NCBI GenBank assembly: GCA_943357105.1
Contig: CALRGC010000005.1
Coordinates: 24,310 to 58,418, forward strand
Origin: Candidatus Magasanikiibacteriota bacterium
GTDB taxonomy: Bacteria > Patescibacteriota > Patescibacteriia > Magasanikbacterales > GWA2-37-8
DNA length: 34,109 bases
Reading direction: 5' to 3'
The translations under genes were made by a program, and so were the position numbers. Position 1 is the stretch's first letter, and each line of letters starts with the position of its first letter. This document shows, piece after piece, positions 1 to 34,109 of this stretch. The notes beneath the pieces are model-generated. The model searched no databases and was not told where the DNA came from. It saw only the letters and a list, made by a program, of their open reading frames with translations.

Positions 1-269
1 TTGATATGGTATCAACTAAACTAGGAAACTCGAATGAAAACAAAAAAACTGCACGTCTTGGCTGCGGTGATGGCGATTATTTGCCGCTGGTAGAATATTT
101 GCAGAATCAGGGCAAACAGGTAGAAGTGATGGCTTTTGGTAATACTTCCTCCGGTCGTTTGCGTGAAGAAGCGGATGACTTTATTGATTTGGGTGGAGAA
201 GAAAAGCATAAATTTTTGATATTGGAAAGAATGGATAGAAAAATTTTTAATCCAAAATTTAAAAAATAA
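1..269 (+). CDS. NYN-domain (LabA/DUF88-like) protein, 3' part
   Basis: This is the C-terminal part of a gene whose 5' end lies outside the window; the frame is open to the left edge. The segment GDGDYLPLVEYL followed by GKQVEVMAF and LREEADDFIDL matches the second half of NYN domains (PIN-like nuclease fold), where the GDGD aspartates belong to the metal-binding site. Family members are usually RNA-directed nucleases or regulators. The first visible residues (DMVS, then a lysine-rich stretch) fit the preceding strand less well, so the edge sequence may be divergent. The ATG at 6 is only the first Met in view and is probably not the true start. It precedes pnp by about 90 bases, so a shared role in RNA turnover is possible but is only inferred from position. 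Confidence 0.72.
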   Translation, partial: DMVSTKLGNSNENKKTARLGCGDGDYLPLVEYLQNQGKQVEVMAFGNTSSGRLREEADDFIDLGGEEKHKFLILERMDRKIFNPKFKK

Positions 270-288
270 TTTAATTAATTTAGACGTT

Positions 289-334
289 GGTTCAAGGACA
301 CATAGACCTTATTGAGGTCTCTAGCTCTTGAATC
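289..334 (+). promoter_or_regulatory. two-tier stem-loop in the 5' leader of pnp
   Basis: An inner perfect stem AGACCT (304-309) / AGGTCT (315-320) has a 5-nt loop. An outer stem GGTTCAAG (289-296) / CTTGAATC (327-334) encloses it and pairs throughout with one G-U. No T-tract follows, so it is not a simple terminator. In enterobacteria the pnp leader hairpin is the target of RNase III and PNPase autoregulation. A comparable role here is inference from position only. Confidence 0.45.
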
Positions 335-357
335 AGCTTCGGAAAGAAAAATACTGT

Positions 358-2568
358 ATGTCAGTAAAAAAATGGTCAATGCAGTGGGGTGGTAGGGAGC
401 TCACTGTGGAAACCGGCAAGCTCTCTTTACAAGCCAACGCATCCTGCGTAGTGCAGTATGGAGAAACCGTCATTATGGCGACCGCCACAATGAGCAAAAA
501 CACTCGTGATGGGATCGACTTTTTCCCACTCATGGTAAATTTTGAAGAAAAGTTGTACGCGGCTGGCAAGATCAAAGGCAGTCGCTTTATCAAACGCGAA
601 GGTCGCCCTACCGAAGAAGCGACTTTGTCTGGTCGCTTGGTGGATCGTTCTATCCGTCCTTTGTTTGATGAAAAAATGCGCAATGATACGCAAGTTATTT
701 TGACCGCTCTTTCTTATGACGGTGAAAATGATTCTCAGATTACCGCGCTCGTCGCCGCTTGTACCGTATTGTCTATTTCTTCCATTCCTTGGAAGGGTGG
801 GATTGCCGGTGTGCGCGTGGGTCGTGTGGATGGTGCTTTTAAAATCAACCCAACTTTGGCGGAACGTAAATTAAGTGATGTAGATATTGTCGTTGCCGGT
901 AACACCGAAAAATTAATTATGGTAGAAGCCGGTTGTAATGAATGTCCAGATGAGGATGTAGTGACGGCGATGAAATATGGTGGTCAACAACTTCAACCAC
1001 TTTTGGATTTTATTGCTAAAATTTCCGCGGAAGTTGGTCAACCAAAACAAGACATGAATGCCAACCTAAGTGAAAAGGAAACTGCTTTGCGCGCGCTTGA
1101 AAAAGAAGTGGAAGAATTTGTGGGATCAAAATCCGACGAATGGATTTTTGGCACTCCAAAAAAAGATCGCAAAGAACGCGTAGCGATGGTAGATAAATTT
1201 AGCGAAGCGATAGCCGAAATGCTTAAAGCCAAAGAAGTAGATGAAGGCATTCAAAAAATTATTTTGGGTCGCGTAAAAATTTACGTAGAAAAATATATTA
1301 CTTTACAAATTTTAAACAAAGATCAACGTCTGGATGGTCGCAGTTTATTTGATATTCGCGATCTATCTGTGGAAGTTGGTTTGTTACCTCGTACTCACGG
1401 TACTGGTTTATTCCAGCGCGGTGATACCCAGGTATTATCTGTAGTAACTCTAGGTGCTCCTGGTGATGTGCAGACACTCGATACGATGGAAGAAGAAGGT
1501 ACCAAACGCTACATGCACCACTATAGCGATACTCCCGCCACCTATGGTGAAACTGGTCCGCTACGTGGTCCAGGTAATCGCGCGATTGGTCATGGTGCGC
1601 TCGCTGAACGTGCACTTGAGCCAATGTTGCCAAGTGCCGAAGATTTTCCATACGCGATGCGTGTAGTATCTGAAGTTTTGGGCAGTAATGGTAGTAGCTC
1701 AATGGCCTCTACTTGTGGCTCTACTTTAGCTCTAATGGATGCTGGTGTACCTTTGAAAAAACCAGTGGCTGGTATTGCTATGGGATTGGCAAGCGACGAC
1801 AAGGGACGCTGGAAAGTTTTGACAGATTTACAGGATGTAGAAGATGGTCCAGGTGGAATGGATTTCAAAATTACTGGTACGCGCGATGGTGTTACGGCTA
1901 TCCAGATGGATACCAAGACTGATGGCTTGAACTGGGAAATTGTAGCTCAAACTTTCAAACAATCTCGCGAAGCGCGTTTGAAAATTTTGGATAAGATGGC
2001 GACGATTATTGCCCAGCCAAGAGCGGAGATGTCCAAATATGCTCCACGCATTGAAACTATCATGATCAATCCAGACAAGATTCGTGATGTGATTGGTCCA
2101 GGTGGTAAAATGATTAACAAAATTATCGCTGAAACCGGTGTTCAAATTGATATCGAAGATAGTGGTAAAGTGTTGGTCACTTCGAGCGATTCTGTTGGTA
2201 TGCAAAAAGCTAAGGATTGGATCAAACAACTCACTCACGAAGTCACAGCCGGTGAGGTCTATGAGGGCACGGTCGTGCGCTTGGAAGACTTTGGTGCTTT
2301 TATCAATATTTTACCTGGTCAAGACGGTATGGTGTACGTTTCCGATATTGCTTGGACTCGTACCAACAAACCATCCGATGTGATGAAGCTCGGTGATAAA
2401 ATAAAAGTGGTAGTAAAAGAAGTAGATGCGATGAACCGCGTGAACCTCAGTATGAAAGCTCTGACCGAAAAACCAGAAGGCTATGTTGAACAACCGCAAC
2501 GCGAACGCACCTTTGGTGGTGGCGGACGTAGCGGCGGTCGTGGTGGTTTCGGTGGACGCCGACCATAA
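358..2568 (+). CDS. pnp: polyribonucleotide nucleotidyltransferase (PNPase)
   Basis: PNPase is the phosphorolytic 3'-5' exoribonuclease that degrades mRNA to nucleoside diphosphates, acting as a ring-shaped trimer in the cytoplasm. The 736 residues show the complete family order: a first RNase PH domain (TVETGKLSLQANAS onward), an all-helical linker, a second RNase PH domain with the conserved GLFQRGDTQ and the catalytic-region MDFKITGTRDG, a KH domain around residues 565-620 with the GPGG loop (VIGPGGKMINKI), and an S1 domain around 630-700. The tail is a glycine/arginine-rich RGG-like run. The frame also opens at a TTG at 328, but the ATG at 358 starts directly at SVKKWSMQWGGREL, the family N-terminus, and a weak GGAAAG lies upstream. 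The next gene starts 5 bases after the stop, so they are probably cotranscribed. Confidence 0.97.
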   Translation: MSVKKWSMQWGGRELTVETGKLSLQANASCVVQYGETVIMATATMSKNTRDGIDFFPLMVNFEEKLYAAGKIKGSRFIKREGRPTEEATLSGRLVDRSIRPLFDEKMRNDTQVILTALSYDGENDSQITALVAACTVLSISSIPWKGGIAGVRVGRVDGAFKINPTLAERKLSDVDIVVAGNTEKLIMVEAGCNECPDEDVVTAMKYGGQQLQPLLDFIAKISAEVGQPKQDMNANLSEKETALRALEKEVEEFVGSKSDEWIFGTPKKDRKERVAMVDKFSEAIAEMLKAKEVDEGIQKIILGRVKIYVEKYITLQILNKDQRLDGRSLFDIRDLSVEVGLLPRTHGTGLFQRGDTQVLSVVTLGAPGDVQTLDTMEEEGTKRYMHHYSDTPATYGETGPLRGPGNRAIGHGALAERALEPMLPSAEDFPYAMRVVSEVLGSNGSSSMASTCGSTLALMDAGVPLKKPVAGIAMGLASDDKGRWKVLTDLQDVEDGPGGMDFKITGTRDGVTAIQMDTKTDGLNWEIVAQTFKQSREARLKILDKMATIIAQPRAEMSKYAPRIETIMINPDKIRDVIGPGGKMINKIIAETGVQIDIEDSGKVLVTSSDSVGMQKAKDWIKQLTHEVTAGEVYEGTVVRLEDFGAFINILPGQDGMVYVSDIAWTRTNKPSDVMKLGDKIKVVVKEVDAMNRVNLSMKALTEKPEGYVEQPQRERTFGGGGRSGGRGGFGGRRP

Positions 2569-2573
2569 AAATT

Positions 2574-3515
2574 ATGAACAAACGTCTTGTCATTGCCGTT
2601 GGTGGCAATGCTCTGATTGCGGATAAAGATCGCCAAAGTGAAGCGGATCAAAATGAACAAGTAAAAAAAACTTGCGCCCATATTATTCCTCTAATTCAAG
2701 CCGGTCATGAAGTGGTTATCACTCATGGTAATGGCCCGCAAGTCGGTTTTATTTTACAGCGTTCAGAAATGTGTGCGGAAAAATTAGCGCGCGTTCCTAT
2801 TGATACCGCCGGAGCGCAAACTCAAGGAGCTATAGGTTATTATTTTGTACAAAATTTAAAAAATTTATTACAAAGTAATCAATTAAAAAATTCCGTCTGT
2901 GCGCTTGTTACTCAAACTCTAGTAAATAAAAATGACGAATCTTTTCAAAAGCCAAGCAAACCAATTGGTTCTTTTTGGTCGCAAGCGGAAGCTCTGCAAA
3001 TACAAGAACAGTATGGTTGGACGATGAAAGAAGACGCTGGTCGCGGATATCGCCGGGTAGTGCCTTCACCATTGCCAGTAGAGATTTTAGAAAAAGACAT
3101 AATCAAAAAATTATTAGCTGATAAAATAATTGTGATTGCTGGCGGTGGCGGTGGGGTGCCGGTCATCAAAGATGATCAGGGACAATTACATGGAGTAGAA
3201 GCGGTAATAGATAAAGATCGTGGTTCAGCTCATTTGGCCAATGAAATCAAAGCCGATACGCTTATTATTGCCACAGCCGTGGATTTTGTCTATGTTAATT
3301 TTAATAAAGATAATCAGAAAAAATTGGAACAGGTAACGGTGGCTGAATTAAAAGATTATATTGATCAAGGTCAATTTGCCAGCGGTTCAATGTTGCCAAA
3401 AATTGAAGCCGTAATTCAGTTCTTGGAAAATGGCGGCAAAGAAGCTATAATTACTTCACCAGAAATGCTTACTTTGGCTTTGAATGGCCAAGGTGGTACT
3501 CATATTATTAAATAA
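2574..3515 (+). CDS. arcC: carbamate kinase
   Basis: This enzyme transfers phosphate from carbamoyl phosphate to ADP, giving ATP, CO2 and ammonia; it is the ATP-yielding last step of arginine or agmatine deiminase pathways. The protein has 313 residues, the normal family length. It begins KRLVIAVGGNALI (amino acid kinase fold) and has HGNGPQVG, VPIDTAGAQTQGAIGY, KEDAGRGYRRVVPSP, the GGGGGVPV loop, EAVIDKDR, and the C-terminal GSMLPKIEA and GQGGTHI motifs, all typical of ArcC. It lies 5 bases after pnp and 11 bases before the carbamoyltransferase gene, which would provide its substrate. No arginine or agmatine deiminase is visible in this window, so the complete pathway cannot be confirmed. 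Confidence 0.96.
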   Translation: MNKRLVIAVGGNALIADKDRQSEADQNEQVKKTCAHIIPLIQAGHEVVITHGNGPQVGFILQRSEMCAEKLARVPIDTAGAQTQGAIGYYFVQNLKNLLQSNQLKNSVCALVTQTLVNKNDESFQKPSKPIGSFWSQAEALQIQEQYGWTMKEDAGRGYRRVVPSPLPVEILEKDIIKKLLADKIIVIAGGGGGVPVIKDDQGQLHGVEAVIDKDRGSAHLANEIKADTLIIATAVDFVYVNFNKDNQKKLEQVTVAELKDYIDQGQFASGSMLPKIEAVIQFLENGGKEAIITSPEMLTLALNGQGGTHIIK

Positions 3516-3526
3516 TTTTTTAATTT

Positions 3527-4474
3527 ATGCGTCATTTAATTTCGCTCAAGGAACAAAGCAAAGAAGACATTTTAAAAATTTTAGACCTGGCTCAGAAAAT
3601 TAAAGCTAAACGTAATGCCGGAGAATTGACCAACTACCTTACCAATAAAACTTTGGTGATGTTGTTTCAAAAAACTTCCACCCGCACTCGTTTGTCTTTT
3701 GAAAGTGGTATGACTGAGCTCGGTGGTCACGGCATTTTTTTGGACGCTCGTACCTCTCAGCTCGGCTTGTCGGATTTTGGCGATGAGATTCAGGCCATAA
3801 TGCGTTTTGGACAAGTTTTGATGTTCCGCGCGCTCAAAGCCGACGATGTGATTAAGGCCGCTTCGTACAATAGAATTCCGGTTATTGACGCCTGCAGTGA
3901 AAAATATCACCCGGCCCAGGCATTGAGCGACCTTCTGACTATGGCCGAAAAATCTGGCGGTATTGAGAATGTTAAAAAAATTACTTGGCTTGGAGTAGAA
4001 AATAATGTGTCCAATACTCTAATGTTGGCCTGCGTCAAGTTGGGTATTAAAGTAGCGATTGCCGCGCCAGAAGCAAATATCCAGAGTGTTGACGCTGAAT
4101 TAAATGCCATGGTCGAATCTACTGGCTTGGTAACACGCACCACTGATTTGGCTCAAGCGCTCCAAGATACTGACTTTGTCCATACCGATACCTGGATGGA
4201 TATGGAATTTTTTGAAAATGGCCAAGTGAAGGCGAGTTTTCAAGCGGAATATGAACGTCGCAAAGCTACTTTTATGCCATTTCAGCTCAACGCCAATTTA
4301 ATAAATACCTACGCGCCCAAGGCAAAAATAATGCACTGCATGCCGTGCCATGTTGGTTATGAAATTTCCCGCGACGCGATTGATCATCCGAGTGCCGTGA
4401 TTTTTGATCAAGCCGAAAATCGTTTGCATATGCAAAAGGCGATGATCATGTGGTTGCTCGAAAAAGAAGTTTAA
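3527..4474 (+). CDS. ornithine carbamoyltransferase-like protein
   Basis: This is a carbamoyltransferase of the OTCase/ATCase superfamily (315 aa). The carbamoyl-phosphate loop STRTR (residues 51-55) and the HPAQALSDLLT block are intact, and the C-terminal FDQAENRLHMQKA is OTCase-like. Two sites that normally define ornithine binding are altered. The usual HCLPAHRG is HCMPCHVG (from residue 270), losing the arginine, and the SMG loop after DxW reads DTWMDMEF. The substrate could therefore be ornithine/citrulline, putrescine/carbamoylputrescine, or another amine. The coupled carbamate kinase upstream suggests the catabolic direction (phosphorolysis that releases carbamoyl phosphate), and the downstream ornithine decarboxylase makes ornithine or putrescine a sensible product. 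Superfamily membership is sure; the exact substrate is not. Confidence 0.85.
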   Translation: MRHLISLKEQSKEDILKILDLAQKIKAKRNAGELTNYLTNKTLVMLFQKTSTRTRLSFESGMTELGGHGIFLDARTSQLGLSDFGDEIQAIMRFGQVLMFRALKADDVIKAASYNRIPVIDACSEKYHPAQALSDLLTMAEKSGGIENVKKITWLGVENNVSNTLMLACVKLGIKVAIAAPEANIQSVDAELNAMVESTGLVTRTTDLAQALQDTDFVHTDTWMDMEFFENGQVKASFQAEYERRKATFMPFQLNANLINTYAPKAKIMHCMPCHVGYEISRDAIDHPSAVIFDQAENRLHMQKAMIMWLLEKEV

Positions 4475-4475
4475 A

Positions 4476-4510
4476 AAACAAAAAAGATAGCTGGTATATA
4501 TTTTTTGTTT
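4476..4510 (+). terminator. weak AT-only terminator-like hairpin after the carbamoyltransferase
   Basis: AAACAAAAAA (4476-4485) can pair with TTTTTTGTTT (4501-4510), overlapping the stop codon of the upstream gene, and the right arm is itself the T-tract. The stem has almost no G-C, so termination strength is doubtful. Confidence 0.35.
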
Positions 4511-4529
4511 GTTTTAACCCCAAAAACCC

Positions 4530-4558
4530 TTGACAAAACTCGATTTTTGTGCTATTAT
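4530..4558 (+). promoter_or_regulatory. sigma70-type promoter of the polyamine operon
   Basis: TTGACA (4530-4535), a 17-bp spacer and TATTAT (4553-4558) form a near-consensus housekeeping promoter. The predicted start near 4565 leaves a leader of roughly 125 nt before the ornithine decarboxylase ATG. Confidence 0.82.
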
Positions 4559-4592
4559 ATAGGGGTAAAATTATTTTTTATCCCAAAATTGG

Positions 4593-4640
4593 ATGGCTAT
4601 GACAACTAGCCCGCTACCATTTTTAGAAAAAATCAAATAA
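4593..4640 (+). CDS. possible 15-codon leader peptide before the decarboxylase gene
   Basis: A short frame, MAMTTSPLPFLEKIK then TAA, lies entirely in the transcribed leader of the polyamine operon. It has no recognisable ribosome binding site, but neither do most genes here. Its codons ACT-AGC contain CTAGC (4606-4610), which can pair with GCTAG (4660-4664) in the downstream terminator-like hairpin, so ribosome position could affect folding. Bacterial ornithine decarboxylase leaders with sensing peptides are known (SpeFL in E. coli), but this peptide shows no clear resemblance to SpeFL. Chance occurrence of so short a frame is quite possible. Confidence 0.28.
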   Translation: MAMTTSPLPFLEKIK

Positions 4641-4650
4641 TTTCAAGCAG

Positions 4651-4680
4651 AACTTCCTCGCTAGGTGGTTTTTCTTTTTA
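4651..4680 (+). terminator. terminator-like hairpin in the polyamine operon leader (candidate attenuator)
   Basis: AAC-T-T-CCT (4651-4658) pairs with AGG-T-G-GTT (4663-4670) around the loop CGCT. There is one U-U mismatch and one G-U, and TTTTCTTTTTA follows. It stands between the promoter and the ATG at 4693, so it would control read-through into the operon. The alternative pairing CTAGC (4606-4610) / GCTAG (4660-4664) would break this stem. The hairpin is short and only moderately stable. Confidence 0.4.
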
Positions 4681-4692
4681 ATAATATTTAAC

Positions 4693-5856
4693 ATGAAGAA
4701 AAAAACTCCAAAACAAAGTAAAGGCGGTGAATCTTACTTTAAAGATTTGTTGACTGTTAATTTTGACCAGGCCAGGGCTTTGGTGAAACGCCATGGTAGC
4801 CCGTTGTTGGTGTTATCACGTCAACGCGTGCGTGATAGTTTTGCCGCTTTACAGCGTGCTTTGCCTAATGTGCAAATTTTTTATGCTATTAAGTCCAACC
4901 ACAATTCAGAGATTTTAAAAACCCTTAAACAAGCCGGCGCCAGTTTTGAAGTGGCTTCATTTGGTGAGTTGAAAATGGTCATGAAAATTGGAATCAATCC
5001 AAAAGATGTTTTGAATACCCAACCGTTTTTGAGCGAAAAGGATTTTGCCGAATGTTATAAAGCTGGACAACGCTGGTTTATTTTTGACAATCTTGACCAG
5101 CTCAAACGTCTTACCAGCAAGACCAACGATATTGATTTATTGTTGCGTTTAAGTTTTCCAAATCGCAATTGTCAGGTAGATTTATCCTATAAATTTGGTG
5201 CCACTATCAAAGAAGCCGAAGCGCTAATTAAAGCCGCACATGATACTGGCGCCCGTGTTCACGGTGTGAGTTTCCATGTGGGTTCACAATCTTACACCAC
5301 CAAAAATTATATCAAAGCCCTAAAAGCCGTGCGTAAACTTTTTGATAAAATGCAGACTCAGGGAATTATGCTTGATAGTATTGATATGGGTGGTGGTTTT
5401 CCTGTGCCTTACACCAAAGCTCTACCGCCAATTGAACGCTTCGCCGCTCCAATTCGCCGCAAATTGGTGGAGCTTTTTCCCGGTATGAAAATTTCTGCCG
5501 AGCCGGGTCGTTTTATTTGCGGTCTTACCCAAAGTTTAATTGTGAAAGTAAACGGCAAAAATGTTCGTCGCGGCGTACCGTGGTATTATTTGGATGATGG
5601 TGTTTATAATTCTTTTTCCGGTAAAGTTTATGATCATTGTGAATATAGAATTCTTACCGAAAAAACCGGCACTCCAATCAAAAGTGTTTTAGCCGGTCCA
5701 ACTTGCGACTCCTTTGATATTGTGGCTGAAGATATTGCCTTGCCGCACCTTGATATTGGTGATATTATTTTAGTGCCGGCAATGGGTGCTTATACCAATG
5801 TTTCATCCACTACTTATAATGGTTTTGATCAGGCAAAAATTATTACTATTGATTAA
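4693..5856 (+). CDS. ornithine decarboxylase (PLP fold III, alanine-racemase type)
   Basis: This is a pyridoxal-phosphate decarboxylase of the ODC/diaminopimelate decarboxylase family, predicted to make putrescine from ornithine. The PLP lysine is K67 in YAIKSN, followed by AGASFEVAS, HVGSQ, the glycine loop DMGGGF and SAEPGR. GPTCDS at residues 335-340 supplies the Cys-Asp pair (C338, D339) that in ODC completes the active site across the dimer. The 387-aa length is typical of the short bacterial/eukaryotic-type ODC rather than the large AAT-fold enzymes. Arginine, lysine or diaminopimelate decarboxylases are relatives, but the following spermidine synthase and AdoMet decarboxylase genes favour ODC. 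It is the first gene of the operon behind the promoter at 4530, with a lysine-rich N-terminus of no clear function. Confidence 0.88.
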   Translation: MKKKTPKQSKGGESYFKDLLTVNFDQARALVKRHGSPLLVLSRQRVRDSFAALQRALPNVQIFYAIKSNHNSEILKTLKQAGASFEVASFGELKMVMKIGINPKDVLNTQPFLSEKDFAECYKAGQRWFIFDNLDQLKRLTSKTNDIDLLLRLSFPNRNCQVDLSYKFGATIKEAEALIKAAHDTGARVHGVSFHVGSQSYTTKNYIKALKAVRKLFDKMQTQGIMLDSIDMGGGFPVPYTKALPPIERFAAPIRRKLVELFPGMKISAEPGRFICGLTQSLIVKVNGKNVRRGVPWYYLDDGVYNSFSGKVYDHCEYRILTEKTGTPIKSVLAGPTCDSFDIVAEDIALPHLDIGDIILVPAMGAYTNVSSTTYNGFDQAKIITID

Positions 5857-5872
5857 TTTAATTTAGAAATAT

Positions 5873-6760
5873 ATGGCTAAAGAATATACTTACGAATATC
5901 ACGCGGTTGGAGATAAAATGGAAGGCAAAGGTGTAAAATTTGATTATGTTTTTGGTTTTGCTTTTGACAAAATTTTATACACCGGTCAGACCAAATATCA
6001 AAAGATTGAATTGTTTGAAACTCCGCTTTTTGGCAAAATGTTGAAATTGGATGGCCAATTTCAAACATCAGAAAAAGATGAATTTTTTTATCATGAAATG
6101 CAGGTGCACGTGCCACTGTGCGCCCACCCAAAACCAGAAAATGTTTTGATTATAGGCGCTGGTGATGGTGGTATTTTGAAGAATGTTTTAATGCATAAAA
6201 CCGTAAAGAAAGCCGTGATGGTGGAAATTGATGCCGGGGTAGTAGAATTTTCCATGAAGTATTTGAAGTCAGTTTGTGGTAACGCTTTCAAAGATAAACG
6301 TGCTCATGTAATAATTGGTGATGGCAAGCGATATGTCGAAGAGACTCAGGAAAAATTTGATGTGGTAATTTTGGATCTTACCGATCCGATGGGTCCGTCC
6401 AAAGCTCTTTACACTAAAGAATTTTATCAAAGTGTTTCCAAATTATTGAATAAAAATGGTATTGTGCAATTACATATTGAACTTTGTGTTACCAGACCAA
6501 AGATTTCTAAGATGGTTTATGATCGTTTGGCTTCGGTATTTAAATATACCGCGCCATCCGCTTCCTATGTGCCATTATATGGTGGCTTGATGTCTTTCTG
6601 TACCAACAGTCAAGATTTTGATGCTTCCCAAGTAAACGCTAAAGTCATTGAAAAACGCCTCAAAGAACGTGGTGTGAAAAATTTAAATTTATATAATGGT
6701 GAATTTCACGAAGGCGTATTCAAGCTACCAAACTTTTTGAAAAAATTATATGGAAGATAA
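5873..6760 (+). CDS. speE: spermidine synthase (polyamine aminopropyltransferase)
   Basis: This enzyme transfers the aminopropyl group of decarboxylated AdoMet to putrescine to form spermidine. The 295 residues show an N-terminal beta region (YQKIELFETPLFGKMLKLDG), the substrate motif TSEKDEFFYHEM, the AdoMet-binding GAGDGG and acidic VEID, the adenine-site GDGKRYVEE, and the catalytic segment LDLTDPMGPS with the conserved aspartates, then LYTKEFY. All key features of an active enzyme are present. It begins 16 bases after the ODC gene and overlaps the next gene by 11 bases, so the three proteins of the pathway are made from one message. Confidence 0.95.
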   Translation: MAKEYTYEYHAVGDKMEGKGVKFDYVFGFAFDKILYTGQTKYQKIELFETPLFGKMLKLDGQFQTSEKDEFFYHEMQVHVPLCAHPKPENVLIIGAGDGGILKNVLMHKTVKKAVMVEIDAGVVEFSMKYLKSVCGNAFKDKRAHVIIGDGKRYVEETQEKFDVVILDLTDPMGPSKALYTKEFYQSVSKLLNKNGIVQLHIELCVTRPKISKMVYDRLASVFKYTAPSASYVPLYGGLMSFCTNSQDFDASQVNAKVIEKRLKERGVKNLNLYNGEFHEGVFKLPNFLKKLYGR

Positions 6761-7817
6761 AGCCAAAAATAAAGTACGTAAAGCTGGGCGTAGCTATAAA
6801 GTGGGGCGAGAGATGATCGCCGATATGCGCAATTGTGATCCGCGCGTGATTGATGACGAGCAATTGCTTAAACGTCTGGTGCAGGAAGCCATTCGTACCA
6901 CCAAACATCACCTCTTGGATATTGTGGTGCGAAAATTTGAACCGATCGGTGTCACGGTTTTAGCCTTACTCGCCGAAAGTCATTTGAGTTTGCATAGTTA
7001 CCCGGAGTTTGGTTATGTAGCGGTAGATGTTTTTACTTGTGGTAAAAATAAACCGGAGCCAATCTTGGAATATTTGCAGGAAAAATTTGGCGCCAAAGAA
7101 GTGCATTGGGAATATATCCGTCGTGGTACGATGAAACAGTGGAAATCTATCTATGAAAGCGAAGGCTATAAACGTCAAATTGAAGTGATAAAGACTTTGC
7201 ATACGCGCGTCACTCCTTTTCAAAAATTGGAAGTGGTACGTGCCAAAAAATTGGGTATTTGTCTATTTGCCAACGATGTCTTGCAGATGACTTCGTATGA
7301 TTCGGATATTTATGATCAGCAAATTTTGAAAAAATTGGGCAAAGCTAAAAGCGTGTTGATAGTAGGTGGTGGCGATTGTTCAATTTTGAAACAGATTGTG
7401 AAGATAAAACAGCTCAAAGAGATTTATATGTTTGAGCAGGATCAGCAGGTGGTGGAAATTGCCCGTAAATATTTGGGCGCCAGCGCCGCTTTGCGCGATC
7501 CACGTCTGAAGATGTTTTATGGGGACGCGACCGACTCCATCCCATATTTGAAGGATAAGAAGATTGATTACGCCGTATTTGATATTATCAATTATCCCGA
7601 TAACAAAGCGCGCGCTTTTTACAATACTCTATTTGAGAAGTTAGCGGCGATAAATGTGGCGGCTTTTGCCACTCAGGCCGGACACGTGACCGATACAAAA
7701 GAGAAGAATTTAATTTTAACGGCCGCGAAAAAATATTTTAAAAATGTGGAAACGGAAGAAAAATATATTTTTTCCAACGGGATGTTAAATTTCGTTTACG
7801 GAAATAATGTAAAATAA
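6750..7817 (+). CDS. AdoMet decarboxylase fused to a degenerate spermidine-synthase-like domain
   Basis: Residues about 10-140 are a bacterial class 1B AdoMet decarboxylase proenzyme. LLAESHLSLHSYPE and VFTCG carry the self-cleavage serine (S77, becoming the pyruvoyl group), H82 and C97. It would make the decarboxylated AdoMet used by SpeE. Residues about 155-355 are a second domain with the aminopropyltransferase/Rossmann pattern (VLIVGGGDCS, then a FEQD acidic strand and YGDATDSIPYL). In this domain the YHE motif is replaced (SDIYDQQ) and the catalytic DxxDPxGP is lost (FDIINYPDN). The second half is therefore probably inactive as a transferase or has another role, such as docking or allosteric binding. 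The start codon lies inside the end of speE and a strong terminator follows. The decarboxylase call is firm; the function of the second domain is open. Confidence 0.9.
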   Translation: MEDKAKNKVRKAGRSYKVGREMIADMRNCDPRVIDDEQLLKRLVQEAIRTTKHHLLDIVVRKFEPIGVTVLALLAESHLSLHSYPEFGYVAVDVFTCGKNKPEPILEYLQEKFGAKEVHWEYIRRGTMKQWKSIYESEGYKRQIEVIKTLHTRVTPFQKLEVVRAKKLGICLFANDVLQMTSYDSDIYDQQILKKLGKAKSVLIVGGGDCSILKQIVKIKQLKEIYMFEQDQQVVEIARKYLGASAALRDPRLKMFYGDATDSIPYLKDKKIDYAVFDIINYPDNKARAFYNTLFEKLAAINVAAFATQAGHVTDTKEKNLILTAAKKYFKNVETEEKYIFSNGMLNFVYGNNVK

Positions 7818-7825
7818 TTTAAATT

Positions 7826-7860
7826 AAACAAGAGTCCAAATTTGGACTCTTGTTTTTTTA
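7826..7860 (+). terminator. intrinsic terminator of the polyamine operon
   Basis: A perfect inverted repeat of 15 bp, centred between 7840 and 7841 (left half from 7826, containing CAAGAGTCC), is followed by a run of seven T. It lies just after the stop at 7817 and is a textbook Rho-independent terminator. Confidence 0.92.
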
Positions 7861-7890
7861 TTTTGATTGTGGTTAAATAAGGCCAATCAA

Positions 7891-7976
7891 GCCGGGGTGG
7901 CGAAACGGTAGACGCAACAGTCTTAGAAGCTGTCGGGAGCGATCCCATGGAGGTTCAAGTCCTCTCCCCGGCACCA
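7891..7976 (+). tRNA. tRNA-Leu (anticodon UAG)
   Basis: The 7-bp acceptor stem GCCGGGG/CCCCGGC and an encoded CCA end (7974-7976) frame the gene. The anticodon arm ACAGT-CTTAGAA-GCTGT gives anticodon TAG, reading CUN leucine codons. The long variable arm (CGGGAGCGATCCCA) is the class II feature of tRNA-Leu, and the T-loop GGTTCAAGTCC is canonical. The gene stands alone between two terminators. Confidence 0.96.
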
Positions 7977-7980
7977 ATTT

Positions 7981-8013
7981 ACAGAAGCTTTTTGGCTTCT
8001 GTATTTTTATTTT
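7981..8013 (+). terminator. intrinsic terminator after tRNA-Leu
   Basis: ACAGAAGC (7981-7988) pairs with GCTTCTGT (7995-8002) and is followed by ATTTTTATTTTATTT. Its T-tract overlaps the 3' end of the convergent SMR gene. Confidence 0.88.
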
Positions 8014-8321
8014 ATTTCAATTATTATCAAGCCAACTAGAATGATAATCAGACCAATTATCTGTTGAGTATTAAGTGATTCTTTGAAGATTAAATAACCG
8101 GTAATGGTAATAAGGATAGTTGAGGTCGCTACCCAAACAGCGTTGGCAATGCCCGAAGGCGCATAGGCAGTAGAACGGGCAAAAATTATTGGCATCAGAC
8201 AAAAAAGGACTATGGCCGCCCCTAGCCATTGCCAGCGCTGGCTTATTTGCCATTGTCTAGAAAAGGAAATCGCGAAAACATCAATTGTTGATAGTACTAG
8301 GATATATAGAAAAAATTGCAT
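8007..8321 (-). CDS. small multidrug resistance (SMR/EmrE-family) membrane transporter
   Basis: The 104-aa, four-helix protein aligns along its length with EmrE-type transporters. STAYAPSGIANAVWVATSTI corresponds to helices 2-3 with the conserved tryptophan, and the C-terminal helix ends IIEIK. SMR proteins are dual-topology dimers that exchange protons for cationic compounds. Two key positions differ: the essential helix-1 glutamate (E14 of EmrE) is aspartate (D14 here), and the substrate tyrosine Y60 is replaced by asparagine (IANAVW). Its substrate may therefore not be a drug; guanidinium or polyamine exporters in this family are alternatives. It is a monocistronic minus-strand gene with its own promoter. 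Confidence 0.85.
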   Translation of the reverse strand: MQFFLYILVLSTIDVFAISFSRQWQISQRWQWLGAAIVLFCLMPIIFARSTAYAPSGIANAVWVATSTILITITGYLIFKESLNTQQIIGLIIILVGLIIIEIK

Positions 8322-8342
8322 ATTTTATTTTCATTTTAAACG

Positions 8343-8371
8343 ATTATATCATTTTCTAAATAAATTCGCAA
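8343..8371 (-). promoter_or_regulatory. promoter of the SMR gene
   Basis: Read on the minus strand, TTGCGA (8366-8371), a 17-bp spacer and a perfect TATAAT (8343-8348). The predicted start near 8335 gives a leader of about 14 nt. Confidence 0.72.
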
Positions 8372-8393
8372 TTTAATTATTTATGTAAAAAAT

Positions 8394-8447
8394 AAAATAT
8401 CTTTTTTAAGATATTTTTAATTTATAAGTGGGTGCCCGAGCGCCCAC
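8394..8447 (-). terminator. hairpin series ending the GC-rich Cys-rich gene
   Basis: On the minus strand, after the stop of the gene at 8494, a GC-rich hairpin GTGGGCGC/GCACCCAC (8440-8447 with 8428-8435, loop of 4) comes first. It is followed by an AT hairpin, AAAATATCTT/AAGATATTTT (8394-8417), and then ATTTTTT. The second has terminator shape and may work in both directions. The GC-rich one marks the edge of the compositional island. Confidence 0.6.
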
Positions 8448-8493
8448 TATGGACAGAGCCATAGAGAACGCGCGGGGTTTGACCTTGTGCCGA

Positions 8494-8718
8494 TCAGCCG
8501 ACGCACAGGTGTGCGCTACCGGGGCCGACTTGGCCACTGTAGCAGAAGGTGGCGGTGTCGTTTCCGCCGTCCACCAACAGTGGCACCGGGCCGATGCTAC
8601 GCGAGTCTTTGCAGCGCCGGCAATCGCAATCGCGATCGCCGACCTGCTTGTCGGTCTTGTGCTTGCAGTTGGGGCAAGTTTTTTCCTCAGTCTGACACTG
8701 GCATGCGGGGCAGATCAT
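8494..8718 (-). CDS. small Cys-rich (zinc-ribbon-like) orphan protein in a GC-rich island
   Basis: This 74-aa protein has ten cysteines, including CPAC at residues 3-6, CPNCKH at 15-20 and CDCRRC at 31-36. Two CxxC knuckles spaced like a zinc ribbon suggest zinc binding; the function is unknown. The ATG at 8718 is chosen because AAAGGAGGGG sits 4 bases upstream, by far the strongest ribosome binding site in the window, and a good promoter (8763-8791) precedes it. Base composition is about 65% GC (by eye), against 33-40% nearby, and codon use is GC-ending. This points to acquired DNA or an unusual selected gene. The C-terminal half (residues 40-74) has no motif I recognise. Gene reality is well supported by promoter, ribosome site and terminator. 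Confidence 0.72.
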   Translation of the reverse strand: MICPACQCQTEEKTCPNCKHKTDKQVGDRDCDCRRCKDSRSIGPVPLLVDGGNDTATFCYSGQVGPGSAHLCVG

Positions 8719-8762
8719 GGCCCCTCCTTTGAAACTCTCGCCACATCCGGCAAGGTGCCACG

Positions 8763-8791
8763 AATATATCATATTTTACTTTAAAAGTCAA
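8763..8791 (-). promoter_or_regulatory. promoter of the GC-rich Cys-rich gene
   Basis: On the minus strand, TTGACT (8786-8791), a 17-bp spacer and TATATT (8763-8768). Transcription would start near 8756, almost exactly where the sequence changes from AT-rich to GC-rich. Confidence 0.8.
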
Positions 8792-8799
8792 TGGTTTTC

Positions 8800-8828
8800 T
8801 TGCAAATTTTATGGCGATAAGATATTAT
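8800..8828 (+). promoter_or_regulatory. promoter of the transaldolase gene
   Basis: TTGCAA (8800-8805), a 17-bp spacer and TATTAT (8823-8828), divergent from the neighbouring minus-strand promoter, with the -35 boxes only 8 bases apart. Confidence 0.65.
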
Positions 8829-8863
8829 TTAGTTATTAAAAATAGTAATATTATCAACTCAAT

Positions 8864-9508
8864 ATGAAATTTTTTATTGATACCGCCAATATTGAAGAGA
8901 TTAAAACCGCCCATGCTTGGGGATTGGTGGATGGTGTCACCACCAATCCATCCTTAGTAGCCAAAGAGGGTAGAGATTTTAAACAAGTAGTTTTAGAAAT
9001 TTGCCAGATTGTGGACGGCCCAATCAGCGCTGAAGTAATATCGCTCGAAGCCGATAAAATGATTGCCGAAGCCAAAGAATTGGCCGCTTGGCATAAAAAT
9101 GTAGTGGTAAAAATTCCTTGCACCCCCGATGGACTTCAAGCCGTAAAAGAAGTGACTAAATTAGGTATAAAAACTAATGTCACTTTGGTATTTTCACCAA
9201 ATCAAGTATTGCTTTCCGCCAAAGCGGGCGCTACTTACATTAGTCAATTTGTTGGGCGCCTGGATGATATTGGTGATGATGGTTTACAGATGATTGCTGA
9301 TTCGGTGGCCGTAATTAAAAATTATAATTTTAACTCTCAGATTTTAGTTGCTTCAATTCGTAGTCCAATTACGGTACAAAAAGCAGCTATACTCGGCGCC
9401 CATGTGGCCACCATTCCTTTCAAAGTTTTACAACAACTATTTAAACACCCGCTCACTGATAATGGCATCAAAACTTTTTTGGACGATTGGGCTAAACTAA
9501 AAAAGTAA
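8864..9508 (+). CDS. transaldolase / fructose-6-phosphate aldolase family (TalC type)
   Basis: This 214-aa single-domain TIM barrel belongs to the short transaldolase subfamily, which moves dihydroxyacetone units between sugar phosphates in the non-oxidative pentose phosphate pathway. [14 protein letters not shown] at the start, [13 protein letters not shown], the Schiff-base lysine in [19 protein letters not shown], and the C-terminal [23 protein letters not shown] are all diagnostic. Members with this architecture can be either transaldolases or fructose-6-phosphate aldolases, and sequence alone does not settle which. The gene is preceded by its own promoter and is followed by the Smr-domain gene after 9 bases. 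Confidence 0.94.
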
Positions 9509-9517
9509 TCGATCCAA

Positions 9518-9784
9518 ATGGACAAGAATTCTGCCAAATTTTTCGCCGCGCAAATTGGTGCTTCAATTCCGACGCTAGATTTGCACGGATTTTATCCTAG
9601 TGACGCGCTTGAAAAATTGGAGATATTTCTTTATCAATGTATAGAGAAAAATGCCGACAGCGCCAGGGTAGTTTATGGTGGTGGCACCGGGCGTTTGCGC
9701 CAAGCAGTTTTGGACCACTTGGAAAATCATAAAGTGGTTGTGGATTACCAAGACGAAGGTGGAAGCTGTATAGTTTTATTTTAA
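9518..9784 (+). CDS. stand-alone Smr-domain protein
   Basis: The 88-aa protein consists almost wholly of a small MutS-related (Smr) domain: LDLHGFYPSDALEKLEIFL, then VVYGGGTGRLRQAVLDHL (the GxGxGxLR-type loop) and a final hydrophobic strand. Smr domains nick or bind DNA and RNA, and stand-alone forms act in ribosome rescue or recombination control in other bacteria. The role here is not determined. It is likely cotranscribed with the transaldolase and is closed by the terminator at 9800. Confidence 0.88.
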   Translation: MDKNSAKFFAAQIGASIPTLDLHGFYPSDALEKLEIFLYQCIEKNADSARVVYGGGTGRLRQAVLDHLENHKVVVDYQDEGGSCIVLF

Positions 9785-9799
9785 GCCATAAATCCTTTA

Positions 9800-9828
9800 A
9801 AATAGGCCAAAAAAGCCTATTTTTTTAT
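9800..9828 (+). terminator. intrinsic terminator after the Smr gene
   Basis: AAATAGGC (9800-9807) pairs with GCCTATTT (9815-9822), followed by further T residues. Confidence 0.88.
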
Positions 9829-9854
9829 CCCCATCTTTTCCACAATTATACCTC

Positions 9855-9883
9855 TTGACAACTTTAAGTGTTCATAGTATAAT
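9855..9883 (+). promoter_or_regulatory. perfect sigma70 promoter of the 23S-5S unit
   Basis: TTGACA (9855-9860), a 17-bp spacer and TATAAT (9878-9883) match the consensus at all 12 positions. Transcription would start near 9890, about 400 nt upstream of 23S rRNA, and no 16S gene lies between. Confidence 0.93.
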
Positions 9884-9935
9884 CCGCATTACGTTTGAAT
9901 CTCCTAAAATTATTTAGGACCACGTCCAAAAGATA

Positions 9936-10058
9936 ATGGTTGAAAGCGTACCCTTGGACCTCTGGGTTATACCGGCACTTAAGCCGGTAACCAAAAATTT
10001 AAAGACAATGTTTACATTGCAGTTAAATTCTTACTCAGAATATCCAAGTGGTTCATAA
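9936..10058 (+). CDS. possible 40-codon leader reading frame in the 23S leader
   Basis: A complete frame from ATG (9936) to TAA (10056-10058) encodes 40 residues beginning MVESVPLDLWVIPALKP and ending SEYPSGS. Its last codons contain CAAGTGG (10045-10051), the left arm of a pairing that competes with the downstream terminator-like hairpin. No good ribosome binding site is visible, and a frame of this length can arise by chance. An alternative is that 9890-10112 is a structured non-coding RNA. It contains the hairpins TCCTAAA/TTTAGGA, ACCGGC/GCCGGT (9971-9976 with 9983-9988) and CAATG/CATTG. I could not match it to 6S, RNase P, SRP, tmRNA or a known riboswitch class. Confidence 0.3.
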   Translation: MVESVPLDLWVIPALKPVTKNLKTMFTLQLNSYSEYPSGS

Positions 10059-10116
10059 ATACAGATCTTCATCTGATATTTTAGAGGGCCACTTGTAAGA
10101 GTGGCTCTTTTATTTT
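10045..10116 (+). promoter_or_regulatory. terminator/antiterminator-like switch in the 23S leader
   Basis: AGGGCCACT (10085-10093) pairs with AGTGGCTCT (10100-10108, one G-U) and is followed by TTTATTTT, a terminator shape. CAAGTGGTTC (10045-10054) can instead pair over 10 bp with GGGCCACTTG (10086-10095), two of them G-U, which would disrupt it. GGCTCTTTTA after the stem also resembles a boxA antitermination element, so a nut-like boxB-boxA role is an alternative reading. It stands between the rRNA promoter and 23S. Confidence 0.5.
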
Positions 10117-10141
10117 AAAAACTCAAACCAAAAATTGCTCT

Positions 10142-10179
10142 CAGATGATTGCGTTGAAAAATTTCAAAACAATCATCTG
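10142..10179 (+). other. strong hairpin in the 23S leader
   Basis: CAGATGATTG (10142-10151) and CAATCATCTG (10170-10179) form a perfect 10-bp stem, with an inner TTGAAA/TTTCAA stem (10154-10159 with 10162-10167). No T-tract follows. It is probably a leader structure or processing signal. Confidence 0.6.
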
Positions 10180-10202
10180 GTTGTAACGGAAAGAACTTTG
10201 AC

Positions 10203-10219
10203 AACTTAATAGGTAAATC
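10203..10219 (+). other. 5' strand of the pre-23S processing stem
   Basis: Positions 10203-10219 (AACTTAATAGGTAAATC) pair over 17 bp, one of them G-U, with 14281-14297, closing a loop that contains the whole 23S gene and both introns. This is the typical RNase III-type precursor stem. A second precursor pairing is AAGCACAA (10274-10281) with TTGTGCTT (14241-14248). Confidence 0.82.
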
Positions 10220-11480
10220 AACGCAAAAATAGGGTAGGAAATATTTAATATTTCCCAATATAAAAATACCGCAAAGCACAATTAAGTGTTTTTGCCGTAC
10301 GCAATTTCAACAAGTGCACATGGTGGATGCCTTGACACTAAAAGACGAAGAAGGACGTTGCAGGGTGCGAAAAGTTCCGGAGAGGTCCCAAGCAACCATT
10401 GACCCGGAAATATCCCAATGGGGAAACCCTCGTGCTGATGAAGCACGAATCATTCACTGAATACATAGGTGGATGAAGTAAACCTGGTGAAGTGAAACAT
10501 CTCAGTAACCAGAGGAAAAGAAATCGAAGAGATTCCCTTAGTAGTGGCGAGCGAAAAGGGAAGAGTCTAAACTTTATAAATGTTGTTGCAGTGATTGGTT
10601 GGTCTCACGATTAACTTTGAACTGTAATTTAAAGAGATAGGTCGTTGTTTATAGAGTGTTGTAAGTCGTTAACGCTAATTTCCTACAAAATTAGGCGTCT
10701 AAATTGTTTAATAGCAGAATGTCTCTGGAAAGAGCAACCAAAGCAGGTGAAAGTCCTTTACGCGAAATTAAACAGTTTAACGTGGTTAGCGCACTTGAGT
10801 AGGGCGGGACTCGTGAAATTCCGTCTGAATTTGGGCCGACTATGGTCTAAGACTAAATACTTTTAGTGATCGATAGTGAATTAGTACCATGAGGGAAAGG
10901 TGAAAAGTAGCCCGGAGAGGGCAATGAAATAGTATCTGAAACCGTGTGCTTACAAAGAGCCGGAGCCCGCAAGGGTGACGGTGTTCCTATTGAAGAATGA
11001 GCCTGCGAGTGTGCTGTATGTCGTCGCTTAAGGACCTCTGGTCCGAAGGCATAGCGAAAGCGAGTCTGAAAGGGCGAAATTAAGATGGCATGCACATAAC
11101 CCGAAACCGGGTGGTCAACCCATGACCAGGTTGAACCTTGTAGAAATACAAGGGGAGGACCGAACTCACGAGCCGTGCAACACTCGGAGATGAGTTGTGG
11201 GTAGTAGAGAAATTCTAATCGAACTCGGTGATAGCTGGTTTTCCTCGAAATAGCTCTAGGGCTAGCCTTGCGCGTTCCTAATGCTGGTAGAGCACTGGAT
11301 GAGAATTGGGTCCTTCGGGATACCGTTTTCAATCAAACTCCGAATGGCATTGGTCACTAGCGCAGGAGTCAGACGGTGACGGCGAAGCGCCATCGTCAAA
11401 AGGGGAACAGCCCAGATCGCAAGTTAAGGTCCCTAAATCTATGTTAAGTGTAAAAGGTGGTGATAATTCTTATACAACCA

Positions 11481-11512
<32 letters not shown>

Positions 11513-12287
11513 GATAGCGTAACAGCTCACTGGTCAAGAGTTTTCGCGCCGAAAATGTACCGGGGCTCAAACATAGTACCGAAGCTGCGAAATGTAGTAT
11601 TCCTTCGGGAATATTACTTTGGTAGAGGAACGTTCTTAACGCACTGAAGCTCCAGACGCGAGTCAGAGTGGAGTGTTAAGAAGCGAGAATGCAGGCATAA
11701 GTAGCAAAAATCAAGGTGAGAATCCTTGACGCTGAAAATCTAAGGTTTCCTGGGCAACGAGAATCGTCCCAGGGTTAGTCGATCCTAAGGCCAGGCCGAA
11801 AGGCGTAACCGATGGAAGAGATGGTTAATATTCCATCACTGCGTATGGTTTGGTTTATAGTGCGCATTTTTGAAGCAGCAGCGTGACTAGAATTGCACGC
11901 GGCGCAAGCCAAAGACAAAGCCTTCGGGTGGAGTCAATTACTGTGGAGAATGTGCCCAGAAAAGCTATAAATCGTTAAGCCATAAGCAATCGTACCGGAA
12001 ACCGACACAGGTAGATAGGTCGAGAAGACCAAGGCGAACGAGAGAACCTTCGTTAAGGAACTCTGCAATACAGCGGCCGTAACTTAGGGATAAGGCCCGC
12101 CCCTCGAAAGAGGGGTTACAACAAATGACCCACTGCGACTGTTTACCAAAAACACAGCTCCCTGCAAAAGCGTAAGCTAAAGTATAGGGGGTGATGCCTG
12201 GCCAGTGTCAGAACGTTAAGAGGAGAGGTGCAAGCCTTGAATCGAAGCGCTGATGAACGCCGGCGGTAACTATAACCGTCCTAAGGT

Positions 12288-12574
12288 AGTGAATTCAAGT
12301 AATTGAGTCCACTAGGATTGGGACGAATTATAGCAAATAGTAAACAGTGCAAACATGATCCAGCAGAAGATCATACATCAACAGCCATTAAAAAAGCTGC
12401 CTTACTCACAGTAATGTGAGAGATAATCCGATCATAGCTATATGCTGGGAAATCCAGAAATGGACAATCAGCAGGGAAGACTTTGATTCATTTCAAAGAA
12501 CCCTCAGAGACCAAACGCTATGCTCCTAAGCAATTAGGATGAAGATAGAGTCCGTCGTAATAAAGGAAACGAAG
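12288..12574 (+). other. group I intron without reading frame in 23S rRNA (site about L1931)
   Basis: The conserved exon sequence CCTAAGGT / AGCGAAATTCC is split by 287 nt. The exon ends in T and the intron ends in G (12574), as group I splicing requires. This places it after E. coli U1931, a site used by known introns. Core elements can be seen: a P4-like CAGCAGGGAAG (about 12470-12480), the R segment CAGAGACCAAACG (about 12506-12518) and the S segment GAAGATAGAGTCC (about 12541-12553), with the P8-type hairpin CCTAA/TTAGG between them. No open reading frame of useful size is present. The internal guide pairing was not clear to me, so the junction could shift by one or two bases (AG is repeated at both ends). 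Confidence 0.88.
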
Positions 12575-13110
12575 AGCGAAATTCCTTGTCGGGCGAGTTC
12601 CGACCTGCACGAATGGCATAACGATGGTGGGACTGTCTCAACGAAGGACTCGGTGAAATTGCAAGGGAGGTGAAGATGCCTCCTACCCGTAACTAGACGA
12701 AAAGACCCCGTGAAGCTTTACTACAACTTGCTATTGATATAAGGATATTTATGTTCAGCGTAGGTGGGACCCGCAAGGGGCCAATGAGACACCACCCTTA
12801 AATATTTTTATGTCTAATTTTCTCCCATGAATCTGGGATAGAAGACAGTGGCTGGTGGGTAGTTTAACTGGGGCGGTTGCCTCCTAAAATGTAACGGAGG
12901 CGTTTACAAAGGTCAGCTTAGCTCGGATGGAAATCGAGCTGGACGCGCAAACGCAAAAGCTGGCTTTACTGCAAGGACTACGATCCGAGCAGTTACGAAA
13001 GTAGAAGTTAGTGAACCGACTACTCTTCATAGGAAGGTAGAAGATCAACGGATAAAAGCTACTCCGGGGATAACAGGCTGATCGCGCCCAATAGTCCACA
13101 TAGACGGCGC

Positions 13111-13151
<41 letters not shown>

Positions 13152-13182
13152 TAGAAGGTCCCAAGGGTTTGGCTGTTCGCCA

Positions 13183-13215
<33 letters not shown>

Positions 13216-13938
13216 AAATAACATTGCGTTACACCATAGAAATATGGTAGTATAGTACTGACTCATAACGGTGAAACCCTACTACAAATTCGAACTGTAA
13301 GTAGAGGGCAATACCGTGGGAAGGTCAATTTATGGCAAAAATTTTCTCAACAACAAAAGCCTATGTTGCCGGATTTTTAGACGGCGATGGCTGTATAATG
13401 TTTCAGTTGGTGCGAAGGAAAGATTATATCTACGGATTTCAGATTCGCGCGAGTATTGTTTTTTATCAAAAAACCATGCATCGCGACCACCTTGAGTGGA
13501 TCAAAAGAATTTTGAAACACGGATATATTCGAGATCGCAACGACGGCATGACAGAGTACACTATCGTTGGTTTTAAATCGGTAATTGAGGTCTTGAAATT
13601 TTTGCAACCATATATAAAAATGAAACGCGAACATGTAGAAGTCGCTTTGAAAATAAGCGCTATCATGTCCGGTAAATTTACCATTGAAAAAATGGTCAAA
13701 GCCGCGCGGTTCGTAGATCAATATCAGCAATTGAATTACTCAAAAAAAAGAGTAAACACTTCCAAAGTATTGATCGATTTTTTAGCGGAACATAAATTGT
13801 ACCCCTGTAACGACTGATCTCGATAATTTCGAGACGACGGATACCACGAAAAGTATCTGTAACACGTCAGCCCCTCCTTGGTGTTGTCCAAGAGGGTGAA
13901 GGTATAGTCTGTGCCATTAGTAATAATGGAATAACACG
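13216..13938 (+). other. group I intron in 23S rRNA at the I-CreI site (about L2593)
   Basis: The exon sequence CAGAACGT / CGTGAGACAGTTCGG is interrupted by 723 nt. This is the same position as the Chlamydomonas chloroplast LSU intron that encodes I-CreI (L2593). The exon ends in T and the intron ends in G. A P4-P6-like region precedes the internal gene (13270-13325, with GGTGAAACCCTAC and GTAGAGGGCAATACC), and a P7/P9-like segment with GGTATAGTCTG follows it (about 13900-13911). The internal gene lies in a loop and is coded in the sense direction. Splicing must occur for a functional peptidyl-transferase centre, as the site is a few nucleotides from it. Confidence 0.92.
13332..13817 (+). CDS. 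LAGLIDADG homing endonuclease, I-CreI-like
   Basis: The 161-aa protein has a single LAGLIDADG motif (YVAGFLDGDGC) and matches I-CreI in length (163 aa) and in order of blocks: QKT, GYIRDR (GYVRDR in I-CreI), LQPYIKMK (LQPFLKLK), ALKI and WVDQ-like FVDQYQQLN. The catalytic-centre residues of I-CreI have clear equivalents: D19 (metal aspartate), Q46 and K98. One-motif members act as homodimers on near-palindromic sites of about 22 bp. The intron sits at the I-CreI target, and the uninterrupted rRNA gene would contain it. The frame appears intact, so the intron may still be mobile. An ATG at 13332 with GGGAAGG upstream is a reasonable start. Confidence 0.96.
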   Translation: MAKIFSTTKAYVAGFLDGDGCIMFQLVRRKDYIYGFQIRASIVFYQKTMHRDHLEWIKRILKHGYIRDRNDGMTEYTIVGFKSVIEVLKFLQPYIKMKREHVEVALKISAIMSGKFTIEKMVKAARFVDQYQQLNYSKKRVNTSKVLIDFLAEHKLYPCND

Positions 13939-14280
13939 CGTGAGACAGTTCGGTCTCCTATCTGTTACGGGCGTTGAATATTGAGAAGGCCCACTCCTAG
14001 TACGAGAGGACCGGAGCGGACGAACCTCTAGTGTGCCAGTTGTCCTTTCAAGGGCATCGCTGGGTAGCTATGTTCGGTGCGGATAAACGCTGAAAGCATC
14101 TAAGCGTGAAGCCGTCTTCAAGATTAATATTCGTTATAGACCCCTTGTAGATTACGAGGTTGATAGGTCCTATGTGTAAGTGTAGTAATACATTGAGCAA
14201 AGGGATACTAATCGGTCGAGCGTATGGCGGAAGCACTGAGTTGTGCTTAAACGAATGCAACATAACCCTCAATATAGTTT

Positions 14281-14297
14281 GGTTTACCTATTAAGTT
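14281..14297 (+). other. 3' strand of the pre-23S processing stem
   Basis: Positions 14281-14297 are complementary to 10203-10219 (17 bp with one G-U). It lies in the 23S-5S spacer, as expected for the processing stem that releases 23S from the transcript. Confidence 0.82.
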
Positions 14298-14314
14298 CAA
14301 GTTTGAAAAATTAA

Positions 14315-14450
14315 AGAGTCAGTGTCTTGGTGACACAAGCGATGAGGTCACACCTGTTCCCATCCCGAACACAGCAGTTAAGCTCATCTGCGCCAATGAT
14401 AGCCGTAAGGCAAAAGTAGGCCGTCGCCAGGACAATGACTCTTTTTTTAT
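14315..14450 (+). terminator. rRNA unit terminator sharing a stem with 5S flanks
   Basis: AGAGTCA (14315-14321) just before 5S pairs with TGACTCT (14436-14442) just after it, and a run of seven T follows (14442-14448). The stem both frames 5S for processing and provides the intrinsic terminator. Confidence 0.78.
14323..14434 (+). rRNA. rrf: 5S ribosomal RNA
   Basis: The closing stem TGTCTTGG (14323-14330) / CCAGGACA (14427-14434), the loop sequence CCCATCCCGAACACAG and the AAGTAGG-type loop E region identify 5S rRNA. Its length of about 112 nt is slightly short. It follows 23S by about 95 nt, in the same transcript. Confidence 0.95.
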
Positions 14451-14454
14451 TTGC

Positions 14455-14663
14455 CAAAAAACTAAAAACAAGCCAGATATATTTCCTCGCTCACTCACCT
14501 TGAAAACCCTTGCACAATTTGCAACCCGCCAAAGCTCTGGCTCTGAACTCGCCTGAGGGCTCAAACAGCAGAGCCAGCCACGCTTTGTCGGCTCACAAAT
14601 TGTCTGCTCGGATTTTCAGGGTTCGTTCGGAGGAAATATATCTGGCTTGTTTTTAGTTTTTTG
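14455..14663. repeat. 209-bp palindromic element with perfect 34-bp ends
   Basis: Positions 14455-14488 and 14630-14663 are perfect inverted repeats of 34 bp. Pairing continues imperfectly inward: AACCCT/AGGGTT, ACAATTTG/CAAATTGT, AAAGC/GCTTT and CTGGCTCTG/CAGAGCCAG. Almost the whole element can therefore fold into one long hairpin with its loop near 14550. The centre is richer in GC than the tips. There is no reading frame, and I see no clear target-site duplication. It begins 4 bases after the T-tract region of the 5S terminator. It may be a MITE-like element, a hairpin for RNA processing or chromosome structure, or a recombination product of two inverted copies. Confidence 0.85.
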
Positions 14664-14681
14664 AGAAATAATCTGGGGTAT

Positions 14682-15200
14682 TTATGCGCCAAATGGCAGG
14701 TCGACTATGGCTAAAATTGTTATTACAGCTATAGTTAGTAGAGAAGAAAACGAAGTTAAAATTAATATAAATAATAAATTTTTTCTAGATAAATTTATTC
14801 GTTCTTTAATGCCAAGTGTAATAAATAATGCGCCTGCTATGGCTACTGCTACGCTTTTTAAAATATCTGACATAGGCAAGGGCGCAGCTTCTAAATTCAT
14901 CATTTGCTTACCATAAATATAAACTTTTGGTACTTTTAGAAAGAATTCAGCTGTTTTATCAGCTGTATAGGCGACAGTTGATGCTAACAAAAGAAAGCCT
15001 ATAATAAAAAGTATGTTGGTTAAATTTTTTTTATTTTGTTCTTTAGAAGTCAGTCCTAACGTAATTACTATGCAAAATATGGTGCTTAAAATAAATACAG
15101 GAAGTGCTATTAATGAAATAATAGGTATGGTAGATAAAGCGGCGCTGACGATTAGCCCGACATATAGAAAGCTTAAAAATAAGAGTTTTTCTTTGTCCAT
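14682..15200 (-). CDS. hypothetical multi-pass membrane protein
   Basis: This 172-aa protein is unrecognised. It contains about five hydrophobic segments (approximately residues 6-25, 28-50, 62-80, 112-130 and 142-165), separated by short charged stretches such as TSKEQNKKN and KERINLSRKN, a positive-inside pattern. A polar region of about 30 residues (KVPKVYIYGKQMMNLEAAPLPMSD) between segments 3 and 4 is probably exposed outside the membrane. Plus-strand frames overlapping it lack any domain-like pattern. No ribosome binding site is seen before the ATG. It is a lone minus-strand gene between the palindromic element and the divergent FBPase gene. Confidence 0.72.
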   Translation of the reverse strand: MDKEKLLFLSFLYVGLIVSAALSTIPIISLIALPVFILSTIFCIVITLGLTSKEQNKKNLTNILFIIGFLLLASTVAYTADKTAEFFLKVPKVYIYGKQMMNLEAAPLPMSDILKSVAVAIAGALFITLGIKERINLSRKNLLFILILTSFSSLLTIAVITILAIVDLPFGA

Positions 15201-15288
15201 ATTTTTAAATAAAATTTATTTAATTTGTGCCAAAAAACAGCTATATTATACCAATAATACATTAAATAGGTCAAAGTAGCTGTCAATA

Positions 15289-15317
15289 TTGTCTTTTATT
15301 TTGGGAAATGGTAAAAT
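15289..15317 (+). promoter_or_regulatory. promoter of the FBPase-aldolase operon
   Basis: TTGTCT (15289-15294), a 17-bp spacer and TAAAAT (15312-15317). A start near 15324 would leave only about 11 nt of leader, a nearly leaderless message. A second TATAAT at 15326-15331 lies too close to the ATG to serve this start codon. Confidence 0.6.
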
Positions 15318-15334
15318 AAGGGCGCTATAATCAT

Positions 15335-16324
15335 ATGAATTTACCTCTTACTTTATCACAGTTTTTGATAAAACAACTCGCTAGGCATCCTGAACGTGAT
15401 GGTTTAGTAGCTATAATTTCGGATTTGTCTACCATTGGAAAAATTATTTCCAACCATACCAATCGGGCCGGTGTGGTAGATATGATTGGCAGTGCTCAAA
15501 AGATGAATATCCAGGGGGAAGAAGTAAAAAAGTTGGATGTTTTTTGTAATGAGCTTTGTAAAGACTATTTGCGTCAGACCGGAAATTTTGCAGCCATGGC
15601 CAGTGAAGAAGAAGATGAAGTGGTGGATATGGGAGAATTTGGGAAAGAGGCAAAGTATATAATTGCCTTTGATCCGTTGGATGGTTCACATAATGTCGAA
15701 GTAAATTTACCGGTGGGGACAATTTTTTCCGTCCAGCGTCTATTGAATCAATTTGAACGAACCGACGAACGTCAATTTTTACAGCCGGGCCGTGATCAGG
15801 TTTTGGCCGGCTATATTTTATATAGTGCCAGTACCGTTTTGGTTTTTAGTTGGGGCGATGGGGTATATGAATTTACTTTGGATCAAGGGCTCGGAGAATT
15901 TTTATTGACTAGAGAAAAGATGAGCGTTCCAGCGGAGTGCGCGATATATAGTTTTAATGAAGGCGCTTATCGGTATCTGGGCGATAAGGATAAAAAATTT
16001 ATTGATTATTTGAAAGAAAAAAAGTCCTGTAGTTTGAGATATGTGGCGGCAATGGTCGCTGATGTGCACCGCACCTTAATAAAGGGTGGAATATTTTTAC
16101 ACCCCGCAGTAGATAAAAAAGGCACCGGAGAATATAAAGGTAAATTAAGACTGAATTATGAAGCCAAACCAATGGCTTATTTGGTAGAACAAGCTGGTGG
16201 TTTTTGTACGGAAAGTAAAGGAAATCTTTTGGATCTGCCTGGTGAATCTTTGCATCAGCGCGTGCCAGTAATTTTGGGGAATAAAGATATTATAGAGTAT
16301 TATTTACAAAATAATTTAATTTAG
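15335..16324 (+). CDS. fbp: fructose-1,6-bisphosphatase, class I
   Basis: This enzyme hydrolyses fructose 1,6-bisphosphate to fructose 6-phosphate, the committed gluconeogenic step. The 329-aa sequence has the class I metal-binding blocks: ASEEEDE (about 89-95), FDPLDGSHN (112-120; SSN in most members), AGYILYSASTVLVF, SLRYVAAMVADVHRTLIKGGIFLHP and KLRLNYEAKPMAYLVEQAGG with the metal glutamate-type EA, then VPVILGNKDII. It is followed 13 bases later by class I aldolase, making the gluconeogenic pair adjacent. The product feeds GlmS (which uses fructose 6-phosphate) and transaldolase, both encoded in this window. Confidence 0.96.
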   Translation: MNLPLTLSQFLIKQLARHPERDGLVAIISDLSTIGKIISNHTNRAGVVDMIGSAQKMNIQGEEVKKLDVFCNELCKDYLRQTGNFAAMASEEEDEVVDMGEFGKEAKYIIAFDPLDGSHNVEVNLPVGTIFSVQRLLNQFERTDERQFLQPGRDQVLAGYILYSASTVLVFSWGDGVYEFTLDQGLGEFLLTREKMSVPAECAIYSFNEGAYRYLGDKDKKFIDYLKEKKSCSLRYVAAMVADVHRTLIKGGIFLHPAVDKKGTGEYKGKLRLNYEAKPMAYLVEQAGGFCTESKGNLLDLPGESLHQRVPVILGNKDIIEYYLQNNLI

Positions 16325-16337
16325 AGGAATAAAAGAT

Positions 16338-17354
16338 ATGTCAGAACAAACATTATCACAAATTGCTAAAGCCATGGTGGCTAATGGCAAAGGAATTTTG
16401 GCCGCCGATGAAAGTAGTGGCAATATTAAAAAGAAGTTTGAAAAATTAGGCGTGGAAGATATGTCCGAAAATCATCGCCGTTATCGTGAATTGTTGTTCA
16501 CCGCTCCCGGTATGGAAAAATATATCAGCGGAGTAATTTTATTTGATGAAACTATTCGCCAAGCTACTTCTGATGGATTACCTTTTGCTCAATATTTGAG
16601 CTCTAAAGGTGTAGTTCCGGGCATTAAAGTGGACATTGGTCTCAAAGATATGGACGGTCATGTTGGTGAACAAGTTACCAAGTGGGATGATACTTTGGAT
16701 GCTAGATTAAAAGAATACTATGCTTTGGGTGCGCGTTTTGCCAAATGGCGCGTTGTCATAAATATTGGCGCCGGTATTCCAAGTGATGAATGTATTGAAA
16801 CCAACTGTAAAACTCTGACTGAATATGCCCGCCTCTGCCAGGCTAATGGTATCGTGCCAATTGTGGAACCAGAAGTTTTGATGGATGGTGACCACACTAT
16901 AGATCGTTGTTATGAAGTAACTCATAAAACTCTCAGCACTTTATTCTCTGAGTTAAAAAAAGCTAATGTCGATCTCAGTGGTTTGATCTTAAAACCAAAT
17001 ATGGTGGTGTATAGTTCAAACGGTGAAAAAGTTTCAGCGGATATTGTGGCTCAAAAAACTTTGCAATGTTTTAAGGAAACTGTGCCCGCAGAAGTGCCGG
17101 GAATTGTATTTTTATCTGGTGGTCAGAGCGAACCGGAATCTTGTGTAAATTTGAATGCGATAAATAAATTAGCCAAAGAGCAAAATTCACCATGGAAATT
17201 AACTTTTTCTTATGGACGCGCTCTGCAAAATAGTGCTTTGAAGAATTGGTCGGGAAAAGAAGAGAATAAGATTAAGTCACAGGAAATATTTGCTCACCGA
17301 GCGCAATTGGCTAGCGCCGCTAGTTTGGGAGAATATAAAATTGAAATGGAATAA
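16338..17354 (+). CDS. fructose-bisphosphate aldolase, class I
   Basis: The 338-aa Schiff-base aldolase resembles the eukaryotic-type class I family: GKGILAADESSGNIKKKF near the N-terminus, RELLFT, GVILFDETIRQ, GIKVDIGL, ARFAKWRVV, IVPIVEPEVLMDGDH, and the catalytic lysine in LILKPNMV at about residue 218, followed by GIVFLSGGQSE and FSYGRALQ. It interconverts fructose 1,6-bisphosphate with glyceraldehyde phosphate and dihydroxyacetone phosphate. An AGAGGA ribosome binding site lies upstream, better than for most genes here. Only 3 bases separate it from the next gene. Confidence 0.96.
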   Translation: MSEQTLSQIAKAMVANGKGILAADESSGNIKKKFEKLGVEDMSENHRRYRELLFTAPGMEKYISGVILFDETIRQATSDGLPFAQYLSSKGVVPGIKVDIGLKDMDGHVGEQVTKWDDTLDARLKEYYALGARFAKWRVVINIGAGIPSDECIETNCKTLTEYARLCQANGIVPIVEPEVLMDGDHTIDRCYEVTHKTLSTLFSELKKANVDLSGLILKPNMVVYSSNGEKVSADIVAQKTLQCFKETVPAEVPGIVFLSGGQSEPESCVNLNAINKLAKEQNSPWKLTFSYGRALQNSALKNWSGKEENKIKSQEIFAHRAQLASAASLGEYKIEME

Positions 17355-17357
17355 ATT

Positions 17358-17906
17358 ATGACTATGAATCCAATCGCACAAGAATATTATAATAAAAGTG
17401 AAGGTATAATAAATCTATCGTGGCAAGATGTGGAAGCGGATGTTTTAAAAATCATCGCCAAGATGAAAGCGGAGAATTTTGAGCCAGATGTTATTGTGTC
17501 TATTGCTCGCTCTGGATTAATCCCGGCTTCGATGATTGCCTATACTTTAGGCAACAAGCAATTGTATGTTATCAAAGTAGATTTTTCTATTGTTCAAAAA
17601 GACGGTAAAGATCAGGAACTTCGTGACCGGCCAATTATTTCTCAAGAACTGACTAAAGATGTTAGTGGACTAAAGGTTTTGGTTGTAGATGAGATGGCGG
17701 TATCAGGATCCACTTTGAAATTGGTCAAAGCTTATATGGATATCAAAAATCCAGCTGAGGTGAAGTACTGTGTACTCTATAAACAGCCTTGGGCCGGATT
17801 TACGCCAGATTACTTTGGCCGCGAGATAGTAGAGTGGCCTATTTATCCCTGGAAAGAACTAAGAAACAATATTTTGGATCCCCGCGCCAAGATAAAAATG
17901 GCTTAA
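17358..17906 (+). CDS. phosphoribosyltransferase-like protein
   Basis: The 182-aa type I phosphoribosyltransferase fold is shown by DVIVSIARSGLIPASMIAYTLG, the PRPP loop VLVVDEMAVSGSTLK (consensus VDDxxxTGxT) and the C-terminal WPIYPWKE. It resembles the Gpt/XGPRT-like group that acts on purine bases, or the putative nucleotide regulators related to it. The second acid of the PRPP motif is Glu instead of Asp, and the threonine is Ser (SGST), both conservative. The substrate cannot be assigned from sequence. It is the last gene of the fbp operon; the terminator stem begins within its final codons. Confidence 0.85.
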   Translation: MTMNPIAQEYYNKSEGIINLSWQDVEADVLKIIAKMKAENFEPDVIVSIARSGLIPASMIAYTLGNKQLYVIKVDFSIVQKDGKDQELRDRPIISQELTKDVSGLKVLVVDEMAVSGSTLKLVKAYMDIKNPAEVKYCVLYKQPWAGFTPDYFGREIVEWPIYPWKELRNNILDPRAKIKMA

Positions 17907-17920
17907 ATAAGCCATTTTTT
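17894..17920 (+). terminator. terminator of the fbp-aldolase operon
   Basis: AAAATGGCTT (17895-17904) pairs with AAGCCATTTT (17909-17918), followed by TT. The left arm includes the last codons and stop of the upstream gene. Confidence 0.9.
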
Positions 17921-17944
17921 AGTAAAATTAACAGTTTATCCACA

Positions 17945-17993
17945 ACAGACTGTCGAAAATATTTTGACAGTCTGTATTTTTTTATAGTATAAT
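17945..17993 (+). promoter_or_regulatory. promoter with overlapping palindrome (candidate operator) before the TrmB-like gene
   Basis: The perfect inverted repeat ACAGACTGTC (17945-17954) / GACAGTCTGT (17966-17975) overlaps a TTGACA box (17964-17969). An 18-bp spacer separates this box from a perfect TATAAT (17988-17993). A protein bound to the palindrome would block the promoter, and the next gene encodes a DNA-binding regulator, so autoregulation is likely. As RNA the repeat also forms a hairpin followed by ATTTTTTT, so it may double as a terminator for upstream transcription. Confidence 0.68.
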
Positions 17994-18017
17994 AATATTG
18001 GCTAAAATAAAGCAAAT

Positions 18018-18755
18018 ATGGACTTAAGTATCTTCAAAAAATTAGGTTTTTCAGATAAAAGTGTCAAGATTTATTTGACACTTATTGGACTTGGACCAAC
18101 TTCTGTCCGTATCTTAGCTAAAAAAACTCGTTTAAATCGTGGTACCGTTTACGATGGTCTCAAATGGCTCAAAGAAACCGGATTGGTAAACTATTATGAA
18201 AAAGAGTCAAAACAATTTTTTGTGGCTGAGGATCCTGAAAAATTACACACTCTGGTACAAAAACAGACCGACGAACTGCAAGAGGTAAATAAAAAGATGA
18301 AAGATATTGTCCAAGAACTTAAATCGGTTCATGACGAAGGTGGTCAGCGACCGGTGGCGCGTTATTATGAAAAAGGTGAGATTAAAAAAATTTTGGAACA
18401 GGTCTTGGAAGTTTGTGAAAAAAGTCCAGAAAAGTGTTATCGGGTTTATTCCGACGCGGCCATTCGCGAATATCTCTACGATGGTTTTGAATCGTTTTCC
18501 GACGCGCGCATCGCCAAAGGAATAGTGGTAAAAGCGATTGCCATTGGTGGCGGCGGTGAATTGCGTGGTCTCGATGAGCGCAAATGGTTACAAATTAAAA
18601 AAGACTCACCTACTTACATTATTATTTATCCGGGGAATACGGCTTATATTTCCTTAAATAATCAAGGTGATTTAATCGGCGTAGTGATTGAAAATGACGG
18701 CGTCCATCAAACCCAAAAAGGGATCTTTGATGCTTTGTGGGATAAAATTAATTGA
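18018..18755 (+). CDS. TrmB-family transcriptional regulator
   Basis: The 245-aa protein starts with a winged-helix domain typical of TrmB proteins (FKKLGFSDKSVKIYLTLIGLGPTSVRILAKKTRLNRGTVYDGLKWLKETGLV, residues about 5-57). A short coiled coil follows (about residues 75-105), then an effector-type C-terminal domain. TrmB regulators in archaea sense sugars and sugar phosphates. Here the downstream genes build UDP-GlcNAc, so an amino-sugar or sugar-phosphate signal is a reasonable inference. It is the first gene of a seven-gene run, and a palindrome overlaps its promoter. The TGA stop shows that TGA is not recoded. The next ATG follows after 3 bases. Confidence 0.88.
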   Translation: MDLSIFKKLGFSDKSVKIYLTLIGLGPTSVRILAKKTRLNRGTVYDGLKWLKETGLVNYYEKESKQFFVAEDPEKLHTLVQKQTDELQEVNKKMKDIVQELKSVHDEGGQRPVARYYEKGEIKKILEQVLEVCEKSPEKCYRVYSDAAIREYLYDGFESFSDARIAKGIVVKAIAIGGGGELRGLDERKWLQIKKDSPTYIIIYPGNTAYISLNNQGDLIGVVIENDGVHQTQKGIFDALWDKIN

Positions 18756-18758
18756 CTT

Positions 18759-19397
18759 ATGTTTGATTATAGTTTTATTGATTTAGATGACACTCTTTTT
18801 AGTACTTATATCTTTAAAAAAGATATTTTTGGTTGTTTCTCTTTGTGTGGGGTGACGCCGGAAGATTATCAAATGACTTATAAGCAGGCGGTGTTTGGTC
18901 CAGTAGTGGGGTATTTTGATTACACCTTTAAAAAACATGCCGATATTTTGAGAGAAAATGGTTATGAGATTCCGGACCGAACCGTGGAAGATTTAAATAA
19001 TTTATTTAAAAAAGATTATAAAGATCAGCAAGCGGAGGAATTTTTGACCGCTTTAAAAAAATTTAGCAATAAATTAATTTTGTTGACTGCCGGTGAAAAA
19101 AATATTCAACAAAAAAAGATTGACTCTACCGGTTTGGCTAAATATTTTGATGAAATAGTGATAATCGATGGTGGCAAAGGTCAAAAAATTATCAGTATGG
19201 TTGGTCGGACAGAGAAAATCTTATTTGTTAATGATAATTTGATAGAAAATCTCCAAATTAAAAATGAGCTACCAAATATATTGGTGGTGGCCAAAAAAAA
19301 TCCAACTTTATGGACCGAGGAAGATTATCAAAGCGCTGGAATGCCATATTTCCATACCTTAAACGAAATAAAAGATTATGTCAGTCGATCTATCTAA
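18759..19397 (+). CDS. HAD-superfamily hydrolase
   Basis: This 212-aa haloacid-dehalogenase-like phosphatase has motif I DLDDTLF (residues 8-14), motif II in LILLTAG (about 106-112), a lysine region in KKIDSTGLAKYFDEIVI, and motif III/IV FVNDNLIEN. The nucleophile aspartate and acid/base aspartate (DxD pattern, D8 and D10) are present. The insertion between motifs I and II is an all-helical cap (type C1). The substrate is unknown; nearby amino-sugar genes suggest a sugar phosphate. Its end overlaps the start of the next gene by 20 bases. Confidence 0.85.
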   Translation: MFDYSFIDLDDTLFSTYIFKKDIFGCFSLCGVTPEDYQMTYKQAVFGPVVGYFDYTFKKHADILRENGYEIPDRTVEDLNNLFKKDYKDQQAEEFLTALKKFSNKLILLTAGEKNIQQKKIDSTGLAKYFDEIVIIDGGKGQKIISMVGRTEKILFVNDNLIENLQIKNELPNILVVAKKNPTLWTEEDYQSAGMPYFHTLNEIKDYVSRSI

Positions 19398-20139
19398 AGT
19401 AGGCGTAGTTATAATGTCCGCCGGCAAAGGTACGCGCCTCAATTGTACCAATAAGCCCAAAGTAATGCTCGAAATTGGTGGTAAACCAATAGTGTCTTAT
19501 GCGGTTTTAACTTTGCAAAGTCTTGGTTTTAAAAAAGAACAGATCTGTTTGGTAGTAGGTTTTAAAAAAGAACAGATTGAAGATTATTTTAAAGACACTG
19601 TCAGCTATGCTAATCAAGCGGAGCAATTGGGTACTGCCCACGCCGCCTATATTGGAATGAAAAGCTTGCCACCCGCGATAGAGCAAGTCTTGGTAATGGG
19701 CGGAGATGACGGCGCTTTTTATACCGCGAAAACTTTGGAAAATTTAATTGTAGAACATTTAAAAAATTATTCCACAGTCACTTTGCTCAGTGCCAAGGTG
19801 GATGATCCCGCTAGTTTTGGCCGAGTAATCAGAGATGAAGAGGGAATAAAGGTGGTAGAAAAAGAATATTTAACCCCAGAACAAAAAAATATTAATGAGG
19901 TTAGTACCGGGACATATATCTTTAATAGAAATTGGTACCAAAATGCTTTTCCACGAATGCCAAAGTTGCGTAAGTTGGGCGAATATGGTCTGAATGTTTC
20001 GCTGGTGATGGCCCAAGAAGAAAATAAAAAAGTGGCCGTTGTGGAATTACCCAATAATAATGAATGGCAAGGGATAAATACTTTGGCAGAATTGGAGTTG
20101 GCTAACAAATTAAAACAACAAATTAAAACAACAAAATAA
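19378..20139 (+). CDS. sugar-1-phosphate nucleotidyltransferase, GlmU N-terminal-like
   Basis: The 253-aa protein corresponds to the uridylyltransferase half of GlmU. GVVIMSAGKGTRL with KPKVM is the nucleotide-binding signature, followed by GGKPIVSYAV, EQLGTAHAAY (the QLGTxHA motif typical of GlmU), VMGGDDGAFY, ASFGRVIRDEEG, VVEKEYLTPEQKNINEVSTGTYIF and NNEWQGINTLAEL. The C-terminal left-handed beta-helix acetyltransferase domain of normal GlmU is absent, so it could make UDP-GlcNAc only if GlcNAc-1-phosphate is supplied by another acetylation step; the GNAT gene at 23588 is the candidate. The start overlaps the preceding gene, suggesting translational coupling. Confidence 0.88.
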   Translation: MSVDLSKVGVVIMSAGKGTRLNCTNKPKVMLEIGGKPIVSYAVLTLQSLGFKKEQICLVVGFKKEQIEDYFKDTVSYANQAEQLGTAHAAYIGMKSLPPAIEQVLVMGGDDGAFYTAKTLENLIVEHLKNYSTVTLLSAKVDDPASFGRVIRDEEGIKVVEKEYLTPEQKNINEVSTGTYIFNRNWYQNAFPRMPKLRKLGEYGLNVSLVMAQEENKKVAVVELPNNNEWQGINTLAELELANKLKQQIKTTK

Positions 20140-20153
20140 TTAATTTAAAAAAT

Positions 20154-21977
20154 ATGTGCGGAATTGTCGGATATATTGGAAAAAAAGAAGCGTTGCCGAT
20201 TTTAATAAACGGTTTGCGCCGTTTGGAATACCGTGGCTATGATAGTGCTGGCGTGGCGATTTTTCAGGATGGAAAAATAAAAAAAACCAAAGCAGTTGGT
20301 AAGATAGATAGTTTGGCGCAAAAAGTAAAATCCGCTGATTTGGTCGGCAATGTCGGCGTAGCTCATACTCGATGGGCGACCCACGGCGGTGTTACCGAAG
20401 AAAATGCTCATCCGCACTACGGTTGTCATGATGATTTGGTAATTTGTCACAATGGGATTATTGAAAATTATCGTGAACTTAAAGAGAAGTTTTTATCCGG
20501 ACATAATATTAAATCTCAAACCGATACGGAAATTTTAGCCCATCTGGTAGAGGTCTTTTATGAAGGTAATCTATTGGCGGCGGTGCAAAAGGCATTGGCG
20601 GAAGTGCGGGGCACCTATGGTTTGGTAGCCATGCATGCTTCTGAACCAAACAAAATTATTGCCGCCCGTTTAGGTAGTCCGTTGGTGGTGGGTGTTGGCG
20701 AAGATGAATATTATATTGCTTCGGATACTTCACCGATGTTGGCTCACACTAAAAATGTAGTATTTTTAGATGATGGTGAGGTGGCCGAAATTACCCTTAA
20801 TTCTTTAAAAATTTTTAATGTTGATCATAAAAAAATAGATAAAAATATCGAAAAAATAGAATGGAATGAAGCGCAAGCGCAAAAGCAAGGGTTTGATAAT
20901 TTTATGCTTAAAGAAATTTTTGATCAGCCAACGGTAGTCAAAGACGCGATTCGTGGTCGCTATAGTTTAGAAGACGGTACGGCCCATTTAGGCGGTCTAA
21001 ATATGACGGATGAAGAAATGCATCAGGTGAAACGCGTGGTGATGTTGTCTTGCGGTACCGCTTATTATGCCGGTCTAGTGGGGAAATATGCTTTTGAGCG
21101 TTTGGCCGGGTTACCGACTGAAGCGGATGTGGCCAGTGAATTTCGTTACCGTGATCCGATTATTGATAAACACACTTTGGTTTTTGCTATTTCCCAATCT
21201 GGTGAAACGGCCGATACTATCGCCGCTTTGCGCGAAGCCAAACGCAAAGGCGCTTTTGTGCGGGGAATTGTCAATGTGGTAGGATCCACTATCGCGCGTG
21301 AAACTGATGGCGGTACTTATATTCATGCCGGACCGGAGTTGGCCGTGGCTTCTACCAAGGCTTATACTAATATGGTCGCGGTTTTAATTCTGTACGCTCT
21401 GCAATATGGCCGTCTCAATCGAGTGAGTGTGGCCACAGGCGAAAGATTACTTCATGCGCTTTTGGAGATTCCAGAAAAGATGAAATTGGTTTTAGCTCAA
21501 AGTGATAAGATAAAAAGCATAGCGCAAAAATATAAAAATTATACCGATTGTATATTCTTGGGACGAGGTATTAATTATCCGGTAGCTCTGGAGGGCGCGC
21601 TCAAACTAAAAGAAATTTCCTATATTCATAGTGAAGCTTATCCGGGTGGTGAAATGAAGCATGGTCCGATTGCCCTTTTGTCCGAAAATTTTCCAATTAT
21701 TGCGATTGCCACCAAAAATCAGCTTTATGAAAAAATGATTAGCAATATCCAAGAAGCTAAAGCGCGTAAAGCGCCGGTAATTTTGATCGCGACCGATGGC
21801 GATACTGAAGCGAAAGATTTGGCTGATAATGTCATCTATGTCCCACAAACTATGGAATTGCTGGAACCGCTCGTAAATACTCTGGCGTTGCAGCTTTTTT
21901 CGTATCACACGGCGGTGTTGCTTGGGAAAGATGTAGATCGTCCAAGAAATTTAGCCAAAAGTGTAACCGTAGAATAA
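20154..21977 (+). CDS. glmS: glutamine-fructose-6-phosphate aminotransferase (isomerizing)
   Basis: GlmS makes glucosamine 6-phosphate from fructose 6-phosphate and glutamine, the entry into amino-sugar synthesis. The 607-aa length is standard. The N-terminal cysteine follows the start (MCGIVGYIG), with the glutaminase residues in HTRWATHGG and HNGIIENY. The two sugar isomerase (SIS) domains contain LSCGTAYYAG, FAISQSGETADT, AVASTKAY, FLGRGINYPVALEGALKLKEISYIHSEAYPGGEMKHGPIAL and the C-terminal DVDRPRNLAKSVTVE, an exact family ending. No glmS ribozyme is visible upstream; only 14 bases separate it from the previous gene. Confidence 0.98.
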   Translation: MCGIVGYIGKKEALPILINGLRRLEYRGYDSAGVAIFQDGKIKKTKAVGKIDSLAQKVKSADLVGNVGVAHTRWATHGGVTEENAHPHYGCHDDLVICHNGIIENYRELKEKFLSGHNIKSQTDTEILAHLVEVFYEGNLLAAVQKALAEVRGTYGLVAMHASEPNKIIAARLGSPLVVGVGEDEYYIASDTSPMLAHTKNVVFLDDGEVAEITLNSLKIFNVDHKKIDKNIEKIEWNEAQAQKQGFDNFMLKEIFDQPTVVKDAIRGRYSLEDGTAHLGGLNMTDEEMHQVKRVVMLSCGTAYYAGLVGKYAFERLAGLPTEADVASEFRYRDPIIDKHTLVFAISQSGETADTIAALREAKRKGAFVRGIVNVVGSTIARETDGGTYIHAGPELAVASTKAYTNMVAVLILYALQYGRLNRVSVATGERLLHALLEIPEKMKLVLAQSDKIKSIAQKYKNYTDCIFLGRGINYPVALEGALKLKEISYIHSEAYPGGEMKHGPIALLSENFPIIAIATKNQLYEKMISNIQEAKARKAPVILIATDGDTEAKDLADNVIYVPQTMELLEPLVNTLALQLFSYHTAVLLGKDVDRPRNLAKSVTVE

Positions 21978-21979
21978 CT

Positions 21980-22633
21980 ATGTCTAAAAAGTTTAAAGCG
22001 GTAATTTTTGATATGGATGGTGTGCTGATTGATAGTGAGCAATATTGGGGCGCGGCCGAAGAAGGATTTTTAAATAAATATAAAATGACTTCAACTGAGG
22101 AAATGAGTATATTATTTACCGGCAGAAGTGAAATTCAAAATGTAACTTGGATGAAAGAAAAATTTAATTTGCCAGGCACGCTGGAAGATCTTATAAAAGA
22201 AAGACGAAGTTACACGGACAGAATATATAGTGATAGAATTAGACCACTACCGCTGGTAGAAAGTTTACTATCCAAGATCAGTTTGATTTACCCACAAGCC
22301 ATTGCTTCCGGCGCGCGCCATGATCTGATCAATGAAGTGGTAGACAAATTTAGTTGGAGAAATTATTTTAAACTTTTAATTTCTAGTGATGATGTTGGTC
22401 ATATAGGTAAGCCAGACCCAGCTATTTATCTGCACACGGCCGATAAATTAGGCGTTAGACCAGAAGATTGTTTGGTATTTGAAGACGCGCAAAACGGAGT
22501 AGTGTCGGCCAAGAATGCCGGCATGAGTTGCGTGGCTTTGATTAATCAACCGTGGACCCGCGGCGATTATTCTTTGGCTGATTTGCAAATTGATTCTTTT
22601 GGCGATGAGCGAATAAATGAACTTTTATTTTAA
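21980..22633 (+). CDS. HAD hydrolase, beta-phosphoglucomutase-like
   Basis: This 217-aa HAD protein has motif I FDMDGVLIDSE, the cap domain after it, motif II in AIASGAR, KPDPAIYLHTADKLGV (motif III lysine) and motif IV VFEDAQNGVVSAKNAGM. This is the beta-phosphoglucomutase/phosphatase subgroup. It may be a sugar-phosphate mutase or phosphatase. A mutase between GlcNAc-6-phosphate and GlcNAc-1-phosphate would complete the local pathway, but beta-phosphoglucomutases act on beta-1-phosphates whereas GlmU uses the alpha form, so that link is uncertain. It starts 2 bases after glmS ends and is 2 bases from the next gene. Confidence 0.87.
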   Translation: MSKKFKAVIFDMDGVLIDSEQYWGAAEEGFLNKYKMTSTEEMSILFTGRSEIQNVTWMKEKFNLPGTLEDLIKERRSYTDRIYSDRIRPLPLVESLLSKISLIYPQAIASGARHDLINEVVDKFSWRNYFKLLISSDDVGHIGKPDPAIYLHTADKLGVRPEDCLVFEDAQNGVVSAKNAGMSCVALINQPWTRGDYSLADLQIDSFGDERINELLF

Positions 22634-22635
22634 AT

Positions 22636-23586
22636 ATGAAAAAGAAAGTAGTCGTACTCGGTGGGGGCAATGGTAGCGCGGTGTCGCTGGTGGCTTTGAA
22701 ACAAAATATTGATAGGTTTGATATTTCTGGTATTGTGGCGATGAGCGATTCGGGTGGATCTTCGGGGAGATTACGCCAAGAATTTGGTGTTTTGCCACCC
22801 GGAGATATTATGCGCGCGGTTTTGGCACTTTCAAGATATGAATATCCGCTCCTTAAGAAAATTTTTTATACCAATCGTTTTGATAGCGTCGATAAATTAA
22901 ATAAACACAATCTGGGAAATATATTTTTGACTTTGGCCACGAAGTATACCGGAGAATTGATCTCGGCCGTGCGCGCCCTAGAGCAAAGTGTGGAAGCGCA
23001 GGGTAAAATATATCCGGCTACTTTGGAAAGTTCGGATTTGGTAGCGGAGTTAACTAATGGCCAACAAATTTTTAGTGAGTCAAAAATCGATGAGCCGGAA
23101 TACGATCGCAATTTGAAAATTAAAAAAGTATTTTTAGAACCAAAAGTCAAAGTTTATACTGAAACAGTCAAGGTAATTGAATCCGCCGACTATATTATGC
23201 TAAGTCCCGGTAGTCTCTATACCAGCGTAGTGGCCACTTTGTTGCCAGCGGGCATGCCAGAGGCGATTAAGAATAGTAACGCCAAGATAATTTTTGCAGT
23301 TGGCAACGCTTATCGCACCGACAGTGAAACCGGCCCGGAAGATGTGGCTGGTGCCGTGCGAGAGTTGCAACAATATTTACCGCGTAAAATTGATCTGGTT
23401 TTGCATAATAATCATCAATTGACTGCGGCGGAAAATAAAAAGTATAAAGAAAAAAATTGGGGAGTATTGTTGGATAATTCTAAAGAATTAAAAGAATATA
23501 AAGTAATTAGTTTTGATTATGAACGAGCGGGCGGCGGATTATGTTCGATAAAATTAGGAAAAAAATTAAAAGAAGTTTTGAAATAA
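22636..23586 (+). CDS. YvcK/GlmR-type (CofD-like) UDP-sugar-binding protein
   Basis: The 316-aa CofD-fold protein has VVVLGGGNGSAVSLVALK, the MSDSGGSSGRLRQEFGVLPPGDIMRAVLALS signature, HNLGNIFL, the YIMLSPGSLYTSVVATLLPAGMPEAI block and VLHNN. In Bacillus subtilis the homologue YvcK (GlmR) binds UDP-GlcNAc and stimulates GlmS when the pathway is starved; its placement two genes after glmS supports the same job here. The related CofD transferase of coenzyme F420 synthesis is less likely, as no other F420 gene is present. Only 1 base separates it from the acetyltransferase gene. Confidence 0.9.
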   Translation: MKKKVVVLGGGNGSAVSLVALKQNIDRFDISGIVAMSDSGGSSGRLRQEFGVLPPGDIMRAVLALSRYEYPLLKKIFYTNRFDSVDKLNKHNLGNIFLTLATKYTGELISAVRALEQSVEAQGKIYPATLESSDLVAELTNGQQIFSESKIDEPEYDRNLKIKKVFLEPKVKVYTETVKVIESADYIMLSPGSLYTSVVATLLPAGMPEAIKNSNAKIIFAVGNAYRTDSETGPEDVAGAVRELQQYLPRKIDLVLHNNHQLTAAENKKYKEKNWGVLLDNSKELKEYKVISFDYERAGGGLCSIKLGKKLKEVLK

Positions 23587-23587
23587 T

Positions 23588-23917
23588 ATGAACATTAAAA
23601 AAACTGAAAAACAAACAGTGGGGATAAAAATATCGGTAGAGGAGGAAGGGGTAGAGTTGGGAAGAGCTTGGCTATATCTGGTATATAATGATCTGCATGC
23701 CGAACCTTATGGGTTACTTGAAGATGTGTTTGTAAATGAAGATGTGCGTGGCCAGGGTGTGGGCAATGAATTGCTGAAAAATGCGATAGCGGAAGCTAAG
23801 AGTAAAGGCTGTTATAAATTAATTGGCACCAGCCGAAAGAGCCGAGAAAATGTGCACGCTTGGTATAAGAAATTAGGATTTGAGGATTATGGATTAGAGT
23901 TTAGAATGGATCTTTAA
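23588..23917 (+). CDS. GNAT acetyltransferase, GNA1-like
   Basis: The 109-aa Gcn5-related acetyltransferase has LLEDVFVNEDVRGQGVGNELLKNAI, the acetyl-CoA pyrophosphate loop RGQGVG, and GCYKLIGTSRKSRENVHAWYKKLGFEDYG. The block GCYKLI, then N, then WYxKLGF, and the final GLEFRMDL look like eukaryotic glucosamine-6-phosphate N-acetyltransferase (GNA1: GCYKI, then YEKCGF, then GVEMxI). Together with the absence of an acetyltransferase domain on the local GlmU-like protein, this suggests it acetylates glucosamine 6-phosphate. This is inference from pattern and context. It is the last gene of the operon. Confidence 0.85.
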   Translation: MNIKKTEKQTVGIKISVEEEGVELGRAWLYLVYNDLHAEPYGLLEDVFVNEDVRGQGVGNELLKNAIAEAKSKGCYKLIGTSRKSRENVHAWYKKLGFEDYGLEFRMDL

Positions 23918-23929
23918 AAATAAAATTAA

Positions 23930-23957
23930 AAACATTCCGGGTTTAATCGGAATGTTT
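23930..23957 (+). terminator. terminator-like hairpin after the UDP-GlcNAc operon
   Basis: AAACATTCCG (23930-23939) pairs with CGGAATGTTT (23948-23957), loop of 8. The T-tract is short (TTTAAAT), so termination may be partial, or it may serve the opposite strand. Confidence 0.6.
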
Positions 23958-23970
23958 AAATGGTAGGACT

Positions 23971-24006
23971 ACCCGACCGGACACGCAAACTGCGCGCCGG
24001 TCGGGT
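23971..24006 (-). terminator. GC-rich hairpin after the minus-strand orphan gene
   Basis: ACCCGACCGG (23971-23980) pairs with CCGGTCGGGT (23997-24006), with an inner CGCA/TGCG stem. It lies 19 bases past the stop of the gene at 24025 on the minus strand, without a T-tract. It could act as a transcript-end stabiliser or terminator, and marks the edge of the GC-rich island. Confidence 0.5.
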
Positions 24007-24024
24007 GTTCCAGACCTGTGGTGG

Positions 24025-24279
24025 TCAACCCTGGAAGCACTGCTGAGCTTCGGCGGCGGAAACCGAGCTGGGCAAGCTTGCGTTCATGGTCATCCGAAAC
24101 TGGCCGGAGCGGGCGATTTCGCCACGCTTGGCATCGAGCGCCACCCACACGTACCAGGGCGGAGTGTCTTCGCCGGGGATCTGCCAGCGTTCGAAGATGA
24201 AGACGCCAGTCATGTCGACCCGCGCCAACAGTTCGGACAGTTCGCTTTTCTGGGAATCTGCAAAACGACGAGCAGCCAT
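24025..24279 (-). CDS. orphan small protein in a GC-rich island behind a SAM-I riboswitch
   Basis: This 84-aa protein, beginning MAARRFADSQKSELSELL, is unrecognised. It has a helical N-terminus, a central aromatic stretch (FIFERWQIPGEDTPPWYVWVALDAKRGEIARSG, probably beta strands) and a Ser/Ala-rich end, with one cysteine near the C-terminus. No signal peptide or membrane segment is seen. The ATG at 24279 is chosen over a GTG at 24285 because GAGGTG lies just upstream. Composition is 60-68% GC by eye, far above its surroundings, as in the orphan gene at 8494. On the same strand upstream are an unusual long hairpin (24309-24365), a terminator (24371-24403) and a SAM-I riboswitch, so its expression should rise when AdoMet is low. 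A role in methionine or AdoMet supply or transport is possible but not shown by the sequence. Confidence 0.62.
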   Translation of the reverse strand: MAARRFADSQKSELSELLARVDMTGVFIFERWQIPGEDTPPWYVWVALDAKRGEIARSGQFRMTMNASLPSSVSAAEAQQCFQG

Positions 24280-24308
24280 GTTCACCTCACACAGGTCGGG
24301 AAAGTTGA

Positions 24309-24365
24309 GATCCGACCTACACCTTTAGATAATTCGTAAAATTATTTAAAAGTGTAAGTCGAATC
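24309..24365 (-). repeat. 26-bp hairpin in the leader of the orphan gene
   Basis: Arms 24309-24334 and 24340-24365 surround a 5-nt loop. Of 26 positions, 22 are Watson-Crick. As minus-strand RNA, three of the remaining four become G-U pairs and one is A-C; as plus-strand RNA three would be mismatches. This bias suggests the minus-strand RNA fold is what has been kept. Part of one arm (AGGTCGG on the minus strand, 24312-24318) can instead pair with CCGACCT (24293-24299), next to the ribosome binding site. Confidence 0.75.
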
Positions 24366-24370
24366 TACAA

Positions 24371-24403
24371 ATAAAAAACTGTTATCCCAAAGAAAGATAA
24401 CAG
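24371..24403 (-). terminator. expression-platform terminator of the SAM-I riboswitch
   Basis: On the minus strand, CTGTTATC (24396-24403) pairs with GATAACAG (24379-24386), followed by six T (24373-24378). The competing antiterminator is ATCTTTC (24392-24398) with GAAAGAT (24439-24445), which is the 3' part of the aptamer. This is the usual SAM-OFF arrangement. Confidence 0.88.
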
Positions 24404-24434
24404 ACTACAAGCAAACTGTTCCCGTTTAAAACGG

Positions 24435-24528
24435 GCGAATCTTTCCCTAAATAGGGTCGGAATTAGCACCCTGGAGGGGGTTGCTGGGTGGTCGTAGGGC
24501 CGAATCCCTCGCACCGCTCTAGATAAAT
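24435..24528 (-). promoter_or_regulatory. SAM-I (S-box) riboswitch aptamer
   Basis: Read on the minus strand, this shows the S-box conserved segments in order: AGAGCGGTGCGAGGGA, GGCCC followed by ACGA (kink-turn and P2), CCAGCAACC, GGGTGCTAATTCC (P3 and the joining strand), a P4 hairpin CCCTA/TAGGG, and GGGAAAGAT at the end. P2 (GGTG/CACC plus GGG/CCC) and P3 (CCC/GGG with GC closure) can be formed. P1 appears short (about four pairs, ATCT/AGAT). The class represses transcription when S-adenosylmethionine is bound, normally upstream of methionine or AdoMet genes. Here the only gene downstream on this strand is the orphan at 24025-24279. Confidence 0.93.
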
Positions 24529-24543
24529 TTTCCAACTAATATT

Positions 24544-24572
24544 ATACTAACGTAAGTAATTAAAATTGTCAA
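24544..24572 (-). promoter_or_regulatory. promoter of the SAM-I riboswitch transcript
   Basis: On the minus strand TTGACA (24567-24572) is followed after 17 bp by TAGTAT (24544-24549); a perfect TATAAT (24541-24546) lies 20 bp from the same -35 box. Either gives a start about 10 nt before the aptamer. The -35 box is only 6 bases from the ATG of the divergent methyltransferase gene. Confidence 0.65.
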
Positions 24573-24578
24573 TATCCT

Positions 24579-25472
24579 ATGTCAACGTCAACTTTATCAA
24601 TATTATCTACCCTACCTAGTGCGGATTACGAATTGCTCGATAGTGGTGATGGCGAAAAATTGGAACGCTATGGAAGAGTGGTTTTTCGTCGTCCAGATCC
24701 CCAGGCTCTATGGAAGAAAAATTTGTCACTAAATAAAGATTGGGGCAACGCTCATGCTGTTTTTATCCGTGACGGTCGGGCGGCAGACTGGAATATTCGC
24801 CCCGGTACTCCAGAAAAATGGACCATAAATTTTGGCGGATTGAAATTTCATATTCGTCCCACTGCTTTCAAACACACCGGACTTTTTCCAGAGCAAGAAG
24901 GAAATTGGAATTGGATGCGTGAAGTAATTAAAAAGCGTCTGCCAAAACAAAAAGAGATTAATGTTTTAAATTTGTTTGGTTATACTGGCGGTGCTAGTCT
25001 GGCTTGTGCTCAAGCTGGCGCACAAGTATGTCATGTCGATGGATCCAAAGTAGCGATTGGTTGGGCACGCGACAATGCCGAATTATCCGGACTTAAAGAA
25101 AAACCAATTCGCTGGATTTTGGACGACGCGGTGGAATTTGTAAAACGTGAAGTAAAGCGTGGTAAAAAATATGACGGCATTTTGATGGATCCACCGGCTT
25201 TTGGTCATGGACCAAATGGTGAGATGTGGAAGATTGAAAAAGATTTTACCGATTTGGTGGAAATGTGTAGCCAAATTTTGTCGGATAAACCATTGTTCTT
25301 CCTATTGAATGGATATGCCAGTGGTTATTCCGCGATTGCTTATGAAAACAATCTGCAAGCGCTCTTAAAGAAATATGGCGGCGAAATAGAAAAAGGGGAA
25401 TTGACTTTGCAAGAAAGTAAAAGTGGGCGTTTGTTGCCGTGCGGTATTTTTGCGCGGTGGAGTAGTAAATAA
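24579..25472 (+). CDS. class I AdoMet-dependent methyltransferase, RlmI/RlmK-like (COG1092 type)
   Basis: The 297-aa protein is probably an rRNA methyltransferase. An N-terminal region of about 110 residues ends with TAFKHTGLFPEQEGNWNWM, the motif before the Rossmann domain in RlmI/RlmL-C relatives. VLNLFGYTGGASLACAQAGA is AdoMet motif I, HVDGSKVAIGWARDNAELSGL the acidic strand, WILDDAVEFVKRE the adenine site, and ILMDPPAFGHG the DPPxF catalytic motif. The RNA target cannot be given. It is divergent from the SAM-riboswitch transcript and shares a very short intergenic region with it. It is followed by the citryl-CoA module 9 bases later. Confidence 0.88.
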   Translation: MSTSTLSILSTLPSADYELLDSGDGEKLERYGRVVFRRPDPQALWKKNLSLNKDWGNAHAVFIRDGRAADWNIRPGTPEKWTINFGGLKFHIRPTAFKHTGLFPEQEGNWNWMREVIKKRLPKQKEINVLNLFGYTGGASLACAQAGAQVCHVDGSKVAIGWARDNAELSGLKEKPIRWILDDAVEFVKREVKRGKKYDGILMDPPAFGHGPNGEMWKIEKDFTDLVEMCSQILSDKPLFFLLNGYASGYSAIAYENNLQALLKKYGGEIEKGELTLQESKSGRLLPCGIFARWSSK

Positions 25473-25481
25473 TTTTTGTCT

Positions 25482-26627
25482 ATGAACTTATACGAATTTG
25501 AAGGAAAAAATATTTTTAAAAAATTTGGAATTAATACGCCAAAATCTGTTTTATTACGTCGCACAGATAATGTAGGAGAAAAATATGATGAGCTTGGGAT
25601 AAAAGATGTAGTGCTCAAGGCCCAAGTATTATCCGGTAAACGGGGTAAAAACAATGGTATTTTATTTGTCGGGAATGCCAGTGAAGCCAAAGAGGCGACT
25701 GAGAAAATATTTTCTAACAATATTCGCGGTCAATATGTGGCCGCGGTATTGATGGAAGAAAAATTGGAAATTGTACAGGAACATTATCTGTCTATTACTT
25801 ATGATACCAACAAAAAACAGCCGGTCTTGGTGTATTCCAAAGAGGGCGGCATGGATATCGAAGACGTGCCGGAAGAAAAAATTCAAAAACAATATTTTGA
25901 TATTCGTCAAAATGAAATAGAATCGGACATCCCATTCGCCAAAGAATTGTGGAAATGTTTTTTGCAAAGTGATGCGCGAGTGGTGGAAATAAATCCATTG
26001 GTAATTACTGGTAGTGGAGAAAAAATTGCGGCCGATGCCAAAGTGGCGTTGGATGACGACGCTTTTTTTCGCCACAAAGATTGGGAATTTGAACCACGTA
26101 CCATGCTTGGTCGCTTACCGACCGAAAGAGAAAGCGCGGTTGGGAAAATTGATGAAGGGGAAAATTATTATCGTGGAACAGCCGGTAAATATATTGAAAT
26201 GGATGGCGATATCGCCGTATTATTTTCTGGCGGTGGCGCAAGTATCGCCAATATGGACGCGCTGATGCAAGTCGGTTTGAAGGCAGCCAATTATACGGAA
26301 TATTCTGGAAATCCGCCGCGTGAAAAAGTGGCCCAGTTGGCAAAATTGGTTTTATCCAAACCAGGTTTGCGCGGGCTTTGGATTGCTGGTGGTGTGGCCA
26401 ATTTTACGGATATTGCGGCTACGTTTAGTGGTATTATAGATGCTTTGGATGAAGTGAGACCGGCCTATCCAATCGTGGTGCGTCGGGCTGGCCCAAATGA
26501 AGATGAAGGCAAAAGATTGATGCGTGAATGTGCACAGCGTAATAGTCTTAATTTGAAAATTTTTGGAAAAGAAGTAGCGATGGGCGCGACCGTGACCGCG
26601 TTGGTAGATATGATTAACAAAAAATAA
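25482..26627 (+). CDS. succinyl-CoA synthetase beta / citryl-CoA synthetase-like ATP-grasp subunit
   Basis: This 381-aa protein belongs to the ATP-grasp plus CoA-ligase family seen in succinyl-CoA synthetase beta and the N-terminal part of ATP-citrate lyase. MNLYEFEGKNIFKKFGI, VVLKAQVLSGKRGKNNGI, RVVEINPLVIT (metal-binding ENP-type motif) and AADAKVALDDDAFFR are followed by the CoA-ligase half with VLFSGGGASIANMDA and LWIAGGVANFTDIA, which resembles ATP-citrate lyase more than typical SucC. A TTG at 25476 would add two residues; the ATG at 25482 fits family N-termini. With the next two genes it could form an ATP-dependent citrate-cleaving complex. Succinyl-CoA or another acid-CoA ligase is the alternative. 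Confidence 0.85.
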   Translation: MNLYEFEGKNIFKKFGINTPKSVLLRRTDNVGEKYDELGIKDVVLKAQVLSGKRGKNNGILFVGNASEAKEATEKIFSNNIRGQYVAAVLMEEKLEIVQEHYLSITYDTNKKQPVLVYSKEGGMDIEDVPEEKIQKQYFDIRQNEIESDIPFAKELWKCFLQSDARVVEINPLVITGSGEKIAADAKVALDDDAFFRHKDWEFEPRTMLGRLPTERESAVGKIDEGENYYRGTAGKYIEMDGDIAVLFSGGGASIANMDALMQVGLKAANYTEYSGNPPREKVAQLAKLVLSKPGLRGLWIAGGVANFTDIAATFSGIIDALDEVRPAYPIVVRRAGPNEDEGKRLMRECAQRNSLNLKIFGKEVAMGATVTALVDMINKK

Positions 26628-26628
26628 T

Positions 26629-27525
26629 ATGTCTATTTTGATAAATAAAAATACCAAAGTTTTGGTGCAGGGCATTACTGGCAAAGAAGGACAAAAAGCC
26701 GCCGCCGCGATGCGTGAATATGGCACACAAGTGGTAGCTGGTGTGCGCCCGGGGAAAGGTGGAGAAAATGTTGATGGTGTGCCGGTATATAATTCGGTAA
26801 AAGAAGCGATGGCCGCTCATCCGGATATTTCTACTACCACCATTTATGTGCCACCATTTGCGGCCAAGGAAGCAATTTTGGAGGCCATAGAAAATAATAT
26901 TGCGATTATCAATACAATTGTAGAAAGAATCCCAATTCAAGATACTGCTTATTGTTTGGCCGCGGCCAAAGAAAAAAATATTCGCCTCATTGGTCCAAGT
27001 TCGCTTGGCTATATCAGTCCGGGCGAAGGACGGGTTGGTGTGGTCGGTGGCCCAAAAGTTTTGGCAGATGAAGTTTTTCAGCCGGGGAGCATTGGTTTGA
27101 TTTCTCGTTCCGGTGGCATGACCAATGAACTTTCTTGGCAAATTCGTAAAGCTGGTTTGGGACAGAGTACGGCCGTGCACGTTGGTGGTGACTTGTTGAT
27201 GGGGACCACTTATACTGATTTGTTAAAATTGTTTGAAAATGATGAGCAAACAAAAGCGGTGATAATTTTTGGCGAGCATGGTGGAGGATATGAATTTGAA
27301 GTGGTAGAGATGATAAAAAATAAAGAGTTTACCAAACCATTGGCGGTATATGTTGGGGGTAAGTTTGCCGATCTTTTTCCAGAGGGTATGAATATTGGTC
27401 ATGCCGGCGCCATTGTTGATCGTGGTCAGAGCGCGGAAGAAAAAGAATACGCGTTGAAATCGGCGGGAACTCTAGTCGCTGACACTTACGAAGAATTAGT
27501 AAAAAAAATTAAAATTTTCGCATAA
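26629..27525 (+). CDS. succinyl-CoA synthetase alpha / citryl-CoA synthetase-like subunit
   Basis: The 298-aa CoA-binding subunit has VLVQGITGKEGQKAAAAMREYGTQVVAGVRPGKGG, PVYNSVKEA, TIYVPPFAA, IRLIGPSSLGYISPGEGRVG, the loop SIGLISRSGGMTNELSWQIRKAGLGQSTAVHVGGD, and the phosphohistidine segment NIGHAGAIVDRGQSAEEK (His in GHAGAI). This is a complete active set for a phosphohistidine CoA ligase. It pairs with the beta-like subunit one base upstream. The following citrate-synthase-fold gene is what makes citryl-CoA a more likely product than succinyl-CoA. Confidence 0.9.
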   Translation: MSILINKNTKVLVQGITGKEGQKAAAAMREYGTQVVAGVRPGKGGENVDGVPVYNSVKEAMAAHPDISTTTIYVPPFAAKEAILEAIENNIAIINTIVERIPIQDTAYCLAAAKEKNIRLIGPSSLGYISPGEGRVGVVGGPKVLADEVFQPGSIGLISRSGGMTNELSWQIRKAGLGQSTAVHVGGDLLMGTTYTDLLKLFENDEQTKAVIIFGEHGGGYEFEVVEMIKNKEFTKPLAVYVGGKFADLFPEGMNIGHAGAIVDRGQSAEEKEYALKSAGTLVADTYEELVKKIKIFA

Positions 27526-27536
27526 TAATTTTATAT

Positions 27537-28262
27537 ATGAAATGGGAAACATCAATTACTAATCTTAACAATGGGAACGAAATTATTCGTGGTAAAAAGT
27601 TATCCGCTTTAATTAAATCAAATACTTTTACCGAAACTATTTTTTTACTTTTTCAAGGCAGATTGCCCAAACCAGTCGAAACCAAAATGTTTGATGCTTT
27701 GCTAGTATCTTCGATTGATCATGGTATCGGCACAGCCTCGGCAATTACCGCTCGAGTAGTTGCTTCTACTAAAAATAGTTTTAATACTTCTCTAGGAGCT
27801 GGTATTTTAGCGCTTGGTGAGCGTCATGGTGGGGCGATTGAAAATGCAGCTAAATTTTTTATTGATAATCATAATAATAAAAATATTGTAGAAACCGTGA
27901 AGCAGTTGAAAGAGAAAAAAGTACGTTTGCCTGGGTTTGGTCATGCGGTTTTGGTAAAAGATAATCGCAGTATTGAAGTTTTTAAAGTTGCGAAAAAATT
28001 AGGGTTTTATAAAAAGTCTTGTGCCGTGGCTGTGCAAGTAGAAAAAGAATTAAATAAAATTTCATCCAAATCAGTGCCACTCAATATTGACGGTGCGATG
28101 GGGGCAATTTTGGCCGATATGGGTTTTGATCCAAAGCTCATGAAAGGTATATTCATGGTGTCTCGTGTGCCCGGCCTAGTGGCTCATATCTATGAAGAAA
28201 TCACTAACGATGCCGGGTTGCGTCGTTTGGGCGAAGAAGAAATTAGCTATATTGGAAAATAG
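27537..28262 (+). CDS. citryl-CoA lyase / citrate-synthase-fold protein
   Basis: The 241-aa protein corresponds to the citrate-synthase-like C-terminal domain of ATP-citrate lyase and to stand-alone citryl-CoA lyases: KWETSIT, ETIFLLFQGRLPKP, LLVSSIDHGIGTASAITARVVAST, GAGILALGERHGGAIENA, LPGFGHAVL, LNIDGAMGAILADMGF and GIFMVSRVPGLVAHIYEE. The catalytic triad of the fold is present (His in ERHGG, His in GFGH, Asp in NIDGA). The arginine that normally follows GFGH (GHRV) is alanine, and the DPR-type loop reads KDNR, so the acid bound may differ from citrate. The length is far below citrate synthase (about 370-430 aa), which argues for lyase. It ends the operon, just before the terminator at 28273. 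Confidence 0.86.
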   Translation: MKWETSITNLNNGNEIIRGKKLSALIKSNTFTETIFLLFQGRLPKPVETKMFDALLVSSIDHGIGTASAITARVVASTKNSFNTSLGAGILALGERHGGAIENAAKFFIDNHNNKNIVETVKQLKEKKVRLPGFGHAVLVKDNRSIEVFKVAKKLGFYKKSCAVAVQVEKELNKISSKSVPLNIDGAMGAILADMGFDPKLMKGIFMVSRVPGLVAHIYEEITNDAGLRRLGEEEISYIGK

Positions 28263-28272
28263 ATTAATCAAA

Positions 28273-28303
28273 AAAACAACACTGATTAAGGTGTTGTTTT
28301 TGC
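28273..28303 (+). terminator. bidirectional terminator between convergent genes
   Basis: AAAACAACAC (28273-28282) pairs with GTGTTGTTTT (28291-28300), with T on the plus side and A on the other, so it can end both the citryl-CoA operon and the convergent minus-strand gene. Confidence 0.9.
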
Positions 28304-28311
28304 TTTCAGCT

Positions 28312-29820
28312 TTAGCCGGTTTTATTAATATAATATTCTACCGGCGCGAAATCATCCGTTAAAATTGGCATGTCAGTCGCGATATTTTTATTCCACAAAT
28401 GAGATAAACAAGTTTTTATATCATTGTCAGTGTTTTTAAAGTTCGGCACATTTTTGGATTTTAAAGCTACCAGAATAACATTTTGTACGCTGTCGCCGTT
28501 ATCGGGATTGTTTACAGGAAAAATATACGCTTGAGGGAAAATGCTTTTGTAAGTGGCTAGTTCCGCTCTTAGAAATTCTCCCTTTTCTCCATCAATTGCG
28601 GATATGGTATTTAAAATTACCACACCATTATCACTTAGCGCGTCGTAAGTTTTTTGGACGGCCTCCTTGGTGGTTAATTGATAAGGCAAGGAGTAATGTG
28701 AACTAAAAGCGTCACCAAAAACCACGTCGTATTTTTTTTGATTTTTATTTAGAAAGACCCGGCCGTCTTGGACGTATATATTTAATCGTGGATTTTCTTT
28801 TAGATTAAAATATTTTTTTGCCAGTTCAGTCACAATTGGATCTATTTCCACTACGTCCATGGTTGCTTTAGGGTATTTTAGTAAAAAATTTTTAGGAAAA
28901 GAAAAACCACCACCGCCGAGCATCAGGGTGTTTTGAAAATCAGGTTTAAAATATCGAGCCAGATGATAATATTTGGTGTATTCAAAGGCCAACTCATCAC
29001 TATTTAGAAACATGGCCGAGTTATGGTCTTTGTTTATGGCCAAGGTACGGGTAGTTTGGTGGGTGACGTTATTGGTTTGATCGTAAATCCAGATACGATT
29101 ATAGGCAGTATCGGTATCTATAAAATTATTTTTTTTATTTATTATTTCTATTTGGTTGATAGTGCCCCAAATCAAGGCCGTTATTATTAAGGCCGCAATT
29201 TTAATTTTAAATTTTTTTTTAATCGACAAAGACAGAGAGATGACAATTAAAGTTATTGTAAGGATGATTAATAATTTATTGGTTCCAAACTTTGGAATTA
29301 GATAAAATCCGGATATAAAAGTCCCTAGGATACTGCCGGCGGTAGATAGCGCGTAGAGATTGCCAACAGTAGATCCGGAACGAGTTAGGTCATCGATTTT
29401 AAGTTTTGCGCTGTAGGGAGAAACCATCCCAAGCAAAAAGCTGGTTGGGAAAAATAAGATAACAGAAGAAAGAATTGAATTTATTTTAATATCGGCGAAG
29501 TTTGATTGTAGCCAAAATAACAACATGTCCTTTATTAAGGTAGTGACACCAATAAAGACAGCCGCCAAAAAAATAATTAATGCTAAACTGTCGACGGTTG
29601 GTTTTTTGTCAGCTAGTTTGCCGCCTAAATAATATCCCAGGCTTAAACTACCAAGAATAACACCAATTAAACTGGTCCAGACAAAAATTGAATTTCCAAA
29701 ATATGGCCCTAAAATTCTTGAACCGATTAATTCATATATCATCACTACCGCGCCACAAACAAACACGGCTATTTCCAGTAAATACATATCTGCTAGGCCA
29801 TTATTTTTTTGTATTATCAT
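28312..29820 (-). CDS. membrane-anchored spermidine-synthase-like protein
   Basis: The 502-aa protein has about seven transmembrane segments in residues 10-235 (for example IAVFVCGAVVMIYELIGSRILGP, typical of the SpeE-associated membrane domain). A cytoplasmic aminopropyltransferase-like domain follows, with TLMLGGGGFSFPKNFL (AdoMet site), VVEIDPIVTELAKKYF, VQDGRVFLNKNQKKYDVVFGDAFSSHYSLPYQLTTKEA and a C-terminal LTDDFAPVEYY. The catalytic DxxD loop is GDAFSS rather than D-DPxGP, as in other membrane-fused relatives whose function is unknown; they may not make spermidine. A third aminopropyltransferase-type domain in one window is notable. The ATG at 29820 is the first; M12 is an alternative. 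Confidence 0.85.
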   Translation of the reverse strand: MIIQKNNGLADMYLLEIAVFVCGAVVMIYELIGSRILGPYFGNSIFVWTSLIGVILGSLSLGYYLGGKLADKKPTVDSLALIIFLAAVFIGVTTLIKDMLLFWLQSNFADIKINSILSSVILFFPTSFLLGMVSPYSAKLKIDDLTRSGSTVGNLYALSTAGSILGTFISGFYLIPKFGTNKLLIILTITLIVISLSLSIKKKFKIKIAALIITALIWGTINQIEIINKKNNFIDTDTAYNRIWIYDQTNNVTHQTTRTLAINKDHNSAMFLNSDELAFEYTKYYHLARYFKPDFQNTLMLGGGGFSFPKNFLLKYPKATMDVVEIDPIVTELAKKYFNLKENPRLNIYVQDGRVFLNKNQKKYDVVFGDAFSSHYSLPYQLTTKEAVQKTYDALSDNGVVILNTISAIDGEKGEFLRAELATYKSIFPQAYIFPVNNPDNGDSVQNVILVALKSKNVPNFKNTDNDIKTCLSHLWNKNIATDMPILTDDFAPVEYYINKTG

Positions 29821-29850
29821 ACTTCGTTTATAATAGTTCCAATTCGGCTA

Positions 29851-29961
29851 TTAATTGATTGTCCTGTTTTTATCCAATAAATCCTGAGCTACTTCATAAA
29901 CGCCGCGCATGGCCATGGCCACCTGTTCCTTTTTAGGGATTTTGCTTTTTTCGTCTTCCAT
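29851..29961 (-). CDS. possible 36-aa protein
   Basis: A short frame encodes MEDEKSKIPKKEQVAMAMRG followed by a predicted amphipathic helix (VYEVAQDLLDKNR). It begins in a region with TATACT-like promoter elements and ends 30 bases before the neighbouring minus-strand gene begins. No function can be given. Apart from this, the stretch 29821-30045 shows nothing distinct. Confidence 0.4.
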   Translation of the reverse strand: MEDEKSKIPKKEQVAMAMRGVYEVAQDLLDKNRTIN

Positions 29962-30045
29962 ATTAAATTGTGGTAAAATTAGCGGAAATATGTTAAAATT
30001 TGTCTGTTATAAGTATAGCATAAAGTCTAAAAGATAAGCAATGAT

Positions 30046-30501
30046 ATGGAAAAATTTATTTTAATTTTACCAAATATCCGCAGTGCCCACAATGTCGGCG
30101 CGATGTTTCGTACCGCTGATGGAGCGGGGGTTGAGAAGATCTATCTCACCGGCTATACGCCTTGTCCGCCTCACCCTCGGCTAGATAAAGTCTCTCTGGG
30201 AGCGGAAAAATGGGTACCTTGGGAATATGCCAATCAGACCGGCCGATTACTCAAAAAGCTAAAATTTCAGGGCTATAAAATCGTCGCCTTGGAGCAGACG
30301 CCAAAAAGTGTTAATATATATCAGTGGCAACCGGAATTTCCGTTGGCCTTGATTGTCGGTAATGAGAAAACCGGCATCACTAAAAGCTTGTTAAAATATT
30401 GCGACACGGAAATTGAACTAAATATGAAAGGTAAAAAGAAAAGTCTCAATGTCAGTGTGGCCGCCGGCATTACTATGTATTATATTTCTTCAAAATTTTA
30501 A
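30046..30501 (+). CDS. SpoU-family (TrmH-like) RNA 2'-O-methyltransferase
   Basis: The 151-aa SPOUT methyltransferase has motif 1 PNIRSAHNVGAMFRTADGAGV, motif 2 FPLALIVGNEKTGI and motif 3 KKSLNVSVAAGITMYY. These form the trefoil knot and AdoMet site. It lacks the N-terminal L30e-like domain, so it resembles the minimal TrmL/TrmH-like tRNA enzymes. The target nucleotide is unknown. The next gene's start codon lies 1 base after its stop, suggesting cotranslation. Confidence 0.93.
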   Translation: MEKFILILPNIRSAHNVGAMFRTADGAGVEKIYLTGYTPCPPHPRLDKVSLGAEKWVPWEYANQTGRLLKKLKFQGYKIVALEQTPKSVNIYQWQPEFPLALIVGNEKTGITKSLLKYCDTEIELNMKGKKKSLNVSVAAGITMYYISSKF

Positions 30502-30502
30502 T

Positions 30503-31222
30503 ATGGAATCCACTATCCAGCTATTTGCTCAATTGGTAGAAAATCTGCCGCCGCTTTTGCCGGATGATTTGGTGTACCGTATTCGTAAAGAATTAAAAAA
30601 TATTCAGACCGAACCAACGAGCTTGGAAAGTTTGGAAGAAAAGATGATCCAAGTAGGTTATGAAATTTGGCCATGGAATCAGGCCTTTCGTGAATTTTTG
30701 CGCGTCACCGAAGAAAAAATGGGTGAAGAATTTTTGTTAGCCCATTTAAATAACGAACTACAGAAAAAATATTACGAATATCGTCAGCTCGGTATGACTT
30801 GGATTGATATTCATACTGGTCGTACGGCTGCTTATTTTGATGAGGACGAGCGCCTAGATCTGGCTCAAGCGCTGGTAGCTACCCACCGCGCGGTGAAAGA
30901 TTTTACTATTCGTGAAGTAGTAGGAATGAAAAAAGAAAGTTATTTAAAAAAAGTGGAAGAATTTAAAAATATTTTAATAAAAATTAAAGACGGATTGGGT
31001 GATTTGCGGGATTTGGCTATCAACGAAGGTGATCATCCGATGCTGGCCAATGAAATTATGGAGCGGGTGAAATCATTTGAACATGGACTTTGTTTGCTCG
31101 CGCCAGAATTTGAACACGAAGATATCAGTCGCGCCCATGAATTTTTTGTCGGACGTAAGCAGGAATTAAATCGTTTGCGTGGAATTCACGAAACTATTGA
31201 AATTGATTTTTATGCCGAATAA
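30503..31222 (+). CDS. hypothetical protein, predicted helical
   Basis: I do not recognise this 239-aa protein. It is acidic and probably mostly helical, with IWPWNQAFREFL, a KYYEYRQLGMTWIDIHTGRTAAYF segment, a stretch of DEDERLDLAQAL, and a C-terminal helix. No membrane segment or signal peptide is visible. The longer frame from 30449 would overlap the preceding gene by 53 bases. The ATG at 30503 is preferred because the extra residues (VWPPALLCI) look like an out-of-frame translation of the upstream gene. It ends just before the terminator at 31241. Confidence 0.78.
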   Translation: MESTIQLFAQLVENLPPLLPDDLVYRIRKELKNIQTEPTSLESLEEKMIQVGYEIWPWNQAFREFLRVTEEKMGEEFLLAHLNNELQKKYYEYRQLGMTWIDIHTGRTAAYFDEDERLDLAQALVATHRAVKDFTIREVVGMKKESYLKKVEEFKNILIKIKDGLGDLRDLAINEGDHPMLANEIMERVKSFEHGLCLLAPEFEHEDISRAHEFFVGRKQELNRLRGIHETIEIDFYAE

Positions 31223-31238
31223 TCTTTTAAAATTTAAA

Positions 31239-31266
31239 AAACACCGTTCAACGGTGTTTTTTTGTT
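31239..31266 (+). terminator. bidirectional terminator
   Basis: ACACCGT (31241-31247) pairs with ACGGTGT (31251-31257), loop of 3, with A residues before and seven T after. It separates the plus-strand gene from the convergent kinase gene. Confidence 0.9.
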
Positions 31267-32243
31267 TATATTTTTATTGGCTGTACAGTTTTAAATTTTT
31301 CTATCATTTTTTTAATTCCTTTTTGATTGAGTTGTCCTTCTTCTACACCAAAATGTCCTAAAACTGAACAACTATTGGCTGTGCCCCAAGTCAGACAGCC
31401 TGGCAAATCATGTCCTAAAATTTTAGCGGAGATAAATCCGGCCGAGAAAGAATCGCCCGCACCGGTTTTGGAAACTATAGGGACATCGTATGGGGTCATT
31501 TCCCAAATACCTTCGGCATTGCCAGCCAAAGCGCCGCGCGCGCCGTCGGTGATGACTACTTCTTTGGCTCCCATCCCGAGCAGAGCACCGACTAAAGTTT
31601 TGGCGGATTGGTTTAAATTAACTCCGCTGATAATTTTCGCTTCTTCCAAGTTTACAATTAATAAATCCGTTAAAGGTAAAATTTCTTTGCATAAACTAAG
31701 ACCGTATTTCAATTGAAAAGCGCCGGGGTTGAAAGCTAATTTTGTATTTTTATTTTGTTTTAAAAATTTTATTAAATTTGTTTGCAAAGAAGCAAAGCCA
31801 TCACTAAGACTGGTATAATAAATCCAATTAGTTTTTGGCATTTTCTTTGGCCAGTGGTAATTTTTTTTGCTGTGATAGGATAAAATCGTTCGTTCACCTT
31901 TGAAATTTAAAACAATAGAGTAGCGGGTTTTTGTTTTTTTATCTTTGGTAACTCCCGCAATATTTATTTTGTGTTTTTTTAGTTCGCCACTGATAATTTT
32001 GCCATTGGAGTCGTCGCCAATCGTACTGATGATGGTGGTGTTCAAATTTAATTTGGCAGTACCCAGCGCGAAATTAGCGGCGTTGCCGCCAACAGTTTGA
32101 AAGCTGTCCGTGACCGGCACTTTGGCGGCATAATCCAGGCAAAGTTTGCAATTATGGCCATCGAGATTGCATTCTACCGAAGCGTCATCAATTTTGACAT
32201 GCGTGTCTACCACCAAATCACCAATAGCGACAATATTAGGCAT
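31266..32243 (-). CDS. PfkB-family carbohydrate kinase with a Cys/His insertion
   Basis: The 325-aa ribokinase-fold kinase has the PfkB N-terminal block (AIGDLVVDTHVKI; TVGGNAANFALGTAKL), LLIVNLEEAKII, VVITDGARGALAG and the C-terminal signature KTGAGDSFSAGFISAK with the catalytic aspartate and anion hole. An insertion near the N-terminus carries C25, H30, C32 and C35 in the pattern C-x4-H-x-C-x2-C, which could bind a metal. The substrate (ribose, fructose, adenosine or another sugar) cannot be told from sequence. Two bases separate it from the upstream membrane-protein gene, so the minus-strand genes from 33240 to here probably form one operon. Confidence 0.92.
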   Translation of the reverse strand: MPNIVAIGDLVVDTHVKIDDASVECNLDGHNCKLCLDYAAKVPVTDSFQTVGGNAANFALGTAKLNLNTTIISTIGDDSNGKIISGELKKHKINIAGVTKDKKTKTRYSIVLNFKGERTILSYHSKKNYHWPKKMPKTNWIYYTSLSDGFASLQTNLIKFLKQNKNTKLAFNPGAFQLKYGLSLCKEILPLTDLLIVNLEEAKIISGVNLNQSAKTLVGALLGMGAKEVVITDGARGALAGNAEGIWEMTPYDVPIVSKTGAGDSFSAGFISAKILGHDLPGCLTWGTANSCSVLGHFGVEEGQLNQKGIKKMIEKFKTVQPIKI

Positions 32244-32244
32244 A

Positions 32245-32553
32245 TTATTTTTTTTCGTAATTTTCTATTTCTTTCTGGCTGTGTTTGTGGTGACCGGTCA
32301 TGATTTCAATAAATTCAATTAAACTTCCAGCCGTAAATCCGGCCATAGCCAACATAAAAATTTTGTTATTGATCCAAAGGGCGTAGATAAACAGACAAAC
32401 ACCGCCTAAGATAAAAACCAGATCACGGCGTTTTTCCGTTTCTAAAAATACGCCATAGATATGCAAAGTCGCCCCGGCCATAGCCACCATGTTGATCACA
32501 ATCACCGTATGATCCCAAGGCAGACCGGGAAATAAATTAAAAAGAAAGTTCAT
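32245..32553 (-). CDS. small membrane protein with His-rich tail
   Basis: This unrecognised 102-aa protein has three hydrophobic segments (about residues 16-35, 45-60 and 66-85) and a charged C-terminus GHHKHSQKEIENYEKK. The loops ETEKRRD and the tail are positively charged or His-rich, placing them inside. No family is recognised; paired-helix membrane proteins of the PnuC type are comparable only in outline. Confidence 0.7.
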   Translation of the reverse strand: MNFLFNLFPGLPWDHTVIVINMVAMAGATLHIYGVFLETEKRRDLVFILGGVCLFIYALWINNKIFMLAMAGFTAGSLIEFIEIMTGHHKHSQKEIENYEKK

Positions 32554-32577
32554 AATTAAATTAATTAAAAATTAAAT

Positions 32578-33228
32578 TTAAGCGGCTTGAGCGTAGGTCG
32601 GGGGCTGTTGTAGGCGATCGTGGCGGCTTTTTAGTTGGCGCACTCGATCGACTGTGGCAAAGAGCAGATCTTCGGTTGCTTCGGGGATTTTTCCTTTGGC
32701 AATCAGCTCAGAACTTCTTAATCTATTTAATTCCTCAAGGTTGCGATTAAGTCCGCGGTCAACTTGTTGCCAAATTGGACCACCACTGTTGAGATCACCA
32801 CTAAAAATTTGTAACCAATGATTAAAGGCGTCAATAGCACTATTAATTTTGGCGACTTCGCTTTTGACAGTCTGCTCCGGACTAAGCTCGCCTCCGGACA
32901 AAGCCGTTTCCGCCATTTTGACTGGCTTTTCTACTTCTCTGGCTTCCGCTTGTTCGATCAAACTATGCAATTGTTCGGCCTGCTGGGCCGGAAATTCATT
33001 TCCAAATAGTTGCGCTTTGGATGTAAGTTTTTGATCAATGTAGGTTAGGTCTTCCACACTTATTCCCAATCGAGCAATATCTCCACCTACTCTAGTGATT
33101 TCTTGATTAAGCAATTCTAAATTTTTTTGGATGTGGTTGGCATCCAATTCCGCGCCTTTTAAAGCCATTTTTAAATTTTCACAATTTTGTTTGCCACTGG
33201 GCATTTCTCCGCCTTGTTCTGGTCTCAT
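32578..33228 (-). CDS. hypothetical coiled-coil protein
   Basis: The 216-aa protein is unrecognised. Long helical stretches with heptad-like spacing are seen at about residues 15-55 (ENLKMALKGAELDANHIQKN and on) and 155-205 (LNRNLEELNRLRSSELIAKG), separated by a Gly/Ser-Pro linker. It ends PPTYAQAA. No transmembrane segment. The ATG at 33228 is used; a TTG at 33249 would overlap the thioredoxin reductase gene. Confidence 0.7.
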   Translation of the reverse strand: MRPEQGGEMPSGKQNCENLKMALKGAELDANHIQKNLELLNQEITRVGGDIARLGISVEDLTYIDQKLTSKAQLFGNEFPAQQAEQLHSLIEQAEAREVEKPVKMAETALSGGELSPEQTVKSEVAKINSAIDAFNHWLQIFSGDLNSGGPIWQQVDRGLNRNLEELNRLRSSELIAKGKIPEATEDLLFATVDRVRQLKSRHDRLQQPPTYAQAA

Positions 33229-33239
33229 ATAATTATATT

Positions 33240-34109
33240 TTAATTCCAACGATTTATATATTCAATGGCCGCGAGAGCGGAGGTGATGCCTTGCCCGGCG
33301 GAAATTCCGATTTGTTTATAAGCCACATCAGTGACATCACCAGCCGCCAGAATACCCGGAATATTTGTTTGGCATTTGGCATCCACCATAATTTCATTTA
33401 TTTTATTTTTTTTCACGCTGTCGATAAATTGCGAATTGGGGATCTGGCCAATATGGACCATCACCCCTTGAGTCTCAATAATTTTTTCTTCGCCGTTGGC
33501 CGTGTATTTTAAGCCAGTCACAGATTTTTCACCCAAGATTTCGGTAGTGGACGCGCTATAGATTATTTCGACATTAGAAAATGTTTTTAATTTATCAATC
33601 AAAATATTTTCTCCTTTTGGGAAGCCGAAATTATCGGCCGCACTATTTGAAAATTTGCTGATCAAATAAACTTTTTTGGCAATGCCAGCCATCATGATAG
33701 CGGATTCCAGCGCCGAGTTGCCGGATCCCACCGTAGCTGTAATTTTATTTTTGAAAAGCGGGCCGTCGCAAACGGTGCAGTAGGTGACGCCTTTGCGGTC
33801 AAATTCTTTTTCTCCAGGTATGCCCAGTTGGCGGGGGTGAATGCCGGTAGCGATTATTACTGTTTTAGTTTGGTATTGTTTTTCCGCGCCCGCGCCATCT
33901 TTGGCCACCACCGTGTGATAATTTTTTTCGGAAATTATTTTTTCTACTTTGTAGCCAGTGTCAATTTGCACACCGTAAGATTTCACATGTTCATTAAATT
34001 TCTGTGCCAGTTTAAATCCTTGAATTTCAATAATACCTGGCCAATTATTGACGACACCGGACAAAGCCACTTCGCCTCCGACATCAAAAGTGACCATTTT
34101 GAAATTTAG
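33240..34109 (-). CDS. trxB: thioredoxin-disulfide reductase, 5' end outside the window
   Basis: This FAD/NADPH flavoprotein reduces thioredoxin. The visible 289 residues begin with LNFKMVTFDVGGEVALSG, which is within the FAD domain, so about 30 residues including the GxGPAG FAD motif lie past the right edge; the frame is open to the end of the window. The redox centre is YCTVCDG, and the NADPH domain has VGSGNSALESA. IIATGIHPR, MVHIGQIPNSQFI and AAGDVTDVAYKQIGISAGQG complete the FAD site. It is the first visible gene of the minus-strand operon 33240-31266. Related alkyl hydroperoxide reductase F has an extra N-terminal domain; the missing part prevents checking. Confidence 0.94.
   Translation of the reverse strand, partial: LNFKMVTFDVGGEVALSGVVNNWPGIIEIQGFKLAQKFNEHVKSYGVQIDTGYKVEKIISEKNYHTVVAKDGAGAEKQYQTKTVIIATGIHPRQLGIPGEKEFDRKGVTYCTVCDGPLFKNKITATVGSGNSALESAIMMAGIAKKVYLISKFSNSAADNFGFPKGENILIDKLKTFSNVEIIYSASTTEILGEKSVTGLKYTANGEEKIIETQGVMVHIGQIPNSQFIDSVKKNKINEIMVDAKCQTNIPGILAAGDVTDVAYKQIGISAGQGITSALAAIEYINRWN

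Follow-up and report, generated by a model that had tools for sequence, protein, structure and literature searches.

The 84-codon gene that lies on the minus strand of this stretch of DNA (the window, all 34,109 nucleotides that we analyzed) is very probably under riboswitch control, and the locus as a whole is probably best read as a SAM-I transcription-termination riboswitch with a single target, the gene for an 84-aa protein of a genus-restricted family. S-box riboswitches turn their genes on at low AdoMet and off at high AdoMet. Such control is a functional label, and here it would link a small orphan gene with the supply of AdoMet in a streamlined lineage that has not been cultured. The RNA belongs to a known class and the target is a new orphan, an unusual and possibly informative one; the open-access literature that we searched contained no account of SAM-I riboswitches from Patescibacteria.

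An Rfam scan of the window returned a full-model match to RF00162, the SAM (S-box) family, running from 24529 to 24434 on the minus strand and spanning model positions 1 to 108. Its score of 50.3 bits (E 7.5e-9) exceeds the gathering score of 44.4 bits, so the covariance search bears out the identity proposed by the sequence-only reading, an earlier annotation made from the letters and open reading frames. SAM-I was also the sole Rfam family matched in a repeat scan of the short stretch round the aptamer, which lies on contig 5 and is the only SAM-I match in the whole Magasanikbacteria-type genome (925 kb in 34 contigs; hereafter G000). The P1 helix, described earlier as short, forms four of the eight model pairs. 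The 31 SAM-I loci compared (the window's and 30 of relatives) form between four and seven of these pairs, which places the window's P1 at the short end and within the range; because it is weak, switching is not certain. Upstream of the aptamer, TTGACA and TATAAT boxes form a plausible candidate promoter, their long spacer of 20 nt notwithstanding.

The terminator hairpin, CTGTTATCTTTCTTTGGGATAACAG (24403–24379), starts 30 bases past the aptamer and runs into the U-run TTTTTTAT, which extends through 24371. Within its 5′ arm, ATCTTTCTTT is complementary to (A)GGGAAAGAT of the aptamer's 3′ side (also written AGGGAAAGAT), with a computed duplex of −9.9 kcal/mol that was equalled by 3 of 100 shuffles. 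The window locus thus contains a terminator in competition with an antiterminator drawn from the aptamer's 3′ strand, the expression-platform anatomy that had been claimed for it. Nearly all of the 31 loci carry a terminator in the same position, and many have a similar antiterminator; the SAM-I/metK and SAM-I/metF loci of relatives share this aptamer–terminator layout, many of them with an antiterminator of the GGGAAAGAU:AUCUUUC type. The locus resembles RF00162 riboswitches in its full aptamer match and its expression platform. It differs from them in its short P1, in having a further conserved hairpin ahead of the ribosome site, and in its target, an unplaced small gene rather than a methionine/AdoMet enzyme or transporter.

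That extra element, the long second hairpin of the earlier reading, is a 19-bp helix between the terminator and the ribosome site. The whole leader folds with z = −6.45, and none of 200 shuffles was as stable. In a comparison of G000 with two other genomes of the genus, G003 and G001, pairing holds in 93% of cells and two-sided changes affect 6 of the 19 pairs, as against 0 to 2 in slid controls; this covariation rests on three sequences, and the shuffle counts are indicative. In both relatives the hairpin holds AAGGAG and an ATG, and we dropped the idea of a leader peptide because this pair is absent from the window's hairpin. The predicted GAGGTG ribosome site likewise stands where it had been placed, ahead of an ATG at 24279. 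Coordinates of all features are collected in Table 1.

Table 1 Features of the riboswitch locus and its surroundings (window coordinates).
Feature	Position	Strand	Evidence
−35-like TTGACA	24567–24572	−	sequence; kept in G003 and G001
−10-like TATAAT	24541–24546	−	sequence; kept in G003
SAM-I (S-box) aptamer, short P1	24434–24529	−	RF00162, 50.3 bits, full model
GGGAAAGAT, P1/P4 3′ side, able to form antiterminator	24440–24448	−	duplex with terminator 5′ arm
Putative intrinsic terminator, hairpin and U-run; 5′ arm with antiterminator complement ATCTTTC	24371–24403	−	sequence; duplex computation
Long leader hairpin with compensatory changes	24309–24365	−	comparison of three species; folding
Shine-Dalgarno GAGGTG	24283–24288	−	sequence
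Gene for 84-aa small protein (GC 0.61, GC3 0.72)	24025–24279	−	homologues in three sister genomes; third-position excess; model pLDDT 80
GC-rich 3′ hairpin	23972–24005	−	similar hairpins after homologous genes
Terminator-like hairpin and T-run between the 84-aa gene and the convergent GNAT gene	23931–23956		sequence

The homologous frames indicate that the 84-codon frame is a genuine gene. Those of G001 and G004 encode proteins with 45% identity (E 1.5e-18), and their 29, 30, and 52 differences at codon positions 1, 2, and 3 show the third-position excess of a translated sequence. The G000 and G003 proteins (the latter 77 aa) are about 32% identical; their similarity is modest, with a 31-residue core in which 13 residues are identical locally (pairwise E 2e-6), and their 12, 11, and 16 differences come from an alignment too short to say much. 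Searched against the G000 genome, the G003 protein matches at the 84-aa locus only (E 0.006), and the two pairs (G000/G003 and G001/G004) match each other profile to profile with E 2.3e-4 in a single comparison. AlphaFold2, run on the four-row alignment, produced an alpha-beta model (pLDDT 80, pTM 0.69); the protein is probably soluble.

Scans against Pfam, PHROGs, NCBIfam, and PADLOC, together with sequence searches of the PDB, gave no significant relative, in agreement with the earlier description of the protein as unplaceable; by these same resources the gene is not a recognized methionine, cysteine, or AdoMet gene. Fold searches with the model in PDB and viral structure libraries also gave no significant match. 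The protein itself had no match in plasmid, viral, and genome-contig sequence sets, and alignment-based scans recovered only the G004 and G001 records among genome contigs and none among viral sequences. A VanA_C match (E 0.09) was taken as chance. A resemblance to DUF1508/YegP-like small proteins is a lead only: by eye, the family has a W-x-x-W … GEI motif, and Foldseek matches to 3bid (E 0.38) and 6q2z (E 1.1) are weak and not significant. None of the four homologues matched Pfam DUF1508 at E up to 10, in a search whose HMMER filters drop most very weak matches.

A homologue lies beside the same GNAT gene in four of the five genomes of the genus, and in two of these (G000 and G003) the riboswitch stands in front of it. 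Both have the order RNA methyltransferase-like gene, SAM-I, small gene, GNAT gene, with the riboswitch and small gene on the strand opposite to their two neighbors, and G003 keeps the aptamer, terminator, leader hairpin, and homologous frame at the same place. G001 retains the small gene and leader hairpin and lacks the aptamer; its terminator hairpin has neither U-run nor antiterminator complement. Such a joint absence would be predicted of a terminator and an aptamer that function as a single unit, and it argues against pure coincidence. Since the gene persists in G001 with no riboswitch before it, AdoMet control is not essential to the gene's role. The linkage that the sequence-only reading had proposed is therefore preserved in one sister genome and absent from another. 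G004 is cut short: the contig with the small gene, which adjoins GNAT, stops 17 bases upstream of that gene's ATG, and a different contig end truncates the methyltransferase gene. The one SAM-I detected in G004 stands before an MTHFR gene. G002 lacks both small gene and riboswitch, and there the methyltransferase gene sits directly next to GNAT. A profile of the four homologues, run against 86 genomes of the order, recovered the four genus loci and a weak match (E 0.002) within a long G023 frame; across 381 genomes of the class, it gave no match outside the genus at E 0.001. The protein thus appears to belong to a fast-evolving family, found so far, in the order and class genomes searched, only in its own genus.

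The strongest competitor, which we consider possible and rather unlikely, is that a working S-box came down from an ancestral methionine gene, the high-GC gene having been inserted behind it afterward and AdoMet regulation being incidental to that gene's function. Genes of this composition are common here: against a genome GC of 0.40, about 15 other small high-GC islands are scattered through the 482 kb, about half of the genome, that we examined. High GC is therefore no special sign; it is a general trait of the genome's scattered small genes, unrelated to the riboswitch, and the 84-aa gene may be one of many fast-evolving accessory genes, in this case one that ended up downstream of an S-box. 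Such islands (e.g., L069:1322-4910, L065:15394-16332, and L072:17013-17462) reach GC 0.55 to 0.66 and GC3 up to 0.84; a strong ribosome site and hairpins at the flanks are frequent. An insertion would also fit the aptamer-less gene of G001, the absence of both elements from G002, and the fact that SAM-I elsewhere also precedes unassigned frames. Against it, aptamer, terminator, and gene have been kept jointly in G000 and G003 despite the divergence of their proteins, and the hairpin between riboswitch and gene is conserved with covariation in three species.

Decay of the aptamer to a point where it no longer switches, leaving the gene constitutive in the window's species, seems to us improbable. 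The weak P1, the missing aptamer of G001, and a score only about 6 bits above gathering would all suit it, but the match covers the full model, P1 helices of four to five pairs also occur at other SAM-I loci of the class, and the terminator and its complement are intact in G000 and G003, unlike in G001. Least credible of all is a regulatory RNA whose frame is not translated: the strong leader and 3′ hairpins would be in keeping with one, yet a homologous frame in four species, the third-position excess, the Shine-Dalgarno sequence, and a fairly confident small fold speak heavily against it.

SAM-I was present in 53 of 192 genomes searched, and the next gene at the 31 loci that we read is metK in 11 (recognized by an HPDK-type N-terminal motif), MTHFR in one, SAM_HAT-like in two, and an NTP-transferase/methionine-synthase-domain gene in two, one of which was profile-scanned. 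The identifiable targets in relatives are thus AdoMet/methionine genes, mostly metK. At the remaining 15 loci, among them those of the window and G003, the riboswitch stands before a small or unassigned frame; part of these frames were profile-scanned, and the group is a source of candidate AdoMet-related proteins. In the more distant relatives, SAM-I is found ahead of genes other than the small one. The two SAM_HAT-like genes, L016:1752-2552 and L017:1699-2559, carry a SAM hydroxide adenosyltransferase C-terminal domain that falls just under the Pfam cut-off, and the target at L010:4-1329 (−) is a fusion of NTP-transferase and methionine-synthase-like domains, with L018 alike by sequence. Tandem SAM-I riboswitches occur before unassigned genes in two genomes of the class (G093:C10:330-634 and G189:C8:13652-13951).

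In contrast to the relatives' metK and metF loci, the metK of G000 (C8:18437-19561) has no SAM-I match nearby, and searches of this genome for MTHFR and, among methionine synthases, for the MetE catalytic domain found neither. With a single SAM-I and a metK that lacks one, the small gene is the only apparent SAM-I target in G000.

If this single-target riboswitch follows the known S-box mechanism, high AdoMet would close P1 in the aptamer, the terminator would form, and the gene would be off; at low AdoMet, the aptamer's 3′ strand would capture the 5′ arm of the terminator and let RNA polymerase read through, so that AdoMet shortage would switch on production of the 84-aa protein. The likely role of the 19-bp leader hairpin, which closely precedes the ribosome site, is to stabilize or process the mRNA. 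An AdoMet-linked function can fairly be inferred for the gene as a lead only: the expectation that an orphan gene under an S-box offers a functional clue holds for expression at low AdoMet, and no specific role such as salvage or uptake is supported. As a tentative conjecture, the product could be a small accessory protein that aids the cell when AdoMet/methionine runs short, for instance as a modulator of MetK or of methionine acquisition. It is similarly possible, though we would not expect it, that this undescribed small-protein family acts as an AdoMet-shortage effector, for instance one that modulates MetK or that answers AdoMet depletion by host or phage; the gene would then be the sole SAM-I target of a reduced genome with no detected methionine synthase, and its fast divergence would stem from its partners.

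Elsewhere in the window, a Group I intron family match (55.6 bits, 12379–12565, +) lies inside a 23S rRNA match (10300–13294) and is short, with no room for an endonuclease gene. At 25476–28262 (+), translations read by eye resemble succinyl-CoA ligase beta and alpha subunits, with a citrate-synthase-like gene after them; together they may form a split ATP-citrate-lyase-like module, which would be unusual for a reduced genome.
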